Part shown: positions 1 through 64,000 of the stretch, piece by piece
Position numbering within the stretch: position 1 is the stretch's first letter
Layout: each line of letters starts with the position of its first letter
From: Haloarcula sp. CBA1129
Lineage (GTDB): Archaea > Halobacteriota > Halobacteria > Halobacteriales > Haloarculaceae
DNA length: 64,000 nucleotides
Reading direction: 5' to 3'
Assembly (NCBI RefSeq): GCF_008729015.1
Contig: NZ_RKSM01000001.1
Location: 2,852,001 to 2,916,000, forward strand
Notes under the pieces: model-generated
What the model was told of the DNA's origin: nothing
The model's input: only the letters and a program-made list of their open reading frames with translations
Databases searched by the model: none
Translations under genes and position numbers: made by a program

Positions 1-177
1 TCGCTCCTTGTCCGGACGGGCGGCGTACAGAACAGCCGTTAGTACCAGCAGACCCACGACAATCGGCAGAGACGCGCCGACGCCGGCGACGCCGAAGCCG
101 ATAGCCAGTGCGGCCGCGACGAGCAACAGGACCGTCACCTGCATCGTCCCGTGCCGGATGGCCGCTTCCGTATCCAT
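1..177 (-). CDS. Small membrane protein, truncated by window edge
   Basis: A reading frame begins at the ATG at 177-175 and runs off the left edge after about 59 residues. It begins MDTEAAIRHGT, followed by two hydrophobic stretches separated by a Gly/Ala turn (roughly residues 13-32 and 35-50), then a basic RPDKER segment at the edge. It is probably a two-helix membrane protein. I cannot assign a family. It is divergent from the MATE gene at 272 with about 95 bp between the starts, which contain an AT-rich TATA-like tract (TGTATAAAC) around 200-210. Confidence 0.55.
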   Translation of the reverse strand, partial: MDTEAAIRHGTMQVTVLLLVAAALAIGFGVAGVGASLPIVVGLLVLTAVLYAARPDKER

Positions 178-271
178 ATCCGGTCGTTGCGGCGGTGCTG
201 TATAAACCCTGTGAGGGCGGCGTCCGGTTCTTAACACCTTTCGGGTTCGACCGCAAAGCAGTGGCGAAGAC

Positions 272-1708
272 GTGCCCTCCACGTACAATCCGGTCCGTGG
301 CGTCCTGCTGTTCATCGGCGGCTTACTTGCACGGTTTGACCTCGTCGAGCGCGAGCGAATCCGCCGAGCGACGGACCTCTCTTGGCCCCGCATCGTCACC
401 GGGCTTGCCCGGATGTCGAAGTCGACGGTCGACGTGGCGATGGTCGGGCTCGCGCTCGGACCGACAGCTATCGCCGGCGTCGGCTTCGCCGCGCCGTTCT
501 GGGAACTGGTGTTCGCGCTGGGTGGCGGCGTCGCCGGGGGGACAATCGGGATGGTGTCCCAGCGCTACGGCGCCGACGCCGAGGCGGAGCTGGCGGTGAC
601 TGTCACGACCAGCGCCGCCGTCGCTCTGGGGCTGACGCTCCCGCTACTGGCGGCGTACTGGGTCCTCCCGGGTCTGCTCGTCGATCTCGTCGGGACGGGG
701 TCCGAGGCCGTCGATTACGGAGTCCAATATTTGCGCGTCATTGCCCTCGGTGTCCCCTTTGCCGCACTGAACCTCATCGCGAGCCGAACGCTCGTCGGGG
801 CCGACGACGCTTGGACCCCGATGCTGTTGCGGGCCGGCGGCGCGGTCGTCAACATCGCGTTGAACGCCGTGTTCATCTTCGGATTCGGTCTCGGCGTCGT
901 CGGTGCGGCGCTGGGGACGGTCGTCGCGAACGTGCTCGTCACGGCCGGGTTCGCGGTCGGACTGGCCCGCGGTGGCCTGCCGGTAATCGGTGCGTTTCCG
1001 GTCCGGATTCCGTTATCGCGGCCGTTCCTCGACCGGGGATTGGGACGAGACCTCGCAGAGACCGGGGCACCGCTGGTGGGAGCCAACCTTGCACGGACCG
1101 GGGCGCAGTTCCCCCGGCTGTTCATCGTCGGGCTGTTCGGGCCGGGGGTGGTGTCGGCCTACGTCGTGGCGCTGCGGGTCCGGGCGCTGCTTGATACGCC
1201 GAACTGGGGACTGAGCCTCGCGTCGAGCAGCCTCGTCGGACAGGCGCTCGGTGAGGGCAACGAGGCCGAGGCGACCGTCTGGGCGCAGACGGTCCTCCGG
1301 CTGAGTATCGGCGTGTACATCGTCGTCGCGGCGACGTTACTCCCGTTCTCGCGTGGCCTCGCCCGCTTGTTCGTTTCGGACCCCACAGTACTCCCGCTGG
1401 TGACGGTGTTCGTCGCCGTCGCATGTGCCAGCGTCGTGTTCAGGGGCGTCGACGGCGGTTCGACCGGGCCGCTCCGTGCCAGCGGTGACACGCGCTGGCC
1501 GCTGTACTCCCAGTTGGCCGGGATGTACCTGTTCGCTCTCCCGCTGGCGTATCTCGGCTACGTTACACCACTCGGCGAACTCGCGCTGTACGCCTCGCTG
1601 GTGGTCGAAACCGCGGTTCCCGCCGCAGTGACCTACTATCGCTTTCGGTCGGGAACGTGGCGAGTCGTCAGTCGGTCCTACCGACCCGACGCGGCGCTGG
1701 ACGATTGA
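272..1708 (+). CDS. MATE family efflux transporter
   Basis: Predicted multidrug/toxin exporter of the MATE (NorM/DinF) superfamily, with about 12 hydrophobic helices in 478 residues, the usual family length. An N-terminal amphipathic stretch precedes the typical first-helix region (RMSKSTVDVAMVG), and the internal two-fold repeat is visible as similar blocks near residues 60-190 and 270-400. MATE proteins export cationic drugs or metabolites in exchange for Na+ or H+; the substrate here is unknown. The GTG at 272 is the start that keeps the full N-terminus. A second MATE protein lies at 6559. The YihY-type gene follows 72 bp downstream on the same strand. Confidence 0.85.
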   Translation: MPSTYNPVRGVLLFIGGLLARFDLVERERIRRATDLSWPRIVTGLARMSKSTVDVAMVGLALGPTAIAGVGFAAPFWELVFALGGGVAGGTIGMVSQRYGADAEAELAVTVTTSAAVALGLTLPLLAAYWVLPGLLVDLVGTGSEAVDYGVQYLRVIALGVPFAALNLIASRTLVGADDAWTPMLLRAGGAVVNIALNAVFIFGFGLGVVGAALGTVVANVLVTAGFAVGLARGGLPVIGAFPVRIPLSRPFLDRGLGRDLAETGAPLVGANLARTGAQFPRLFIVGLFGPGVVSAYVVALRVRALLDTPNWGLSLASSSLVGQALGEGNEAEATVWAQTVLRLSIGVYIVVAATLLPFSRGLARLFVSDPTVLPLVTVFVAVACASVVFRGVDGGSTGPLRASGDTRWPLYSQLAGMYLFALPLAYLGYVTPLGELALYASLVVETAVPAAVTYYRFRSGTWRVVSRSYRPDAALDD

Positions 1709-1780
1709 AGCGTGGCGTCGACAGCCGACTGACATCAGGCAGCCGACAGTATATTTGTGACGCCACTCTGACGTGCTCGT

Positions 1781-3016
1781 GTGGACCGCACACGCGCTGT
1801 CTCCGTCGGTCGGGATGTCGTCCGCACGGTACGTGAGGAAGAGGTCTCCTTTCTCGCAGCCGGCATCGCCTACTACATGTTCGTCTCGCTCCTACCGCTG
1901 TTGTTGCTGACGCTGGTCGTCGGCACGCTGGCGGGCGGAGAGGCCTTTGCCGAGCGTATCGTGACGGCAGCGGGAGACGTGCTCTCACCGACAGCGTCGA
2001 CACTGCTCGAAGACGCGCTGACAAGCGGGGCCGGCCGCGGTGGGGCGACGGTACTCGGTATCGGTGTCACACTGTGGAGCGCGCTCAAGGTGTTCCGCGG
2101 GCTGGATACGGCCTTCAGTCGCGTCTACGGGACGGATGGCCCCGACTCGATTATCGGGGAGCTCGTCGACGGGCTGGCCGCGCTGGGCGGCATCGGCGTC
2201 GCGCTGGTCGGCCTCGGTGTCGTCGGCGCGCTCGGAACGGTGCTCGGCGTACAGGTCGCACTCGGTGGCCTCGCGCTCGTTCCCGTGCTGGCAGTCGCCT
2301 TCCTCCCGCTGTACTATCTGTTCCCCGACGAGGAAATGACTATCCGGGCGGCCGTCCCCGGCGCGGTGTTCGCTGGTGTCGGGTGGACCCTGCTCGGGAC
2401 GGGGTTCAACGTCTACGCGGCGCAGGCCGACTCCTATCAGGTGTACGGGGTCATCGGCGCGGTGCTCCTGCTGGTGACGTGGTTCTACTTCGCCGGACAG
2501 GTGCTCCTCGTGGGCGCAGCGGTCAACGCGGCGCTCGCGGACCGGCAACTACAACAGGTATCGCGCCGACGGTCCGGCAAAGCGATGAGTGAGGACGCTG
2601 ACGAGACCGACACGCCGCCGCCAGCCGGCGCTGACACGCCCGGACCGACGACTAACGACCTGACAGACGAGGAGCTCAGGGAACTCCGCGAGGAGTTCGA
2701 GTCGTTCCGCGAGGACATCGAGGGGCGGACGCTCCACCGCGACGAGGTGCGGTCGGACCTCAAGCAGTACGTCCGTCGCCGGATGCGCCGCGGACACGCC
2801 CGACAGTGGGGCCCCTACATCGTCCTACTGTACGGCACGATAATGACCCTCGGTGCGTTCTACTATCTGGAGGGCATCTGGGCCGTCTTGGCGATGCTTG
2901 TCGTCTGGCTGTCGACGCTCGGCCTCTACGCGATTATGATAGCCGTCGGCGTGACCCTGACTGCGACCGGCCTCCCCGGACGACTCGTCGACCGCGTGCG
3001 TGACTGGCGACAGTGA
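1781..3016 (+). CDS. YihY/virulence factor BrkB family membrane protein
   Basis: Integral membrane protein with the YihY/BrkB signature near the N-terminus (residues about 20-45, EEEVSFLAAGIAYYMFVSL), followed by about six hydrophobic helices up to residue 255. A hydrophilic acidic region (265-345) with charged heptad-like sequence comes next, then two more hydrophobic segments at 347-400. The second part is an archaeal C-terminal extension beyond the YihY core. Family members were once called ribonuclease BN, which is not supported; the function remains unclear. The GTG start at 1781 is preceded by an AT-rich box (AGTATATTTG). The stop overlaps the GTG of the PAP2 gene by 4 bp, so the two are probably co-translated. 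Confidence 0.8.
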   Translation: MDRTRAVSVGRDVVRTVREEEVSFLAAGIAYYMFVSLLPLLLLTLVVGTLAGGEAFAERIVTAAGDVLSPTASTLLEDALTSGAGRGGATVLGIGVTLWSALKVFRGLDTAFSRVYGTDGPDSIIGELVDGLAALGGIGVALVGLGVVGALGTVLGVQVALGGLALVPVLAVAFLPLYYLFPDEEMTIRAAVPGAVFAGVGWTLLGTGFNVYAAQADSYQVYGVIGAVLLLVTWFYFAGQVLLVGAAVNAALADRQLQQVSRRRSGKAMSEDADETDTPPPAGADTPGPTTNDLTDEELRELREEFESFREDIEGRTLHRDEVRSDLKQYVRRRMRRGHARQWGPYIVLLYGTIMTLGAFYYLEGIWAVLAMLVVWLSTLGLYAIMIAVGVTLTATGLPGRLVDRVRDWRQ

Positions 3017-3921
3017 TACGGACTGTCGGCGTGACGGAGGTGCTGTCGGCGCTGCCCGGCGCAGTCGTCGTACTGTTCGCGCTGATCACCCAACTGGGTG
3101 ATTTCTGGTTCACCTTCCTAGCCTGTGGCCTGCTGTACTGGCTCGGCCCGTGGACGCCGAGGCTCGGCCGCAACCTCACTCGCGACCGGACAGCGATGGT
3201 GGTGGCGCTGCTCGCCGTCGGCGTTGCCCTCATCGTCTCGCTGAAAGGCCTGCTCGGACTGCCACGCCCACCCGGAGCGGGGACGGCCACCCACGCTGAC
3301 CTGCTTCCGGTAGCGCTGCGAGGCATCTACGAGTCGATGGCGACTGGCGAGGGGTACGGGTTCCCCAGCGGTCACGCCACGCTCTCTCTGCTCGTCTGGG
3401 GTGGGTTCGCGTGGGCGCTCCGGGTCGGGACACGGCGCGGCCGTGTCGCCGTTGCCGGGACGGTCATCGGCCTCATCGGACTCTCCCGGCTGGTGATAGG
3501 CGTCCACTACCTCGTTGATATCCTCGCTGGCTTCGCCGTCGCCGGCGCGTGTCTGGCGCTCGCGCTTGGTGTGCTCGAAACGCCCGAGCGAGTGTTCGGA
3601 CTCGCCGCCGCTGTCGCTGTGGCCGGGCTGGTCGTCGCCGGCGTCTCCCGCAACACGGCGGGTACGCTGGGTATCGCAGTCGGTGGGGCCGTGGTCTGGG
3701 CGCTGCTCGGCGACAGGATTCCGGAGCCAACGCGCCGTGGTGTCGTGGGTACGGCAGTCCTCGGCGTCCTGACAGTCGGGACGTTCCTCGGGGTGACGTT
3801 CGGTCTACATCCGACGCCAGCCGTTGTAGTACTACTCGCCGCGCTCGGCACTGGCCTGCTGCTGGCGCTACCGCTGGCCGGTGAGTACCTCGCGAAAAAT
3901 ACGGAGACGAAAGCCGCTTAG
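3013..3921 (+). CDS. PAP2 superfamily membrane phosphatase
   Basis: Membrane phosphatase related to type 2 phosphatidic acid phosphatases. The three PAP2 motifs are visible: K-x6-RP (KGLLGLPRP, about residue 77), PSGH (GFPSGHATL, about 117) and SR-x5-H-x3-D ([13 protein letters not shown], about 159), and the catalytic His lie in the last two. At least eight hydrophobic helices are present. A hydrophobic C-terminal half of about 110 residues goes beyond the catalytic core. The substrate may be a lipid phosphate or polyprenyl diphosphate (inference). The GTG start overlaps the upstream TGA (GTGA), and the 3' end overlaps the convergent glutamine synthetase gene by 4 bp. Confidence 0.85.
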
Positions 3922-5273
3922 AACGTCTCGAGGTAGCGGTCGAGTTCCCAGTCGGAGACGTCGACCAGATACTCCTTGTGTTCCTGACGCTTGGCCTCGA
4001 TGAAGTTCTCGAAGACGTGCTCGCCGAGGGCGTCGCTGATGACCTCGTCCTTTTCGAGTTCGTCGACGGCTTCGCCGAGGTTCTCCGGCAGCGTGGTGAT
4101 GCCGTACTCCTCGCGTTTCTCCTCGTCGAAGTCGTAGATGTTCTCGCGGACCGGATCCTCACACTCGAGGTCGCGCTCGACGCCATCGAGACCGGCGTGG
4201 ATGAGCGCGGCGAAGGCGAGGTACGGGTTACACGACGGGTCGGGGAAGCGGGCCTCGATACGGCTTGCGGCCGGTGTGCGGGCGGCCGGCTTGCGGATGA
4301 GCGCCGAGCGGTTGCGGTCGGACCAGGCGACGTAGACAGGGGCCTCGTAGCCCGGGACCAGCCGCTTGTAGGAGTTCACGGTCGGGTTGGTGACCGCGGT
4401 GATGGCCGGTGCGTGTTCGAGGATACCGGCGGTGAAGCTCTTGGCCGTATCGGAGAGGTTGAACTCGTCGTCGTCGTCGTGGAACGCGTTCTCGCCGTCC
4501 TCGGTGAACAGCGAGATGTGCGTGTGCATCCCGGAGCCGTTGATCTTCGGGATCGGCTTCGGCATGAACGTCGCGTGCAGGTCGTGCTCGGCCGCGATGG
4601 CGCGAACGACGGACCGGAAGGTGGCGACGTTGTCGGCCGTTGTCAGGGCGTCGTCGTAGGTGAAGTTGATCTCGTGCTGGCCCTGTGCGACCTCGTGGTG
4701 AGAGGCTTCGATGTCGAAGCCCATGTCTTCGAGGCCGTAGATGATGTCACGGCGCACGTCGGAGGCGAGGTCCTTCGGCGCGAGGTCGAAGTAGCCGCCG
4801 GCGTCGTTGGTCTTGGTCGTCGCACGGCCGTCTTCGTCTTCCTCGAAGAGGAAGAACTCGGGCTCGGGGGCGGCGTTGACCGTATAGCCCATGTCCTCGG
4901 CGCGCTTGATGGCACGCTTCAGGACGCCACGCGGGTCGCCGGAGAACGGCTCGCCGGTCGAGGTGTCGATGACATCACAGATGAGACGGGCACTGGAACC
5001 ACCTTCGACGTTTTCCCTCCACGGAAGCACGGAGAACGTCGATGGGTCCGGGTCCAGACGCATGTCGGACTCCTGAATCCGAACGAAGCCGTTGATCGAG
5101 GAGCCGTCGAAGTAAATCCCTTCTGTGAACGCTTTCTCTGCCTGATCGGCTGTAATCGAGACGTTCTTGATCGTGCCGAGGATGTCGGTAAACTGGAGTC
5201 GAAGGAAGTCGACGTTCTTCTCTTCGATTTCGTCGAGTACCTCCTCCGCCGCCTCTGAAAGTTCGCTTGTCAT
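3918..5273 (-). CDS. glnA: Glutamine synthetase type I
   Basis: Makes glutamine from glutamate, ammonia and ATP in the cytoplasm, the main ammonium-assimilation step. The 451 residues show the N-terminal beta-grasp domain ([23 protein letters not shown]) and the catalytic domain with metal and ATP motifs ([28 protein letters not shown]). The ATG at 5273 is chosen because the protein begins [14 protein letters not shown]; an upstream in-frame codon would add a basic 29-residue tail unlike GlnA. It is divergent from an Lrp-type regulator 126 bp away, which suggests regulation by that protein (inference). An antisense frame of 426 codons is a codon-bias shadow. Confidence 0.97.
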
Positions 5274-5399
5274 CTTTGGACACCCGATAGGAGCGGTGCT
5301 ACTACTAAAACCCTGCTGATTTGCGCAAAGGTTTCGACGCTTGCGCTTACATTTGGACATTCGTAAAATTCTAATCCCTGGGGGGCGTCCCCCAATGTA
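5274..5399. promoter_or_regulatory. Shared glnA-lrp promoter region with 16-bp palindrome at 5379-5394
   Basis: This short divergent region holds an AT-rich box just upstream of glnA (reading on the minus strand GGTTTTAGTAGTAG, around 5300-5312) and another upstream of lrp (CGTAAAATTCTAAT, around 5362-5375). A perfect inverted repeat TGGGGG-GCGT-CCCCCA at 5379-5394 ends six bases before the lrp ATG. Its position over the expected start of transcription makes it a plausible autoregulatory operator for the Lrp protein, or a 5' hairpin over the start. The repeat is seen directly; the role is inferred. Confidence 0.55.
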
Positions 5400-5858
5400 A
5401 TGACGTACGAAAATCTCGACCGTGAGCTAGTGAATGCCCTTCTCGGGGATGGCCGCGCAAGCCTCCGAAGTCTCGGAGAAGACCTCGACGTGTCGGTAAC
5501 GACCGTCTCAAACCACCTTTCCGATCTCGAGGATGAGGGGATCATCAACGGGTACACCCCCAAGGTCGATTACGACAAGCTCGGCTACGACGTGACGGCC
5601 ATCATCCAGCTCAAGGTAGAAGGGTCGTCGCTCCCGGCCGTCACCGAGGATCTCAAAGAGCACAAGCAGATGATCTCTGTGTACGAGGTCACCGGCGACT
5701 ACGACATCATCGCGGTCGGGAAATTCACCGATACCGACGGTATGAACTCCCAGATCAAGGAACTCCTCACCGACCCGGACATCAGGGAGTCGAACACCTC
5801 CGTCGTGCTCAACGCCGCAAGCGAACACGAGCAGTTCGACCTCGACATGAGAGAGTAG
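5400..5858 (+). CDS. lrp: Lrp/AsnC family transcriptional regulator
   Basis: A 152-residue Lrp/AsnC regulator. Residues 5-50 form the DNA-binding helix-turn-helix ([10 protein letters not shown], then [19 protein letters not shown]), and residues about 65-140 form the RAM ligand-binding domain ([16 protein letters not shown] contains the conserved GxxD pattern). Lrp proteins bind amino acids and act as octamers or dimers. Divergence from glnA suggests that it responds to glutamine or nitrogen status. The start is the ATG that follows a T/A-poor G/C palindrome; upstream sequence leaves room only for a very short leader. Confidence 0.93.
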
Positions 5859-5936
5859 CGACTGTCCTTCTGCGCCGTTCCGAACGTTTCCGGAGCCACA
5901 GCTCCCGACCCACTTTCGGGCGGTACCGACGAATAC

Positions 5937-5955
5937 TTGACTGACCAGTCAGTTA
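5937..5955. promoter_or_regulatory. TetR-type operator (overlapping palindromes)
   Basis: Two overlapping perfect inverted repeats sit just before the TetR start: TGACTG-AC-CAGTCA and, shifted by two bases, ACTGAC-CA-GTCAGT. Together they give a 19-bp site directly downstream of a TATA-like GAATACTT. The spacing matches operators bound by two dimers of TetR-family repressors. The site is seen directly; autorepression of the TetR-MATE operon is inferred. Confidence 0.75.
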
Positions 5956-5965
5956 GTTGCACGTA

Positions 5966-6562
5966 ATGAACGACGGCGACACGGCCGACGATATTATGGA
6001 TGCGACCTACCGTGCGCTGTGTACGCACGGCTATGCAGATCTGACGATGCAGGACATCGCTGACGAGGCGGACAAGAGCAAGGCCGCCCTCCACTACCAC
6101 TACGACAGCAAGCACGACCTCCTCTGTGCGTTCCTCGAATACCTCTATGACGGGTTCATCGACCGGATCGAAGACCCCGACGGTGAGGACCCACACGAAC
6201 GCCTGCTGTCGCTCATCGATTCCGTACTCGACAAGCCGGACGATGGGAGCGAAGAGTTCGGGACAGCGATTCTCGAAATCCGTGCACACGCGCCCTACGA
6301 ACCCGGCTTTCGTGAGCGGCTCATCAAATTCGACGACTACCTCGCGGACGAACTCGAAGCGGTCCTCGAGGACGGTATCGCTGACGGGACGTTCAAATCC
6401 GACCTCGACGCCGAGGAGACTGCCCGGTTCATCGTCACCGTGCTGACCGGGGCCGCGACCGAGCGTGTCACGACCGGTCGCCCGGTCGAGTGTACCAGAC
6501 GGATGCTCACCGAGTACGTCAAGACGCATCTCTTGGACGGCCAGCAGGAGGTCACAGCGTGA
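5966..6562 (+). CDS. TetR/AcrR family transcriptional regulator
   Basis: A 198-residue repressor-type regulator. The N-terminal domain (residues 5-50) has the TetR pattern: DDIMDATYRALCTHGYADLTMQDIA followed by a recognition helix (KAALHYHYDSKHDLL). The remaining helical domain would bind ligand and form dimers. The ATG at 5966 is preferred over an upstream TTG because it follows a short leader after the operator. Its stop overlaps the GTG of the MATE gene by 4 bp (GTGA), giving a drug-responsive repressor-exporter operon, a widespread arrangement. The inducer is unknown. Confidence 0.9.
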   Translation: MNDGDTADDIMDATYRALCTHGYADLTMQDIADEADKSKAALHYHYDSKHDLLCAFLEYLYDGFIDRIEDPDGEDPHERLLSLIDSVLDKPDDGSEEFGTAILEIRAHAPYEPGFRERLIKFDDYLADELEAVLEDGIADGTFKSDLDAEETARFIVTVLTGAATERVTTGRPVECTRRMLTEYVKTHLLDGQQEVTA

Positions 6563-8046
6563 GCGTCCGGCAAAGACTGGGCCGTCTGGGTGCACGGCTC
6601 GGGAACCTGTTCAAGGGGCAAGACGAACTTGACCTGACCAGCGGCGACATCGGCAAGCCGCTACTGTTTCTCTCTTTTCCCATCGTCATCACGAACCTGC
6701 TACAGGTGGCATACAACCTCGCGGACACGTTCTGGCTGGGACAGTACTCCACGACGGCGCTTGCGGCGATTTCCTTTGCCTTCCCGATGATCTTCCTGCT
6801 CATCTCGCTCGGCATGGGGCTGTCGGTAGCGGGGAGCGTACTGGTCGCCCAACACACCGGGGCCGAGGAGCACCGCGAGGCCGAGTACGCCGCCTCACAG
6901 ACCGTGACGTTTGCGCTGCTGGCCTCCGTGTTGCTCGGCGCGACCGGCTACTTCTTCGTCGAGGACTTCCTGTCGCTTCTGGGCGCGTCCAGCGAAGTAC
7001 TCCCGGGCGCGACGGGCTATCTGCAGGTCGTCTCGCTCGGGCTGACAGCGATGTTCGGCTTCTTCGTGTTCATCTCGCTGATGCGCGGGGCCGGCGACAC
7101 CATCACGCCGATGCTGGTGATGTTCGGGACCGTCGTGCTGAACATCGTCATCGACCCGTTCCTCATCTTCGGCTGGTGGGTGTTCCCCGAGATGGGTGTC
7201 GTCGGCGCGGCCGTCGCAACCATCTTCTCGCGTGCCGTAGCGCTGGTCGTCGGCATCGGAATCCTGCTGTCGGGCAGGCGCGGCGTGCGGATTCACCTCA
7301 GCGATATGGCACCCGACTTAGAGTACCTCCGGAAGCTGCTCAGACTGGGTATCCCGGCCTCCGTTGAAGGCACCGGGCGCGCCGTGTCGGTCAACGCCAT
7401 GCTGTTCATCGTCGGGACGTTCTCCGTTACTGTGGTCGCGGCCTTCGGCGTCGGTATCCGCGTGTTCTCGCTGGTGTTCATGCCCGCTATCGCAATGGAC
7501 CGCGGCGTCGAGACGATGACCGGCCAGAACCTCGGTGCCGAGCGACCGGACCGCGCGGCGACGGCCAACCACTTCGCCGCGAAGGTGTCGTTCGCTATCC
7601 TCACCGTCCTCGGCGTAATCACGATCTTCGCCGCGCCAGCCGTCGTCAGCGTGTTCAGCGACGACCCAGAGGTCGTCCGCATCGGGGCCGAATTCCTCCA
7701 GTGGGTCGCCCCGACCTTCGGCTTCATCGGCGTCGTCCGAGCCTACTCCGGCGGGTTCCGCGGGGCTGGCAAGACACTCACCGCGGCTGCGCTGGCGGTC
7801 ACCATGCTGGGAATTATTCGTCTACCGGTTGCTTGGGTCGCCTCCCGCCCGGTCGCGGTCCCGGCGTGGCTCGGCCCGCGAGTCGTCGACCTCTTCGCGC
7901 ACTCGCTGGCCGAACAGGGCATCTGGCTGGCTTTTGCCGTCTCGAACGTCCTCGCGGCCGGCCTCGCCGCTGCTTGGTTCCTCCGCGGGACGTGGCGCGA
8001 GGCCGACGCACGGGCCGGCAGCGAACCGGCCGTCGCCGACGATTGA
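6559..8046 (+). CDS. MATE family efflux transporter, TetR-controlled
   Basis: Predicted MATE exporter of 495 residues with about 12 membrane helices. Typical sequence features are GKPLLFLSFPIVITNLLQ in helix 1 and the repeated AFxFPM-type motif, with a second repeat starting near residue 260 (LRLGIPASVEG). The GTG at 6559 overlaps the TetR stop, so expression should follow that repressor. It differs clearly from the MATE gene at 272 and belongs to the DinF/NorM-like branch with a charged N-terminal tail (QRLGRLGARLGNLFKGQ). Substrate unknown; antimicrobial or metabolite export is the usual role. Confidence 0.88.
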   Translation: MSVRQRLGRLGARLGNLFKGQDELDLTSGDIGKPLLFLSFPIVITNLLQVAYNLADTFWLGQYSTTALAAISFAFPMIFLLISLGMGLSVAGSVLVAQHTGAEEHREAEYAASQTVTFALLASVLLGATGYFFVEDFLSLLGASSEVLPGATGYLQVVSLGLTAMFGFFVFISLMRGAGDTITPMLVMFGTVVLNIVIDPFLIFGWWVFPEMGVVGAAVATIFSRAVALVVGIGILLSGRRGVRIHLSDMAPDLEYLRKLLRLGIPASVEGTGRAVSVNAMLFIVGTFSVTVVAAFGVGIRVFSLVFMPAIAMDRGVETMTGQNLGAERPDRAATANHFAAKVSFAILTVLGVITIFAAPAVVSVFSDDPEVVRIGAEFLQWVAPTFGFIGVVRAYSGGFRGAGKTLTAAALAVTMLGIIRLPVAWVASRPVAVPAWLGPRVVDLFAHSLAEQGIWLAFAVSNVLAAGLAAAWFLRGTWREADARAGSEPAVADD

Positions 8047-8094
8047 AAGCGCTAGCGGCTGAAAGATACCCACAAAACGCTCAGGCAGCGCGTG

Positions 8095-8631
8095 TCAGCG
8101 CCGGTCGGCCCGCTCGAAGCGCTCGTCAGTGAGATACACGTCGCCGTCCCGAACCGAGATCTCGATACTGTCGAGAGCGTCACCGGCACAGGGGCCGTGC
8201 GTACAGACGCCGCCATCACGTTCGAACTGCGCGCCGTGCTTGTGACACACCAGTCGGTCACCCCGCATAATCGCGCCCCGACCCGGGTCAAGCGGGACTT
8301 CGGGCTGGTGGGGACAGGAGTTGCGCCAAGCGACGACGGCGTCGCCGGCGCGATGCAGGATGCAGTTCACACCCCGTTGCCCGTCGCGCGCCTCGAACAC
8401 GAGCGTACTATCGGTCGGTACTGAATCGAGGTCGGCGATTCGGCGCGGGTCGTCGCCGTCATCGGTTGCTTGTGGTTCTTCGCCGTCGGCCGAGTGGTCA
8501 TCCTCGCCAGTACCGGAAAAGCTGAACCGGACCGTCGTGTCGCCGGCTTCGACCTCGCCGTCGTCGTCGTGGATGCGGACCGATTCCGACTCGTTGTCGG
8601 TGTCGACGGTCACGTCCACGGGGTCGCTCAT
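8095..8631 (-). CDS. Rieske [2Fe-2S] domain protein
   Basis: A 178-residue soluble protein with a Rieske iron-sulfur domain in its C-terminal half. Both ligand boxes are present: C-P-H (NSCPHQPEVPLD) and C-x2-H (CHKHGAQFE). The N-terminal 65 residues are acidic and probably disordered or a small beta-rich segment. The sequence resembles small Rieske ferredoxins and ring-hydroxylase ferredoxin subunits rather than the bc1-type Rieske protein, because there is no membrane anchor. Electron transfer is the likely role; the partner is unknown. The ATG at 8631 is chosen because the upstream in-frame sequence lies in the divergent gene. Confidence 0.85.
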   Translation of the reverse strand: MSDPVDVTVDTDNESESVRIHDDDGEVEAGDTTVRFSFSGTGEDDHSADGEEPQATDDGDDPRRIADLDSVPTDSTLVFEARDGQRGVNCILHRAGDAVVAWRNSCPHQPEVPLDPGRGAIMRGDRLVCHKHGAQFERDGGVCTHGPCAGDALDSIEISVRDGDVYLTDERFERADRR

Positions 8632-8704
8632 AGCGTATTGTCTTCGACTGACACACATAGCGATGTCGAAGTCGGTCGCGGCATGCCGGTTGCAAAACCG
8701 AATT

Positions 8705-8923
8705 ATGTCAGCCCCTCGGAACGTCGGTATGGACCGAGACGACGTTTCCGTCGAAGTGGAAGTCGAGGTTGCGGTAGACACAGCCGAACTGGAAGGCAAG
8801 GGCATCGAAATCGAACTGGAAGCCGAAGTCGAGTTCGAGGAGCACGGCGACGAGGACAGGGCTGCCGAGGGAAGCATGGACGAAACGGAGGCCGAGAACG
8901 ACAGCGGCGAGAGCGAGGAGTAA
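8705..8923 (+). CDS. Small acidic hypothetical protein with alternating Val-Glu repeat
   Basis: A 72-residue frame rich in Glu and Asp. Residues 14-45 alternate hydrophobic and acidic positions (VEVEVEVAVD, GIEIELEAEVEFEE), a pattern suited to an amphipathic beta sheet; the tail is a disordered acidic stretch. No family recognised. A TATA-like AATTATG overlaps the first ATG at 8705, so the second ATG at 8729 (MDRDDVSVEV) may be the real start. The extreme acidity is what a coding haloarchaeal frame would show, and the opposite frame is hydrophobic and less convincing. Confidence 0.5.
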   Translation: MSAPRNVGMDRDDVSVEVEVEVAVDTAELEGKGIEIELEAEVEFEEHGDEDRAAEGSMDETEAENDSGESEE

Positions 8924-9179
8924 CGAGCCCGTAACGTTCAATTGTGCGCATACGCTGGACACAGGCCAGCGATGGCACCGGGAACGGCCGCCGCCCGACC
9001 CGAGGTGAAACCGATTGCACACTCAGAGGCTGTCGTCGGACTCGGACGGCAGTCGCTCCAGCGGCGTGACCGACGGAGTCACATCGGCGGCCGCTCGGAA
9101 GCGGTCGTCACAGTCACAGCGATCTCCCACAGGTCCCGAGAGCGGCGGGTCGAACGAGAACCTATCAGAATCCATACTG

Positions 9180-9201
9180 AAGTATATTTCTCAGAATACT
9201 T
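9180..9201. promoter_or_regulatory. Inverted repeat upstream of FMN reductase
   Basis: AAGTAT (9180-9185) and ATACTT (9196-9201) form a perfect inverted repeat with a 10-base spacer, 33 bases before the FMN reductase ATG, in the only AT-rich part of the 310-bp gap between 8924 and 9233. The place fits a TATA/BRE-overlapping operator for a dimeric regulator, for instance an HxlR- or MarR-type redox regulator (inference). I see nothing else definite in the gap. Confidence 0.45.
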
Positions 9202-9233
9202 ACTACTCAACGGTGGCTACGGACAGGTACACG

Positions 9234-9818
9234 ATGCACAACACGCCACACGTCATCGGAATCAGTGGAAGCCTCCGCGACGACAGCGGAACCAGAGTCG
9301 CCGTCCAGCGGGCCCTCAGCGTCGCGGCCGACGACGGCGTGACTACGGAACACATCGACCTGCGAGAGTGGGATCTCCCGCTGTTTGACCCTGACACGGA
9401 CGAGGCACAGTCGGGAGACGGCCCGGAACTCGCTGCCCGGGTCAGTGAAGCTGACGCCATGGTTCTCGGAACCCCCGTGTACCACGGCACCATCGCCTCA
9501 CCGCTGAAAACGGCGCTCGATTACTGCAGTATCGATGACGTCGAAGGCACGACCGTCGGCATCCTCGCGGTGGCCGGCGGCGGGTTCCCGACGCCGGCGC
9601 TTGAACATCTCCGAGCGTCCGTTCTAGAACTGAAAGGCTGGCCGCTCCCGCGAGCGGTTGCCATCCCCGACTCGTGGGCCGCCTTCGAGGACGGCAGCAT
9701 CGCCGACGAGGACATCGCCGAGCGCGTCGAGAAACTGGGAGCAGACGTCGTCGCGTACGCAGGCGTGGCGGCTCGGCCCACCGACACGGAACAGTTGGAG
9801 CTGACGACTAGCGACTGA
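9234..9818 (+). CDS. NADPH-dependent FMN reductase-like flavoprotein
   Basis: A 194-residue protein with a flavodoxin-like fold of the SsuE/NADPH-dependent FMN reductase family. The phosphate-binding loop GISGSLRDDSGTR is at residues 8-20, and the flavin-contacting TPVYHGTIASPLKTALDYCS follows at about 80-100. Such enzymes reduce FMN with NAD(P)H or supply reduced flavin to monooxygenases or desulfonating enzymes. The start is the ATG before HNTPHVIGISGS. The short distance to an upstream inverted repeat suggests regulated expression. It converges on the GCS2-like gene. Confidence 0.85.
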   Translation: MHNTPHVIGISGSLRDDSGTRVAVQRALSVAADDGVTTEHIDLREWDLPLFDPDTDEAQSGDGPELAARVSEADAMVLGTPVYHGTIASPLKTALDYCSIDDVEGTTVGILAVAGGGFPTPALEHLRASVLELKGWPLPRAVAIPDSWAAFEDGSIADEDIAERVEKLGADVVAYAGVAARPTDTEQLELTTSD

Positions 9819-9903
9819 GACGGATCGTTGAAGCGGTGTCCCGGTACGTGCCGACCCCGATGTCGACACTATCCAGAACTGAGCGACAACAGTTCGTACG
9901 GTA

Positions 9904-11424
9904 TCACTCGAACCAGTCGACGAAACTGCCGTCCAGCAGCGTCTCCTCCTGATGGCGGATATAGGTGGCCTGCATGCCCCAGATGGCTTCGGCCAGCGGG
10001 ACGTTCTCCTCGACGCGGCGGCGGACGTAGTCGTGTTTCCAGCGCGCGGGCGTGAGCCGGCGGTCGACACGCTCGCGCAACGGCCGGATGTACCCGTGGG
10101 CTTCCTCCGACGAGAGGCCGCGCTGTTCGAGGCCTTCGCGTGCGTGCTCGAACAGTTCGCCGTATATCTCCTCGGTGCTGGTCGTCGTCGCCCCATCGGC
10201 GGTAATCCACTCGATCTTCGCCCGGAGCCCGTTCCGAGCGGCGGTGTAGAAGTTCCGTTTCGCCGTCTCCCAGTCCAGCGACCGGATGGGGTGTTCGAGC
10301 CGTGGCAGGCTCTCCATCAGGCCGGCGAAGACGGCCGCAAACCCGATTGCGTCGTCGACGGTCGGCTGTGCGGCCAGCGGACGGAATTCGATGCGGGCGT
10401 TGGCCGCCGACCGGGTCGGCCCCTCGAACACCGGCCTGACCCACCGCCAGTACGTGCCGTGCTTGTGTCGGAAATGAACGAAGTCGTCGTCGAAGCGAGT
10501 CCCCGACTGCAGGTCGACCGGAACGATAGTGTCGTCCTCGACGATGTCGTCGATGGCTTCCTCGACTGAGTCGAAATCCGGCGGGAAGCAGACTTTCGGG
10601 GGCGTCGAGTCGCCGTCGGGTGGGTTAAGCACCGACTCGAAAACGCCGATACGGTTCTCCATGTTCGCCCCGGCGACGATCTCCGGGTCGGGTGCGTCGT
10701 CGTACAGGTCCGGCGGGAAAAACGGTGAGTTGACGCCCAGCGCCAGCAGCGGCGCGGCGATACGGAGCGCATAGGTGAAATACTCCGGCAGGTCCGGGGC
10801 GTGGGGGATCTGGTAGTGGGGCTGAATTGAGGTGATGAGCGACTCCGGCATTACCGTCTCGGACTGTAGCGAGACGTGTGGCGCGTCGATTTCGAACGCC
10901 GAGGGGTAATCCGTGTTGGCCATCGTGTGATACCGGACGGAGTCCGACATATTCGTGCCAATGCGGACGCCGCTCTGTTCGACACAATCACAAAGGTACT
11001 CCCGGGCCGTCTCGCCGGCGGGCGGAACAGTCCACATACCGTCGGAGACGAGGCGGATACCCTCGTTGCGAACCCGTTGCTGGGCCGGCATCAGCGACGC
11101 CTTCAGTTCGTTTCGCTGAGCCGCCAGCCCGTGCGTGTTCAGCGGCTGCGGGCTCGTCTGCATCTCCGCGTTGTGCAGTCCGAGTTCCTTCTCGAACCCG
11201 ATGAGTTCGAGCAACTGTCGAGGGACCCGCTGGAGCGCGTCGGTCTGCTCATCGACGGCATACAGCTCCAGTTCCATGCCAACAATCGCCTCCGAGTTGT
11301 CGAAGGTCCCGCTCCGAACCGCGGCCTTGAGCGCTTCGGCCTCCTCGCGGGCCCGTTCGTTGAACGACTCGCTGTCCGCCGCAAGCACCTCGGCCACCCG
11401 GTCTGCCAGTTCCGAAGCCGACAT
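9904..11424 (-). CDS. Glutamate-cysteine ligase-like (GCS2 superfamily) protein
   Basis: A 506-residue protein related to the carboxylate-amine/glutamate-cysteine ligase GCS2 superfamily. The core opens with VGMELELYAVDEQ (about residues 50-62), matching the metal-binding VGxExE motif of that family; later motifs include HVSLQ and the RIEFRPLAAQPT segment near residue 380. It is longer than typical GCS2 enzymes (about 350-400 residues), with extra helical sequence at both ends. Haloarchaea use gamma-glutamylcysteine as a thiol, but whether this protein makes it is uncertain. The ATG at 11424 avoids a 27-residue basic extension. Confidence 0.65.
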   Translation of the reverse strand: MSASELADRVAEVLAADSESFNERAREEAEALKAAVRSGTFDNSEAIVGMELELYAVDEQTDALQRVPRQLLELIGFEKELGLHNAEMQTSPQPLNTHGLAAQRNELKASLMPAQQRVRNEGIRLVSDGMWTVPPAGETAREYLCDCVEQSGVRIGTNMSDSVRYHTMANTDYPSAFEIDAPHVSLQSETVMPESLITSIQPHYQIPHAPDLPEYFTYALRIAAPLLALGVNSPFFPPDLYDDAPDPEIVAGANMENRIGVFESVLNPPDGDSTPPKVCFPPDFDSVEEAIDDIVEDDTIVPVDLQSGTRFDDDFVHFRHKHGTYWRWVRPVFEGPTRSAANARIEFRPLAAQPTVDDAIGFAAVFAGLMESLPRLEHPIRSLDWETAKRNFYTAARNGLRAKIEWITADGATTTSTEEIYGELFEHAREGLEQRGLSSEEAHGYIRPLRERVDRRLTPARWKHDYVRRRVEENVPLAEAIWGMQATYIRHQEETLLDGSFVDWFE

Positions 11425-11553
11425 ATCTCCGGGTTTGCAGCCATAGGTGTTAAGGATGCCCCAGACAGGCGGCGGACAGCGAGAGCGGGAGTTCCACACA
11501 GACACACTGACCCACCGGTATCACTCCGACTCAGCGGGAGGACAGTAGCCGCG

Positions 11554-11644
11554 CACTCACAGCAGTTCGTCGATGTCGCTCACTCCAGATCTCGCCCAGA
11601 AAGCGGTTCACGTACACTCACAGCAGTTCGCCGACATCGCTCAT
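11554..11644. repeat. Partial tandem duplication of a gene 3' end
   Basis: Two 30-bp near copies, 11554-11583 and 11615-11644, differ at four positions and are offset by 61 bp. The right copy is the true 3' end of the minus-strand gene 11618-12112 (SDVGELL and stop). The left copy, just downstream of that stop, would encode SDIDELL and stop, but it is not in the same frame. It looks like an old tail duplication or a remnant of a related gene. Compare the younger tail duplications at 60 kb and 62.5 kb. Confidence 0.6.
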
Positions 11645-12112
11645 CGTTTCCCCTAACGGGTCCCGTTCCGCAGTTGTGAGTGCTCCCTCGACCGCATCGC
11701 GGGCCGCCGGCAGCGGGTCGTGGGTCTCGATGTAGGTTGCCAGAGCAAACTCCTGTTCAGTCACGCCAGCGAGTGCGATGGCGTCGCTGCGGGAGAGGTC
11801 CCCGGCGAGCCAATCAGCAATTATCTCACGGCCCTGTGGGCCGACCGGTGACACCTGCTCGCCGACCAGATGAAGCGTCTTGGCGGCCATCACGGGCGCA
11901 ATGCCAGCAGCGTGGCCCGCATCGCCGACGCTCTTGCCGGCTGCGTAGGCCTCGACGACAGTCGCCGCTGTCGCCGCCGAGCACGGGAGGTCGTCGGCAA
12001 CCGGAGCCAGTCGCTCCGGGAGGGGCGCATCCGTCTCGTCGACAGCAGCGACGCCGCGGTCACGCTGGTGGGTCGTGACCTCGACACCGGCGGCAATATC
12101 CGACAGCGTCAT
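11618..12112 (-). CDS. Conserved haloarchaeal hypothetical protein
   Basis: A 164-residue acidic, mainly helical protein with no membrane segment. The middle (TAATVVEAYAAGKSVGDA, then AAGIAPVMAAKTLHLVGE) resembles helix-turn-helix geometry and may bind DNA. The ATG at 12112 follows an AT-rich box and is chosen over an upstream frame that has no haloarchaeal codon bias. It is divergent from the TFB gene across a 169-bp region with a strong palindrome. Function unknown. A partial duplicate of its tail lies immediately downstream. Confidence 0.7.
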   Translation of the reverse strand: MTLSDIAAGVEVTTHQRDRGVAAVDETDAPLPERLAPVADDLPCSAATAATVVEAYAAGKSVGDAGHAAGIAPVMAAKTLHLVGEQVSPVGPQGREIIADWLAGDLSRSDAIALAGVTEQEFALATYIETHDPLPAARDAVEGALTTAERDPLGETMSDVGELL

Positions 12113-12186
12113 TGAAATTTCTTTCTTTGTGCCGGAATTTAATGCTGTCGGTATCCCGATAGGCACTGGGCATATCCGAATAGCTA

Positions 12187-12205
12187 CCTACCGGTTACCG
12201 GTAGG
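12187..12205. promoter_or_regulatory. 19-bp palindrome between hypothetical gene and tfb
   Basis: CCTACCGG-TTA-CCGGTAGG is a perfect inverted repeat with 8-bp arms, in the middle of the divergent intergenic region 12113-12281. A TATA-like GGTTTTTTAACC lies at 12245-12256 before tfb, and AATTTAATGC lies on the other side. The palindrome is therefore placed to control one or both genes. Seen directly; the binding protein is unknown. Confidence 0.6.
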
Positions 12206-12281
12206 CAGTTTGGTCGAAAAACGCCCGAAAACCCGCCGCTGCATCGGTTTTTTAACCCTCCACCCAGCCGTAGGTGGAAAC

Positions 12282-13142
12282 ATGAGCACGACGGTAACGC
12301 AATGTCCAGAGTGTAACGGGTCAGTCAAACAGCAGGGCGTCGAGTCGGTCTGTGGCAGCTGCGGGCTGGTCGTCGGCGAGGACGCCATCGATCCCGGCCC
12401 GGAGTGGCGGTCGTTCGATGATGATGACACTGACCGGGCACGGACGGGGGCACCGCTGACGCGGTCGCGCCATGACCGCGGTCTTTCGACGAAGATCGGC
12501 CGGTCGACACGGCTGAAAGGGCGCAAGCGCCGTCAGTTTGCCCGACTCCGCCGCGAGCACAACCGCGCCCAGATCAGCTCGAAACGCGAGCGAAACAAGG
12601 TGTACGCTTTCACCGAGATCCGGCGGATCATCAGTTCGATGGCCCTCTCGGACGCCATCCGTGACCGGGCGTGCGTCCTGTTCGAATCCGCACAGAACGA
12701 GGACCTGCTGCAGGGCCGAACACTGGAAGGGTTCGCGGCCGCGGCCATCTATGCCACCTGCCGGACCGAAGGCGTTGCCCGGACCGTCGACGAACTCTGT
12801 ACCGTCGCCAAAGCGACTCAGACGGAGCTTCGCGCAGCGTACGATGCGCTTAACAGGGAACTCGGGCTGCCGACCGGACCGATTGACCCACGCGAGTACG
12901 TCCCTCGGTTCGCAACGACGCTTGACCTGCCGACGGCAGTCCGGCAGCATGCGGAACAGCTCGTCGACGAGGCACAGGACCGCGGCCTTGTCAGCGGGCG
13001 CAATCCGGCCGGCGTCGCGGCAGCGTGCCTCTACACCGCGGCCCAAGAGCAGGACGTGGCGCTCACGCAGGCCGAGGCAGCAGAGACGGCGGACGTGACG
13101 CCGGTCACGCTGCGTGGGACCTACACCGAGCTACAGGAGTAA
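12282..13142 (+). CDS. tfb: Transcription initiation factor IIB (TFB)
   Basis: Archaeal general transcription factor that bridges TBP on the TATA box and RNA polymerase. The 286-residue protein has an N-terminal zinc ribbon (CPECNG near residue 8 and CGSCGLVV near 28), a B-finger/linker (GAPLTRSRHDRGLSTKIG), and two cyclin-like repeats, from about residue 90 (AFTEIRRIISSMAL) and 185 (YVPRFATTLDLPTAV). Haloarchaea carry several TFBs; which one this is cannot be told here. The ATG at 12282 follows a TATA-like TTTTTTAACC. The 3' end overlaps the convergent MinD-like gene by 22 bp. Confidence 0.95.
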   Translation: MSTTVTQCPECNGSVKQQGVESVCGSCGLVVGEDAIDPGPEWRSFDDDDTDRARTGAPLTRSRHDRGLSTKIGRSTRLKGRKRRQFARLRREHNRAQISSKRERNKVYAFTEIRRIISSMALSDAIRDRACVLFESAQNEDLLQGRTLEGFAAAAIYATCRTEGVARTVDELCTVAKATQTELRAAYDALNRELGLPTGPIDPREYVPRFATTLDLPTAVRQHAEQLVDEAQDRGLVSGRNPAGVAAACLYTAAQEQDVALTQAEAAETADVTPVTLRGTYTELQE

Positions 13143-13837
13143 ACGGCCTCGGCGAGCGCTGCAAGCGAGTGATGGGCTGGTGTTTCCGGCGCTGTTTCTC
13201 GAAGCGGCTGTCCATGGGTCTGTGCTGTCGCCAGCGGCTCGCTCTCCGGGACAGCGACGGCTGGCGCACCGAACCGGTCCGCGACGGCCCCGGTCGCGGG
13301 ATTCGGATCGGCGCGGTTGAGAACGACCCGACAGAGTCCGGCGTCGAGTTCGCGGGCCAGCGCACGGACTCGGAGCGCGTCAGCGAGGGCCGCACCCTCC
13401 GGCGTCGTGACGAGTATTGTAGCGTCAGCGGCTGCGAGGGGGAGACCCACGTCGGCGTGTAAACCGGCTGGCGAGTCCACGACGACCCAGCGGTAGGTCC
13501 GCTCCAGCGCGGCGAATACATCCGTGAGTCCCTGCAAGTCGGCGCTTCGAGCACCAGCCAGCGTCCGCCCGCACGGAACGAGTGACACAGGGCCGTCCTC
13601 GCGGACAGCCTCATGCGGGTCGGCGCGGTCGGCCAGAACGTCGTGCAGGTCGGGACCGCGACTCGACGGAAGGTCTGCCATCCCAAGGTCGCCGTCGACG
13701 ACGACGCTCCCCGCGTTCACGTTCGAGAGCGAGTCCCTGCTGTCAGGCCGTTCGAGCGCGTCGAGTTCCGCCGCGAGGTTGTACGCGATAGTGGACTTGC
13801 CGACCCCGCCCTTGCCGCCGGTGACTGCCAAGATCAT
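13121..13837 (-). CDS. MinD/ParA-like P-loop ATPase
   Basis: A 238-residue ATPase of the SIMIBI MinD/ParA class. The deviant Walker A KGGVGKST is at residues 9-16, a switch I-like VVVDGDLGMADL follows, and Walker B is WVVVDSPAGL. There is no obvious C-terminal amphipathic membrane-targeting helix, so it may not act like bacterial MinD. It overlaps the upstream gene by 4 bp (ATGA), so it is the last gene of a translationally coupled minus-strand cluster of unknown function next to mcm. A role in positioning or partition of a replication- or envelope-linked structure is possible (inference). Confidence 0.85.
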   Translation of the reverse strand: MILAVTGGKGGVGKSTIAYNLAAELDALERPDSRDSLSNVNAGSVVVDGDLGMADLPSSRGPDLHDVLADRADPHEAVREDGPVSLVPCGRTLAGARSADLQGLTDVFAALERTYRWVVVDSPAGLHADVGLPLAAADATILVTTPEGAALADALRVRALARELDAGLCRVVLNRADPNPATGAVADRFGAPAVAVPESEPLATAQTHGQPLRETAPETPAHHSLAALAEAVYSCSSV

Positions 13838-14601
13838 GCCAGACGCGACAGCGCCTCAGTCGGCACCGTGGCGGCCGCCCGTCGGTCAGCGAGCCGTTCG
13901 GCCCGCTGGGCCAGCGCCCGGAGCATCTGCTCGTCAGTATCGCCGCGTGCCGCGACCGTCCGGACGCCGGACAGGCCCTCCGCCGCGCGAACCGCAGCCG
14001 TCGCCGCCGACAGCGAGTCCGCCTGAGCCAGCCGTTCGGCACGGTCGGCCCGCCGAGCGACGGTTGCCAGCCACTGGGAGACTGCATCCGGGAGTTGCTG
14101 GTCCGGCCGCTGGCCGGACGCAGCCTTCGATTCGACTAGTGGTTGGCCCATCGCTGGCCGCGGTTCGATGACTTGTTCGGGCGAGAGGTCCGGCGGCCCA
14201 GCGTTCGCAGTTTCGGCTGCTTGCACCGACTCAGCTGTTGGCACGGCATCAACAGGCGGCGACGGGTCACCCAGTTCTCTGAGAACAGCATCTGCGGAGT
14301 CGAGTCGCTCGTCCGCTGTAGTATGATCAGGCACCGGCTCGGCACTCACCAGCTCCGCCGGGTGGTCAGACGGTGGGGCCGGCGTCGCGTAACCGAGCGC
14401 GCTCGTTCCCGACTCAACGATCCCTTCGAACCTGTCCTCGGACCAGCCGGCCTCGGGGACACCCTGCTTTCTCGGCGGCCAGAGGGGGCCATCGAGACAG
14501 TTCCGAACAGTAATTCGAGTCGGTTCGGCAATGTCGCCGACGGTCGCCGTGACGAGCGTCACGCCGTCGACTCGCTCGGCGCGACAGTCGAAGGTAACCA
14601 T
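13834..14601 (-). CDS. Conserved haloarchaeal hypothetical protein, partner of MinD-like ATPase
   Basis: A 255-residue protein in two parts. Residues 1-75 form a probable beta-rich domain (MVTFDCRAERVDGVTLVTATVGD, then ITVRNCLDGPLWPPR); after an acidic Pro-rich linker, residues 165-255 are helical (WLATVARRADRAERLAQADSL). The ATG at 14601 is supported by a TTTAAAT box at 14626-14632, giving a leaderless start. Its stop overlaps the ATPase start (ATGA). No family recognised. The helical C-terminus is a candidate for contact with the ATPase. Confidence 0.7.
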   Translation of the reverse strand: MVTFDCRAERVDGVTLVTATVGDIAEPTRITVRNCLDGPLWPPRKQGVPEAGWSEDRFEGIVESGTSALGYATPAPPSDHPAELVSAEPVPDHTTADERLDSADAVLRELGDPSPPVDAVPTAESVQAAETANAGPPDLSPEQVIEPRPAMGQPLVESKAASGQRPDQQLPDAVSQWLATVARRADRAERLAQADSLSAATAAVRAAEGLSGVRTVAARGDTDEQMLRALAQRAERLADRRAAATVPTEALSRLA

Positions 14602-14633
14602 AGGAACGGTGGCCGGACCTTCGGATTTAAACC

Positions 14634-15443
14634 TCAGCAACGGACGACAGGGGCGTCGAGACAGTCTGACGCAGCTGTTGGCGTCCCGAGCCGATCCGTT
14701 TCGAGGACGACCGGTGCGGGCGTCCGGGCGAACCGGAGCACAGCCAAGGCGGCTGTCACGGGGTCGGCCTCAAACGGGTCATCGGGAACTGGCCCCGGAA
14801 CGGCTTCGATGGCCCGAGCGAACGTATCGGCACACCGGTCGACGAGAGTCGCCCGAGCGCTCCGCCGGAGATTAGCCAGTTCGTCGGCAAGCTGCCGCTG
14901 CTCCTCCAGCGAATCCCGGTAGGCGCGTGCCTGCTCTCGGCGGAGTTCGCGAGTCTCTCTGGCGGCGGCTCGTCGCGTCTCCCGTTCGCTCAGTTCTGTC
15001 GCCGCCTCCCGGAGGTCGTCCTGTGCCGCTCCGTTGTCCGCACCGATGGCCTCGCGAGCGGTGAGACGGCCGCGATGGGTAGCGACCGCTTCCTGCAGGC
15101 CGTCGATGGTCGACTCCGGAACCGGGTCGACAGGAGTCGGCAGCTCCGGCGGCGAGCACTCAAGCTCGGCCAGTCGGGCACGGTACTCAGCGATAGCGTC
15201 GTCCTGTGGCGTCTCGTATCCCCGTGACCGAGCAGCGGCCGCGAGTGCAGTCCGCGTTCGCAGTCCCATAGACGGATGGACGTGGCCGGCGTAAGCGTAC
15301 ACGGACGGCGGTTCCGGGCAGGAAACGACTGGAAAGCACCGCTGCCCGCGGATGCTTGCGGCAATCGTCCTCCCGTCGAGGTCTCGGGCTCGGAGATCGA
15401 CGACAGCGCCAGTGTACGTGGTTCCAGCGACGCGGAGCTTCAC
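14634..15443 (-). CDS. Conserved haloarchaeal coiled-coil protein
   Basis: A 269-residue protein. Residues 1-85 form a globular N-terminus (MKLRVAGTTYTGAVVDLRARDLDG). A long charged helical stretch at about 95-215, rich in Arg, Glu and Ala, is probably coiled coil (ATELSERETRRAAARETREL). A short Cys-containing tail ends CLDAPVVRC. The GTG start at 15443 overlaps the previous stop by 4 bp. Function unknown. A coiled-coil protein beside a ParA-type ATPase recalls adaptor-ATPase pairs in positioning systems (inference only). Confidence 0.7.
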   Translation of the reverse strand: MKLRVAGTTYTGAVVDLRARDLDGRTIAASIRGQRCFPVVSCPEPPSVYAYAGHVHPSMGLRTRTALAAAARSRGYETPQDDAIAEYRARLAELECSPPELPTPVDPVPESTIDGLQEAVATHRGRLTAREAIGADNGAAQDDLREAATELSERETRRAAARETRELRREQARAYRDSLEEQRQLADELANLRRSARATLVDRCADTFARAIEAVPGPVPDDPFEADPVTAALAVLRFARTPAPVVLETDRLGTPTAASDCLDAPVVRC

Positions 15444-15775
15444 AGGTCAACGCCTCGGAGCTGGTCCGGGTCCGGGAGATCACGCCCCGACGCGAACCGC
15501 TCGTAGGGCGTCGCCGGTTCCTCGCGCGCCTCATACCGTTTGGCCGCCTCACGGACGTGCTTCGGGGCATCAGTCGGCTCGAACGGCTCGACGTGCTCGA
15601 TCTGAACGTCAAGGTCGTGTTTCTCGTGAAGCCGGAGCGCCTGAAAGGCCCCGAACTCGGTTCCGGAGAACAGCGCTGCTCTCCCGAACTGTCGAACGAC
15701 ACAGTCTTCGTGGGCACGACAGACGTTCCGCAGATCTCTGCGTGCCGCCCGGGAGTACGTGACGACGAGTAGCAC
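15440..15775 (-). CDS. Conserved haloarchaeal hypothetical protein
   Basis: A 111-residue protein, first gene of the 13.1-15.8 kb cluster. It begins MLLVVTYSRAARRDLRNVCRAHEDCVVRQFG and has a Cys pair in the first 25 residues. The middle mixes beta and helix, and the acidic C-terminus ends DLPDPDQLRGVDL. The GTG at 15775 is the only usable start in frame. No family recognised. It overlaps the downstream coiled-coil gene (GTGA), which suggests coupled translation. Confidence 0.65.
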   Translation of the reverse strand: MLLVVTYSRAARRDLRNVCRAHEDCVVRQFGRAALFSGTEFGAFQALRLHEKHDLDVQIEHVEPFEPTDAPKHVREAAKRYEAREEPATPYERFASGRDLPDPDQLRGVDL

Positions 15776-15860
15776 TGAGTAGACATTGCCATTATTACTA
15801 TAAAATTTTACTGAATTGAATTAGATTTAATCTGAATATATAGGGCTCCCTGCCGGAAAG
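15776..15860 (-). promoter_or_regulatory. AT-rich promoter region of the MinD-like cluster
   Basis: The most AT-rich stretch of the region (15785-15842) lies just upstream of the GTG at 15775. It contains several TATA-like tracts (minus strand CCTATATATTCAG and AAAATTTTATAG) and a small palindrome AGATT-T-AATCT at about 15823-15833. It is the expected main promoter for the four-gene cluster. The remaining sequence to 15943 shows nothing definite. Confidence 0.5.
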
Positions 15861-15943
15861 ATAGAGGGCAGTCGGACTCAGGAGTCAGCACTGCACACAG
15901 TCTGTGGAATATACCGACAGTAACCACACTGCTCGAAAAATCG

Positions 15944-16216
15944 CTACTCGACAGCTGTAACAGTGAATTCGCCGGCGTCCGAGACGAGGTCTCGCACCCG
16001 TTCGCGGGCCGCTGTCTCGGACGGCGCGAGGACGACGAGTCCGTCCACAGCGGCCCCACCGCTGGCTCGATACGCCTGCAGGTCGCCCTCGAACTCAGTC
16101 GCGTAGGTCCGGAGCGTTCCGCGGACATCCCGTTCGAGATCACTGAGCGACCGCGACCCGGCCTCGAACTCGGCCAGCGCCTCCTCGATGTTGCGGAGTG
16201 CGGAGATGCGGTCCAT
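15944..16216 (-). CDS. Small acidic hypothetical protein downstream of mcm
   Basis: A 90-residue acidic protein that begins MDRISALRNIEEALAEFEAG. Most of it is predicted helix followed by a short alpha/beta element (AAVDGLVVLAPSETAARERV). The ATG at 16216 lies one base after the mcm stop codon, so it is almost certainly co-transcribed and translationally coupled with mcm. Conserved linkage would suggest a replication-related role, but the sequence gives no function. Confidence 0.7.
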   Translation of the reverse strand: MDRISALRNIEEALAEFEAGSRSLSDLERDVRGTLRTYATEFEGDLQAYRASGGAAVDGLVVLAPSETAARERVRDLVSDAGEFTVTAVE

Positions 16217-16217
16217 A

Positions 16218-19200
16218 TCAGGTCGTTCGGAGGTGGTCCGTCCGAGGTTCGTACACCTCACCTTTCTGTTTCAGCTTGTCGATCTCGTGTTCGGCTTTGG
16301 ACTCGTCGATGCCGACTTCCTCGGCGCGTTCGATGACCACGTCGGCTGGTGCGCCCTCGTCGTACTCGTCCTCGATGTCCGAGATGATGCCCTTGATGTT
16401 CTGGATGCGGTCACGCTGGGTCTTCGACTGTCCCGTCTCGACCACGTCGGCGTCGAACTCGCCGGTCTCGGGGTCGACACCGATTTCCTTCAGACAGTAG
16501 TGGGCGATGTCGACCGCCCGGTCGGCGTCGGCCTCGTCGACGGTGTCCGACAGCCGAATCCGAGCGGACGCCTCGGCAAGCCGGACCAGCGCCTCCAACT
16601 TTCGAGCGGTAACCGGCACCGGCGCGTCCTCGTCCTGCCCTTTGAGCCGCAGGTCGACGTAGAAGTCCTCGATGCGCGTTTTCGCCTCCTCGGTCATCGT
16701 CGGGAAGCAGTTGCGTTTGGCGTAGGCGACGTACTTCCGGAGGAGGTCCGGCTCGATGGTCGGTGCGACCTCCTCGGTGACGGTACCGACCTCCTCCTCA
16801 CTGAAGTTCGAAGTGGGGTTTTCCGTCCGATGAGTGTGGAGTTCGCCGGCGTAGTTGGTCTGGATGATGTGCTCGGCGAGGTTCCGGTCTTTCTCCTCGT
16901 CCGGCTTGTCGGTGACCGTAAAGATGAGGTCGAACCGGGAGATAAGCGCCGGTTCGAGGTCGATCTGCTCACCGATGGGCTCGTACTGGTCGAAACGACC
17001 GTACTTCGGGTTTGCCGCACCAAGCAGCGAGCAGCGGGATTTAAGCGTCGCATTAATTCCGGCCTTGGAGACGCTGATACGCTGCTGTTCCAGCGCTTCG
17101 TGCATCGCTGACCGGTCTTCCGGAGACATCTTATCGAGTTCGTCGATGGCAGCGATGCCCTGATCTGCGAGCACGAGCGCACCAGCTTCAAGCGTCCACT
17201 GCTGGCCGTCGCCGAAGTCGTCGCGAACGGCCGCGGCGGTAAGCCCTGCGCTCGAAGACCCCTTCCCGGAGGTGTAGACAGAGCGTGGTGCGATATTCTC
17301 GATATATGATAACATCTGAGAGTTGTGCGAGACAACTCCGTTAGTGAGGTAATTGTGGGTGTCTTCTATTTCGAGGTCGTAAACCCACTCCTCATCCGGC
17401 TCGACAGTCTCGATACGTTCGATTTCGTCCCAGGCGATGTTGCCGTCGGCAAGCGAGCGTAGCGCGTCGATATCTGCTCGAATACTGTCGAGGCTCCCAC
17501 CATCTGTGATCGCACCTGCGGTGTCGGACGCCGATTCGCTCAATTCCGAAAGGTGAGCTTCGAATGCATCAATGACGGTTTCGAGACTGTTACGGGTCGG
17601 ATTGCGGCTTCCACGTTCGTAATGCTGGTACGTCGAACGCGGAAGTCCACAATCTGACTGTGTGAGTTCGAGTGACTCGCGGATGCGGCGAAGCTCATGG
17701 CCGACGTTCGGAACAACATCGAGATTCGGATTCCCGTCTGTCCCGTCGAACTTAGCACAAGCCTTTGTCTTTCGTTCTGTGACGAACCCGATACGGTCAA
17801 CGTATGTGCTGAACGCCTGCCCGGAAATTCGCAATCGGTAGCTTCCGTTTTGTCGTGACTGAACCTGTGACGAAATACCGAGCGAGAGCAGCATCGTTCG
17901 AACATCCGCAAGTAACTGCTTGCTCATCGAAGCCGCCGTAATCTCGCGTTGTGACGCAGAAACGTGTCCCTCGCCCTCGATGTAACCCTTGAGGAAAGCG
18001 GCCGTAACGTCGTCGCTTGCGCCCATCAACTCCCGTGGAACGCGTTGGTTCTCCGAGGAAGACAACAGTGATTCCTCGAGAGAATCCAGGAAACTTACAA
18101 ATTCGCCAGCGGAGCACATCAGCTCGCGGGCGTCTTTCCCGTCATGCGGATCACGTATCGTGACGTTTAGATTGAGCGACTCCAGAATCGTCGTTGCGTC
18201 ATCAAGAACCTCGTCGTCGTTGTTCGTGATTGAAACGAAGCCAGTGTTGTCCGCTCGCTGCTCGACGTACCCCTCGGCGACGATGTATCCGATAAGACGG
18301 GCGAAGTCTGTCGTCCACGCCGATGGCAGTTGGAGATCAATCCGATTGTGTGCCTGTGACGTTCGGAATGCCACATCCAGTTCGTCAGTCCCCGCAGTAG
18401 GGATCGAGCGCGGGACCCCGATGAACGTCCCTTCGTCGAGATTTTCGGCTCGCTTCGCGTGGAACCGGCCATCGGACTGGACGAACAACGGGTGAGACGG
18501 TGTGACTTCGAGTTCATGGCCCGTCGCAGTCCGAATCCGGTACAGGACGTCAGGGGCCTCGCGCTTCCAGACCTTCGTCGCCTGCTGGGTCGCTATTGTC
18601 CCGTCGTTCGATAGCGACGGGACCTCGAAATCGACGCTGTCCCAGACGCCGTCATCTACCGGTTTCGGGTCGTCGAGGTGCGACTCGACGAGGTCACGGA
18701 TTGGCACGTCACGACCGTCCGCGAGCGTTACGCGAGTGTCGCCGTGAACGCACTTCCCGGTCCCAGGGTCCCCTATCAGCAGCATATGGAGGTCGCCACG
18801 TATTCGAGATCCGTCAGGAAGCTCTTTGGTCACCCCCGAGAAGAGCTGGAGCATCATCGCGAGCTTCTCCTTCTCGTAGCCGTAGATAGAGGGCGCGATG
18901 GCCCCGACCATCTTGTCGTAGATGTCGGACTCGTTCGAGAGCTCGACGATTTCTTTCTTGTCGGCGTCGGTGATCTCCATGTCCTCGAACTGCTCATCCT
19001 CGATTTCGACGCTGACGCCCTCCATGTAGATGTCGAACATCGGGGACTTCTCGTTGTCGTTGCCCCGCTGGTCGAGTTTGAGGATACCGGTCACGCGGAC
19101 GTGGTCGCCGGCAGTGACGTGGCCCGTGATGTCGTCCTCGATGTTGATATCGATTGACTGGGGCGTCTCCCCGCCGCGCAGTCCCTCGGGAGATTCCTGC

Positions 19201-19745
19201 ACGCGGAGCTTCTGGGCGTCGATGAACTGGGACTGGTCGGTGTTGAGCCGGAAGGGGCCCTGCCGTTCACAGCCCTGACAGTCGTGGGGTTCCTGAAAAT
19301 CGCCGGCAGTCTGGGGGATGCGCGTGAGTGTCCCACAGCGCTGACACTCGAAGGCAGCCTCGATAACCTTCGGGCGTACGTCAGTCGCTTTCCGAATAAT
19401 GCCTCTGACAGCGACGAGGTTCCCGTGGTGTTCGTGGCGCAGGTCGCGGATATCCTCCGAGTCAGGGAGGTTTCGGACGCGGACGTGAGCCTGCCCGAGC
19501 GAGACGTCGACCGGGAGGTCATACAGTCGAAGGGCCTCCTCGGCGTACTCCTGTATCTGTTCGGGCTTGGTCCGGTAGTCGTCGGCCAGATCCGGGTCGA
19601 AACGATAGAGATCATCCCAGTCGATGTACAGCGATTTCTGGTCGTTGGGATATTTCTGGGCGAGCTCACCGATCTCGTTGCGATAGTAGTTGCGGTAGAA
19701 CTCCTCGAAACGGTCGATGAGTTCGGTGTTCTCGGCGGTCGCCAT
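16218..19745 (-). CDS. mcm: Replicative DNA helicase MCM, intein-containing precursor
   Basis: The 1175-residue precursor gives an MCM of about 698 residues after protein splicing, the usual archaeal length. The N-terminal domain has a zinc ribbon (C134, C137, C156, C159) and an OB fold. The AAA+ motor has Walker A GDPGTGK at 325-331, interrupted there by the intein (332-808), Walker B (GIAAIDELDKM) and the arginine-finger segment ISRFDLIF. A C-terminal winged helix ends the protein (EEYDEGAPADVVIERAEEVG). MCM hexamers unwind DNA at replication forks. The intein removes Ser809 from the P-loop until spliced, so the precursor should be inactive. A small gene follows after one base. Confidence 0.97.
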   Translation of the reverse strand: MATAENTELIDRFEEFYRNYYRNEIGELAQKYPNDQKSLYIDWDDLYRFDPDLADDYRTKPEQIQEYAEEALRLYDLPVDVSLGQAHVRVRNLPDSEDIRDLRHEHHGNLVAVRGIIRKATDVRPKVIEAAFECQRCGTLTRIPQTAGDFQEPHDCQGCERQGPFRLNTDQSQFIDAQKLRVQESPEGLRGGETPQSIDINIEDDITGHVTAGDHVRVTGILKLDQRGNDNEKSPMFDIYMEGVSVEIEDEQFEDMEITDADKKEIVELSNESDIYDKMVGAIAPSIYGYEKEKLAMMLQLFSGVTKELPDGSRIRGDLHMLLIGDPGTGKCVHGDTRVTLADGRDVPIRDLVESHLDDPKPVDDGVWDSVDFEVPSLSNDGTIATQQATKVWKREAPDVLYRIRTATGHELEVTPSHPLFVQSDGRFHAKRAENLDEGTFIGVPRSIPTAGTDELDVAFRTSQAHNRIDLQLPSAWTTDFARLIGYIVAEGYVEQRADNTGFVSITNNDDEVLDDATTILESLNLNVTIRDPHDGKDARELMCSAGEFVSFLDSLEESLLSSSENQRVPRELMGASDDVTAAFLKGYIEGEGHVSASQREITAASMSKQLLADVRTMLLSLGISSQVQSRQNGSYRLRISGQAFSTYVDRIGFVTERKTKACAKFDGTDGNPNLDVVPNVGHELRRIRESLELTQSDCGLPRSTYQHYERGSRNPTRNSLETVIDAFEAHLSELSESASDTAGAITDGGSLDSIRADIDALRSLADGNIAWDEIERIETVEPDEEWVYDLEIEDTHNYLTNGVVSHNSQMLSYIENIAPRSVYTSGKGSSSAGLTAAAVRDDFGDGQQWTLEAGALVLADQGIAAIDELDKMSPEDRSAMHEALEQQRISVSKAGINATLKSRCSLLGAANPKYGRFDQYEPIGEQIDLEPALISRFDLIFTVTDKPDEEKDRNLAEHIIQTNYAGELHTHRTENPTSNFSEEEVGTVTEEVAPTIEPDLLRKYVAYAKRNCFPTMTEEAKTRIEDFYVDLRLKGQDEDAPVPVTARKLEALVRLAEASARIRLSDTVDEADADRAVDIAHYCLKEIGVDPETGEFDADVVETGQSKTQRDRIQNIKGIISDIEDEYDEGAPADVVIERAEEVGIDESKAEHEIDKLKQKGEVYEPRTDHLRTT
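17322..18752 (-). mobile_element. MCM intein with LAGLIDADG homing endonuclease and HTH domain
   Basis: Codons 332-808 of mcm (477 residues). Splice junctions are Cys332 after GDPGTGK and Asn808/Ser809 (GVVSHN|S). Block A is CVHGDTRVTL, block B contains the TxxH motif (VTPSHPLF), block F is WVYDLEIEDTHNYL and block G is VVSHN. Two LAGLIDADG-type helices are visible, LIGYIVAEGY (about 484-493) and FLKGYIEGEG (about 584-593). Residues about 683-731 look like an XRE-type helix-turn-helix (ELRRIRESLELTQSDCG, then RSTYQHYERGSRNPT), probably a DNA-recognition part of the endonuclease. The insertion point is the P-loop Lys/Ser junction, a well-used intein site. Confidence 0.93.
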
Positions 19746-20111
19746 CTGAGTGGACAGTGGTTATGCCCACTGGCCTAAGAAGGTTCGCAAACCGGGGTGG
19801 CACTGAAATCCCAGCGGATGCACGGCCAATACTGAGACAGACCGATACGGAGAGAACTGGCTACGTAGCGCTGGGGGGAAGCTGACAGTGACAGAGCGGA
19901 CCCGCAATCGCTCAATTACAGCTTTGCGAGCTACAGGCAGCCACTCTCCCAGTTTCACAGCTGATTTGTGCTGGAATATGGGTGCCTCGCGAGCGAGCCT
20001 GTATGCTATCTTCACAGCGGTATCATCACGGAAGTGGTATCAGTATCAACGTCGAGAATTGGGACCAGTAGTTTTTGCTGATATAACTGATTCACCCAGA
20101 GTAGAATACCC
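19746..20111. other. Intergenic region between mcm and the BMP-Htr operon
   Basis: 366 bp without a convincing gene. A TATA-like CTGATATAACTG at 20079-20090 lies about 25-30 bases before the GTG of the binding-protein gene and implies a leader of only a few bases. The mcm promoter must lie in the left part, but no clear box stands out. Short frames here lack haloarchaeal codon bias. Confidence 0.5.
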
Positions 20112-21260
20112 GTGTACGATCAAAAAATCACAAGGCGTCGGCTCCTCGCGGGCGGCAGCGCGGCCGCGACCACAGCACTCGCTGGCTGTGGCAGCCGCTT
20201 CGAGAATTTCGGGGGGAGCGAAGAGGCAGAAGACACCAGCGACAGCCAGCAAGCGACCGCCAGCGGCATCGACGAGAGCGATGCGGCGGCGACTGTCGGC
20301 ATGGTGTACGCGCTGGGCGGGCTCGATGACCGCTCATTCAACGATGCGGCGAACCGCGGCATTCAGCGCGCGCGGCTCGATAACGAGGTCGAGTACACGA
20401 ACCACGAGCCGGGCAGTGTCGCCGGGTTCGCCGAGGTACAGGCCGAGCTGGCGAGTTCGGCGAACCCGTCATACGACCTGATCTGTTGTATCGGGTTCCT
20501 GCAAGCGGAGGGACTGTCTGAGACCGCAGCGGAGTACACAGACCAGCAGTTCATGATCGTCGACTCCGTCGTGGAGGCCGACAACGTGGCGAGTTACGTG
20601 TTCCGCGAACACGAGGGGTCATTTCAGGCCGGGAACCTCGCTGGACTACTCACGACCAGAGATGTCGACCTCGGTGCGGGTGCGACGAACCCGGAGGAGA
20701 CGACCGTCGGGTTCGTCGGCGGCCTCGACCAGCCCCTCATCCACAAGTTCGAGGCCGGCTTCAGAGCCGGCGTCGAGCACGCCAACGCGGACGTCGATGT
20801 CCTCACGGAGTACCTCGGGAACTTCGACGACGTGCAGGGTGCCCGCGACATCGCAGCCGGGATGTACGACGATGGCGCGGACATCGTCTACCACGCAGCA
20901 GGTGGCGCAGGTGTTGGCATCTTTCAGGCCGCACAGGCCCATGGCCGGTACGCAATCGGGGTCGACTCAGACCAATCCCGCAGCAACCCTCGGTACGCGG
21001 ACGTCGTGCTCGCGAGCATGGTCAAGCGAGTGAACGTCGCTGTCTACGACGCTGCGACGGCGACAGTCGCAGACAACCTCCCCGTTGGTGAGGTCGTCTC
21101 CCTCGGGCTCGATAGTGACGGCGTCGGCGTCGTCTACGGTACCTCCCTCGAACCGGCAATTCCCGACGACGTCAGGGAGGCGCTGTCGACATCGCGGGAA
21201 CAGATCGCCGCTGGCGACATCGTCGTCCCCACTGAGCGCTCCAACACGGGTGGGGCCTGA
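20112..21260 (+). CDS. BMP-family substrate-binding lipoprotein (chemotaxis/transport)
   Basis: A 382-residue extracellular solute-binding protein of the BMP (basic membrane protein/Med) family. The N-terminus is a Tat signal with lipobox: TRRRLLAGGSAAATTALAGC, with Cys at residue 26. A Ser/Asp-rich linker is followed by the BMP fold (VGMVYALGGLDDRSFNDAA, DLICCIGFLQAE, GADIVYHAAGGAGVGIF, AIGVDSDQS). BMP proteins usually bind nucleosides. No ABC permease follows; instead the gene overlaps a methyl-accepting transducer by one base, like the BasB-BasT and CosB-CosT pairs of Halobacterium, where the binding protein presents ligand to the transducer. Confidence 0.88.
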   Translation: MYDQKITRRRLLAGGSAAATTALAGCGSRFENFGGSEEAEDTSDSQQATASGIDESDAAATVGMVYALGGLDDRSFNDAANRGIQRARLDNEVEYTNHEPGSVAGFAEVQAELASSANPSYDLICCIGFLQAEGLSETAAEYTDQQFMIVDSVVEADNVASYVFREHEGSFQAGNLAGLLTTRDVDLGAGATNPEETTVGFVGGLDQPLIHKFEAGFRAGVEHANADVDVLTEYLGNFDDVQGARDIAAGMYDDGADIVYHAAGGAGVGIFQAAQAHGRYAIGVDSDQSRSNPRYADVVLASMVKRVNVAVYDAATATVADNLPVGEVVSLGLDSDGVGVVYGTSLEPAIPDDVREALSTSREQIAAGDIVVPTERSNTGGA

Positions 21261-23632
21261 TGGCGGGTGGCCCACTCGACGGACTGGCGAGCGCGCTTGA
21301 TCGGGTCGCCCCGGAGTTCATACGGCAGCGGTTCGCTGCGAAGTTTGCTGTTGCGTTCCTTGCCGTGTTGCTCGTCATCGCTGGCGCCGGCGCGTTCACG
21401 TTCCAAGCGACGTCGACAGCGGTCGAACGCCAGACGACCGGGCAGCTAGCCGAAACAAGCCAACTGGAAGGGGACTCTATCGGGTCGTGGGTCGAGCAGC
21501 AACGCACGCACACACGCTCCATTTCGCAGGGTGAACCACTCCGTAGCGACCGGCGGGCTGCAGCGTACATCCTCCTGCAGGACCAGCTACTGCCTGACGA
21601 TGTTGTCAGTATGCATCTCGTAAACGACACTCGTGGCGAAGTGGTCGCCAGCACGGAACTCCCGCTAGAGGGGCGGTCGCTGTCCGAACTTGACGCGCCG
21701 TGGACGAGCGCCGAAGTGCCAGAGGGACCCGGGAACAACACACAGGTGTGGTCGAGTAGTCGGTCGTACCGCTCGCCGGTCCTCAACGACGAGCCCGTGA
21801 TGGCGTTCGCTAGCTCGGTCCCGAAGCGTGACGGCTCGCACCTCGTCGTCGTTACGCGCATTCAGAGCCAGGTCGACCGGCTCAGCAATGCGAACTCCAC
21901 GAAGGAAACCACGATACTGAACACCAACGACGAGACGGTACTGAACATCGACCGCGAGTTCGATGCCGACACCCACAGTGGGAGTCTCGCGGCAATCCGT
22001 GATGCGAACGGCACTGCAGCGCCGGTGACCACGGTTTCTGATGGTCGCGTGTACGCGTTCGCGCCCGTCCCGACCACGAACTGGGTCACAGTTACGAGTC
22101 TGGACACGGCGCAGGCGTTCAGTGTCCGGGATACGGTCGGGCAGACGGTCGGGCTGCTTGTACTGCTGGCGCTCGTTTCGTTGTCGGCTGTCGGCCTCGT
22201 GCTCGGAAAACGCACGGTCGACCCCCTGAAGCAGTTGCGAGATCGTGCCGAACGCATCGAGGGCGGCGACTTCGATGTCGACCTCGCAACGAACCGCGCC
22301 GACGAAATCGGCCGCCTCTACGGAACCTTCGACGAGATGCGAATCTCGCTCCAGAACCGTATTCGAGAAGCGGAGGATGCGGTCGAAGAAGCGAAGACGG
22401 CGCGGACGGAAGCCGAAGAGCTTCGCACAGAAGCAGAGGACGCACGGGCCGAGGCGGAGGAAGCCAGCCAGCGCCTCCAAGAGCGCGCCGCCGAGTACAG
22501 CGCGGTAATGCAAGAGATCGCCGACGGAGACCTCACAAAGCGACTCGACGAAGACGCGGAGGAGACAGCGATGCGAGAAGTCGCAGTGGAGTTCAACGCG
22601 ATGCTCGACGGCCTCGAAGCCACCGTCAGTGAGGTCGCAGCGTTCGCCGACGAAGTCGCGGATGCCACAATCGAGGTCGCGACTGGAGCCGAGGAAATCG
22701 AGACGACGAGCCAGACCGTCAGTGACCGCATACAGGAGATCGCCGACGGGGCTATCAGACAGCACGACGACCTTGAGGAAGCCGCCGCTGAGATGGACGA
22801 GCTATCGGCGAGCATCGAGGAAGTCGCGGCGTCGTCGACGACAGTCGCAGAGACAGCCAGAGAAGCCGTCGACCGTGGCGAAACGGGCCGGGAAGCCGCC
22901 GAGTCGGCCATCGGTGACATGGCCGAAATCGAGTCCCGCTCGGCGGACGCGGTCGACCAGATTCTCGACCTGCAGGAGCGCATGGACGACATCGGCGAGA
23001 TTGTCGACTTCATCACGGATATCGCCGAGCAAACGAATATGCTCGCCCTGAACGCGAACATCGAGGCCGCCCGTGCCGACAAGGACGGCGAGGGCTTTGC
23101 CGTTGTCGCTGACGAGGTCAAGAGCCTCGCGGAGGAGACGAAAGAGGCGGCGGCGGAGATAGAAGCCGAGATCGCGGCCGTACAGACGGAGACCGACGAG
23201 ACTGTCACGGACATCCGTGCGACCAGCGACCACATCGACACCGGTGTTGAGACTGTCCGCGAGGCGGCCGACGCAATCGAGGATACCGTCGACGCAATCG
23301 AGAACGCTAACGATGGGATTCAGGAGATTGCGGATGCCACCGAGGACCAAGCCGACGCGACACAGAGCGTTGTCCACCGCGTCGACGGAGTGTCCGACAT
23401 CAGCCAGAACGTGACGGAAGACGCCGAGCAGGTGTCGGCGGCCGCCGAAGAGCAGTCCGCGTCCGTCGCTGAAATCGCTCAGAGCGCGGACGAACTCCGC
23501 GACCGTGCCGACTCGCTGGCCGCGACTGTCGATCAGTTCGACACCAGTGGCGAGGGAGACACCCACAGCGATACCGCCGGTGTCGGCGGGCAGCGCACTG
23601 CGCGTTCGGCCCCCGACGGGACTGGCGACTAA
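21260..23632 (+). CDS. Methyl-accepting chemotaxis transducer (Htr family)
   Basis: A 790-residue transmembrane transducer. TM1 is at about residues 27-47 (FAVAFLAVLLVIAGAGAFTF), and an extracellular Cache-like sensor spans about 48-285. TM2 is at about 292-312, followed by HAMP (GKRTVDPLKQLRDRAERIEGG, about 313-365), a coiled coil, and a second HAMP-like unit (EIADGDLTKRLDEDAEETAM). The long methyl-accepting helices have the conserved hairpin tip (DIAEQTNMLALNANIEAARA, about 591-610) that contacts CheA and CheW. It starts inside the stop codon of the binding-protein gene (TGATG). Together they probably sense an extracellular solute and drive taxis. Confidence 0.93.
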   Translation: MAGGPLDGLASALDRVAPEFIRQRFAAKFAVAFLAVLLVIAGAGAFTFQATSTAVERQTTGQLAETSQLEGDSIGSWVEQQRTHTRSISQGEPLRSDRRAAAYILLQDQLLPDDVVSMHLVNDTRGEVVASTELPLEGRSLSELDAPWTSAEVPEGPGNNTQVWSSSRSYRSPVLNDEPVMAFASSVPKRDGSHLVVVTRIQSQVDRLSNANSTKETTILNTNDETVLNIDREFDADTHSGSLAAIRDANGTAAPVTTVSDGRVYAFAPVPTTNWVTVTSLDTAQAFSVRDTVGQTVGLLVLLALVSLSAVGLVLGKRTVDPLKQLRDRAERIEGGDFDVDLATNRADEIGRLYGTFDEMRISLQNRIREAEDAVEEAKTARTEAEELRTEAEDARAEAEEASQRLQERAAEYSAVMQEIADGDLTKRLDEDAEETAMREVAVEFNAMLDGLEATVSEVAAFADEVADATIEVATGAEEIETTSQTVSDRIQEIADGAIRQHDDLEEAAAEMDELSASIEEVAASSTTVAETAREAVDRGETGREAAESAIGDMAEIESRSADAVDQILDLQERMDDIGEIVDFITDIAEQTNMLALNANIEAARADKDGEGFAVVADEVKSLAEETKEAAAEIEAEIAAVQTETDETVTDIRATSDHIDTGVETVREAADAIEDTVDAIENANDGIQEIADATEDQADATQSVVHRVDGVSDISQNVTEDAEQVSAAAEEQSASVAEIAQSADELRDRADSLAATVDQFDTSGEGDTHSDTAGVGGQRTARSAPDGTGD

Positions 23633-23815
23633 CGCGGCGTGCCATCGCTACGGCTTCTTTTCGCAGCGTTGTTCGGAGAGTCGCTGCTGACATACTGGGA
23701 AGGACTGGCCGTTGTGACGAATGTGAGCAGCGACAACAGCAAAGGACTGGCAGGAAATGCCACTGAAGAATTAAGCGGTAGAAGCAACGAAAAGGTCGCT
23801 TTCGGTATCCGAGTA

Positions 23816-23888
23816 TGGGATCGCCCAGATTTGAACTAGGGGCGCGGGCACCCAAGGCCCGAAGGTTACCAAGCTACCCCACGATCCC
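23816..23888 (-). tRNA. tRNA-Pro (TGG)
   Basis: A 73-nt minus-strand cloverleaf: acceptor GGGATCG/CGATCCC, D-arm GGGTAGCTTGGTAACC, anticodon stem CGGGC/GCCCG around loop CTTGGGT (anticodon TGG), and a T-arm with TTCAAAT. Discriminator A; no CCA encoded and no intron seen. It lies between the transducer gene and the SLC13 gene; the 183 bp before it hold no gene. Confidence 0.95.
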
Positions 23889-23943
23889 GTACCAACCAAT
23901 CCATCCGACAGCGAGTAAAGGGTTTCGTTGCAAGACGGCCGTG

Positions 23944-25845
23944 TCACGCGGGAGCGAGGCCCCAGAAATACGCGATGCCGAGCGTCGTCACGACGGCGAA
24001 AACAGCCTGTAGCGGCGCACCCGCCTTCAGATAGTCGGTAAACCGGTACCCGCCGGGACCGTAGACGAGGAGGTTCGTCTGGTAGCCGACCGGCGTCATG
24101 AACGCTGTCGAGGCTGCGAAGGTGACGGCGAGGACGAAGGCGAAGGCGTTGGCGTTCAGTTGCTGGGCGGTCTCGATGGCGACGGGAATCATCAGAACGA
24201 CTGAAGCGTTGTTCGAGATGATGTTCGTCAGCAGCGCTGTGACGATGTACATCAGTCCGAGGACGACGGCGAGACCGCCGCCGGCAGTGAGCACGCTGCC
24301 GGCACCCAGAACGAACAGCTCGGCGAGCAGGTCAGCGCCGCCGGTCTCCTGCAGAGCGATACCCAGCGGAATGACGCCGGCGAGCAGGAAGATGACATCC
24401 CACTGGATGGCGTCGTAGAGCTCCGGCGGGCGGAGACAGCCGGTGAGGACCATCGCGAGCGCGCCGCCGAGCGCCGAGATGACGATGTGAATCGGGGTCA
24501 GCGCCGCGACGCCGACGACGGCGGCGACGATGCCGACCGCGACGGGAATCTTCGACCGGCGGAAGTCCGGCCGTTCGACCTCTTGGGCGACAATGAAGTC
24601 ATTGTTGCGATTGAGTCGGTCGACGCTGTCAGGGGTGGCCTGCACCAGCAGCGTATCGCCGATGCGGAGTTTGACGTGGTCCATCCGCTGGCGGTACAGC
24701 TCCTGCCCGTGGCGAAGCGCCAGCACGGTCGCATCGTAGCGCTGGCGGAAGTTCGTGGAGACGAGCGTCTCGCCGATGAGCGAGGAACCGGGGGCGACGA
24801 CAACTTCGACGAGATTCTTGCGCTCCGTTGCGGTTTCCAGTTCTGCCTCATCGACCTCGACATCGGGAATTACGTCCAGCCCCTCGACGTCGAGGAGGTC
24901 GACGAGCGTGTCCCGATCCGTCCGGATGGCAAAGACGTCGCCGGCCCGAATGGACTTCTGGCCGAACGGTTCGAGAAACGTGCGTTTCTCCCGGACCAAC
25001 TGGACGATGTCCACGTCGAACTCCGAGACCCTGAGCGCCTCCTCGACAGTCTGCCCGATGAGCGGGGAGTCCTCGCGGACGACAACCTCGGTCAGATACT
25101 CACCCATCTCGAACTCCTCAGTGAGGTCTTCTTCGGCCGGGATGCGCGACGGAACCAAGTAGCGCCCGATGGTAAGCAGGTAGATCGTCCCGACGATGGT
25201 CACAATGATCCCGAGCTGCGTGAACTCGAACATACTGAACGGGCGGCCGATCAGCTCGGCTGACAGCTGCGAGGCGAGGATATTCGTCGAGGTGCCGATG
25301 AGCGTCAGCATACCGCCGAACATCGAGGCGTAGGACAGTGGCAGGAGCAGTTTCGACGGCGAGAGCTTGCCCTTGTGCGCGATATCGGAGACCATCGGCA
25401 GGAGGATGGCGACAGCGGCAGTGTTGTTGATGAACCCGGAGATAGGTGCGACCAGCCCGACGGTCGCACCGAGCTGTCTCGTCTCGCTGTCCCCGGTGAG
25501 CGAGGCGATTTTCGCGCCGAGAATCTGGACGATGCCGGTCCGCTGGACGCCGTCAGAGAGAATGAACATCGCAAGCACCGTTATCGTCGCCGTCGAGGCA
25601 AAGCCCGAGAGTCCGCGGTCCAGCGGCGATATTCCGTCGCCGGCCCGGTGTAACACGTACACCGGCTCGGCGAGCAGCCCGACATCAGCCGCGAGCGTCG
25701 TCACCGGCTCGGCCAGCATCAGCGCGACCATGACGGCGATAGCAGTCACATCGACTGGCAGCGCCTCCGTCGCAAACAGCACCAGCGCGGCGACGATGAC
25801 CGCGAACACGAACAACATCCCCGGCGTGACAGGTGGCAGCGACAC
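23944..25845 (-). CDS. SLC13/DASS-type anion permease with two TrkA-C domains
   Basis: Large transporter of about 633 residues. Two blocks of membrane helices flank a cytosolic region at about 245-420 that holds two TrkA-C/RCK-C repeats (VVVREDSPLIGQTVEEALR and VVVAPGSSLIGETLVSTNFR). The typical helix hairpins are visible (SGFINNTAAVAILLP and the repeat TNIISNNASVVLMIPVA). Such proteins are Na+-coupled sulfate or dicarboxylate carriers, and the RCK-C domains suggest ligand gating. The GTG at 25845 (MSLPPVTPGMLFV) is preferred; a TTG at 25872 and an ATG at 25818 are possible. It is divergent from a zinc-ribbon gene. Confidence 0.85.
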   Translation of the reverse strand: MSLPPVTPGMLFVFAVIVAALVLFATEALPVDVTAIAVMVALMLAEPVTTLAADVGLLAEPVYVLHRAGDGISPLDRGLSGFASTATITVLAMFILSDGVQRTGIVQILGAKIASLTGDSETRQLGATVGLVAPISGFINNTAAVAILLPMVSDIAHKGKLSPSKLLLPLSYASMFGGMLTLIGTSTNILASQLSAELIGRPFSMFEFTQLGIIVTIVGTIYLLTIGRYLVPSRIPAEEDLTEEFEMGEYLTEVVVREDSPLIGQTVEEALRVSEFDVDIVQLVREKRTFLEPFGQKSIRAGDVFAIRTDRDTLVDLLDVEGLDVIPDVEVDEAELETATERKNLVEVVVAPGSSLIGETLVSTNFRQRYDATVLALRHGQELYRQRMDHVKLRIGDTLLVQATPDSVDRLNRNNDFIVAQEVERPDFRRSKIPVAVGIVAAVVGVAALTPIHIVISALGGALAMVLTGCLRPPELYDAIQWDVIFLLAGVIPLGIALQETGGADLLAELFVLGAGSVLTAGGGLAVVLGLMYIVTALLTNIISNNASVVLMIPVAIETAQQLNANAFAFVLAVTFAASTAFMTPVGYQTNLLVYGPGGYRFTDYLKAGAPLQAVFAVVTTLGIAYFWGLAPA

Positions 25846-25960
25846 GTCTGACCCCTGCGCCGCCAGTGACAAAAGGATGGGTCGTTTGCGAGCGGTAGCA
25901 TCCGCTCACAACCCGGACCGGCGGCCGACGTTTATGACCGTGGGGGCCGAACGAACAGCA

Positions 25961-26134
25961 ATGAGCCTTTTCAACGATCTCGGCCGAAAAGTCGAGGAGC
26001 TGAAACAGGAGGTCGGGAACGCGACCGACGACGAAGCCACTCACCGGTGTATCGAGTGTGACACGCTCCTCTACACGGACCACGACGAGTGTCCCGAATG
26101 TGGGAGCGCGTCGGTCATACCCATATCTGACTAG
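25961..26134 (+). CDS. Small zinc-ribbon protein
   Basis: A 57-residue protein that begins MSLFNDLGRKVEELKQEVGNA, an amphipathic helix. A zinc ribbon follows with two Cys pairs (CIECDTLLYTDHDECPECGS). Similar short helix-plus-ribbon proteins are common in haloarchaea, and their role is mostly unknown (protein-protein or nucleic acid contacts). The ATG at 25961 is chosen; an in-frame ATG at 25934 would add nine residues. It converges on the 688-residue acidic gene. Confidence 0.75.
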   Translation: MSLFNDLGRKVEELKQEVGNATDDEATHRCIECDTLLYTDHDECPECGSASVIPISD

Positions 26135-26170
26135 CAACAGCGAGAAGACGACTGACCGGAGTCGTATCAC

Positions 26171-28237
26171 TCACCGCGCCGGCCCGTCGCGGCCGAGATC
26201 TTCGAGCAGGGCGTCGTAGCTCCGCCCGAACACTGCCTGCTTTCTGAGCGATGTCATTGCGACTTCGAAGACGGGGACGGCGAACTGTCCGTCCGGTCCG
26301 CCGACGACGACGGCCGCTTCGTGATTCGTCTCGTCGGTCCAGTCGCCGTCGAGGTGCCGGACGAGCACCTCGCCGAAGTAGCCGCCGAGTTCCCGCACGA
26401 CGCTGGTGAACGCGCGGTCGTCGAACGATGCATCACTCTCGAACGTCGTCTCGGCGAAGCGTTCGTCGTCCCACTCCGCGTCGACTAGATCGTCGAGGCG
26501 CGAAAGGGAGGCCGGCGCGAAATCGAGGTCGTGTTCGCCCCAGAAGTCGGCGAACTCGACGGCGGTATCGGCGTGTTCCGCGCGGACTGTTCCGGACTCC
26601 CACGGGCGAGCCACCGTGCTGGCGGTCGAGTCGCCGTCACTGGGAACGGCTGGCTCACTCTCGTCGGTGGCCGTCTCGTCAGCTGGTACGTCCTGTGACG
26701 CCGCGCGTTCGCTGGTGTCGGTCGCCTCGACATCGTCGGTAAGAGAGGGTCCGGGAGTCCCAGTTGTCTCGTTGGTCCCCTCCTCGTCGGCAGTATCTGT
26801 CGGTGGTTCGCCACTGTCAGTTTCGGGAGCCGCCGTCACATCTGGAGCGGTGTCTGACGACGCATCCGGTGAGTTCTCGCTGCTCGATTCGTCGTCCAGC
26901 GAGCGCTCGGCTGCTCCGTCGTCGGCTGTGTCGGTTGCCGCTTCGGCAGCGGTCGTGTCAGCTGCCGCCACCGCGGACGCGTCGACAGCCGATTCCGCCG
27001 GAGGTGTCTCGGCCGCTGGCGCTTCGTCCGAGGGGGGCGCTGTAGCACTGTCGGACGCCGGCTCGGCCTCGTCGATGTACGCAGACACCTCGTCAGCCGT
27101 GACCGTATCAGCAGCGTCGGTCGTGTCGACATCCGGCCCGTTCTCCGAGGCATCGAATGTTGGTTCCTCTGTCGGTGTTTCGAGTGGTGGCTGCGCATCG
27201 GCGATATCGGCAGCCGACTGCTCGGCGGTGGTCTCAGTTGTCGACTCCCCGTCACGTGAACCGACCGTCGATTCATCGCCAGCGGTTGCAGCGGCTGGTG
27301 GCTCGCTGCCGGCATCGTCTGACGCTGAATCTGTCCTCTCGGTGTTCGCGTCCCCGCCGATATCGGAAACCGGGCTGTCGGCGTCGTCGTCGTCCGAGCG
27401 AGCCTCGGTCTCTGGCTTATCAGCGGTCTCACTGACGACGGGTGTAGGGTCGGCGTCATCCGACCGGTCGTCGTCTTCCGACTCGGCTTCGACTCGCCGG
27501 ACGACACGGGTCGGTTCCGTCTCGATTGCTCGAGACGGATCGGAAGCAGTGGTGTCGGTGGCACCTCCCGCGTCTGGTTCCCCTGTCGCCGTCGGTTCGG
27601 GAGGCACGTCGCGTTCGTCCGCCTGTCCGTCGTCGACGCGGCCGACGACTCGCGTCGGTTCGGAGACGACACTGTCGGCGGCGGGGTCGCCTGCATCCGG
27701 ACCCGCTCGCTCGTCGTCGTCAGTCGCCCGTGCGGTATCGAGCGCAAGTTCGGATTCCAGACGGGTCACGACAGCCGCAAACACCGACTCGTCGCCAAAC
27801 GAGCGGGCGGCCACGTCGAACACCGCGACGGCCACCTCGTCGTCCGGGCCGGCGACGGTAACGCCCCACCGGCCGTCAGACTGGACCCACTCGCCGTCGT
27901 ACGCCCGCACGAGGAGTTCGCCGAGATAGCTCCCGAACCGAACCGTGTTCGCGGTGTAGGTCGTCACGCCTGCGGCGTCACCGACGGTCTCGCCGCCGTA
28001 GCTCTCCTCGATTGCCGTATCGAGGCGCACGAGCGCAGCGGGGTCGAACGTCAGCGGGTCCGCGCCGTCGACGACACGCTCGGCGTACTCACGGAAGGTC
28101 GTCTGATCGAGCGTCGACGTATCCAGAAGGTCCGGCCCATCGTCGGACGGCGGGTCACCCCCGGCCGTCCGCTCATCCCCGTCGGTCGATGAGTCATCAC
28201 CACCGACGGCGCGACGGATCGTATCGAACAGGCCCAT
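26171..28237 (-). CDS. Acidic protein with duplicated globular domain separated by a long disordered linker
   Basis: A 688-residue protein of unusual architecture. A short basic helix (MGLFDTIRRAVGG) is followed by a globular domain at about 45-165 (FDPAALVRLDTAIEESYGG, SYLGELLVRAYDGEW, EVAVAVFDVAARSF). About 380 residues of Asp/Glu/Ser/Thr/Ala-rich low-complexity sequence follow, then a second copy of the domain at about 555-688 (FAPASLSRLDDLVDAEW, GYFGEVLVRHLDGDW, FAVPVFEVAMTSL). The linker carries two EPTRVV-x-RV motifs (about 190 and 240). No family recognised. The ATG at 28237 is preferred over a GTG six bases upstream. It lies 68 bp downstream of the helicase gene on the same strand, so they may be co-transcribed. 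Confidence 0.8.
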   Translation of the reverse strand: MGLFDTIRRAVGGDDSSTDGDERTAGGDPPSDDGPDLLDTSTLDQTTFREYAERVVDGADPLTFDPAALVRLDTAIEESYGGETVGDAAGVTTYTANTVRFGSYLGELLVRAYDGEWVQSDGRWGVTVAGPDDEVAVAVFDVAARSFGDESVFAAVVTRLESELALDTARATDDDERAGPDAGDPAADSVVSEPTRVVGRVDDGQADERDVPPEPTATGEPDAGGATDTTASDPSRAIETEPTRVVRRVEAESEDDDRSDDADPTPVVSETADKPETEARSDDDDADSPVSDIGGDANTERTDSASDDAGSEPPAAATAGDESTVGSRDGESTTETTAEQSAADIADAQPPLETPTEEPTFDASENGPDVDTTDAADTVTADEVSAYIDEAEPASDSATAPPSDEAPAAETPPAESAVDASAVAAADTTAAEAATDTADDGAAERSLDDESSSENSPDASSDTAPDVTAAPETDSGEPPTDTADEEGTNETTGTPGPSLTDDVEATDTSERAASQDVPADETATDESEPAVPSDGDSTASTVARPWESGTVRAEHADTAVEFADFWGEHDLDFAPASLSRLDDLVDAEWDDERFAETTFESDASFDDRAFTSVVRELGGYFGEVLVRHLDGDWTDETNHEAAVVVGGPDGQFAVPVFEVAMTSLRKQAVFGRSYDALLEDLGRDGPAR

Positions 28238-28304
28238 GGACACCGGAAGTACGTGCCGCTACAAGAATCTGTGCCCCGAGCTGATAGACGAGAGATAGGT
28301 CCGG

Positions 28305-30350
28305 CTAGTGCTCGTCGCGCAGTTCCATGTCGGCGACGATCTCGTAGGGATGCTGTCCCTTGCGGATGCCGTCGAGCAACTGGAATGATTCGTCCGGCGC
28401 GAGGAAGTGCCGGGTGACGGCCCGGCCCAGCGGCGTCGGAGCGAGGCCGTCGATGAACTCGTACTCGAGCAGCTTCCCCAGCGCGTGCTTGGTCGGCACC
28501 TCCCCGACCATCCGGTCGTTGAGCCGCTTGGCCTCCTTGCCAGCGACGGTGACGTTCGCAAGCGTCTCCTCGACGGCCGACCCCTCGTCGTAGCGGGTGA
28601 TGACCGGCTCCATCTCGCCTTTCAACAGCTTGAACGCCACCTCGTCCTCAGTCATCTCCATGCTGTTGTGGTACGAACAGTCGGGTTCGACCAGCATGTA
28701 GACGGTGCCCTTGTCGTGGTAGTCCGGGCGACCCGCGCGGCCGAGCATCTGGCTGAACTCTTGGACGGTGAGCCATTCGATACCCATCGCCAGCGAGTCG
28801 AAGATGACCTGCGAGGCCGGGAAGTCGACCCCCGCCGCGAGCGCCGCCGTCGTGACGACCGCCGCGAGGTCCTGATCAGCGAACTGCCGTTCGACTCGCT
28901 GGCGCTTCCGGTTGTCCAGCCCGGCGTGGTACGGCGCGGAACTGTACTCCAGTTTCCGTGAAATCTGGTGACAGCGCCGCCGGGAGTTCGTGAAGATGAT
29001 TGTCTGGCCGCGATAGCCCTTACTGGATTTGTTGTCGAAGGCCCGCTTGACGAGCTTCTTTTCCGTCTCGATTTTCTCGCGGCCGTCGGCGAACGTGACG
29101 TGGCGCTCGATGGGGACCGGCCGTTCCTCGAACTCGATGAGCGTCGCCCGGAGCTGGTCGGCCAGCTGGCCGGGGTTGCCGACCGTCGCCGAGAGGTAAA
29201 TCCACTGCGTGTCGCCGCTATCGGGTGAACCTCCGGATTCACAGTAGTACTTGAGCCGCGAAATCAGGCCGTCCAGCCGGTGGCCCCGCTCGTCTTCGCC
29301 GAGCGTGTGCACCTCGTCGATGACGACGGTGCCGACGGTGCCGAGGTCCTTGCCGGTCCGGAGCGCGTGGTCGATTCCCTCGTAGGTCCCCACGATGACA
29401 TCGGCCTCGGGGTCGAAGCGACCGCCCTCGTCGGCGATGCGACTTGCGCCAACGCGGAGCGACACGTCGACCATGTCGCCATAGCGGTCCTGAAACTGCT
29501 CGTATTTCTGGTTCGCAAGCGCGACCAGCGGGACGAGAAACAGCATTGTTCCCTTGTTGTTCAGGACGCGGTCGATGCCGGCCATCTCACCGATGAGCGT
29601 CTTCCCCGTCGCCGTCGCGCTCACGACGAGCTGGTCGCGGCCCTCTGTTGCGCCGTGCTCGACGGCGAGGCTCTGGACCGGCAACAGCGTGTCGAACCGG
29701 GATTCGAGGTGCTCTTGCATCCCCGGGTGAAGGTCCAGCGAGTCGACGCGGACGGGATCGACCTCGTCGACAGTCGCCGATATCTCGTCGAACTTCGTCA
29801 GATCCGGGTCCAGCTGGCCGGACAGGAGGTTCGTCACGCGGTCGAGGTCCTGTACTTCGAGCAGCAGCTCTTCGAGCCGGTCCCGGGCGTCGCCGCTAAT
29901 ATTGCCTTTGAACGCGAGTTCGCGGTCGAGCTGCTGGCGAGCGCACTCCGGACAGATGGTCTCGTCGTCGGTCTCGATTGCCGTTTCGCTCGTAATCGGC
30001 GAATAGCGGCCGTCGGAGGCACACAGCCGGCAGGTCCGGACGACCTTGGCCTCGATCTGGTACGCGTCGAGCATTTCACGGACGCGCTCGCGTGCGAGCG
30101 GCGCGGTCTGTTCTGAGATGCGAATGCGGGCCGCACGGCGGGCGAGGTCGACGAACTGGTCGGGCGAGCGAAGCTCCTCGCTGGTCCCGTCCTTGACTCG
30201 GAGGCGGCGTGGGCGGGGGCCGGCGTCGGTCTCTTTCAGTTCGAGGATGCCGTGGAAGAGCCGCTCGCCGTCCCGGTGGGCGGCGACGCGGAACTCCTCG
30301 CCGTGTTCGTGGAGGAACAGCGTCTCTACCTGTGCGGCCTGCTGTGACAC
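28305..30350 (-). CDS. Ski2-like superfamily 2 DEAD/DEAH helicase with N-terminal zinc finger
   Basis: A 681-residue SF2 helicase. Residues 107-136 hold two Cys pairs (CRLC, CPEC) that suggest a zinc finger. Motif I is SATATGKT (244-251), motif II DEVH (345-348), motif III LSATVGNP, motif IV region QTIIFTNSRRRC, and motif VI QMLGRAGRPDYHDKG. The C-terminal part resembles the winged-helix/ratchet region of Hel308 and Ski2 enzymes. The sequence implies ATP-driven unwinding or remodelling of DNA or RNA; the substrate is not known. The GTG at 30350 gives MSQQAAQVETLFLHEHG. It is a long-branch haloarchaeal family rather than canonical Hel308. Confidence 0.85.
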   Translation of the reverse strand: MSQQAAQVETLFLHEHGEEFRVAAHRDGERLFHGILELKETDAGPRPRRLRVKDGTSEELRSPDQFVDLARRAARIRISEQTAPLARERVREMLDAYQIEAKVVRTCRLCASDGRYSPITSETAIETDDETICPECARQQLDRELAFKGNISGDARDRLEELLLEVQDLDRVTNLLSGQLDPDLTKFDEISATVDEVDPVRVDSLDLHPGMQEHLESRFDTLLPVQSLAVEHGATEGRDQLVVSATATGKTLIGEMAGIDRVLNNKGTMLFLVPLVALANQKYEQFQDRYGDMVDVSLRVGASRIADEGGRFDPEADVIVGTYEGIDHALRTGKDLGTVGTVVIDEVHTLGEDERGHRLDGLISRLKYYCESGGSPDSGDTQWIYLSATVGNPGQLADQLRATLIEFEERPVPIERHVTFADGREKIETEKKLVKRAFDNKSSKGYRGQTIIFTNSRRRCHQISRKLEYSSAPYHAGLDNRKRQRVERQFADQDLAAVVTTAALAAGVDFPASQVIFDSLAMGIEWLTVQEFSQMLGRAGRPDYHDKGTVYMLVEPDCSYHNSMEMTEDEVAFKLLKGEMEPVITRYDEGSAVEETLANVTVAGKEAKRLNDRMVGEVPTKHALGKLLEYEFIDGLAPTPLGRAVTRHFLAPDESFQLLDGIRKGQHPYEIVADMELRDEH

Positions 30351-30451
30351 AGTCGTCTAGAGGCGACTGCGCTACTTGAGCGGTTCGGACTAGGTGTGAG
30401 TGTTGCTGGTGTTGTGACGGCTTGTTTGCCAGCCAGAAAGTCCGCTGGTAG

Positions 30452-30817
30452 TCACTTCTGGAGCTTGATTTCGTCGTCGCCGGCGGGAACCGCACAGAGG
30501 AACGCGCCCGGCTCGTCCCCCTCGTTGCGATACCAGTGGACAGCGCCGGCGGGGATGTGGAGGCTGTCGCCGGCTTCGACCTCGGACTCTTCGCCCTCGA
30601 TGCCGACGGTGTAGCTTCCCGAGAGGACGTACTGCTCGTGTTCGATTTCGTTGGTGTGTTTCGGCACGCTACCACCGGGGGCGAGGGTGAAGCGACGGAT
30701 TGCGAGAGTCCCGCCGCCGTTCTCCTCGCCAATGAGGACGCCCTTCTCCAGCCCGTCGGCTGCGTCGACGGCGTCGTACTCGATGTCCGCGGCCCGGCGA
30801 ATCAGTGGCTCGCTCAT
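30452..30817 (-). CDS. Single-domain cupin protein
   Basis: A 121-residue cupin_2 protein. The two cupin motifs are GGSVPKHTNEIEHEQYVLSG (metal-binding His and Glu at about 53-63) and GDSLHIPAGAVHWYRNEG (second motif with His, about 84-101). Small cupins bind a metal and may act as isomerases, dioxygenases or sensors; the substrate cannot be inferred. The ATG at 30817 (MSEPLIRRAADIEY) is the start; longer frames run into the divergent protease promoter. It lies 101 bp from the protease gene start. Confidence 0.85.
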   Translation of the reverse strand: MSEPLIRRAADIEYDAVDAADGLEKGVLIGEENGGGTLAIRRFTLAPGGSVPKHTNEIEHEQYVLSGSYTVGIEGEESEVEAGDSLHIPAGAVHWYRNEGDEPGAFLCAVPAGDDEIKLQK

Positions 30818-30917
30818 ATACGGTCTATCGCGGGCTCGGCGCAAAGGCGTACCGACAGCGGCGACGGCAACAGTCCCGCCAAGGGGGCTTAAGACCATCC
30901 CGCGTCAACCTCCCGAT

Positions 30918-32123
30918 ATGCGCCGGTTTCGCATCGGAAGCGCGTTCGGAATCCCGATCCAGTTGGACCTGACGTTTCTCCTCGTGCTACCCCTGTTCGC
31001 CTGGATTATCGGGACACAGATCGAGCAGACGACCGAGCTGTTGAACAGGACGCTAAACGCCGGTTTGGACGTGGCTGTTCTCACCGACGGCGGGCTCGTG
31101 TGGGTACTCGGGATCGGTGCGGCCGTCGGCCTGTTTACCGGCGTCGTCCTCCACGAACTCGGGCACTCCCTCGTTGCCATCCGCTATGGCTTCCCCATCG
31201 ACTCCATCACGCTCTGGCTGTTCGGCGGTATCGCACAGCTCAGCGAGATGCCCGAAGACTGGAAGCAAGAGCTGGTCATCGCCATCGCCGGCCCGATTGT
31301 CAGCGTCGCCGTCGGCGTTGTCTGTTACGTCGCGTTCCAGATTCTCCCAAGCGGGGCGGCGACAGCTATCGAATCAGCGCGGTTCATCCTCGGCTATCTC
31401 GCCCTGATGAACATCGCGCTGGCGGCGTTCAACATGCTTCCGGGCTTCCCGATGGACGGGGGCCGCGTCCTGCGCGCGCTGCTTGCTCGCCGGCGAACGT
31501 ACGCCAGAGCGACGACCATCGCCGCCGAAGTCGGGAAGGTGTTCGCCGTCTTCCTCGGCCTCTATGGCATCTTCGTCCTCGGAAACATCTTCCTCGCCGG
31601 CCTCGCCTTCTTCATCTACATCGGCGCGGCGGGCGAATCCCGCCAGACCTCGATGCGGGCCGCGTTCGAAGGCGTCACCGTCGCAGACGTGATGACGCCG
31701 GCAGACCGCGTAACGACGGTCCCCGAGGATATGTCCGTCCGCGAACTCATCCAGACGATGTTCAGGGAGCGCCACACCGGCTACCCCGTTGAGCGCGACG
31801 GCGAGGTCGTCGGCCTCGTGGCACTCGAAGACGCCCGCGCCGTGCAGGAGGTCGAGCGGGACGCGTACACCGTCGGCGACGTGATGACGGCGGAGATTAT
31901 CACAATCAGTCCAGATACCGACGTGATGGACGCACTGACCTCACTTCAGCAGAACTCCGTCGGCCGCCTGCTCGTCACTGACGAAGACGACGCCTTCGAG
32001 GGGCTCCTGACACGGTCTGATATCATGACGGCACTCTCGATTATCAAATCCAGCAGCGACTACACCGCCATCGGCGAGTCGGAGACCGAGACTGTCCGAC
32101 CAGAATCGAAAATAGAACGGTAG
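30918..32123 (+). CDS. Site-2 protease-type membrane metalloprotease with CBS pair (M50)
   Basis: A 401-residue intramembrane zinc protease. The active-site motif HELGH is at 79-83 inside a membrane helix, and the second motif NMLPGFPMDGGR at 172-183 supplies the third zinc ligand (Asp). About six helices precede a cytosolic tandem CBS domain from residue 241 (VTVADVMTPADRVTTVPEDM, then YTVGDVMTAEIITISPDTDV). CBS pairs usually bind adenine nucleotides and could tie proteolysis to energy state. The usual role is cleavage of membrane-anchored regulators. The ATG at 30918 begins MRRFRIGSAFGIPIQ, the expected N-terminus. Confidence 0.92.
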   Translation: MRRFRIGSAFGIPIQLDLTFLLVLPLFAWIIGTQIEQTTELLNRTLNAGLDVAVLTDGGLVWVLGIGAAVGLFTGVVLHELGHSLVAIRYGFPIDSITLWLFGGIAQLSEMPEDWKQELVIAIAGPIVSVAVGVVCYVAFQILPSGAATAIESARFILGYLALMNIALAAFNMLPGFPMDGGRVLRALLARRRTYARATTIAAEVGKVFAVFLGLYGIFVLGNIFLAGLAFFIYIGAAGESRQTSMRAAFEGVTVADVMTPADRVTTVPEDMSVRELIQTMFRERHTGYPVERDGEVVGLVALEDARAVQEVERDAYTVGDVMTAEIITISPDTDVMDALTSLQQNSVGRLLVTDEDDAFEGLLTRSDIMTALSIIKSSSDYTAIGESETETVRPESKIER

Positions 32124-32126
32124 CGG

Positions 32127-32774
32127 TCACTCGTCGGCGAGGGACGACATCGCTTCCTCATCTGAGACCTGCTCGAACTGCTCGTAGTACTGGCCGACGG
32201 CCCGGAAATCCGACGGCATCTCCAGACAGACGACCTCGTCGACCAGCGCTTTGAGCTCCGAAATCGCCCGCGGCGAACCGACCGGAACCGCGAGCACGAG
32301 TCGTTCGGGATCTGCCTGTCGGATCTGCTCGATGCAGGCCCGCACCGTCGCGCCCGTCGCCACGCCGTCGTCGACGAGACAGACTCGCTTGCCTGTGAGC
32401 CCCGGCGACACTTCCGAGCTGCGGTAGCGTTGGGCCTTCTTCCGGGCGGTTTCGGCCATTTCCGCTCGCGTGCTCGCAACGTAGTCGCGCGGAATCTCTC
32501 GCCGTTCGATGACAGCGGTGTTGAGCCAGACCGACCCGTCGGCGGCGACAGCGCCGATGGCGAACTCGGGGTTGTTCGGTGCGCCGATCTTCTTTGCGAC
32601 CGCGATGTCCAGCGGCGCGCCCAGCGCGTCGGCGACGGGACGCGCCACCGGCACTCCACCGCGCGGTATCGCGAGGACGATGTCAGCCACGATGTCCCGC
32701 TCGCGCAACGCCTCACCGAGCCGTCGACCAGCGGTGCGCCTGTTCTCGAACGGCGGGGAGCGGTTGCGTACCAT
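32127..32774 (-). CDS. Phosphoribosyltransferase family protein
   Basis: A 215-residue type I phosphoribosyltransferase. The PRPP loop is CLVDDGVATGAT (about 133-144), and an N-terminal IPRGGVPVARPVADALG segment contacts pyrophosphate. It resembles the stand-alone group often annotated as phosphoribosyltransferase or predicted amidophosphoribosyl-type, not a clear purine or pyrimidine salvage enzyme. The base substrate is unknown. The ATG at 32774 (MVRNRSPPFENRR) is chosen; the extension upstream crosses the promoter. It converges on the M50 protease gene with 3 bp between the stops. Confidence 0.85.
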   Translation of the reverse strand: MVRNRSPPFENRRTAGRRLGEALRERDIVADIVLAIPRGGVPVARPVADALGAPLDIAVAKKIGAPNNPEFAIGAVAADGSVWLNTAVIERREIPRDYVASTRAEMAETARKKAQRYRSSEVSPGLTGKRVCLVDDGVATGATVRACIEQIRQADPERLVLAVPVGSPRAISELKALVDEVVCLEMPSDFRAVGQYYEQFEQVSDEEAMSSLADE

Positions 32775-32863
32775 ACTGGTTAGTTCGCTGTCGATACGCA
32801 AATATTTCCGCATTCTGGCAGCTTCGGAGTTGTCGAATGTGCCAGCCCCGGCGAAAAGTCTCC

Positions 32864-33142
32864 TTACTCGGCATCCAGTGCCGCGGCAACCGCTTCGAGT
32901 TCTCCCTTCCGAAACGGTTGCTCCGCGTCCGCCGGGTCGTCATCCTCGCGCTCGCCGATCTTCCAGAGGATCCCCGCTCGCATCTGTGGCTTCGACGGCA
33001 GCCGGTCTGTGTCGATCTCGTATCCGACAGCCTCACAGATCGCCGCCAGTGCTTCCTTGGTGAAGGCAGTCGAGACCGGGCGTTCGTACCGCCCGACAGC
33101 CTCGCGAATCTCGTTCTGCAGTTCGTCAACGGTCGGTGACAT
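32864..33142 (-). CDS. Conserved small acidic hypothetical protein
   Basis: A 92-residue acidic helical protein that begins MSPTVDELQNEIREAVGRYE, with a central AFTKEALAAICEAVGYEIDTD and a C-terminal AEQPFRKGELEAVAAALD. The two helix-rich halves may form a compact bundle. No metal or catalytic motif is visible. It sits 43 bp downstream of the HNH gene on the same strand and may be co-transcribed with it. Function unknown. Confidence 0.7.
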   Translation of the reverse strand: MSPTVDELQNEIREAVGRYERPVSTAFTKEALAAICEAVGYEIDTDRLPSKPQMRAGILWKIGEREDDDPADAEQPFRKGELEAVAAALDAE

Positions 33143-33185
33143 ATGCCTACTGGCGGCGGGACTGGTTGTGTAAATTCCGGTCCGG

Positions 33186-33578
33186 TTACGCTGTCGCGCC
33201 GCCCGCAACGGGGGCACCCGTCCGAGGGATACCGGCCCGCCAGCGCAGTTCCGCCCGCAAGACGTGACCGAACTCCGCCCCGCGATGGCAACTCGGACAC
33301 AGCGAGACGACGTTGTCCAGCGTGTGTGCATCCCGGACGGCGAGGGCCGGCATCGCGGCGAACAGCCGGACCGGCACGATATGGTGCACGTCCGGGTTCC
33401 GCCCCAGTTCGTCGGCATCAGTCCCACACAGCACGCAGGCGTGGTCGTCCCGCTCTAGAGCCCGCTCACGCACCGCCCGCCAGCCCGGCCCGTAGTCGCC
33501 GACGCCGCCGCCACGCCAGTTCGGATGCCCGTCGCCGGTGAACGCCGAGTCCGCGTTTAGACTCGAACGTTTGGTCAC
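33186..33578 (-). CDS. HNH endonuclease domain protein
   Basis: A 130-residue HNH-type nuclease. Zinc ligands are C48 and C51 (CVLC) and C94 and C97 (CPSC). The HNH residues lie in DVHHIVP (65-66), TLDNVV (Asn89) and the terminal CH (His98). Stand-alone HNH proteins may be DNA nicking or cleaving enzymes, sometimes parts of mobile or defence loci, but no such neighbour is seen. The GTG at 33578 is the start. The 127 bp between it and tRNA-His hold only an AT-rich box (GTTTTATACAAG at about 33619-33630). Confidence 0.85.
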   Translation of the reverse strand: MTKRSSLNADSAFTGDGHPNWRGGGVGDYGPGWRAVRERALERDDHACVLCGTDADELGRNPDVHHIVPVRLFAAMPALAVRDAHTLDNVVSLCPSCHRGAEFGHVLRAELRWRAGIPRTGAPVAGGATA

Positions 33579-33705
33579 AGGAGGGACATCCGTGATTCAC
33601 CAGCAGAAAGTACTACTGTTTTATACAAGGTAAATTGACGGAGGCCAAGGTGAAGCTAGAACTTGGATGGGTGAAAGTGCCGTAATCGGGTGTTAGAAGG
33701 CCTAA

Positions 33706-33777
33706 GTCCGGGCGCGGGAATTGAACCCGCCTCTTAGCCACCACAAGGCTAAAGGATGCCACTACCCCAGCCCGGAC
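33706..33777 (-). tRNA. tRNA-His (GTG)
   Basis: Minus-strand cloverleaf with the histidine-specific extra G at position -1 paired to C73 (GTCCGGGC/GCCCGGAC). The anticodon stem TAGCC/GGCTA surrounds loop TTGTGGT (anticodon GTG), and the T-arm has GGTTCAATTCC. No intron or encoded CCA. Confidence 0.95.
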
Positions 33778-33857
33778 ACGCTTGCTGAAGCATTCATAGG
33801 TATTCCGCTGGAACAGAAATACGTTACGAATCGGACCACCCGGTCGTTGGCAGGCTC

Positions 33858-34571
33858 TTAGCGGAACGGTTGTTCGACGTGCTGTTGCCAGAACCGGTCG
33901 TCGAGATACGAGTCGTCGATGCCAGAGTAACCCGCGGCGCTGGCAACGGGACAGACAGTTGCCCACAGAATCCGCTGAACAACGTTTGGCACGGCTGCCA
34001 GCATCGTTTCGTCGGACAGCTCCCGCCCGATGACCAGAGAGTGAATCAGGTCGGGTTCGGCGTAGCCGCCATCGTCATCGAACGCGCCGGTGTGATCCAG
34101 TCCCCAGAGCGTGTAGAGGGCGCGAACGGTCCGCATCGATGGGAGTTCGGCCCGGAACGCAACGACCCTGTCAGTGTCATTGCGGAACGTGTGGGCAGTC
34201 CCTGATTCGATGGTGGTTTCCTCACCGGGGCCGAGCCGTGCTGGAGTGCCATCGGCGACGACTGTAAGTGTGCCATCGACCGCCTCAAATGTCTCTGTCG
34301 TCGGATGGACGTGGGCCGGGGGCGAACTTGCGTCCGGGGCCAGCCACTGGAGGAGGACCGGTCGCCCATCGGGACTGCTATCCGAATCAGCCAACAGTGT
34401 CGCCCAAGTGCCGGTCCCAGGACTGGATGCTAGCGCTCGTGGAGAGTCACGGAGGAGAGTGGCAGCACGGCCATCGGGGTCGATTTCCAGAGCAGAGCCA
34501 TCAAGAGGGGTCCCAGACGCATCGAGTGGCCGGCCAGTTCGAAGACAGCGGGAAGCATCGAGAGTGGGCAT
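33858..34571 (-). CDS. Cupin-domain protein
   Basis: A 237-residue protein. Residues about 70-145 form a cupin domain with motif 1 SPPAHVHPTTETFEAVDG and motif 2 GEETTIESGTAHTFRNDT. Residues 150-237 form a helical C-terminal extension (RTVRALYTLWGLDHTG). The His-rich first motif suggests metal binding. The ATG at 34571 lies in the divergent region shared with an HTH-10 regulator, a candidate regulator of this gene. Substrate unknown. Confidence 0.8.
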   Translation of the reverse strand: MPTLDASRCLRTGRPLDASGTPLDGSALEIDPDGRAATLLRDSPRALASSPGTGTWATLLADSDSSPDGRPVLLQWLAPDASSPPAHVHPTTETFEAVDGTLTVVADGTPARLGPGEETTIESGTAHTFRNDTDRVVAFRAELPSMRTVRALYTLWGLDHTGAFDDDGGYAEPDLIHSLVIGRELSDETMLAAVPNVVQRILWATVCPVASAAGYSGIDDSYLDDRFWQQHVEQPFR

Positions 34572-34654
34572 TGTGTGAACACAGCAACGGCAGGGTACTG
34601 GCTCTTCTGTGGGGTATACGAGTGGGGTTTATACGCCAGCCAGTCCCAGCCTCG

Positions 34655-35323
34655 GTGGTGAAGCGTCTTCAGGTCACCGCCGAAATCGAGCCGGCGCTTG
34701 CACCGCCGTTTTATACGATGCTTGCCGATTCGCCACAAATCGATGAGACGCGAGTACTGGCGTGGAACACGAGCGCCGAAGGCGTCCGAACAGTGCTGTT
34801 CGCCATCAACGGTGCCGTAGACAGCTTCGGGTCAAGCGCCCCGGACACGGCGGGCATCAACTCAGTGCAGGTGGCGGCACCCGAAGCGGCGTGGTCGTAC
34901 GCGCTTGTCGAAGTCGCACCGCAGGAAGCACCGGTGTTCGACGCGATTAATCAGGCGCGGAGCCGGCCAGGACTGGTCGTACGGATGCCAATAGTCTACC
35001 GTGAAGGGACAATGCGGTTCCGGGTCGTCGGCGACCCCGACGCGCTTCAGGCCAGCTTTGCTGCGGCACCGGATGGGTTGTCCGTCCGCCTCGACGAGAT
35101 CGGTCAGATGCAAGGCCCGCCAGATCAGCCGGGGACAACACTAAGCGAGCGCCAACGCGAGGTCCTCGAAGTGGCAGTCGACCGAGGATACTACAACCAT
35201 CCCCGAGAGACGACTCACGAGGAGATCGCGGATGCGGTCGGCTGTGCGCCGTCAACTGTTAGCACGCACCTCCAGAAGGCAGAAGCAGAGGCCGTCATGA
35301 GCTTGGTCAGCGATTTCAGTTGA
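34655..35323 (+). CDS. HTH-10 (Bat-like) transcriptional regulator
   Basis: A regulator of about 222 residues of the haloarchaeal bacterio-opsin activator family. An N-terminal sensor region (about 1-155) is followed by the HTH-10 domain near 165-222: TLSERQREVLEVAVDRGYYN, then THEEIADAVGCAPSTVSTHL. The two possible GTG starts at 34655 and 34658 lie about 25 bases after a TATA-like GTTTATAC (34627-34634), which indicates a leaderless transcript. It is divergent from a cupin gene and probably regulates it (inference). The signal is unknown. Confidence 0.85.
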   Translation: MVKRLQVTAEIEPALAPPFYTMLADSPQIDETRVLAWNTSAEGVRTVLFAINGAVDSFGSSAPDTAGINSVQVAAPEAAWSYALVEVAPQEAPVFDAINQARSRPGLVVRMPIVYREGTMRFRVVGDPDALQASFAAAPDGLSVRLDEIGQMQGPPDQPGTTLSERQREVLEVAVDRGYYNHPRETTHEEIADAVGCAPSTVSTHLQKAEAEAVMSLVSDFS

Positions 35324-35389
35324 GCAACCAACCGGCCGGTCAACGCTTCGAGATGCTTTTACACAGCCGACGCGTACAGAGAGGCACGC

Positions 35390-35842
35390 GTGGCCATCAC
35401 GGACAAAATCTACGTCAAGAACCACCAGCAACTCGCCTCTCAGCTAGAGACGAGTTTCCCGAAAGGGGCGTTCAAGGGTGCGACGCTTGATATCCTCTTT
35501 CAGGGGGAGGGGCTGGCAAAGCTCGACGAAGCCTCTAGAGAGCGAGTGCTTGACTTCGCGGAAGATTTTCTGGACTGTGACTGTGAGGCCAACCCACACT
35601 GTGGCTGTGCCGAGCGGAAGTTCATATCCTACCTGCTGGAGTTGCGCGAGCAGGGGATGGGTCCGGACGCAATCGTCGACGTAATGAGCGACGATTACAT
35701 GCTGTATGCGTATCCGGGCGACGTACTGTCCTTCCTCGATAACTCCGTCAGAACGTTAGAAGCCGTGGAAACCCTAGCCGACGTCGATGGGCGCGACGAC
35801 GTGGCCGAGGACGTACAGCAGAAACGCCAGCGGTTACTCTAA
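35390..35842 (+). CDS. Conserved haloarchaeal hypothetical protein with Cys cluster
   Basis: A 150-residue acidic protein that begins MAITDKIYVKNHQQLASQLE. A Cys-rich motif lies in the middle (CDCEANPHCGCAERKF, about 63-78), with four Cys and one His that could bind zinc or an Fe-S cluster. Helices continue to residue 145 with no membrane segment. The GTG at 35390 lies about 35 bases after a TATA-like GCTTTTACAC. Well conserved in appearance, but the function is unknown. It overlaps the convergent RHH gene by 9 bp. Confidence 0.75.
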   Translation: MAITDKIYVKNHQQLASQLETSFPKGAFKGATLDILFQGEGLAKLDEASRERVLDFAEDFLDCDCEANPHCGCAERKFISYLLELREQGMGPDAIVDVMSDDYMLYAYPGDVLSFLDNSVRTLEAVETLADVDGRDDVAEDVQQKRQRLL

Positions 35843-36268
35843 GTCGTCGAAGCTACCGATGCGATAGGAGGCGTCCTCTTCTTCGCCCTGATCTAAGTCT
35901 TCGAGGTGGATGACCTCGTCTTGGTCCATCTCGTCGAGTTGCTGGCGGAGCTTCGTGACGTAGCGCTTGTGTTCTTCCAGTTGTTCGCGGAGGTGCTCGG
36001 CTTCGAGTTCGAGCCGTTCGTGCTCGCGGACGAAGCTTTTCGGGACTTCGACTTTCGGTGGGAAGCTCTCGGTGCTGGTCTCGGTCGCGTCGTCTTCGAA
36101 CTCGTGTTCCGGGGCGACCTTCACCTGACCGTCGTGGGAAACAAGCGTGTCGACGTAGTCCCGGAAAACTGCGGACAGAGAGATATCGCGCTCCTCGGCG
36201 ATTTCGCGGAGGGTTTCGAATTTGTCCTCGCTGACGCGAAAGGAGATGGTCTTGTTTTTGTTGCCCAT
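35834..36268 (-). CDS. Ribbon-helix-helix DNA-binding protein with coiled-coil tail
   Basis: A 144-residue protein. Residues 1-45 form a CopG/Arc-type ribbon-helix-helix (NKTISFRVSEDKFETLREIA, then ERDISLSAVFRDYVDTLVS). Residues 85-125 form a coiled coil (HERLELEAEHLREQLEEHKR) and an acidic tail follows. It is probably a dimeric transcription factor. The ATG at 36268 is preceded on the minus strand by an AT-rich region (GATTAAATACG) at about 36293-36303, a good promoter position. Target genes are unknown. Confidence 0.8.
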   Translation of the reverse strand: MGNKNKTISFRVSEDKFETLREIAEERDISLSAVFRDYVDTLVSHDGQVKVAPEHEFEDDATETSTESFPPKVEVPKSFVREHERLELEAEHLREQLEEHKRYVTKLRQQLDEMDQDEVIHLEDLDQGEEEDASYRIGSFDDLE

Positions 36269-36392
36269 AGTTATGTACTGTTTTAGTAGCAACGTATTTA
36301 ATCGTTTGTCAGACGCTACCACCGGCGCGTGCCACTGGCAACGCTCGAACCGCTGTGATTTAACAGCCGGCCGACCCCCGTTCCGGACAGAG

Positions 36393-36821
36393 ATGGCGAC
36401 AGACATCGACGCAACCGCTCACCACTTCGGTATCATCGTTAGCGACCTAGATCGGGCAGTCGAGTTCTACCGCGACGTTTTAGGACTCGATGTACTGACG
36501 CGTTTTTCCGTCGGTGACGAGGCGTTCGGCACCGCCGTCGACATCGAGGGAGCCAGCGCCGAACTGGTACATCTTGACGCTGGCGACGCGCGCTTGGAAC
36601 TTGCGACATACGAACCGGAAGGCGAGGCGATGCCGGACCCAGACCTCAACCGACCGGGGGCGACCCATCCGGGGCTGGAAGTCGACGACCTCGACGCTGT
36701 TGCCGACCGACTCCCCGACGACGTTGAAACCCTCAGCGGCCCGCAGACGACCGAGAGCGGGACGACGATCATGTTCGTCGTCGACCCAGAGGGGAACCGC
36801 ATCGAGCTGTTGGAGCCGTAA
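36393..36821 (+). CDS. VOC/glyoxalase family protein (methylmalonyl-CoA epimerase-like)
   Basis: A 142-residue vicinal oxygen chelate protein with two beta-alpha-beta-beta-beta units. The metal-binding His (HHFGIIVSDLDRAVEFYRDVLG, about residue 9) and Glu (PEGNRIELLEP at the C-terminus) are in place. Spacing resembles lactoylglutathione lyase, methylmalonyl-CoA epimerase and fosfomycin-resistance relatives; the exact activity cannot be fixed. The ATG at 36393 begins MATDIDATAHHFGI. Confidence 0.85.
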   Translation: MATDIDATAHHFGIIVSDLDRAVEFYRDVLGLDVLTRFSVGDEAFGTAVDIEGASAELVHLDAGDARLELATYEPEGEAMPDPDLNRPGATHPGLEVDDLDAVADRLPDDVETLSGPQTTESGTTIMFVVDPEGNRIELLEP

Positions 36822-36854
36822 CGTCAGTCGCAAAAACCGCCGGCAGCGTCGAGG

Positions 36855-37469
36855 TTAGTCGGCGCTAGCTTCGGCCTGCTCGTCCTGCAAACTTTCGAGC
36901 GCACCGACGACCGACTGCCGGTAGTTCTCGATGGACAGTTCCTCGTACTCCTCGTCGGCCATCGCGATGTACTCGTCGGTGGCCGGGTCCTCAAGGTCGG
37001 CCTCCTTGTACCGCTTGACCCTGTCGAGGGTTCGCTCGGCCGTTTCGACGACCCAGCGGTCCCGCGTCGCCTCGTCGACCTCCGAGATGGACTCGGGTCG
37101 GATTGAGACGTTCACCTCGCCCTCGTCGGTCTCGTAGGTTCGGGGCTTGCCGACGACGGCGACGTAGGCCGGTGGCTCCAGTTCGCGCAGCATCGACGCC
37201 GCGTCGGGCTGGTACTGCCCGGCGTACATGAAGAACGTATCGCCGTTGGGGTCGACGACGCGGCCCTGCCAGTACTCGCTGTCTTCGCCGACATCCTCGG
37301 TCTCGGTGAGAGTGCCGACTAAGAACACGCGGTTGGCGCGCTGGCCGGTCGGGAGGAGGACGTACACCGGCGCGCGGTCGTCGTCGGATTCCTTGAACGT
37401 GTAGCTCGCGTCGTTGAACTCGCGTGCGAAGACGCGCCGTGCGACCTCGCGGGTGGGTGTACTCGCCAT
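36855..37469 (-). CDS. rpap3: RPA-associated protein (RPA32-like, RPA3 partner)
   Basis: A 204-residue protein encoded directly after the RPA gene (TAAATG junction, no gap). The OB-fold-like region at about 30-115 (APVYVLLPTGQRANRVFLVG, GDTFFMYAGQYQ, PPAYVAVVGKPRTYE) and a helical C-terminus match the haloarchaeal RPA-associated family. In Haloferax volcanii these partners are needed with their cognate RPA for DNA repair. A single-stranded DNA-binding complex in replication and repair is the likely role. The symbol is by homology to the Haloferax rpa3-rpap3 operon. Confidence 0.85.
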   Translation of the reverse strand: MASTPTREVARRVFAREFNDASYTFKESDDDRAPVYVLLPTGQRANRVFLVGTLTETEDVGEDSEYWQGRVVDPNGDTFFMYAGQYQPDAASMLRELEPPAYVAVVGKPRTYETDEGEVNVSIRPESISEVDEATRDRWVVETAERTLDRVKRYKEADLEDPATDEYIAMADEEYEELSIENYRQSVVGALESLQDEQAEASAD

Positions 37470-38414
37470 TTAGATCGACCTCGCTTTGATGAGAATCTCG
37501 TCTGCATCCACGGCCCCGGTCAGTCGCTCCTGCTCGTCGGCGAGCAAGTAGCGGCCGAAGGTCGGGCCTCGAACGCGATAGTAGCGGCCGAGGATCTTCT
37601 GTCGCATCTCGTCGGCGACGACGGTCGTGTCGAGCGCGTCCATCGCCATCTCTTTGGCCTCTTCGAGGGCGATGCCGGTCAGTTCCTCGGTCGCGTCCTC
37701 GTCGAAGATGACCTCGGTGACCTCTTCGCCGTCGTCGAGGACGCCCTTGATGCGGAGGTCGAATTCGCCTTCGACCTCGCCGTGCTCGCTACAGCGGCCG
37801 TTCTGGAGGACACGGGTACAGTCATCTTCCGGACAGCGCTTGATGAGCCCGGAGCCCGACTGGATGTCGACCAGCGCGCCGTCGGCCTCGACACTGTCGT
37901 CGCCGACCTCGATTGCTTCGTCGAGTTCCTCGATAGTGGTCGTCCGGTTGAGCTTCACGGAGAAGCGGCCCTGATACTCGTCGGTGACGACGTTGCGCAG
38001 GGCGTAGGATTTGCCTTCTTCGAGGGATGGCAGGTCGGACTTCGACCACTTCGTGAACTTGATGGTGCCCGTCTCATCGCCCAGCAGGCCGACCTGCGCC
38101 ACGGCGTCAGCGCGTGGCTCCCAGAGCTCGACGACCGTTGCGCGAACGTCGACCCACTCTTCGGGGGCATCGACGTCGGCGACGTTCACCTGCTCGTTGC
38201 CGCCGCCGTCGCCGCCGCCCAGCTGGTCGCGGTCCATCCCGGCCTCGTCGAGGTACGTGTTGATGACGCTTCGACGGGCCTCGCTGATGGGGACCTGATA
38301 GTCGTTGACCAGTGTATCGAGCCGCTCGACGACGTCGTCGACGTCGATCTCTAGCTGGTCGGAAAACTGCTCGTGTATCTCTGTCGCGTGTGTACGCAAA
38401 TCTGACTCAGTCAT
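37470..38414 (-). CDS. rpa3: Replication protein A (single-stranded DNA-binding)
   Basis: A 314-residue RPA with a helical N-terminus (1-60). One OB fold lies at about 75-165 (DVRATVVELWEPRADAVAQV, GTIKFTKWSKSDLPSLEEG). A zinc finger follows (CPEDDC near 189, CSEH near 203), then a second OB-like region (EVEGEFDLRIKGVLDDGEEV). It coats single-stranded DNA in replication and repair. Length and arrangement match the Haloferax RPA3 type rather than multi-OB RPA1/2. The partner gene starts one base after its stop. The ATG at 38414 has an AT-rich region (ATATAAATACTCG) upstream at about 38478-38490. Confidence 0.9.
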   Translation of the reverse strand: MTESDLRTHATEIHEQFSDQLEIDVDDVVERLDTLVNDYQVPISEARRSVINTYLDEAGMDRDQLGGGDGGGNEQVNVADVDAPEEWVDVRATVVELWEPRADAVAQVGLLGDETGTIKFTKWSKSDLPSLEEGKSYALRNVVTDEYQGRFSVKLNRTTTIEELDEAIEVGDDSVEADGALVDIQSGSGLIKRCPEDDCTRVLQNGRCSEHGEVEGEFDLRIKGVLDDGEEVTEVIFDEDATEELTGIALEEAKEMAMDALDTTVVADEMRQKILGRYYRVRGPTFGRYLLADEQERLTGAVDADEILIKARSI

Positions 38415-38585
38415 TGGTTTTCACTGTCTCCGCCTGGTTTTCATTGGGAGACATTCGACGGTTGGTCGCCTTCGGATATAAATACTCGCCAAGGGAGTGA
38501 AAGTGAAATAGCGCGTGCTGTCGTCGTTTCAGGGCACGCAGCACCGCGCGAGAAGATTGATTTGTGGTGGGCCACAACGGGAAGT

Positions 38586-38870
38586 ATGGCCGACGACGAG
38601 CGACTCGCGCGGTTCATCCGGGATACCTTGCGGTCGGCCGAGCAGCAACTCTCTGACGCGAAGAAGGCCTACAGGAACGGGAAGCGGTCGGCGGAAGCCG
38701 GTCTGCCAAGGGACGAGGAAGGACGGGCCCGCATCGTCTGTCGCCGCCACGCCGAGTACCGCGCGGTATCGATGGACGAGCAGCGTCGGCCCGTCTGTTA
38801 CGACGGGGAGAACCCGGACTGTCAGGGCTGTGTCGAGGACATCAGGGACGGGACAGTAGAGACGTGGTAG
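38586..38870 (+). CDS. Small Cys-rich haloarchaeal protein
   Basis: A 94-residue protein. The N-terminal half is helical (DDERLARFIRDTLRSAEQQL), and the C-terminal half has a Cys/His set (VCRRHAEYR, PVCYDGENPDCQGCVED) suited to zinc binding. No family recognised by name. The ATG at 38586 begins MADDERLAR. It lies 70 bp before the nucleotidyltransferase gene on the same strand. Function unknown. Confidence 0.7.
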   Translation: MADDERLARFIRDTLRSAEQQLSDAKKAYRNGKRSAEAGLPRDEEGRARIVCRRHAEYRAVSMDEQRRPVCYDGENPDCQGCVEDIRDGTVETW

Positions 38871-38940
38871 GTAACTGCTAGCGGGTAGTTCAGCGGATCG
38901 CCAGTACAACACTTTATCACTAGCCGGGTGAAGCCCGGGT

Positions 38941-39936
38941 ATGGAGCGCCCAATCGTCGCGCTTGTTCTGGCCGGCGGAACCGGCACACGGCTGTATCCA
39001 GCGAGTCGGAGCGACCGGCCCAAACAGTTTCTCTCGTTTGGTCGAGACAAGTCACTGCTCGCCGAAACTGTCAATCGGGTGGGATTCGCGGACGAGACGT
39101 ACGTGCTGACCCGGGAGTCCTTCGCCGACGGGGTGCGAGAGCGCGCCCCGAGTGCGGCGGTGTTGACCGAACCGGAACCGAAAGACACCGGCCCGGCGCT
39201 GGCGTATGCGGCCCACCGCATCCGCGAGCAGGTCGGTGACTGCGTTCTGCTGTGTCTGCCGAGTGACCACCGGATTTCGGGCCCATTCGAGACAGTCGCA
39301 CAGACGGGCGCACGGGTCGCAGTGGAAACAGAGGGGCTTGTTACCGTCGGCATCGAGCCGGACCGGCCGGCGACCGGCTACGGCTACATCAAGCCGGGGC
39401 CGTCCGAGAACGGCTTCGCGCCGGTCGAAACGTTCCACGAGAAGCCCGACCGGGAGACCGCGACGGAGTACGTCCGGGAGGGGTTCTACTGGAATGCCGG
39501 GCTGTTCGCGTGGACACCAACGGCTCTCCTGTCCGCCGCCGAATCATCGCCGCTTGCACCGATGGTCGAGGGGTTGGATCAAGGGGATTACGACGCCGCA
39601 TTCGACGCCGTCGACCCGGTGAGCATCGACTACGCCGTGCTCGAACGGGCCGAGAACGCCTTCGTCGTCCCGGCGGCGCTCGACTGGGACGACTTGGGTT
39701 CGTGGGACGCCTTCGAGCGTGTCCTCGACAGCCAGGACGGAAACGCGGTGCTGGGCGAGGCAATCACCATCGACGCCGACGGAAACGTGCTGGCGAGCGA
39801 CGGCCACGTCAGCGCCGTCGGCGTCGAGGACCTCGTGGTGGCGTCTTTCGACGACCGGACGCTCGTCGTGCCGAAAGACGACGCGCAGCGCGTCCGTGAG
39901 GTTGTTGCAGAACTGCGGGACGACGGGCAATTCTGA
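38941..39936 (+). CDS. Mannose-1-phosphate guanylyltransferase-like nucleotidyltransferase
   Basis: A 331-residue sugar nucleotidyltransferase. The signature VLAGGTGTRLYPASRSDRPKQF at residues 8-29 is typical of mannose-1-phosphate guanylyltransferase (ManC-like) rather than glucose enzymes. Further motifs are TEPEPKDTGPALAYAA, LPSDHRI, and FHEKPDRETATEYV, GFYWNAGLFAW. The enzyme would form GDP-mannose for glycosylation of S-layer proteins or exopolysaccharide. The ATG at 38941 follows a short AT-rich tract. It ends 21 bp from the convergent SDR gene. Confidence 0.87.
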   Translation: MERPIVALVLAGGTGTRLYPASRSDRPKQFLSFGRDKSLLAETVNRVGFADETYVLTRESFADGVRERAPSAAVLTEPEPKDTGPALAYAAHRIREQVGDCVLLCLPSDHRISGPFETVAQTGARVAVETEGLVTVGIEPDRPATGYGYIKPGPSENGFAPVETFHEKPDRETATEYVREGFYWNAGLFAWTPTALLSAAESSPLAPMVEGLDQGDYDAAFDAVDPVSIDYAVLERAENAFVVPAALDWDDLGSWDAFERVLDSQDGNAVLGEAITIDADGNVLASDGHVSAVGVEDLVVASFDDRTLVVPKDDAQRVREVVAELRDDGQF

Positions 39937-39957
39937 GCGGACCGGCAGCCAGGCCCG

Positions 39958-40740
39958 TTAGCTCCGCATCGACCCGCCGTCGATGGGCAGGGCCGTCCCG
40001 GTGACGTATGAAGACCGGGCCGACGAGAGGAACGCCACCACGTCGCCGAGTTCCTCGGGCTGGCCGACACGCTGGAGCGGCGCGTCAGACCACGACTCGA
40101 TACCGTCCTCGTAGGAATCGTACTCGCTGCGTTCGACGGCGGCCTCGACCAGTTCCTCGATGCGGGGCGTCTCGTGTGCCCCGGGCAGGACGGCGTTGAC
40201 GCGAACCTCGGGCGCGAACTCGCGAGCCTGAGTCTTCATCAGGCCGATGACGGCCCGGCGGACGGCATTCGAGAGCACCAGATCGTCGATGACCTCCTGC
40301 ACCGACCGAGAGGTGATGTTGACGATAGTGCCGGCCTCGGAGTCCCGGAGGTAGGGGTACGCGGTCCGGGTGGTCCGGACGGCGCTCATCACCAGCAGGT
40401 CGTAGGCGCTGTACCACTCGCGTTCGGTCGTCTCCATGAACGGGCCGGGAGCCGGACCGCCAGCGCTGGTGACGACGTGGTCGAGGCCGCCGAAGGTATC
40501 GACGGTCTCCTCGACGAGCGCTTCGATCTGGTCGGGATCGGTGATATCGGCTTCGACGGCCAGAACGTCACCGTCGCCGACGGATTCGAGTCGGTCCCGG
40601 GCCTCGTCGACGTGGTCCGGTGTTCGGCCACAGACAGCCACGTCGGCTCCTTCAGCGGCGAGCGCTTCGGCGCTTGCGAGGCCGAGTCCGCTTGTCGCGG
40701 CGGTACACAGCGCTGCGTTGCCATCGAGTTCGAGGTCCAT
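39958..40740 (-). CDS. SDR-family protein lacking the catalytic Tyr-Lys pair
   Basis: A 260-residue short-chain dehydrogenase/reductase fold. The nucleotide-binding region (ALCTAATSGLGLASAEALAAEG) keeps the small-residue turn, ADITDPDQ contacts adenine, and the catalytic Ser lies in NITSRSV. The Tyr-x3-Lys pair expected 13 residues later is Ser-x3-Arg (SNAVR). SDR relatives with this change exist and often annotate as 3-oxoacyl-ACP reductases, but catalysis must differ or be lost. The C-terminal GGS is typical. The ATG at 40740 is chosen since the in-frame extension lacks fold sequence. Confidence 0.85.
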   Translation of the reverse strand: MDLELDGNAALCTAATSGLGLASAEALAAEGADVAVCGRTPDHVDEARDRLESVGDGDVLAVEADITDPDQIEALVEETVDTFGGLDHVVTSAGGPAPGPFMETTEREWYSAYDLLVMSAVRTTRTAYPYLRDSEAGTIVNITSRSVQEVIDDLVLSNAVRRAVIGLMKTQAREFAPEVRVNAVLPGAHETPRIEELVEAAVERSEYDSYEDGIESWSDAPLQRVGQPEELGDVVAFLSSARSSYVTGTALPIDGGSMRS

Positions 40741-40816
40741 GTCCACAAGAAGTACCGACTGTCTCAAAGAAGTCCCGCTCGCTAACTGTCCCACTGACTG
40801 CTGGCTGCGGGCTGTC

Positions 40817-41269
40817 CTAACTGCCCCAGAAGTTGTCCCGACTGCCGAGACGCCGGCCGTCATCGTCGGTGTCGTCGGCCCGCTCGTCGGTATCGGTGTC
40901 GCTCTCCGTGGTTTCGGCTTCGGAAGGCTCCTCGTCCATCTCCAGCCGCTCGACTTCCTCGGCCCGGGCGTGGTTCGAGTGGACGTTCGTCACCTTGACC
41001 AGCGAGCGGGCCGGCGGGAGCACGCCGTCCACCATGATGATGAAGCCGTCCTCGGTCCGACCGACACCGGCACCGCTTTCGTGGATGTCCTCAACGTCGA
41101 CAGTGACTTCCTCGCCCATCTTGACCGGCTGGCTCTTGAGTTCCGAGATCGGCTGGTTGTAGTGATTGCACCACTCGGCGCCGCCGCGGTCGCCGTAGTG
41201 GGTACAGCCCATCCCCTGAATTCGTTCGGTGAATTCGGGACAGTCGTCTGCGAGCGGACAATCGGCCAT
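40817..41269 (-). CDS. TRAM-domain protein with N-terminal zinc finger
   Basis: A 150-residue protein. Residues 1-36 carry a Cys/His set (CPLADDCPEF, GCTHYGDRGG, WCNHYN) that probably binds zinc. Residues 47-108 form a TRAM domain (VKMGEEVTVDVEDIHESGAG, then GFIIMVDGVLPPARSLVKVT), a small beta barrel that binds RNA. The tail is acidic and disordered. Short TRAM proteins act as RNA chaperones in archaea; this one adds a zinc finger. The ATG at 41269 begins MADCPLADDC. Confidence 0.85.
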   Translation of the reverse strand: MADCPLADDCPEFTERIQGMGCTHYGDRGGAEWCNHYNQPISELKSQPVKMGEEVTVDVEDIHESGAGVGRTEDGFIIMVDGVLPPARSLVKVTNVHSNHARAEEVERLEMDEEPSEAETTESDTDTDERADDTDDDGRRLGSRDNFWGS

Positions 41270-41414
41270 ATCAGGGGATAACGTGGCCGCTGGCAAAACG
41301 CTTGCGACCCCACTGCAACGCCACACAGCCTGTTATTACGTTTGAGATTTTCACCGGCACACACTTTACCGACACTCGCTGGTTGTCGCGTAGCATTCGG
41401 CAGCATCCAGAGCT

Positions 41415-42875
41415 ATGAGAGCGCAGATATCGGCAGGGCTAGTCTGCTTCCTTTTGATTTGTACGTCACCGGCCGCTCTCGGCGTCCAGTCAGATCCACC
41501 GGAACAGCTCGGAATCAGCGGTGACAGCTCGATTGACGTCCGGTACACGATTGACAGAGAGCCGAACCAGACCGGTCGGGTGCGGGTAACCGCGACGATT
41601 GAGCGACCACAGCACGTCACCGGACTGTCGGTCCGGACACCGGCCGAGACAACAGTCCTCCGGGCCGACGGACTCCAGTCCGATGGCGACCGCTGGCGTA
41701 TCGCCGGTGCTGCCGAGACGGCACAGTTGACCTACACTGTACCGGTCGGACTTTCGACGACGTTCGGCCAACGAACCGCGGACACCGACGACTGGACGCT
41801 GCTTGCCAGACAGGAAGTGTCACTGCGTGCTCGCTGGCGCTGGCACGTCGGGCCGCGGCCCACGTGGAACGAGTCGCTCGCGCTCGTGCCCGGCCAAAAC
41901 GGCGTCGCCGGCGTCACGGCCGCCTATATCGGTCCCCACGAAACAGAGCACAGAACGGTCAACGGCGACCGGATCACGCTCATTGTTCCGGCAAGTGCGG
42001 ACCTACAGCCTAGCCGAACCGCCGTCTTGGACTCTATCAGCCATGCGAAGCGTGTTTCGACCGCCGGAGCAGACCACGGCCACATCCGCGCGTTTGTCGC
42101 GCCGAACGAACTCGCCCCCGGCGGGTACACCCCAACGAACGGCGAGTCGGACATCATCGTCAACGCTGGCGAACCCGTCCGCTCCCCAGTCAACGTCTGG
42201 GTCCACGAGTACCGCCACACTCGACAGACCTTCGAGACGGCGCCAGCGATGGACTGGCTCGATGAGGGGAGTGCGGACTACCACGCCGCGACCCTCACGT
42301 ACAGCGCAGGCGAAATCGGCGAAGACCAGTTCCGAGACAGGATTACCACCAAACGCCACGAAACCGCCGATCTGACACAGCCCGATAGCTGGGCCGGACC
42401 GGGCGCACAGTACCACAAGGGAACGCGTGTCGTCGCGGCCATCGACGCCCGCCTCCAGCAGGCGACCAACGGCACCCGAGCGTTCGAAACGGTCCTCGAA
42501 CGGCTGACACGGCAGGACAAACGCGTCACCCTCGGGCTGTTCGCGGAGACAGTGTCGAGTGTCGTCGGGGACGACCTCGATGCGTTTGTTCGACAGGCTG
42601 TCACTGGCACCGCGCCGTCGGTCCCGACTGACGCACTCACCGAGCATGATTTGCGGCGACGGGGCGCAGCAGAGACGACCAGCCGACCGTCGAATTTTGC
42701 GCCGTCGGTCGATAGCAGCGCGACCGCAACGACCACCGCCGACGACGAAGCCGGATACAGCGTCGATACCGCACAGCCCGTCACTGACCGTCACGGGGAG
42801 TGGACCGTGCTCGGGACGTTCGGCATGCTGTCGGTGCTGCTAGTTCGTCGCCAGCGCCATCGAAAGCGGCGATGA
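41415..42875 (+). CDS. Secreted/membrane-anchored gluzincin protease (M61-like)
   Basis: A 486-residue exported protein. A signal peptide is at residues 1-24 (AGLVCFLLICTSPAALG), a beta-rich N-terminal domain follows, and the metalloprotease motif HEYRH (about 261-265, VWVHEYRHTRQTF) is followed by DEGSADYHA with the third ligand Glu. The helical C-terminal domain resembles M61 peptidases (glycyl aminopeptidase-like). A C-terminal membrane anchor ends in a basic tail (MLSVLLVRRQRHRKRR). It probably cleaves cell-surface or extracellular proteins. The ATG at 41415 starts the signal peptide. Confidence 0.8.
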   Translation: MRAQISAGLVCFLLICTSPAALGVQSDPPEQLGISGDSSIDVRYTIDREPNQTGRVRVTATIERPQHVTGLSVRTPAETTVLRADGLQSDGDRWRIAGAAETAQLTYTVPVGLSTTFGQRTADTDDWTLLARQEVSLRARWRWHVGPRPTWNESLALVPGQNGVAGVTAAYIGPHETEHRTVNGDRITLIVPASADLQPSRTAVLDSISHAKRVSTAGADHGHIRAFVAPNELAPGGYTPTNGESDIIVNAGEPVRSPVNVWVHEYRHTRQTFETAPAMDWLDEGSADYHAATLTYSAGEIGEDQFRDRITTKRHETADLTQPDSWAGPGAQYHKGTRVVAAIDARLQQATNGTRAFETVLERLTRQDKRVTLGLFAETVSSVVGDDLDAFVRQAVTGTAPSVPTDALTEHDLRRRGAAETTSRPSNFAPSVDSSATATTTADDEAGYSVDTAQPVTDRHGEWTVLGTFGMLSVLLVRRQRHRKRR

Positions 42876-43013
42876 CTTACCGGCCGAGTCGCACTGTCCG
42901 CACCGATGAGTGTCGCCGCACCCCCGGATCTGCGTGCGGTACCCGTCGCGAGGTGTGTGGCCGAATATGTTCTTTCACAACTGTCATATCGACTGCTCGC
43001 TTGCCATCCGACG

Positions 43014-43376
43014 ATGGCATCCCAGTCCATATTTGAGAGAATCGGCGGTCGTGACGCGGTCGAAGCGGTTGTCTCTGATTTCTACGACCGTGTGCTCGAC
43101 GATCCGGTTCTCCAACCGTACTTTGAAGACACCGATATGCAGGAGCTCTACAGTCACCAGACCCAGTTCATCAGTGCCGTCGCCGGCGGGCCGGTCGACT
43201 ACGACGGCGGTGACATGGAAACCGCCCACGAAGGGCTGGGAATCACCGAGGATGCGTTCGCCAAGGTCGCGACCCACCTCGAAGCCGCGCTCCGGGCGAA
43301 CGGCGTTCCAGATGATGACGTCGAAGCGATTCTCACAGAGGTCGCTGCCATGGAAGACGACATCGTAGAGGCGTAG
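43014..43376 (+). CDS. Group I truncated hemoglobin
   Basis: A 120-residue truncated globin. The N-terminal SIFERIGGRDAVEAVVSDFYDRVLDD is the classic trHb start; Tyr and Phe of helix B (DFYDRVL) and the proximal His in METAHEGLGI (about residue 68) are present. It binds heme and may detoxify NO or carry O2. The ATG at 43014 is chosen because a longer in-frame extension lies in intergenic DNA. It is the last clear host gene before the integrated element. Confidence 0.9.
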   Translation: MASQSIFERIGGRDAVEAVVSDFYDRVLDDPVLQPYFEDTDMQELYSHQTQFISAVAGGPVDYDGGDMETAHEGLGITEDAFAKVATHLEAALRANGVPDDDVEAILTEVAAMEDDIVEA

Positions 43377-43867
43377 CCGGCCGCCGAGGTTCGGACGTGG
43401 ACTGAGACACAGCATCGGAACCATCGGGAACCGAAACAGACGATATCGCGAACCACGGTGCCGCTGTAGTCATCGCCCTGTACACGGACGACAGAATACT
43501 GACCGCGGCACCGGTAGTTCACCCATGTCTTCAAAACAATAGCTGAGTATGAAAATGTCGCTGTTCCATACGCTTTGCGGAGAAAACCATGCGTGTGAAG
43601 GGTACGAAACCGAGACCGTCCCCCCAAGTCGAGTTGCTGTGCCTCTGACAGGTCATGCAAACCGACTAGGTACCGGCAGTAGTGTGCCCTTCACGACAAT
43701 ATTCTGTAGAGTGGGTCCGGGAGTACGTGTCGGCGGCGACGGGCATTGCAGAACGGACAGTCAGTAGCGACCCGCGGCAGCACTCGAATGCGACCGACAG
43801 CGAGTTGATGCGATGCCACTCCGAAGCGCGTAGCGTGGCCGCTGGCATTACTATCGTCCGCAAGGAG
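43377..43867. other. Host-side intergenic region next to the provirus
   Basis: About 490 bp between the globin gene and the left attachment site. Several short frames occur on both strands, but none shows haloarchaeal codon preference, a family motif, or a promoter in the right place. No tRNA or clear repeat seen. I regard it as non-coding or containing decayed DNA from past integrations. Confidence 0.45.
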
Positions 43868-43881
43868 CGGGCACGGTGGGA
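43868..43881. repeat. Left attachment-site copy of tRNA-Arg 3' end
   Basis: CGGGCACGGTGGGA here is identical to the last 14 bases (minus strand) of the tRNA-Arg gene at 55288-55301, while the flanking bases differ. It lies 48 bp from the integrase stop. This is the expected left att site of an element integrated into the tRNA. Confidence 0.85.
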
Positions 43882-43929
43882 ACCTGAATATCGCCAATTC
43901 GCGGCGTTGATTTTAGTACTCATTGTTTT

Positions 43930-44994
43930 TCAAATATCTGGAAGGAAATCGCTACGCTGTTCAGCCTGTTCGCGGTCAGAACGCCGATCATAGTGACGGT
44001 CAAGAATATCTGTACTCGCGTTGAGACGATCTTTCACAACTCGTCGAGGAACATCCTCACGACGGTAATAGGTCACTCGGCCGCTGCGAACATCGTGAGG
44101 TGAGCGAGCGGATGGACACTTACTGGCATGGTCGATGTGGGTCGCTTCGCATTCATCGATATCGCGGTCGTGCGGGCAGTCCTCACCACGCCAGCAGGGA
44201 CGAGTAATCCGATACAGTGTCGTTCGGAAGGTGTTGCCAGCTGGTCGACCGTGTGCTGTCGTGAGCAAGGGTTCTCGTCCGTGATCGTCGGTCACATCGT
44301 CCCGGTGGAAATCAATGTAATCCTCGATGTACCGAGCGGTTTTCTCACTGATTCGGTTCCACCGAGTCCCTGCCTCACGGTTCTTGAGCGGCGTATCTGT
44401 TTCAGGGCGATGGACGAACTGGAGTGCGGGCCCGGAAAATCGGGGATGGTCACCATCTAAGTCCACATCTCCGAGATCGAGTCCACGGATTGCGCCAGTA
44501 CGCGCACCGGTTTCCCAGAGCAGAGCGAGAATAATGTGGTCGCGCGTGCTGGGACCGGCCTTTTCAAGATAGTCCAGAATCTCAATTGCGCGCTCAGGGT
44601 CAAGCGTAGTCTCCGATACGTCCTCACCGTTTGTCATCGTCGGCAGGGTCAACTTTTCATAGAACCCCTGTGGTACAGCGTCAATGTCACTGGCAAACTG
44701 GAGGAAGCGGCGGAGTGTTGCCAGTTGACCCTTGAGCGTGACCGCCTTGATAGGGTCACGACCGTCGCCCTGGCCTTCGCGTCGCCAGATCCGATACTTA
44801 TAGAGATCACGCCCAGTGAGTTCGTTCAGGTTCTCGATCCCTTCCTCATCACAGAACTGTACGAACGCCCGGAGACGGTGTTTGTTACTCTCCCGTGTCG
44901 ACTTTGCGTGTTCGTCGATCATCGCATCGTGGAACATTTCCACAGCCTCATGAGGTGGGATCGGATTGAGGTTAGTCACCGAAAACCACCCCAC
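43930..44994 (-). CDS. int: Tyrosine recombinase/integrase (SNJ2-like)
   Basis: An integrase of about 354 residues. The N-terminal SAM-like core-binding domain covers about 15-120 (MFHDAMIDEHAKSTRESNKH). The catalytic residues are Arg in TGARTGAIRGL, His and Arg in SPHDVRSGRV, and the C-terminal nucleophile Tyr in DILDRHYD. Between them lies a Cys/His-rich stretch (CWRGEDCPHDRDIDEC, ATHIDHASKCP) common in haloarchaeal integrases. It would join the two 14-bp sites. The GTG at 44994 or 44979 is the start; a TATA-like CTAAATAAAAAG on the minus strand at 45014-45023 fits a nearly leaderless transcript. Confidence 0.9.
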   Translation of the reverse strand: MGWFSVTNLNPIPPHEAVEMFHDAMIDEHAKSTRESNKHRLRAFVQFCDEEGIENLNELTGRDLYKYRIWRREGQGDGRDPIKAVTLKGQLATLRRFLQFASDIDAVPQGFYEKLTLPTMTNGEDVSETTLDPERAIEILDYLEKAGPSTRDHIILALLWETGARTGAIRGLDLGDVDLDGDHPRFSGPALQFVHRPETDTPLKNREAGTRWNRISEKTARYIEDYIDFHRDDVTDDHGREPLLTTAHGRPAGNTFRTTLYRITRPCWRGEDCPHDRDIDECEATHIDHASKCPSARSPHDVRSGRVTYYRREDVPRRVVKDRLNASTDILDRHYDRRSDREQAEQRSDFLPDI

Positions 44995-45044
44995 GAACCG
45001 GGCGAACGCCGGACTTTTTATTTAGCGAGGCGACTGTCGTCGTG

Positions 45045-45148
45045 CGGGGCGTAGACCCCGTATCGGTTCCTGTTGACATGGATGAGGTAACGGAACCGCC
45101 CTCGGGCCGTGTTCCAGCACGGCCCAGTTCTAAATGGCTGAGAGCCAT
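45045..45148 (+). ncRNA. Candidate structured RNA: four tandem perfect hairpins
   Basis: Four perfect inverted repeats follow each other: CGGGG/CCCCG (45045-45060), CGGTTCC/GGAACCG (45064-45098), GGGCCGTG/CACGGCCC (45104-45125) and ATGGCT/AGCCAT (45134-45148). They occupy the gap between integrase and repressor genes. On the plus strand a TTTTTATTTAG box at 45013-45023 lies about 25 bases before the first hairpin. Either a small RNA or a DNA site with hairpins (recombination or replication) would explain it. Strand and identity are inferred. Confidence 0.4.
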
Positions 45149-45266
45149 CAGTAGGCGGCCCGCAAGAACACTATTACCCAGAAAGTGCATAAATGTATCG
45201 GGAAGCTATATTTGATTGGTTGATATGAAAATGCACGTAAGGACTGAAATAGGTGGTTCGAGTAAT

Positions 45267-45281
45267 ATTTGTAATTCAAAT
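45267..45281. promoter_or_regulatory. Inverted repeat over the start of the first PhiH1-like repressor
   Basis: ATTTG-TAATT-CAAAT forms a perfect inverted repeat that covers the first base of the ATG at 45280. An AT-rich tract (GCTATATTTGATTGG, about 45204-45218) lies upstream. The site is placed for autorepression by the winged-helix protein that starts there (inference). Confidence 0.45.
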
Positions 45282-45600
45282 GCGCTTATCCGGTTCGTGG
45301 CAGAGCGTTTGGGACGACCGTATCCTTGAATGGATGCGAGAGAACGAGGGTACGGGAACGCCTAAAGAAGTCCACGACAGTGGGTTAGTCCGTGTTTCGA
45401 GAACACAAATCGGCCGCCGGATGAAGAAGCTCGCCGAGCATGGACTTTTGACTCACGTTGGTAACGGAGCCTACGTGATCACCGAGGAAGGGAAAGCGTA
45501 TCTCGACGAGGAATATGACGCCGAAGAAGGCGTATATATCAACGGTAGCGGCCCATCTGAGCCGTCCACGAGTGCAGACGCTGGAACGAACGACGTGTAA
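45280..45600 (+). CDS. PhiH1 repressor-like winged-helix protein 1
   Basis: A 106-residue protein of the PhiH1-repressor-like winged-helix type. It shows SVWDDRILEWMRENEGTGTP, a recognition helix (VSRTQIGRRMKKLAEHGLLT) and a beta wing (HVGNGAYVITEEGKAYLDEE), then a disordered tail. The ATG at 45280 (MRLSGSWQSVW) is chosen over a hydrophobic upstream extension. A second related gene follows after 12 bp. They probably act as lysogeny repressors or as accessory recombination factors like Orf2 and Orf3 of SNJ2. Confidence 0.75.
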   Translation: MRLSGSWQSVWDDRILEWMRENEGTGTPKEVHDSGLVRVSRTQIGRRMKKLAEHGLLTHVGNGAYVITEEGKAYLDEEYDAEEGVYINGSGPSEPSTSADAGTNDV

Positions 45601-45612
45601 TCGCCCTCCACT

Positions 45613-45906
45613 ATGACGATTCGAAAGACCGCCCGCTGGCAACGGAGTATCGATGACCGAATACTGGAACACCTTCGGGATGACTCGGTGTCGACAGCCA
45701 AGCAAATGGCTATCCGTGACAACATTCACGCGACAGAAGCGCAGGTGCAAGATCGGTGTCGGGTATTGGCTGACGCAGATCTAGTCGCGTTTCTGACGGA
45801 GGATCAGGATTTCATCGAGTTGACGACGGAAGGTGAGCAGTATCTTGAGGGAGAGGTCGACGTGGAACTGTATCCGTATCCCCGGCATCCGAAAGCGATG
45901 GAGTAA
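45613..45906 (+). CDS. PhiH1 repressor-like winged-helix protein 2
   Basis: A 97-residue protein related to its neighbour. It opens TARWQRSIDDRILEHLRDDS, has a helix-turn-helix (STAKQMAIRDNIHATEAQVQ) and a wing region (AFLTEDQDFIELTTEGEQYL). It is probably co-transcribed with the upstream gene, 12 bp away. A heterodimer or opposing regulator is possible. In SNJ2-type systems two small proteins of this kind are needed for integration, though there they share an operon with the integrase, while here they are divergent. Confidence 0.75.
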   Translation: MTIRKTARWQRSIDDRILEHLRDDSVSTAKQMAIRDNIHATEAQVQDRCRVLADADLVAFLTEDQDFIELTTEGEQYLEGEVDVELYPYPRHPKAME

Positions 45907-45994
45907 GCCAACCAACAGTGGGAGGGTGGGTGGCTTGACATATGTCTATTGGGTAGGGGTCTCTTTCTACACAAATAAGAAATGAAGCGCTTAG

Positions 45995-46495
45995 TTACGC
46001 TTCGGGCGCTTCGTAGCTGGACAGCGTCGCAGAGTTGTCGCCGCCTTCATTCGTATAGACAATATTGAGTTCATCGTTGTTGTCGATTTCTGCGGTTGAG
46101 GTCGTTCCTGCCGTAATCTCAGATCCAGAGCTGTACGGTGTATCGCCGGAGGAATCTCCGAACTGAAGCGAATCTGTCCCGTCAGTTACTGATAACCGAC
46201 CCGCTTCAATTGTGTCACCGCCATCGTGGGTAATCGTTACGTAACCCTCGTTACCACTGGTCCCGTCGTTCGCAAGAGTGAGTGAACCAGTCCAAGAATT
46301 CGATCCACTCGTATCGTAATCATACGAGAAGCTGGCCTGTGGAGTGTTCTGCTGTGCCTGATCACCAAGACCAAGCACGAAAGATGCGATTACTGCAGCG
46401 AGGATAACCGTAATTGCGACCATCAGAATGACGCCAATCACCGGTGAGACAGCGTCATCTTCGGTAAGCAATTCCTTCAGGTTTGTTAGGTCCAT
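45995..46495 (-). CDS. Type IV pilin-like protein in the provirus
   Basis: A 166-residue protein with an archaeal pilin N-terminus: charged leader, then DDAVSPVIGVILMVAITVIL and a continuing hydrophobic helix to about residue 45, the form processed by prepilin peptidase PibD. The rest is Ser/Thr/Gly-rich beta sequence (GSLTLANDGTSGNEGYVTIT) like pilin or archaellin-related head domains. Lower G+C than its neighbours. It is not part of the usual pleolipovirus virion set and may be a cargo gene that alters the host surface. The ATG at 46495 is clear. Confidence 0.8.
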   Translation of the reverse strand: MDLTNLKELLTEDDAVSPVIGVILMVAITVILAAVIASFVLGLGDQAQQNTPQASFSYDYDTSGSNSWTGSLTLANDGTSGNEGYVTITHDGGDTIEAGRLSVTDGTDSLQFGDSSGDTPYSSGSEITAGTTSTAEIDNNDELNIVYTNEGGDNSATLSSYEAPEA

Positions 46496-46810
46496 ACGAC
46501 TCAGTCCATGAGAGACAATGGTATAAACCAGCCAGACTGTTCAAGCAAAATCAGGCGATACAAGTCCAGACTGTAGGTTTACAAGGCACTGTTGTATATT
46601 TCAAGCAACACTTGAACACCAATTATCAGCAAAACGCATGGATATCGGGGGGCTATCCAGGCCCGGAACACTGATGCGAAAACAGTGTTCCTATATCCCG
46701 TTTTCAGCGAGACGGGTCACTGTCTCGCAGGTGTTTGTCTGTACCTGCAGCGTATCAAGATTGTGGATATGTAGTCAAAATAGCTTCAGGTACAAAACAA
46801 AGTACGAGTA
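46496..46810. other. Low-G+C intergenic region in the provirus
   Basis: About 315 bp between the pilin-like gene start and the NTPase gene end. AT-rich boxes (GTTGTATATTTCAAG, about 46590-46604, and AAAACAAAGTACG) could give the pilin promoter. Short frames on the plus strand have no bias or motif. Nothing else supported. Confidence 0.45.
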
Positions 46811-47800
46811 TTATTCAGCAGGTCCACGTTCACGAAGCAGGTCAAAGAGTTCGGGCCATTCGACATCTTTCTCGAATAGCCCTGCTCGAAGATTCCACGT
46901 CCAAGGAGCGGCATCGTCGGGATCGTAGCCGGTGGCCTTCTCGATTTCTTCAAGACTGCCACCGAACAATCGGCCAGTTGGTGCATCAGCGTCGGCAGGC
47001 CACGTCTCGAAGAATTCCGCGCTCTTCTTAGCAGCCTTGTACATCGCCAGCGTAGACAGTCGCTTCCGCTCCGGGTGGAGGTCCTTCCCGGTGTGAACCA
47101 CGACAGCTTCCATGTCGACGCCGATCTTCGCGTAGCGCTTCGCTAGCGGTGTGTACTGTTCAGCCACTTCCCGGCGATTGGTCCGGGCATCGAAGTGCGT
47201 CGAGCCTTCGTCGATCAGAATGGCCTTCGGTCGGTCGCGGTGTTCGAGCAGCTGCACGGCGAGATTGTGCGCTGACGTGACGACGATATCCGTCTGTTCC
47301 CACGTCCGGACGTTCGAGAGCACCAAGAGGTCATCGAGGTCGAGCGCCCGCAACGTGATCAGAAGGATGGCCGTGTTGGTCTTACCCGTGTTCGGGTTGC
47401 CAGCGGCCGTGACAAACGCCGGAGCGCCGTTGTTCTCGATTTCGTTCAGGAGCATCATCGGCAGACGCAGCGCCGAGGCATCGAGGTCCTGCTCAGTGAC
47501 ACCGACGATATGGGACATGACCGAGCCGTTACCAGTAGCGACGGCTTCAGTTGCTGTATCGGTCAGTACTTTCGAGGAAAGCGCCTGTCCGAGCGCAGTG
47601 CCTTCGAACGTCGAACTACCGACCGGAGACCGGTCGGTTTCTCGCATTGCTGTTTCGATGAACGACAGCGCCGCGCGGTCTTGGGCGTCCTCGACGATAC
47701 CAGTATGCGGGAGCAGTCTGTCGTCGCCGTCGATTTCTCCCTGTACCTGTTCGTAGAGCTTCGCAGCGGTCAGTAGGTGTTCGTCAACGCTGTCAGTCAT
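46811..47800 (-). CDS. P-loop NTPase, pleolipovirus VP8-like
   Basis: A 329-residue ATPase. Walker A is GNPNTGKTNTA (about 134-144) and Walker B is AILIDEGSTHF (about 193-203). A helical N-terminal third and a basic/aromatic tail surround the motor. The sequence and its position after the membrane-protein genes match the putative NTPase (VP8) of pleolipoviruses; a role in genome handling or virion assembly is assumed. Its ATG overlaps the upstream stop by 8 bp, so it is in the structural operon. Confidence 0.8.
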   Translation of the reverse strand: MTDSVDEHLLTAAKLYEQVQGEIDGDDRLLPHTGIVEDAQDRAALSFIETAMRETDRSPVGSSTFEGTALGQALSSKVLTDTATEAVATGNGSVMSHIVGVTEQDLDASALRLPMMLLNEIENNGAPAFVTAAGNPNTGKTNTAILLITLRALDLDDLLVLSNVRTWEQTDIVVTSAHNLAVQLLEHRDRPKAILIDEGSTHFDARTNRREVAEQYTPLAKRYAKIGVDMEAVVVHTGKDLHPERKRLSTLAMYKAAKKSAEFFETWPADADAPTGRLFGGSLEEIEKATGYDPDDAAPWTWNLRAGLFEKDVEWPELFDLLRERGPAE

Positions 47801-48089
47801 CGGCAGGCACCTCGACAGAGTCAGTACTGTCCTCGACGAGTTGATCCCGGAACGCGTAGGCGAAGCTAATCAGCGGAACGACAACTGAGACGACAGGAAG
47901 AGAACTGGGAACAGGTCGATACGCAGGTACGTACACCTGTTCACCGGCGTTCTGCGTCACTTCCAGCGGCACGTCCAAGGCCTGCGGAGGAACCGACCAG
48001 AGACCGGCCCAGAAGCCAGCAACGAATGTCACAGCAGCAGTTACCACGACGATACTCTTCTCACGGTGAGTTAGGTTGAGTTCAATCAT
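47793..48089 (-). CDS. Small two-helix membrane protein of the provirus
   Basis: A 98-residue protein with two hydrophobic segments, about 13-33 (SIVVVTAAVTFVAGFWAGLW) and 66-82 (LPVVSVVVPLISFAYAF), and an acidic C-terminal tail. The ATG at 48089 overlaps the previous stop by 8 bp. It falls between the ORF7-like membrane protein and the NTPase. No specific function can be read. Confidence 0.7.
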   Translation of the reverse strand: MIELNLTHREKSIVVVTAAVTFVAGFWAGLWSVPPQALDVPLEVTQNAGEQVYVPAYRPVPSSLPVVSVVVPLISFAYAFRDQLVEDSTDSVEVPADD

Positions 48090-48915
48090 CAGCAGAAACA
48101 CCTCCGTCGCCAGCGCCAGCGAGATCCGCGAGGTCTTGGTCGAAATCGACGCGGATTCCGGGCACATCTGCCTCCGGAGACTCATCGTCCTCGGCGGCAC
48201 GGATCTTGCGGTCAAGGCCGAACTGTTCAATGGCCGAATCTATCTCGTCAGTCAACCCCTCGCCTTCATCTGGAAGCGTGCCGCGCTCGAAGGTCGAAAC
48301 GATGCGGAGAACCGCCTTTCTGGTGGCGTTACGGATAACGGTGAACGCCTGAGCTTCGATAGCAAAGCCACGCTTGGCGTCGGCTTCGAGCTGGCCGCGA
48401 CACTCTTCGACAGCTTGGAGTGTTCGCATCAGCTCCCGGTCGGAGAGCGTGCCACGCCAGCAGCCATCGACAGTCTGTGCTTCGAGATCGACGTTCTTCC
48501 CGAACGCGAGGTTTGGACTCACCCAGTCCAATTGGCCGTCCTCGACGGACCACTCTTTGAAGCGCTGGCCCGGCATCCGGAAGATGCCGCCCTTCATCCG
48601 GCGGGCGTCGATGTCGACGAGCCAGACGTAGTTCGGGTCCCACAGCAGCGACCGGACCTTCTTGCCCGTCGGTCGTCCGACCAGCGGAATTGTCACGAGC
48701 GCACACAGGCCGATCAGTCGCAGGCTTCGAGGGAATTCGTAGCCGAGAATCGACGCGATGACGAACAGAACGATACCGACACCAGAGGCCATGAGCAACA
48801 GGTTGTCCGTGAGCCACCGGAACAGTCGGTAGGTCCGGCTGTGATCTGGGCCGGGATCGGCGTTGTGAGCCATCTCGTCTCGGTCGAAATCGGGATTGCT
48901 CCTGTCGTCAGTCAT
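48082..48915 (-). CDS. Membrane protein with large cytosolic domain (pleolipovirus ORF7-like)
   Basis: A 277-residue protein. An acidic N-terminal tail is followed by two adjacent membrane helices at about 38-80 (LLLMASGVGIVLFVIASILG and LRLIGLCALVTIPLVG), then a soluble domain (VRSLLWDPNYVWLVDIDARR, GQLDWVSPNLAFGK) and an acidic C-terminus. Architecture and place in the operon fit the conserved membrane-protein gene before the NTPase in pleolipoviruses. Overlaps both neighbours by a few bases. Confidence 0.75.
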   Translation of the reverse strand: MTDDRSNPDFDRDEMAHNADPGPDHSRTYRLFRWLTDNLLLMASGVGIVLFVIASILGYEFPRSLRLIGLCALVTIPLVGRPTGKKVRSLLWDPNYVWLVDIDARRMKGGIFRMPGQRFKEWSVEDGQLDWVSPNLAFGKNVDLEAQTVDGCWRGTLSDRELMRTLQAVEECRGQLEADAKRGFAIEAQAFTVIRNATRKAVLRIVSTFERGTLPDEGEGLTDEIDSAIEQFGLDRKIRAAEDDESPEADVPGIRVDFDQDLADLAGAGDGGVSADD

Positions 48916-49466
48916 GCCAGTCGCTCACCCCGTTGGGCCGAGCCGACTTTGGCTGAGACGGCTTCGTACAGGACGGCAATCACGACACCGAGCGCACTGC
49001 CGAGTGCGGCGTTGCGAACGTCCTCACCACTCCACGGGCCGGTGATGATGAACGAGTTGGGTTTGCGGAGGTAGTGGAACCGTTGCTGTTCGATTGATTG
49101 CTCAGTCCAGAGTGTGACGCCGCCGCTCGATGGCACTCGAACAGTCGTGGTCGTATCTGCGTCGACGACAGCCGCACGGAATGAGACACTACCGGCTTCC
49201 GAACCGTCGTCGACCTGCGGGGCGACACTGACGACTTTGTACTCATCCGACCAGAAGTCGATCATCATTTGGCCGTCCTTGTAGCGGTAGTCTGTGACCA
49301 CCACGTTCTCGTCAACGACGAGTTCGACATCACTGGGTGCACCGTCCGGTGCGGAGACGTTCGTCGAGGTCGCCGTCTCGTTCGTGGTTTCTTGCGCTGC
49401 TGCTGGTGCAGCGAGAGCGATACAGCTGACGATCAGTATCAGGAGTATAGGCGTATGTGCGTTCAT
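48912..49466 (-). CDS. Secreted/membrane protein of the provirus (ORF6-like)
   Basis: A 184-residue protein with an N-terminal signal peptide (PILLILIVSCIALAAPAAAQ, cleavage near residue 25). A beta-rich exposed domain follows (VELVVDENVVVTDYRYKDGQ), and a membrane helix lies near the C-terminus (AALGSALGVVIAVLYEAVSA). The ATG at 49466 is chosen over an upstream frame without signal character. It belongs to the conserved pleolipovirus block between the spike and the NTPase genes. Function unknown. Confidence 0.75.
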   Translation of the reverse strand: MNAHTPILLILIVSCIALAAPAAAQETTNETATSTNVSAPDGAPSDVELVVDENVVVTDYRYKDGQMMIDFWSDEYKVVSVAPQVDDGSEAGSVSFRAAVVDADTTTTVRVPSSGGVTLWTEQSIEQQRFHYLRKPNSFIITGPWSGEDVRNAALGSALGVVIAVLYEAVSAKVGSAQRGERLA

Positions 49467-49488
49467 GTTCGAAAAATCAGCGTGTTGG

Positions 49489-49650
49489 TCACCAGACCCA
49501 GTCGAGTGACGGCTCTGGGAGCCAAGACGACAGCAGATCAACGGCTGGCCCGATCACGTCGACGGTCCCTGAAAGTTGCAGCGCGGCGAGTGCGATCAGG
49601 ACGAGCCACACGTCCCGAGGAACGAGCTTGAGAGCCAGCCAGTAGACCAT
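49489..49650 (-). CDS. Very small membrane protein overlapping the spike gene
   Basis: A 53-residue frame that starts MVYWLALKLVPRDVWLVLIA, with one strong hydrophobic helix (about 14-25) and a Trp-rich tail ending LDWVW. Its ATG shares one base with the spike-gene stop (TGATG), and it ends 22 bp before the next gene start. Tight coupling and composition support a real gene. Role unknown. Confidence 0.65.
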   Translation of the reverse strand: MVYWLALKLVPRDVWLVLIALAALQLSGTVDVIGPAVDLLSSWLPEPSLDWVW

Positions 49651-51494
49651 CAGTTGTTACCTCCCGTCCGTCGCTGGCTCACGGCATAGAGTGTGCCAAC
49701 GCCGACCAGTACCAGTACGAGTGATGAGGAGGAGCCACCGAGCAGGCCACCGCCAGCCGAGCCACGAAGGTTCTGCTCACGCGCCTCGATCTCTGCTCGC
49801 TTCCTCGCCAGATCCTCGTACTGTTGTTTGAGTTCGGTTACGTTGGTCGTCTCGTAGGTGGTTTTCTGGATAGTGACGTTCTGGACGGCCTGACCGTCCT
49901 GCGTTGAGATACTATCGATGGTGAACTCACCATCCAACTCGACAATGCGGTCACTGGTAACGACATACTGCGTGCCGCCGATGTTGGACGTGTTGTAGGT
50001 CGTGCCGTTCTCGAACTGCCCGCTGGCAGGATTCTCTTGAGAGAACAGGACACCTTCGTACTGCGTACCGTCTCCAGTGGTTACGTTGAAGCTCCCGATC
50101 TGGTCGAAGTTCTCAGGGGAGTTCGTACCCATCAGTGTGAGCTGTGCGGCGGCCCAGCCCTGGAAGTCCTCACCTGCGGATTGCTGGTTCGAGAGTACGT
50201 AGGGGTCTACGAGGTCGCTATTGTTGATTTCGCCCTTCTGATAGGCAGAGTAGGTATTATTTGCCAGCGTGTCCATGTCGTTCTGTACCTGCGTGTTCTG
50301 CGTTTGGATTTCCGACCACTGGGCGCTGTACCTCTCGAAATCGATTACCTTGATAGACTCGTAATTTGAGTTAGGAGCAGTGATTCGGATGCCGTCAGCG
50401 TAGTACTGAGGCGGGTCGCTCCCGTCCCCGACGTGCGCCACAATACCGGTATCCGGGCCGACAGTATGAGTCCCGCCCGTGTCCCCTGCGAGATTTTCGG
50501 ACTTGAGGTAAAGAGACTGATACGTGGCGGTGGACCCATTGACGAGAGACAGAGTCTCTTGCGAGTCGCCAGATGGGTCCCAAACGACATACATATCATC
50601 GTACTGACCGCCGCCACCAACGCCAGAGGTGCCGATATCAGCAGTATAGGATTTGCTGGACTTGGGCGGGGCGTTCAGGCCACTCTCGGACTCCATCGTG
50701 TTAGCGATGTACTCGGCGTTCGTGGCCTGCTGAGTCCATTCAGCGGCTAGGTTCTCTTGTTTCGTAGCGTAGTAGTCTGCCACAGCGGACTTGGCCTCGC
50801 TCTTGGCGGCGGACTTGCTACTGCCGTTGTTCAGGGCCCGAATATAGGCGTTCTTGCCGATGATCCGAGCCTGCGTTTTGGTGTCCGACAGGTAGTTGTC
50901 CATCGTGTTGTGGTAGTTGTCGGCTTGTGCCTGACTGTTCTGACCGGACTGATACAGGTCAATATGGGTCTGCTCAGTCGAGAGTCCGGTAGTGTTGACG
51001 GCCGTACTGCCCGGCAGACCAGTCCTATCGAGTTGGACGACCGAGGGCATCACGGACTCTCCGACAGACTCACTCAGATCATAGGTGAAATCGGCGTCTC
51101 CACCCGTATCCCCGAGGAATTTACCGGGGTCGCCCGGCTTCCATGCATCAGTGACGCCGCCCTTCGAGAAGCCGGGTTCAGCATCAGCACCTTCCACCTG
51201 AACGGTGAAGGTGTCGTACGCGCCAGCGTTGCGGAAGTGTGCTGACGGAGTACTGGCCGATACCGTCTTCTTCATGATCGTGACGTTATCGCCAGCAGGC
51301 GACCCGGAGGTAATCACGGAGATCGTCGTCTCGGTGGTAACGTTCGAAAGGTCAATTTCGACCTTGTGCGGGCCGGTCGTGAACTCCTGAGCGTACGTGT
51401 CCGTCGAAGTTTGTGCCAGCGCGGGGCCGACACCAGTAACGACTGCCGACAGGACAAGCAGGCCAGCCAGCAGTATCGAGCGTGCGTGACTCAT
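49650..51494 (-). CDS. Spike-like surface protein (pleolipovirus VP4-like)
   Basis: A 614-residue exported protein. A signal peptide is at 1-28 (ILLAGLLVLSAVVTGVGPALA), and a large Ser/Thr/Gly/Asn-rich extracellular part follows. A predicted coiled coil lies near 555-585 (LKQQYEDLARKRAEIEAREQ), just before a glycine-rich hinge and a C-terminal membrane anchor (SSLVLVLVGVGTLYAVSQRR). This layout is that of the pleolipovirus spike VP4, which binds the host and drives membrane fusion. It is adjacent to the four-helix membrane protein, as in those viruses. Confidence 0.8.
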   Translation of the reverse strand: MSHARSILLAGLLVLSAVVTGVGPALAQTSTDTYAQEFTTGPHKVEIDLSNVTTETTISVITSGSPAGDNVTIMKKTVSASTPSAHFRNAGAYDTFTVQVEGADAEPGFSKGGVTDAWKPGDPGKFLGDTGGDADFTYDLSESVGESVMPSVVQLDRTGLPGSTAVNTTGLSTEQTHIDLYQSGQNSQAQADNYHNTMDNYLSDTKTQARIIGKNAYIRALNNGSSKSAAKSEAKSAVADYYATKQENLAAEWTQQATNAEYIANTMESESGLNAPPKSSKSYTADIGTSGVGGGGQYDDMYVVWDPSGDSQETLSLVNGSTATYQSLYLKSENLAGDTGGTHTVGPDTGIVAHVGDGSDPPQYYADGIRITAPNSNYESIKVIDFERYSAQWSEIQTQNTQVQNDMDTLANNTYSAYQKGEINNSDLVDPYVLSNQQSAGEDFQGWAAAQLTLMGTNSPENFDQIGSFNVTTGDGTQYEGVLFSQENPASGQFENGTTYNTSNIGGTQYVVTSDRIVELDGEFTIDSISTQDGQAVQNVTIQKTTYETTNVTELKQQYEDLARKRAEIEAREQNLRGSAGGGLLGGSSSSLVLVLVGVGTLYAVSQRRTGGNN

Positions 51495-51533
51495 CAGAGT
51501 TTACCTCCGAAAGAATGGCGTCGTGTCATCGGT

Positions 51534-51932
51534 CTACTGAACAGCCACTCCCCAAGAGACGACCGTGGCGATGAACGCCAGCTGCATCCCAAGCGGGTCG
51601 CCCAAGCTGAGTAGGAAGTCGTTCACTTGTGGGACAAACTCGTTGCCGAGGATCACGAGCGGGCCAGCGACAATCGCCACTTTCTCCCAGAGTTCGTAGT
51701 ACTCGAAGCGCTTGGACTCGCTCGACGCGAATCCAGCCGCGTACGTGCCGAGCGATACCAGTAGCGAGTGCTGGGTAGTCAACGTGTACGACAGCCACGG
51801 GAGTTCGACCGTCGTGATCCCGCCGAACTGGTAGAGGCTCGCGGCCACGAACGCCACCGAGAGCATCGCCGGCAGCGAACGCATGTTCATGTAGTCTCCG
51901 GCCACATCGCCCAGGCGTCGCTGGTAACTCAT
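51534..51932 (-). CDS. Four-helix small membrane protein (pleolipovirus VP3-like)
   Basis: A 132-residue protein with four hydrophobic segments (about 20-38, 56-70, 84-98, 113-130) and few charged residues. The size and position directly before the spike gene are those of VP3, the internal membrane protein of pleolipovirus particles. Its ATG overlaps the upstream stop by 4 bp. 39 bp separate it from the spike gene start. Confidence 0.75.
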   Translation of the reverse strand: MSYQRRLGDVAGDYMNMRSLPAMLSVAFVAASLYQFGGITTVELPWLSYTLTTQHSLLVSLGTYAAGFASSESKRFEYYELWEKVAIVAGPLVILGNEFVPQVNDFLLSLGDPLGMQLAFIATVVSWGVAVQ

Positions 51933-52258
51933 TGACTCACCCGCACCTCGCGCGGATTGTACTCCTGTTCTTCACCGTCCTCGTTTTCGAACGATTCCGT
52001 TTCTTCGGACTTGCGAACGCCGATCTTCGCACCTTCGATGAGGCCGGCAATGATCTGTCGACGCATCGTCTGATTGAGCCGGATCGGACGGCCATCGATT
52101 TCGGCCACACCGTTGTAGCTCGCCAGCGGGTTGAACGCCGTGATGACGCCAGTCACTTCTTCGCCTGGTTCGAGGTCGATCCATCCGTTCGAGTTGTCGT
52201 CGTCAGAAACCTCGACAGAATCGAGGTCATCAAACGACGGGGCTTCGTTGGTAGCCAT
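51929..52258 (-). CDS. Small acidic, probably OB-fold, protein of the provirus
   Basis: A 109-residue acidic protein. After a disordered start, IDLEPGEEVTGVITAFNPLA and a short beta-rich region (GVAEIDGRPIRLNQTMRRQI) suggest an OB-like or beta-barrel fold. The tail is charged. It is the first gene of the structural operon (51.9 to 46.8 kb). A DNA-binding or virion role is possible; I do not recognise a family with certainty. Confidence 0.7.
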   Translation of the reverse strand: MATNEAPSFDDLDSVEVSDDDNSNGWIDLEPGEEVTGVITAFNPLASYNGVAEIDGRPIRLNQTMRRQIIAGLIEGAKIGVRKSEETESFENEDGEEQEYNPREVRVSQ

Positions 52259-52340
52259 ACTACATTCAGAAATACTAGATGCTAGTTAAAAGAGAAAAAC
52301 AAGATTGAATCTGGTGAAGTTTTAAATACAAAGAATACAG
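52259..52340 (-). promoter_or_regulatory. Promoter region of the viral structural operon
   Basis: An AT-rich stretch just upstream of the ATG at 52258. On the minus strand it reads CTCTTTTAACTAGC around 52281-52294, about 27-35 bases before the start, with more A/T tracts (TTTAAATAC at about 52321-52329). It separates the Rep gene end from the structural genes and is the natural promoter for the operon. Confidence 0.5.
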
Positions 52341-52351
52341 TGCGTTAGAGA

Positions 52352-54493
52352 TCAAGAGACACGAATAGTATGGCCACACGAATAACACTCGAATAACGAT
52401 AGAGACCTGTCGGTGATTTGCCGTTCGTACTGATAGCGTCCAGAATCACAGGACTGACAACTATCATTTATTCGTGGGTTCTGGAAACCAGTACGATTTT
52501 CTGAATTTTTGTTCGAGTCGTCCCAGCTCTCAACGTCGGTCGTGATCTCGGTCATTGTGACACCGTTACCGGAGCTGGCCGAGTGGAGTTCACCGTCAAT
52601 CTCGATAGAATGCACGCGCCATTCTGGAACGCGCTCATGATCCAACCAGTCAGGGCGGTGTTCTGGATCATCCAAGTCGGGTCGGTCGAAGCCAGCCAAA
52701 ACGCCGCGTATTAGCGCTTCACCGTGCTTATCCGGTAGCTCAGATTGAAGCATCCCGAGCAAGCCAGCGACACCAACATTCGGATGTCGACGAGCTTTCC
52801 GCTCTATTCGTTCGACGTACTCGACGGCCTTGTTCTCAAACGCGTCGTCGAGGATGTACGTGTCATCAGGTATCGGGACTGTGGCGTCAACAGCGCCCTG
52901 ATATTCCGCGCAAAGCGGGCACTGGTTCGACCCGTCCGGGTGGTAGCACTGCCGGTCGGCCGTCGTCTGTTCGCAGGCACGCCAAGCGTCAACCCAATCA
53001 TCCCATAGCTCAGTCGAGCCGCCGTCGGGAACAATTTCAGACGATTCAGCAGGAGAGGTATCTACCCGATGTTCTGTGAGTGTCTGAGATTGGTCGATAC
53101 CGTGAGGAGAACCACACTCGGCGCACTCGACCGTGTTAGTTCCTTTGTCAGAGACAGTGAGGCGGTCGCCGTGTTGACCCTCTAAGTCCGAATGCGGCGA
53201 CTCATGCCGTTGCCGACAGCGGTCAGCAATTGCGGCCCATCGGGCCGAATCAGACCTGGAGACTGTTCGAATGTTTCCGGCAGTCATCGCAGCTGCCCAG
53301 GCGATGTAGGAAGGAGATCGTTCGAATAGGTCGAGCGGATCGATAGAAGCGTAGTCCGCAACGTAGGCGGCGAGGTTTTCGACCGACTCGGGGTCGCGTA
53401 CTGAAACGGGAGTGTCGCAGTCGTCGCATGCGCCTTCGGCAGCATCCCACGGGTTCGGTGCTGTATCCGCGTGTTCGGGACACGGCGTGTTCGTATGGGC
53501 GTCACGTCCAGCGCCCTCGGTCGCGGATACGTGGGTTTCCATGACGGGAGCGAAGTCCGACTGTGAGATTTCGCCGTCGACGACAATAATCGAGTGTTCG
53601 TGAGCGTAGCACTGATTTTGACCACTGCCCGGATGTGGTTCTAACACGCGCCAGAACTGCCATTCGTCGTTCTCGAAACCGAGCTTGTCGAATACGTATC
53701 GAAGCTTCTGGTAGACCTCGCGCCATGGCTCACGGACTCGGTTCGCATGGTCGACAGGGCCGATCCGAGTCCCATCGGGGACGGAAGAAGCCGAGCGGGT
53801 CAGAAACGCGACGGAAGGGTTATCAAACGTGGCTTCGGTTTCGCCGCCAGAGGGGCGTGAGCCGCCGGTAAGTTCACGAAGCCAACCCTGGCACTGAGCA
53901 TAAAACTCGCGCTGGTAGTCTGGAGACCACCGATCAGATACTGAAAAGCTGAATTTCGTGAACTCAGGGTCACGGGGCCAGCCGTATTGGAGGTTGATTG
54001 TTGTCTGACGGGTCCGCTCGTGGGATTCAAGCAGGTTCTCGACTGCGACAGCCCACGGTACGCCTTCGATTTCAGTAACTCGTTCACCAGAGACGGATTT
54101 GCGAACTACCCAAGAATCGGCTGCATCAGCAGGTGAAAGGGAAAGTTGGTCAATCTCGTCACTGTGGGATTCAGAAACATGACCTGCTGGGTCTTGCGTA
54201 GCTGGCATGAAAAACGACTCACAGCGTCCACAGTAGTAGAGAATGTCGGAATCCCATGTCTCAGTAGAAAAATCAGTGTAGTCCTCTCGGATCGGAGTTC
54301 CGTCCTCGAATGCAACAGGAACATCCACGAGATCGGGACACTCCTCGATGAACGACCAGAGAACGTCGTCAGTACTTGGTAAGTCGCGTTCGTCGGATTC
54401 GGAAGATTGAGTTTCAGCGTCTGTCCCGGCGGTTTCACACTTATTCTGATTGGTTTGCCGAGAGCCGCTGGCCGCTGGTTGCCCCTCACTCAT
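52352..54493 (-). CDS. HUH-like replication initiator (Rep) with zinc ribbons
   Basis: A 713-residue protein. Two features suggest a rolling-circle Rep: motif I-like AFLTRSASSVPDG (229-241) and motif II-like CYAHEHSIIVVDG (295-307, HEH as the metal-binding HUH). The following segment VENLAAYVADYA (371-382) has Tyr377 and Tyr381 as possible nucleophiles, resembling haloarchaeal plasmid Reps. At least three Cys pairs (YCGRCESF, CAECGSPH, and a C-terminal CQSC/CYSCGH) suggest zinc ribbons. The ATG at 54493 overlaps the previous gene by 8 bp; a longer in-frame extension is unlikely. Function is inferred from motifs only. Confidence 0.65.
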   Translation of the reverse strand: MSEGQPAASGSRQTNQNKCETAGTDAETQSSESDERDLPSTDDVLWSFIEECPDLVDVPVAFEDGTPIREDYTDFSTETWDSDILYYCGRCESFFMPATQDPAGHVSESHSDEIDQLSLSPADAADSWVVRKSVSGERVTEIEGVPWAVAVENLLESHERTRQTTINLQYGWPRDPEFTKFSFSVSDRWSPDYQREFYAQCQGWLRELTGGSRPSGGETEATFDNPSVAFLTRSASSVPDGTRIGPVDHANRVREPWREVYQKLRYVFDKLGFENDEWQFWRVLEPHPGSGQNQCYAHEHSIIVVDGEISQSDFAPVMETHVSATEGAGRDAHTNTPCPEHADTAPNPWDAAEGACDDCDTPVSVRDPESVENLAAYVADYASIDPLDLFERSPSYIAWAAAMTAGNIRTVSRSDSARWAAIADRCRQRHESPHSDLEGQHGDRLTVSDKGTNTVECAECGSPHGIDQSQTLTEHRVDTSPAESSEIVPDGGSTELWDDWVDAWRACEQTTADRQCYHPDGSNQCPLCAEYQGAVDATVPIPDDTYILDDAFENKAVEYVERIERKARRHPNVGVAGLLGMLQSELPDKHGEALIRGVLAGFDRPDLDDPEHRPDWLDHERVPEWRVHSIEIDGELHSASSGNGVTMTEITTDVESWDDSNKNSENRTGFQNPRINDSCQSCDSGRYQYERQITDRSLSLFECYSCGHTIRVS

Positions 54494-54815
54494 CGAACTT
54501 GGTAGAAGAATCAGCAGCGTTCGGCAGAGACCACACAGCATCCCCACGTTCCGGGCCTTCGGCCGGGCTTTCGCGTTGGGATTGCCCCCGTCGCTCCGCT
54601 CGGGGGCGTGCGCTCTCTCGGTCAGTCGGACCCCCATGTGAGGGGGTCGCTCCCTCCGCTCGCTCGCTTGTGACGGAGTTTAGGACTGTTTCAGGAATGT
54701 CATCAAAGCAGGAATGGCAGAGGTCGAACCGGGCAGCGTCCGTATCGGTGTGATTGATACAGATCGCTCCGCAGTTGGCGCAGCCGTAGTGAACGTACTC
54801 CGACCAAGAAGTCAC
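54486..54815 (-). CDS. Small zinc-finger protein upstream of Rep
   Basis: A 109-residue protein. Residues 9-40 carry two Cys pairs (YGCANCGAICIN, DLCHSCFDDI) that suggest a zinc ribbon. The rest is Arg/Glu/Pro-rich and disordered. The GTG at 54815 overlaps the previous stop, and the end overlaps the Rep ATG by 8 bp. Probably a DNA-binding or accessory replication protein (inference). Confidence 0.65.
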   Translation of the reverse strand: MTSWSEYVHYGCANCGAICINHTDTDAARFDLCHSCFDDIPETVLNSVTSERAEGATPSHGGPTDRESARPRAERRGQSQRESPAEGPERGDAVWSLPNAADSSTKFDE

Positions 54816-54976
54816 GCCTGACCACCTCCTTCGAGATCGAGGATCTCAGCTGAGACTTCATCTCGAGTATGTCGATGAGCCTCGGTTAGCGCGATTGCCG
54901 AGGCCGTGGTATCGCCGCTATACGTAACAGAGACTAAATCGAAACAGAGCTCGTCGACGAAAACCCAGTCAGTCAT
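54812..54976 (-). CDS. Small hypothetical protein (54 aa)
   Basis: Frame MTDWVFVDELCFDLVSVTYS and onward, acidic, ending DLEGGGQA. Its ATG overlaps the preceding stop (CGATGACTG) and its stop overlaps the next GTG (GTGA), so it fits a chain of coupled small genes. Composition is haloarchaeal. Function unknown. Confidence 0.6.
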   Translation of the reverse strand: MTDWVFVDELCFDLVSVTYSGDTTASAIALTEAHRHTRDEVSAEILDLEGGGQA

Positions 54977-55104
54977 CGAGAATCACCATCCTCGATCTGC
55001 TCGACAGCTCGACGAACTTCGTTGTCGGTTGCCTCTAGGAGGCGAGATGCACGAACGAACTCGTTCGGAGGATACGGCCAGTCCTCAGGAGAGGGAGAAT
55101 TCAA
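54973..55104 (-). CDS. Small hypothetical protein (43 aa)
   Basis: TTG-started frame reading MNSPSPEDWPYPPNEFVRAS, then a charged helix (RLLEATDNEVRRAVEQIEDG). TTG and the previous stop share four bases (TTGA), and its stop overlaps the following ATG. Short, but the coding character (acidic helix, coupled overlaps) is good. Confidence 0.55.
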   Translation of the reverse strand: MNSPSPEDWPYPPNEFVRASRLLEATDNEVRRAVEQIEDGDSR

Positions 55105-55214
55105 GAATCATCACCCCGCTCACGTCCCGGAACAATGGAAATCGCAAGCAAGCAGCGGGGGCCGTTCAGCTGCTGAACGAACTCCGAAATTCGAGTTTCA
55201 GCAGAGAATTGCAA
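55101..55214 (-). CDS. Small hypothetical protein (37 aa), first in the Rep operon
   Basis: TTG-started frame with QFSAETRISEFVQQLNG near the start and GRERGDDS at the end. An ATATAT box at 55241-55246 is about 27 bases upstream, which fits a leaderless transcript. The start codon is uncertain. It lies 73 bp inside the right attachment site. Confidence 0.4.
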   Translation of the reverse strand: MQFSAETRISEFVQQLNGPRCLLAISIVPGRERGDDS

Positions 55215-55287
55215 GCCGTCGAGAGACGACCTGAGTCGTGATATATCGGTATTTGAGCGTAGAAGCTCTAAACCGATGGTTTGCGGA

Positions 55288-55301
55288 CGGGCACGGTGGG
55301 A
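55288..55301. repeat. Right attachment-site copy (tRNA-Arg 3' end)
   Basis: CGGGCACGGTGGGA, the last 14 bases of the tRNA-Arg gene, read on the minus strand as acceptor and T-stem. Identical to 43868-43881. Integration here keeps the tRNA gene intact. Confidence 0.85.
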
Positions 55302-55392
55302 TTCGAACCCACGACCGTCGGATATCTTCCCCCGATGGTACAGCCAGCGGAGATAGAAGTCCGACGCTCTATCCGGACTGAGCTACGTGCCC
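55288..55392 (-). tRNA. tRNA-Arg (TCT) with intron
   Basis: A 105-nt minus-strand gene. Acceptor GGGCACG/CGTGCCC, D-arm GCTCAGTCCGGATAGAGC, anticodon stem TCGGA/TCCGA, anticodon TCT, T-arm with GGTTCGAATCC. About 30 nt interrupt the anticodon loop after position 37 (TATCTCC opposite GGGGGAAGATA forms the bulge-helix-bulge), the usual archaeal intron site. Its 3' end is the integration site of the provirus. Confidence 0.92.
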
Positions 55393-55446
55393 TCGACATC
55401 GTCTACTTCCGGTGGTGACAAAAGAAATGCGGAACACAGTCGCCGG

Positions 55447-55743
55447 TCAGTCATCGGGGTCGAGGTCTTCCTCGACATCATCGACCGTCGCAATAGCGTT
55501 TACATTACCGGTCTGAATCGCTGTCAGTCCGTCCAGACCGCAGAGAGCGTCGAGTTCGTCCTGCGTGGTCGAGACCAGCAGGTCATCGAACTGGAGGTGG
55601 CGCTCGACGGTCGCACCGGCGGTTTCAGCGGCGGCGGCAACGCGCTCGAGGTCGGCGTCGTCGGCCGTTTCGAGAACCAGATCGACGGGCTCGCCTTCGA
55701 TAGGGTCAGCACGCAGACTCTCGACGGCACGGGAGACGTACAT
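55447..55743 (-). CDS. Conserved small haloarchaeal protein
   Basis: A 98-residue acidic protein that begins MYVSRAVESLRADPIEGEPV. Two alpha/beta segments (DLVLETADDADLERVAAAAE, then ATVERHLQFDDLLVSTTQDE) suggest a compact ferredoxin-like fold. Its ATG shares one base with the stop of the DUF373 gene (TGATG), so the two are probably co-translated. Function unknown. Confidence 0.7.
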   Translation of the reverse strand: MYVSRAVESLRADPIEGEPVDLVLETADDADLERVAAAAETAGATVERHLQFDDLLVSTTQDELDALCGLDGLTAIQTGNVNAIATVDDVEEDLDPDD

Positions 55744-56840
55744 CACTCGGATGAGGGACCGCCGGGCCCTTGATTGTGCTGTTCGGGGTGGTCAAACCGG
55801 GCCTCCGCGACAGCGAAGACCAGCGTACTGACCAGCCCGAGCAGCGTCCCGCCGGTGAGCATCACCGCGAGGTACTCCAGATCTCGAACGCCGAGGAAGA
55901 AGGCGCTAACGGCGTGTAACACGGCAGCGATGGACAGGACGTAGAAGGGGGCGTTCAGATACCGCCACCGGAAGCTTCCATCGAGATACTCGTCAGTCAC
56001 GCGGCCAAGGCTGGAGGTGATGCCGGCGGCAGCGAACCACTGAATCGCGCCCGAGACCAGCGACGCGATAACTTCCAGAGCGTCGGGGTCGGTCTGGCGT
56101 TCAAGCTCTTGAACGCCGCTGACGCCGCCGATGGCAAGCAGTGCGGCCGCGACAACGTAGGTGATAATCGTCACGCGCCCGGCGTACAGCCCGGCGGTCG
56201 TTCGCTCGACCGCCTCGTCGAGTATCTTCTCAGCGCCGAGGCCCCGTGCGAGGATATAGAGGCCGAGGAGGCCAGAGATGACACCTAGCGCGGAGCCGGG
56301 GTAGCCCAGTGCCTCGATGGCGATTGTCAGCGGGTAGATGAGCAGGAGGATGCCAAGCGGAACCAGAATCGTGCCGCGAGTTTCCGGGTCGTCGAGCACC
56401 TGCTTGATGGTGTAGTACATCGATTCGAGATTCTGGGCCTGACGGACGACGACGCGGCGGACGCCATCGATGCGGACCCGCGAGCGGATGACAGGGACCA
56501 CCGACTCGTCCTGTGCGCCGTCGGTGACGATGAGCGCCCGCACGTCCTCGCTGGCTGCCAGCGACGCGAGAACGGTATCAACCTCCTCGCCGACCGCCCG
56601 GTTGGCGGCGACGTCGCTCCCATCGACGCCGGTGACGGCCGCGACTTCGACCGGCTCGTCGGTGATGTCGTCGTAGATGTGGACGCCCTCGAAGAGGACG
56701 TTCACATCGGAGTCCTCTGGGTCGTTCGAGGCCAGCGCCACCGCTGCGTCTACGACGGCATCGCGTCCGATGACGGGCGTCTCGATGCCGGTCTTGCGGC
56801 CGAGGTCGTCATCGAGGTCGATACACAGCACCAGCAGCAT
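55743..56840 (-). CDS. DUF373 family membrane protein
   Basis: A 365-residue archaeal DUF373 protein. The N-terminal cytosolic domain (LLVLCIDLDDDLGRKTGIET, LIVTDGAQDESVVPVIRSRV) has an Asp-rich first strand, and about six membrane helices follow from residue 155. The Asp cluster suggests metal binding. The family is widespread in archaea and of unknown function. The ATG at 56840 is clear. A small protein gene is coupled to its end. Confidence 0.88.
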   Translation of the reverse strand: MLLVLCIDLDDDLGRKTGIETPVIGRDAVVDAAVALASNDPEDSDVNVLFEGVHIYDDITDEPVEVAAVTGVDGSDVAANRAVGEEVDTVLASLAASEDVRALIVTDGAQDESVVPVIRSRVRIDGVRRVVVRQAQNLESMYYTIKQVLDDPETRGTILVPLGILLLIYPLTIAIEALGYPGSALGVISGLLGLYILARGLGAEKILDEAVERTTAGLYAGRVTIITYVVAAALLAIGGVSGVQELERQTDPDALEVIASLVSGAIQWFAAAGITSSLGRVTDEYLDGSFRWRYLNAPFYVLSIAAVLHAVSAFFLGVRDLEYLAVMLTGGTLLGLVSTLVFAVAEARFDHPEQHNQGPGGPSSE

Positions 56841-56886
56841 CTACCGGCGCTACGCCGCCTGTGTTTAATTTCTTTCGGGGACTCGA

Positions 56887-57393
56887 CTACCCCGATTCCG
56901 GCAGCGTCCCGCGGGTCCGGCGCTCGACGAGCAGCAGTGCCGCGAGCCCCAGAATGATGAGCGTGTACGCCGCTGCGGCGGTGAGCGCGGCCTGTTCGGA
57001 GCTGTACTCACCAGTGCGGAAGATAATGGCTTTCCTGACCATCGCGATGACGCCCGTGTAGATGACCAGACGGACGATGCGGCGCGTCTCGCTCTCCTGT
57101 GTGTACGCGACGACGGTCTGGTACACCTCGACGATAATGAAGAGGAGCAATGCGGTGTCGATGAAGCCGACGACGACCAGCGGGTCGGTGATGTCACCTC
57201 GGAGCGCACTCTGGAATATCTGGAGTCCGAGGTCGAACACGCCGATGGCGAACAGCAGAACCAGTACCAGCGCCGCGATGACTTCGACGTACCGGATGGC
57301 CGTCTCGCTGAGAGCCAACACTCGGTCGTCGAACGACTCCGCGGCCGGTAGCGGCCCGCCAACGGGGTCGGACTCCTCGTCGTCCATACTCAT
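56887..57393 (-). CDS. PsiE-like phosphate-starvation-inducible membrane protein
   Basis: A 168-residue membrane protein of the PsiE family. After an acidic start, four hydrophobic segments follow (YVEVIAALVLVLLFAIGVFD, GFIDTALLLFIIVEVYQTVV, IVRLVIYTGVIAMVRKAIIF, and a C-terminal helix ending LLLVERR). PsiE proteins are induced by phosphate starvation in bacteria, and the role in archaea is unknown. The ATG at 57393 is chosen over an upstream Cys/Arg-rich extension in frame. Confidence 0.8.
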   Translation of the reverse strand: MSMDDEESDPVGGPLPAAESFDDRVLALSETAIRYVEVIAALVLVLLFAIGVFDLGLQIFQSALRGDITDPLVVVGFIDTALLLFIIVEVYQTVVAYTQESETRRIVRLVIYTGVIAMVRKAIIFRTGEYSSEQAALTAAAAYTLIILGLAALLLVERRTRGTLPESG

Positions 57394-57424
57394 CAAAGGG
57401 TCCCCAACCCATTCAAACCGGTCC

Positions 57425-58768
57425 CTATCTGGCGTGGCCCGGGTCGGACGGCCGCGGCTCGTAGGTCTCCGATGTCGAACCCAATCTGGCGACGAGCCAC
57501 AGGACAGGGAGCAGCAACACGCTGCCGACAACGAACGGCGACCAGTAGCCGACGGCGAAGTACAGCCCGCCCATGACCGGCGGGCCGACGGTCCGGGCCA
57601 GACTACCAGCGCCCTGCGTGATACCGAAGGCGCTCCCCTGGACGGCCGCGCTGGCCCGCTGGGAGACGAGCGCCGTCAGCGTCACCGAGAGGACGCCGTT
57701 ACCGAGCGGCAGCAGCGTCAACACGAGCAGGAGGCCGAGCAGGTCAGCGGTGAGAGACGGAACAAGTGCGGTCAGGTCGGGAAGAATCGAGCCGATGGCC
57801 CGAGAAATCGGGATTGCGCCGACGCCGACAACGAGTAGCCCGGTCCCGAACAGCGAGAGCCGGACCGGGCTGTAGCGCGCCGAGAGCCGGCCGACGAGGA
57901 CTCCTTGCGTGATGACCGCAACGACGCCGATGTAGGTCAACAGGAGTGCGCTCTGGGCGGCCGTGTAGCCGTAGATGTCGGCGACGTAGGGAACGAACAT
58001 CACCTGCACGCCAGAGAAAGCAAACGAGACGAGGAAGAAGGCCGCGAGCAGTGGCCGGAGGCCGGGCGTCGCCACCGCCGCCCGGAGCTGGGTAATCGAG
58101 GAGGTGCGTTCAGTCGCTGACGCAGTTTCCGAGACGGTTCTGGACTCGGGGAGGAACAGTACGGCGACAAGCACACCGCACAGGCTCGCGGCCGCGGCGG
58201 CAAAGCTCGGGAGCGAGAACCGGGTAATCGGCACAGCCGCCGGCAAGAGCCCATCGACAACGGCAACCGTCGCGTCGAAGCTCAACACCGCGCCGATGCC
58301 GGGGCCGAAGATGAACCCCAGACCGAACGCGGCTCCAATGAACCCGAGGGCAGCGGCCCGTCGTTCGGGCGGCGTCACGTCGGCGACGTAGGCCTGAGCC
58401 GTCGAAAGGTTGCCGCCCATGGCACCGGCCAGCAGCCGGGACAGAAAGAGGAGCCACAGCGCGTCGGCCAGCCCGAACACCGTCCACGCGAGGACGGAGC
58501 CACACAGCGACACCACGAGCACCGGGCGGCGGCCGACGCGGTCCGACAGCGACCCGAGCAGCGGCGCGAAGACAAACTGCATCGCGGAGTAGGAAGCCGC
58601 GAGCAGTCCGATGACGAACTCCGTCCCGCCGGGGAACGACCGGGTGTAGAACGGGAGAATGGGGATGATGATACCGAAGCCCAGCAGGTCCAGAAAGACG
58701 ACGAAGAAGACGACCGCGAGGCCACGACGGCGGCGGGACCCGGTGATACCGGTCCCGGTGTCTGTCAT
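57425..58768 (-). CDS. Major facilitator superfamily transporter (TetA-like)
   Basis: A 447-residue MFS transporter with 12 helices. Helix 1 and motif A (GSLSDRVGRRPVLVVSL) match drug/H+ antiporters, as does motif C-like GFIGAAFGLGFIFGPGIG. A cytosolic loop at about 210-235 separates the halves. Related to the TetA/multidrug exporter group; substrate unknown. The ATG at 58768 is chosen because upstream frame lacks membrane character. It is divergent from the radical SAM gene with 135 bp between starts. Confidence 0.87.
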   Translation of the reverse strand: MTDTGTGITGSRRRRGLAVVFFVVFLDLLGFGIIIPILPFYTRSFPGGTEFVIGLLAASYSAMQFVFAPLLGSLSDRVGRRPVLVVSLCGSVLAWTVFGLADALWLLFLSRLLAGAMGGNLSTAQAYVADVTPPERRAAALGFIGAAFGLGFIFGPGIGAVLSFDATVAVVDGLLPAAVPITRFSLPSFAAAAASLCGVLVAVLFLPESRTVSETASATERTSSITQLRAAVATPGLRPLLAAFFLVSFAFSGVQVMFVPYVADIYGYTAAQSALLLTYIGVVAVITQGVLVGRLSARYSPVRLSLFGTGLLVVGVGAIPISRAIGSILPDLTALVPSLTADLLGLLLVLTLLPLGNGVLSVTLTALVSQRASAAVQGSAFGITQGAGSLARTVGPPVMGGLYFAVGYWSPFVVGSVLLLPVLWLVARLGSTSETYEPRPSDPGHAR

Positions 58769-58903
58769 ACCAGCCCCTGCGTCGGGAAGCCGGATAAGAG
58801 CGCGGGACGCGTGACTCCCCAGCGCACCCCTGTCCATGCCGTCACGTCCCACGCCGGACCTGATGCGCACGCTTTTTCCCGCTGGGAGCGGTGGCTAGAG
58901 ACA

Positions 58904-59935
58904 ATGATTTCCGAGGGCTGCGAACAGTGCGCCAAAGGCGGCAAGATGGTGCTGTTCGTCTACGGCTACTGCGACCAGCGAGACTGCTTCTACTGTCCCC
59001 TCGGGGAGAACCGCAAGAACGTCACCCAGATGTACGCCAACGAGCGTCCGATCGAGGACGACGCAGACGTCATCGAGGAGGCCAAGCGCATGAGCGCGCT
59101 GGGTACCTCAATCACGGGCGGCGAACCTCAGGAAGTACTCGACCGGACCTGCCACTACCTAGAACTGCTGAAAGACGAGTTCGGCGAGGACCACCACACG
59201 CACCTCTACACTGGGATTCCCGGCGGTCGCGAGAACATGCGCCGCCTCTCGGAAGCCGGTCTCGATGAGATCCGCTTCCACCCGCCCTTGGAGCAGTGGG
59301 GCGATCTCCACGGGACCGAGTGGGAGGACATCCTCTACATCGCCCGCGAGGAGGGGCTGACCCCCGCCTTCGAGATTCCCGGCATCCGCGCCGAAGAAGA
59401 GTTCCTCGAATTCTTAGACGAGGGCGCGGCCGACTTCTGTAACATCAACGAGTTCGAGATGTCCGACGGGAACTACCGCCGGATGCAGGAGGAGGGCTTC
59501 GAACTGAAAGAGGACCACATGAGCGCTGTCGAGGGGTCCCACGACATCCTTGAGACGATGGGGGACCACGAGAAGGTGTATTTCTGTACGAGCGTGTTCA
59601 AGGACGCCGCCCAGCATCGCTCGCGACTCAAGCGGATGGCCCGCAACATCCGCCGGGAGTTCGACGATGTGACCGACGACGGGACCCTCGTCTACGGGAA
59701 GGCGTGGACCTCCGAGGCCCGACTTGAAGCCCTCGGCGTTCCCGAGGAGTACTACACGGTCAAGTCCGACCACGTCGAATTGGCCTGGTGGCTGCTCGAA
59801 GAGATGGTCGAGGAGGGCGATGTGGAAAAGGGCGAAATCGTCGAGCAGTATCCGACCTACGACGGGACAGTCGTCGAGCGGACGCCGCTGTCGGCTTCGA
59901 ATTCACAATCGGAGCAGTCAGCGGTGGGGGACTGA
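58904..59935 (+). CDS. Radical SAM family protein with CX4CX2C cluster
   Basis: A 343-residue radical SAM enzyme, soluble. The Fe-S motif is C-x4-C-x2-C (GYCDQRDCFYCPLG, about residues 22-35), not the usual CX3CX2C. A separate CEQC pair lies at 6-9. The GTSITGGEPQEVLD segment follows and matches the SAM-contacting GGEP motif. The rest is TIM-barrel-like (EIRFHPPLEQWGD, AADFCNINEFEMSD). Reaction unknown. The ATG at 58904 is preferred. The C-terminal 48 coding bases are duplicated downstream. Confidence 0.85.
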   Translation: MISEGCEQCAKGGKMVLFVYGYCDQRDCFYCPLGENRKNVTQMYANERPIEDDADVIEEAKRMSALGTSITGGEPQEVLDRTCHYLELLKDEFGEDHHTHLYTGIPGGRENMRRLSEAGLDEIRFHPPLEQWGDLHGTEWEDILYIAREEGLTPAFEIPGIRAEEEFLEFLDEGAADFCNINEFEMSDGNYRRMQEEGFELKEDHMSAVEGSHDILETMGDHEKVYFCTSVFKDAAQHRSRLKRMARNIRREFDDVTDDGTLVYGKAWTSEARLEALGVPEEYYTVKSDHVELAWWLLEEMVEEGDVEKGEIVEQYPTYDGTVVERTPLSASNSQSEQSAVGD

Positions 59936-60061
59936 TCTGTCCCGGACGCGAACGAGCGAAGCGAGTGAGACGTTCGGTTTTTTAGCGTAGATTTTTCGAG
60001 GAGTGGTTCCCGCAGTGAGCGGAGCGAACGAGGAAACCCGACGATGAAAAAGGTACTCGTG
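59893..60061. repeat. Tail-flanked cassette E1 with terminator-like T/A tracts
   Basis: Sequence between the two copies of the radical SAM gene tail. After the gene stop it holds a GCGAACG...GAGTGAG motif, T6 (59978-59983), eight bases, T5 (59992-59996), CGAGGAG, an imperfect stem (GGTTCC...GGAAACC), CCCGACG and A5 (60047-60051, GATGAAAAAGGT). The same order occurs in E2 at 62.5 kb in the other orientation. It reads as a repeat family acting as a bidirectional transcription terminator (inference). Confidence 0.65.
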
Positions 60062-60149
60062 GCAGTATCCGACCTACGACGGGACGGTCGTCGAGCGGAC
60101 GCCGCTGTCTAACGGTGCTGACGCCGGACGAGCGACGGCCGACGACTAA
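60062..60149 (+). pseudogene. Duplicated radical SAM gene tail (remnant)
   Basis: The first 48 bases (60062-60109) repeat 59845-59892 with a single mismatch and read in the same frame (QYPTYDGTVVERTPLS); the frame continues with NGADAGRATADD to TAA at 60147-60149. It has no start. It probably keeps the original C-terminus of the gene, displaced when cassette E1 entered. Confidence 0.7.
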
Positions 60150-60246
60150 TCCAGTTCGGTTTTCGTCCCGGTTTCTGCGACTCACAGGCCTGTACTGTCC
60201 AGCCGTGGCTTTATTTATCAGCTAAGAGAAATGCCGGTGACCCTCC

Positions 60247-61086
60247 ATGCGCTTTGCTATCGACAGCGGCAAACTACTGTACGCGCTCGGTGTCCTGTTC
60301 GCCGCGGCGGCGCTCCTGTATTTCGTCCGTGACGTCGTGTTCAATCTCTCGATAACGGTGAAAGCGGTGTTACTGTTGCTGGGCTTTATCCTGTTGTTCG
60401 TGGCGGGTGTCACCCTCGAACGCGACGTGCTTGACGTTGTAGCCTTTGCTCTCAGTGGCGTGACCTACGTCGTGTTCGTCGGGTACGTTGTCGTCCGGTA
60501 TTCGCCGGGCGAAACGGGGACGTTCCTGTTGCTCGCCGCGTCCGCAGGGCTGTTCGTCGGGCTGGGCTATGCGCTCCGGACAGGGATTCCGACGCCATCG
60601 CGGCGAACAGCAGTGGTCGCCCTCGGCGGCCTCCTCATCGTGAGCGGCGGACTCGTGGGGGCCGACGCGCTCAGCGGCGGGGTGACCTACGACGTACAGA
60701 CGAGCGAATCAGTCACCGTGTCGGTCCCGGCGGCGGAACAGACCCCGGACAGGTACCCGTACATCGAGGCGGAAATCGGGACCGTTGCCGCGTCGAACCC
60801 GTCACCGTTCCTGCGGGCGCTGGCTCTCCCCTCGATTTCGGGCTGTCTGATCGGGCCGACGGAGCATCCACAGGAAAGAGTGTACGTAGACACCGATATC
60901 CAGTGGGACGAGGACACCATCGGCGCTTCGACGACAAAGTCCTACGCAGTCACCGCTGAGTTACCGATTGCTCCGAACCGGACGGAGCCAAAAACGTACG
61001 CCATTGAACAGGGGATTGACTGCGGTGCCGAGCGGGCCGAGCCGACAATAGCGATTCAGGTCGGCGAAACCGACACGTTAGACTGA
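60247..61086 (+). CDS. Haloarchaeal membrane protein with extracellular domain
   Basis: A 279-residue protein. About five membrane helices occupy the first 150 residues (LYALGVLFAAAALLYFV, VLLLLGFILLFVAGVTL, and others). A beta-rich, probably extracellular C-terminal domain (150-279) contains Cys residues (SGCLIGPTEH, GIDCGAE). Family not recognised. The ATG at 60247 is preceded by a TTTATTTATC box near 60209-60218. It directly abuts the convergent zinc-ribbon gene. Confidence 0.75.
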   Translation: MRFAIDSGKLLYALGVLFAAAALLYFVRDVVFNLSITVKAVLLLLGFILLFVAGVTLERDVLDVVAFALSGVTYVVFVGYVVVRYSPGETGTFLLLAASAGLFVGLGYALRTGIPTPSRRTAVVALGGLLIVSGGLVGADALSGGVTYDVQTSESVTVSVPAAEQTPDRYPYIEAEIGTVAASNPSPFLRALALPSISGCLIGPTEHPQERVYVDTDIQWDEDTIGASTTKSYAVTAELPIAPNRTEPKTYAIEQGIDCGAERAEPTIAIQVGETDTLD

Positions 61087-61407
61087 CTACTCCAGTTCCG
61101 TGAAACACTCCTGACAGTAGGTGGCGTCTTGCATGTTTGGCGTGCCACAGGAGCCACAGATCACGACCGACATATTTGTCTCTGACAGCGGTGCCGCCGC
61201 ATCGTTGGTGAGTGCGTCGGCCGACCAGTTGGGCCCAGTCGACGACCGATCATTCATCTCGGCGCGCTGCTGGGCCTGCCGGATGAGTTCGTCGTCGCGC
61301 ATCGCTTCGAGGCCCCGCCACAGTCCCAGAAACAGCAGCGTCGGTGCGACGATGACGAACAGGCCAGCGATGACGCGCAACGCCAGTTCCAGCTGGCCGA
61401 GTGGCAT
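61087..61407 (-). CDS. Small membrane protein with C-terminal zinc ribbon
   Basis: A 106-residue protein. One hydrophobic helix at about 9-30 (LRVIAGLFVIVAPTLLFLGL) is followed by a charged linker and two Cys pairs (CGSCGTPNMQDATYCQECFT), a zinc ribbon facing the cytosol. The ATG at 61407 starts MPLGQLELAL. The family is common in haloarchaea and unnamed. Possibly a membrane-anchored adaptor; function unknown. Confidence 0.75.
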   Translation of the reverse strand: MPLGQLELALRVIAGLFVIVAPTLLFLGLWRGLEAMRDDELIRQAQQRAEMNDRSSTGPNWSADALTNDAAAPLSETNMSVVICGSCGTPNMQDATYCQECFTELE

Positions 61408-61514
61408 ACTGTCACAAGAGGCTGGAACGTCGAGTATCCTTCGCCGCATCCGTCGGCTCGCACACCATCAGGCCGCGCCGACGCCTTCTTGCATCACCTC
61501 GCTGAAGACAGCCT

Positions 61515-62030
61515 ATGAATGGCCCTGTCGTGGCAGTCGGTGGCGGACTCGCCGTGATCTTGCTCCTCGGCGTGAGCGCGTTCTTTTCCAGTTCGGAGAT
61601 AGCAGTGTTCTCGCTACAGAAAGACTGGATAGCACAACAGGCGGCAACGGGCGACCGGCGGGCACAGGTGCTGGAAGAGCTGTACGACAATCCACACCGC
61701 CTGCTGGTGACGCTGCTTGTCGGCAACAACATCGTCAACATCGCGATTTCGAGCATCATCACCGTCCTCGTCGCGAACTATCTCTCCCCGGGACCGGCGG
61801 TCGTTGCAACCACTGTCGTCACCAGCTTCCTCATCCTGATTTTCGGCGAGATCGTGCCGAAGGCGTTCGGCCTCGGCAACGCACAGGAATGGGCACTGAC
61901 CGTCGCATCGCCGGTCCGGCTCGTCGAGCGCGTGCTCTCGCCGCTTATCACGTTGTTCGACGGTATCACCAGTCGGATGAACGCGCTCATCACCGTCGAG
62001 ACAGACATCGAGAAACCGTATCTGGACTGA
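61515..62030 (+). CDS. CNNM (DUF21) domain protein without CBS domains
   Basis: A 171-residue integral membrane protein. It has the DUF21/CNNM core (FFSSSEIAVFSLQKDWIAQQ, ITVLVANYLSPGPAVVATTV, FGEIVPKAFGLGNAQEW), with three to four helices, associated with Mg2+ or Co2+ efflux. Larger relatives add CBS pairs and a CorC domain; here the sequence stops after the membrane domain, with no sign of downstream continuation. It may be a short form or need a partner. The ATG at 61515 is clear. Confidence 0.85.
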   Translation: MNGPVVAVGGGLAVILLLGVSAFFSSSEIAVFSLQKDWIAQQAATGDRRAQVLEELYDNPHRLLVTLLVGNNIVNIAISSIITVLVANYLSPGPAVVATTVVTSFLILIFGEIVPKAFGLGNAQEWALTVASPVRLVERVLSPLITLFDGITSRMNALITVETDIEKPYLD

Positions 62031-62033
62031 CTG

Positions 62034-62408
62034 TCAGTACTGGTACAGCGACACGACAAATGGGAGCTTGTTGTACATCCAAATCGCCAGCGGGAGGCCA
62101 ACGATTGTCAGCGTCAGCGCGTACGCGACGCCGGTCCAGACGCCGCTGGCCCACCAGCCGACGAAGACGAACCAGACCACACGGACGAGCAGCGAGTACT
62201 GCGAGCCGCCGTCGCTCTCCGTGACAAGCCGGTCGCGTCGTTTGAGCGTCAGCACGAGTGGCACCCTGTTTATCAGCTTGATACCCAGCGGGATGCCGAT
62301 GATTGTGACGTTCAGCAGCCACGCGACCGAGAGCCAGATGCCGGTCACCCACCAGCCGACGAACAGAAACCACACCGCCCGAACGAGGAGAGACCGCTGT
62401 GCACTCAT
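62034..62408 (-). CDS. YccF domain protein (two repeats)
   Basis: A 124-residue membrane protein with two YccF repeats of about 50 residues (VRAVWFLFVGWWVTGIWLSV and VRVVWFVFVGWWASGVWTGV), each with hydrophobic helices and a conserved GIPLGIKLINRVP-type turn. YccF proteins are small membrane proteins of unknown function. The ATG at 62408 is chosen; the long upstream frame runs through the E2 cassette and is not coding. Confidence 0.85.
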   Translation of the reverse strand: MSAQRSLLVRAVWFLFVGWWVTGIWLSVAWLLNVTIIGIPLGIKLINRVPLVLTLKRRDRLVTESDGGSQYSLLVRVVWFVFVGWWASGVWTGVAYALTLTIVGLPLAIWMYNKLPFVVSLYQY

Positions 62409-62490
62409 ACCCGAATCTACCTCGCCCGGCATCATAAGCTTCCTGTCCAGTGTGTGAGGACAGAAATCGAGCCGGTCTAGAGGTCCGGCG

Positions 62491-62541
62491 TTACGCTTCA
62501 AACCCGTCTTCGAAGACGAACGTCCCGTTCCGCTGGACGAC
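62491..62541 (-). pseudogene. Duplicated aminopeptidase gene tail (remnant)
   Basis: 62501-62541 equals 62651-62691 exactly over 41 bases. On the minus strand it reads in frame VVQRNGTFVFEDGFEA then TAA at 62493-62491, compared with the gene end VVQRNGTFVFEDGFED. It has no start. It is the displaced original tail of the M29 gene. Confidence 0.7.
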
Positions 62542-62650
62542 CTGCACCGACCTTTTTCGGCGTCGGGTCGCCGTTGGCGACCGCTCCTCGAAAAACGTCG
62601 ATGAAAAAGCCGACCACTCACTCCGTTCGCGGTCGGGTACTCAGTCCTCG
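62542..62650. repeat. Tail-flanked cassette E2 with terminator-like T/A tracts
   Basis: Between the two M29 tail copies. On the minus strand after the stop: GCGAACG...GAGTGAG, T5 (62608-62604), eight bases, T5 (62595-62591), CGAGGAG, a perfect stem GGTCGCC-AAC-GGCGACC, CCGACG and A5 (62557-62553). The motif order equals E1 at 60 kb. The related sequences differ in the stem but keep pairing. Confidence 0.65.
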
Positions 62651-63732
62651 AACCCGTCTTCGAAGACGAACGTCCCGTTCCGCTGGACGACTTCCCCGTC
62701 AACCTCGATGAACGAGTCCTCGCTCATGTCGACAATCATGTCGACGTGGACGGCCGACTCGTTTTGCTCGTTGTCCTCGCCAACAGTCTCGTCGTAGGCT
62801 CGTCCTACCGCCATGTGAACGGTGTCGCCCATCTTTTCATCGAACAGCATGTTGTAAGAGAACTGGTCGATATCGCGGTTCATTCCGATGCCCAGTTCGC
62901 CGAGTCGGCTCGCACCGTCATCAGTCGACAGCACCTCGGTCAGCAGGTCTTCGTTCTTGGCGGCGCTGTGCTCGACGACTTCGCCGTCCTCGAACCGAAG
63001 GAAGACATCGGTCACTTCCCGGCCCTGATGGTACAGCGGCTTGTCGAACAGTACCTCGCCCTCGACGCTGTCGGAGACTGGCGCAGTGAACACCTCGCCG
63101 CCGGGAAGGTTCTTCTCACCGTAGTCGTTGAGCGTCTCGTTACCGGCAACAGACATCGTCACGTCCGTCGTCTCCCCGGAAACGATGCGGACTTCGTCGG
63201 CAGGGTCCAGAATCTCGACCATCTGTGCCTGGTGCTCGCGGACGGCGTCCCAGTCCTTGAGGACGGCATCCCAGACGAAGTTCTCGTAGCCCTCCGTCGA
63301 AGTCTGGGCGAGCTGGGCGTTGGCAGGCGCGGGGTATTGTGTGAGACACCAAGTCTTCGAGAGCCGCTCGTTCAGGAGCGGCTGCTGGGACTGCTGATAG
63401 GCGGCCGTTGTTTCGGGGTCAACGTCACTGGTCTCGGTGACGTTGTCACTGCCCTTGATCGCGATGTACGCGTCCATCTCCTCGTACAGCGCTTCAATAT
63501 GGCTCGGCGTCTCGAACTCGTCCCGATTGCGAAGGTAGGCACGACGGAACCGCTCGCCGAGGCGGTCCTGTACGACAAGCGGATTTGCGCCGCGGTCAGC
63601 GGCAAACTCGTGTAGCGCGGTCACAAGATCCGCAGCCTGCGGGTGAGCGTCGATAACGAGGTTGTCGCCCTCGCTCAGGTCGATAGAGTGGTCGACAATG
63701 ACTTCCGCATGTTCGCGAATGCGTGGGTCCAT
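62641..63732 (-). CDS. M29-type aminopeptidase
   Basis: A 363-residue thermophilic-metalloprotease (M29) family aminopeptidase. The N-terminal domain (IREHAEVIVDHSIDLSEGDN) and the metal-binding C-terminal region, with motifs such as LPGGEVFTAPV, GIGMNRDIDQFSYNMLFDEK and SAVHVDMIVDMSEDSFIEVD, match the family. Removes N-terminal residues from peptides in the cytoplasm. The ATG at 63732 begins MDPRIREHAEVI. Its 3' end is followed by the E2 cassette and a duplicate of its tail. Confidence 0.9.
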   Translation of the reverse strand: MDPRIREHAEVIVDHSIDLSEGDNLVIDAHPQAADLVTALHEFAADRGANPLVVQDRLGERFRRAYLRNRDEFETPSHIEALYEEMDAYIAIKGSDNVTETSDVDPETTAAYQQSQQPLLNERLSKTWCLTQYPAPANAQLAQTSTEGYENFVWDAVLKDWDAVREHQAQMVEILDPADEVRIVSGETTDVTMSVAGNETLNDYGEKNLPGGEVFTAPVSDSVEGEVLFDKPLYHQGREVTDVFLRFEDGEVVEHSAAKNEDLLTEVLSTDDGASRLGELGIGMNRDIDQFSYNMLFDEKMGDTVHMAVGRAYDETVGEDNEQNESAVHVDMIVDMSEDSFIEVDGEVVQRNGTFVFEDGFED

Positions 63733-63775
63733 ACAGATAGGCACCACCGACGGCCCCTAACCGTTACCCTCCCGG

Positions 63776-63901
63776 CTACTTCTTCTTGCTCTGCTGGAGC
63801 CCTTCCTTGAATCCCTGAAAGGTCCGCCGGAGCATCAGATACATGAAGAAGAAAAACAGGAGGACGGCAGCGAGGAGTGCGTACGTGAGCAAGTCAGCCA
63901 T
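63776..63901 (-). CDS. Very small single-helix membrane protein
   Basis: A 41-residue frame, MADLLTYALLAAVLLFFFFM, then YLMLRRTFQGFKEGLQQ and a Lys-rich end. One membrane helix with a basic cytosolic tail. The ATG at 63901 is followed by haloarchaeal-style codons and the frame fits a typical small membrane protein. It lies 44 bp before the M29 gene on the same strand. The last 99 bp of the window show only the expected upstream promoter DNA. Confidence 0.6.
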   Translation of the reverse strand: MADLLTYALLAAVLLFFFFMYLMLRRTFQGFKEGLQQSKKK

Positions 63902-64000
63902 ACCGGCGGTTGTCGAGCCGACATCAAAGTCCTTTCGGGAGACCCGGCTTCGGGCGTCTACCGGGCGATATTGAAGGGTAAAATGCGGGTTTGACCGATA

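Follow-up and report, generated by a model that had tools for sequence, protein, structure and literature searches.

Among the closest described likenesses to the gene-end duplications reported here is C-terminal displacement of rhs genes (Jackson et al. 2009, PMC2935791), in which a laterally acquired end likewise attaches to a conserved gene and the old end persists further downstream together with a piece of the core whose length varies. The mechanism proposed there is homologous recombination, perhaps through circles, and the displaced ends form arrays. Homology-facilitated illegitimate recombination and displaced immunity genes (PMC5361080, PMC3240628) share with our case that homology anchors one side only and that the displaced part goes downstream. 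Mating and recombination between haloarchaeal species are known, according to the accessible parts of two reports (PMC4500145, PMC10085750). The spacers between our duplicated tails also share a T5C tract behind the stop codon, and hairpins upstream of some ends, with the terminators of Haloferax volcanii, where T5C ended 95% of transcripts in vivo (PMC7237163). Like the haloarchaeal MITE, PATE and SMR elements, they are short, palindromic or furnished with inverted repeats, and lack an internal gene; the most common haloarchaeal target duplications measure 5, 8 and 10 bp (PMC3119063).

Two duplicated gene tails and their spacers

We analysed a 64,000-nucleotide stretch of Haloarcula sp. CBA1129 (the window). 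Its only two short-range direct repeats of at least 40 bp, which are also the only ones scoring above 22 at short range, flank two spacers, and these spacers hold the only two motif matches in the window; the tail-flanked cassettes described in an earlier note on this DNA are real. The repeat around copy 1 (+ strand) spans 48 bp with 47 identical (59845-59892 and 60062-60109), and that around copy 2 (- strand) is exact over 41 bp (62651-62691 and 62501-62541) or 44 bp long with one mismatch. Below, E denotes the element, T the tail copy inside the open reading frame and T' the copy downstream of E.

Locus 1
58904..59935, +, host gene 1, radical SAM protein, 343 aa from the ATG at 58904 (Pfam PF04055)
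within 58904..59935, +, C-terminal end of gene 1, ASNSQSEQSAVGD, apparently imported (matched over its full length in another genus but not in most other Haloarcula species)
59845..59892, +, T1, gene-1 tail copy inside the open reading frame (repeat comparison)
59893..59976, +, apparently imported tail end, stop codon, 3' UTR and hairpin GGACGCGAACGAGCGAAGCGAGTGAGACGTTCGG (absent from empty sites)
59977..60057, +, E1 core: T6, AGCGTAGA, T5C, GAGGAG, stem, CCGACG, GAAAAAG, foot GTAC (covariance-model match, E=3.2e-12)
60062..60109, +, T1', apparently displaced native tail copy, homology beginning 9 nt after GAAAAAG (comparison of repeat and relatives)
60110..60149, +, apparently displaced native tail end (NGADAGRATADD, stop), same as in E-less Haloarcula genomes

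Locus 2
62641..63747, -, host gene 2, M29-family metallopeptidase, with apparently imported end GFED and stop (Pfam PF02073; orthologue comparison)
62651..62691, -, T2, gene-2 tail copy inside the open reading frame (repeat comparison)
62611..62640, -, 3' UTR with hairpin GACCGCGAACGGAGTGAGTGGTC (sequence; orthologue comparison)
62547..62610, -, E2 core: T5, CATCGACG, T5C, GAGGAG, stem GGTCGCC/GGCGACC, CCGACG, GAAAAAG, foot GTCG (covariance-model match, E=2.6e-16)
62501..62541, -, T2', apparently displaced native tail copy (repeat comparison)
62491..62500, -, apparently displaced native tail end (GFEA, TAA), same as in E-less genome L077

Read in gene direction, both spacers have the order GCGAACG, GAGTGAG, T5-6, eight bases, T5, CGAGGAG, a variable stem, CCGACG and GAAAAAGGT, bearing out the single architecture that had been noted, including exactly eight bases between the T-tracts (AGCGTAGA in copy 1, CATCGACG in copy 2). 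The length of this eight-base spacer stands as described and its reading is refined: an outer stem forms between four of its bases and the four that follow GAAAAAG. Covariation amounts to 80 double-changed cells versus 29.6 in shuffles, and the earlier observation that stems differ in sequence while pairing is kept holds through such compensatory changes. Folding of single sequences gave z 0.40 for copy 1, which falls short of significance, and z -2.64 for copy 2; the argument for structure is based on covariation instead. An Rfam scan of 58500-64000 returned 0 matches up to E=1. Resemblances to integron attC, the IS200/605 guide and group II introns were considered as resemblance alone.

A haloarchaeal family behind stop codons

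The element is a large haloarchaeal family. Strict matches to its motif were found in 109 of 391 Halobacteria genomes, representing 44 of 86 genera; the reversed control gave none, and neither did the IMG/VR viral contigs scanned. In the genus Haloarcula, 32 genomes hold 86 strict copies, 54 of which are flanked by a duplicated gene tail, versus a repeat at 1 of 133 same-locus placements and 10 of 255 mismatched pairs; across Halobacteria, 35 of 79 strict elements carry the flanking repeat versus 2 of 131 controls, some of the loci counted being related by descent and not fully independent. The association with gene tails is not chance, and the tie proposed earlier between element and duplication extends across many genera. 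Two genomes of other genera have the flanking repeat at 9/25 and 9/22 model matches, a few of them not gene tails. Within 864 kb of the CBA1129 genome we found 14 short-range repeats, five of them gene-tail duplications, each with an element of the family between its copies; by our own classing, the other nine comprise seven inside open reading frames and two tRNA 3' ends. The repeat length of 40-50 bp given in the earlier note does not generalize, the family ranging from about 20 to 140 bp.

Copies without a flanking duplication make up 32 of the 86 strict copies in the genus (about 37%), beside the 54 that carry one. A third strict copy 10 kb off (C1:2923949) is likewise undoubled. Among undoubled strict copies facing a convergent gene, 14 of 19 adjoin that gene's stop codon directly. 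Neighbour orientation had no effect on tail duplication (26 of 39 codirectional, 26 of 45 convergent).

In most copies the sense strand has two TTTTTC tracts and the opposite strand has one, with mostly 34-97 nt between stop codon and second T-tract. This is the arrangement of an archaeal T5C terminator: a T-tract ending in C, behind stop codons, here on both strands. Because both strands carry T5C, whose terminator activity was tested in vivo in Haloferax, the element likely functions as a bidirectional intrinsic terminator, as the earlier note had suspected; by analogy, it would end transcription in Haloarcula sp. CBA1129.

Origin of the gene ends and divergence of their copies

Seven Haloarcula relatives (L039, L040, L042-L046) have clean empty sites at gene 1, with one tail copy. 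The new gene-1 C-terminus finds full-length matches in genera g4 and g11, but in most other Haloarcula species the alignment stops at residue 51-58 of 62. Genus g4 is probably Halomicrobium, because the element sequence of G138 is the same as that of H. katesii locus L407. The g4 genome G071 shares with G001 both the spacer, AGCGTAGA, and the junction, GGTACTCGCG joined to GCA; G000 differs by one base. Of the DNA inserted at locus 1, 43 nt are foreign coding sequence. Comparison with these relatives shows a cross-genus origin for the putatively imported end of gene 1; the upstream tail end of copy 1 thus looks imported from another genus, and its downstream copy looks like the native tail. 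Locus 2 is a two-lineage mosaic, resembling type-B genomes (L079) upstream, in its GFED end and UTR, and E-less L077 downstream, in its GFEA end and intergenic sequence. Judged by its sequence, the upstream tail end of copy 2 again looks imported and the downstream copy native. Donor lineages were identified at these two loci only, where lineages were compared by inspection.

Mismatches between T and T' in the genus fall 13/16/81 over the three codon positions (81 of 110 third), the changes being 74 synonymous, 28 nonsynonymous and 2 stop, with a random expectation of 26% synonymous. The distribution is 2/3/35 in other genera (35 of 40 third; 36 versus 3 codons) and 6/3/22 in an independent named set. 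For a duplicate decaying beside a constrained gene, the third-position share should be at most about half (P=4e-7 and 7e-7). The bias is absent from some pairs. By this codon pattern, T and T' are shown to diverge as two functional coding alleles would.

On the right side the junction keeps a fixed place, the foot of the hairpin: T' homology begins 0-20 nt after GAAAAAG (median 7.5), unlike the start of T, which is spread within the gene. In roughly half of the first units the similarity breaks off no more than 6 nt from the stop codon, and the left end is not conserved, because positions past the stop carry about 0.2 bit of information each. Several loci have duplications extending beyond the stop, into UTR or element, and in L132, L141, L163 and L179 T' runs into hairpin or T-tract sequence. 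Tandem tail-E-tail-E-tail arrays occur in G031, G011, G016, G005, G291 and G199, and Natrarchaeobius L372 has five tandem units. In G071, G183 and G282 an identical 150-200 bp unit is dispersed at unrelated loci, without tail duplication. Dispersed repeats with the hairpin in a few genomes resemble ordinary small mobile elements. A diversity-generating retroelement, with template and variable repeats, was set aside, as T versus T' differences are not A-directed.

We consider the tail duplications to be, on balance, the scar of gene 3'-end displacement by homologous recombination with the terminator hairpin at the boundary, and what looks like a widespread swap of gene ends between distant haloarchaeal relatives. 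A tandem duplication in cis, in which slippage or breakage at the hairpin foot recopies tail, UTR and E, the distal copy decays while gene conversion maintains the likeness of the coding parts, would account for the fixed foot, the genuine arrays and the T' copies entering hairpin or T-tract sequence. It predicts neither an upstream end from another lineage with an E-less-like end downstream, nor the at least 5-fold mismatch enrichment at third codon positions, and it leads one to expect a second element behind T', where there is usually none; we regard it as unlikely. Duplications past the stop are explained equally well by it and count against displacement, as does the fact that plain homologous recombination does not make new E-T' junctions.

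The clean empty sites and the identical dispersed units also suggest a small non-autonomous mobile element inserting behind stop codons with a long, variable target-site duplication. This is improbable given the unconserved left end, the foreign coding sequence in the locus 1 insert, the coding-like T/T' divergence, dispersed copies that lack tail duplications, and duplications far longer than the known haloarchaeal ones. A long target-site duplication was rejected on the codon-position test, the lack of a left end and a tail end that is foreign; a MITE or DNA transposon with two fixed terminal-inverted-repeat ends, because only the right foot is fixed; and one with a fixed short target-site duplication, on repeat length. 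The earlier claim that the element itself lands and duplicates coding sequence is likewise not supported: no left end is conserved, T and T' diverge like alleles and, at both window loci, the upstream end belongs to another lineage's allele. That a convergently evolved terminator motif happens to sit between coincidental leftover repeats fits the undoubled copies, many of them directly between convergent genes, but is refuted by the controls (54/86 versus 1/133) and by the five of five gene-tail duplications in 864 kb, and we give it almost no credence.

Under 3'-end displacement, a palindromic hairpin with T5C on both strands would sit just behind stop codons as a two-way terminator. A diverged relative would supply a cassette of tail end, 3' UTR and E, entering by homologous recombination inside the conserved gene tail, by linear double crossover or circular single crossover; the recipient's tail would be kept and shifted downstream, giving gene-T-UTR-E-T'-old stop-old intergenic. 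The first foot-to-tail joint may have formed by one-sided, homology-anchored illegitimate joining at a hairpin-foot break, our preferred guess. Once a cassette holds an E-T' junction, T' would serve as its right-hand homology arm, so that it could be re-used in E-less recipients and tandem amplification or homogenisation would be possible. Homogenisation or the single-crossover route must be added because T and T' at locus 1 are nearly identical. Gene 1 shows six or more distinct E-T' junctions, so new ones keep arising. Perhaps, though we hold this only tentatively, haloarchaea have an active process that cuts or switches template exactly at the hairpin foot and links the foot to the tails of genes. 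Its products would be portable 3'-end cassettes (tail end, UTR, two-way terminator and homology arm) that travel from genus to genus at ordinary genes; if true, this would be a terminator-coupled, recombination-borne exchange of gene ends.

Such loci would record, at the level of sequence, that haloarchaeal genera exchange the ends of ordinary genes, an exchange that alters C-terminal residues of real proteins. Both alleles lie side by side, and long-distance haloarchaeal recombination is therefore testable locus by locus. A large family of probable two-way terminators is also usable for annotation and genetic tools.

Comparison with known systems

Our literature search found no description of such elements or of haloarchaeal tail duplication. 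The two-strand palindrome, covarying outer stem, conserved GAG...CGA core and tail duplications are not mentioned in the available part of the Haloferax study (PMC7237163). PATE and SMR make no target duplication, a MITE makes one of its transposase's type, and none is tied to gene tails in PMC3119063. The accessible parts of PMC5361080 and PMC3240628 contain no haloarchaeal case; unlike in homology-facilitated illegitimate recombination, the non-homologous joint here is not random and is fixed at the foot of a specific hairpin.

As in rhs displacement, the old end lies downstream with a core fragment at loci 1 and 2, matching the ends of E-less relatives, and the new end resembles that of another lineage (g4/g11 at locus 1, type-B genomes at locus 2). 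By Pfam, the hosts are Radical_SAM and Peptidase_M29 genes, not rhs family members. Whereas rhs concerns polymorphic C-termini in enterobacteria, the haloarchaeal hosts are ordinary genes (radical SAM, M29 peptidase and others) that change their last residues and 3' UTR only, with a terminator hairpin at each boundary.

Hairpin elements behind two genes

A hairpin-rich segment follows each of two genes in the window, and beyond it the gene's own last stretch is repeated:

58904-59935, + strand, gene 1, radical SAM protein
62641-63747, - strand, gene 2, M29 metallopeptidase

The second tail copy (T', downstream of the element; T is the copy inside the ORF) measures 48 bp with one mismatch at gene 1 and 41-44 bp at gene 2, and these are the only short-range repeats of such size, as well as the only motif matches, in the 64-kb window. 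A weak internal repeat with 198-bp spacing (62087-62189 and 62285-62387) in the YccF-domain protein gene (62034-62414, - strand) coincides with two stretches matched by Pfam in that protein.

Read in the gene direction, the order is stop codon, optional hairpins, CTTTTTC-N7, TTTTTC, GAGGAG, a central stem variable in both sequence and length, CGACGNN, GAAAAAG and a four-base foot (GTGG, GTCG, GTAC or GTTC). The foot forms base pairs with four of the eight bases separating the T-tracts; 97% of copies are paired at the two informative positions, compared with 52% and 70% in shuffles. Over 17 base pairs of the structure, 96.6% of cells are paired and 80 are double-changed (29.6 in shuffles), bearing out the earlier note's reading that the stems differ in sequence while pairing is kept. 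G-U intermediates are few, so the palindrome could matter at the DNA level. Within the stem, GAG...CGA (columns 25-27 and 54-56 of alignment A1) forms a core that is mostly retained even where adjoining bases vary (e.g. loci L162, L166 and L171); either tandem G-A pairs or a site for a protein could account for it.

Spread and predicted termination

The strict pattern TTTTTCGAGGAG-N5-35-CGACG-N1-5-GAAAAAG matches three times in the Haloarcula sp. CBA1129 genome (G000) and occurs in 27 of the 32 Haloarcula genomes and, among Halobacteria, in 109/391 genomes and 44/86 genera; the reversed pattern, used as control, gave zero matches in the 391 genomes. The shared architecture noticed in the two spacers holds: the same kind of spacer ends both genes and many others, with named loci in Haloarcula, Halorubrum, Haloferax, Natrinema, Natronococcus, Halorussus and others. 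A covariance model built on 42 element copies finds 16 elements in G000; six other genomes have 35, 30, 31, 26, 17 and 5 such hits. This appears to be a large terminator family, one that seems undescribed in the open-access literature.

The claim of a possibly bidirectional terminator is consistent with T5C on both strands of the element, termination itself being predicted. In a Haloferax volcanii reporter assay 95% of transcripts stopped at a T5C tract (PMC7237163), the second T-tract mostly lies 34-97 nt downstream of the stop codon (genus set), and at convergent loci without tail duplication the neighbour's stop codon is at most 3 nt from the foot in 14/19 cases; for these reasons transcription likely terminates at these elements.

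Some hairpins also appear to ride in small mobile repeats, as genomes G071, G183 and G282 show. A dispersed ~170-bp repeat (GCGATACACGGATCACCAGCATCCGCG...GAAAAAGGTCGATGCGC) has three copies at unrelated loci of G071 (L173-L175), and two further element copies there (L294, L295) share their right end, GTCGATGCGC; this is likely a transposase-less mobile repeat carrying the terminator. Near-identical dispersed copies in G183 (L176-L178) and G282 (L180-L181) end on the right in GGCTGTACTGA or a 1-2-base variant. Its reverse complement, TCAGTACAGC, lies left of L173, hinting that dispersed copies may have terminal inverted repeats.

Tail duplication and mosaic arrays

A direct repeat (score >=15) flanks 54/86 strict elements of the genus versus 1/133 control placements, and 35/79 named Halobacteria loci, part of which repeat the genus set, versus 2/131 controls. 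An 864-kb scan of G000 yielded five gene-tail duplications, each containing an element of the family; a crude motif test caught 3/5, the other two being covariance-model loci (L162/L163 and L171). T' homology begins 0-20 nt past GAAAAAG (median 7.5), and its start point within the gene is spread from ~13 to 130 nt before the stop. Tail duplication at the elements is real and specific.

In Natrarchaeobius chitinivorans (L372), five strict elements stand in tandem at 124-bp spacing with repeats between. The 3' ends of tRNA-Ser and tRNA-Gln genes in G000 recur 115-123 bp downstream, with one full tRNA per place, and are possible remnants of integration sites:

C1:2125496-2125528, tRNA 3'-end repeat at +123 (L229, ~5496)
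C1:2971113-2971179, tRNA 3'-end repeat at +115 (L260, ~15113)

Gene 1 has an intact single tail in seven relatives (L039, L040, L042-L046), and its T' in G000 runs on as in those seven (NGADAGRATADD, stop, shared intergenic sequence). The upstream copy ends ASNSQSEQSAVGD; such ends align full length in two other genera, g4 (G329, G282, G138, G087, G071) and g11, while in most other Haloarcula species the alignment stops at residues 51-58 of 62. The genus g4 is most likely Halomicrobium, because the G138 element is identical to that of Halomicrobium katesii (L407). G071 and G282 likewise have an element with spacer AGCGTAGA at gene 1; the exact junction is common to G071 and G001, and G000 differs by one base. 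The family contains at least six different element-T' junctions at gene 1, and junctions therefore formed repeatedly. At gene 2, the upstream copy has the end GFED and UTR of type-B genomes (such as L079), and the downstream copy the end GFEA and intergenic sequence of L077, which has no element there. Judged by sequence, both arrays are two-lineage mosaics. Several genes carry the arrangement in more than one genus, and tandem arrays show that T copies recombine with one another too.

Origin of the second tail

The earlier note envisaged an element that lands in gene tails and duplicates ~40-50 bp of coding sequence. Duplicated tails do flank the elements, but plain target-site duplication is rejected by a single fixed end and coding-like divergence of T and T'. 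Information is ~0.2 bit per position after the stop codon versus up to 2 at the right foot, so only one end is fixed. At codon positions 1/2/3, T and T' from the genus mismatch 13/16/81 times (74 synonymous, 28 nonsynonymous, 2 stop codons). Two genomes from other genera give 2/3/35, and an independent set of named loci gives 6/3/22. Had T' been inert since birth, mismatches would be even in T' and mostly third-position in T, giving a third-position share of at most about half; the observed excess (P=4e-7 and 7e-7; named set P=0.015) comes from loci partly inherited from common ancestors and hence not fully independent. Because it beats the inert-copy maximum, T and T' are, on codon-position evidence, both copies that largely diverged while coding.

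Gene-end displacement by homologous recombination is the most likely explanation. T' would be the displaced native tail, afterwards a right-hand homology arm, and a break or template switch may occur at the hairpin foot with the gene side anchored by homology, as proposed because it fits the fixed right junction and free left side. Such displacement would work like rhs C-terminal displacement (PMC2935791) and resemble the displacement, anchored on one side, that has been proposed at T6SS immunity genes (PMC5361080). The host genes here, however, lie outside both gene families. A recombination outcome already known seems to take a new form in the displaced tails of ordinary genes.
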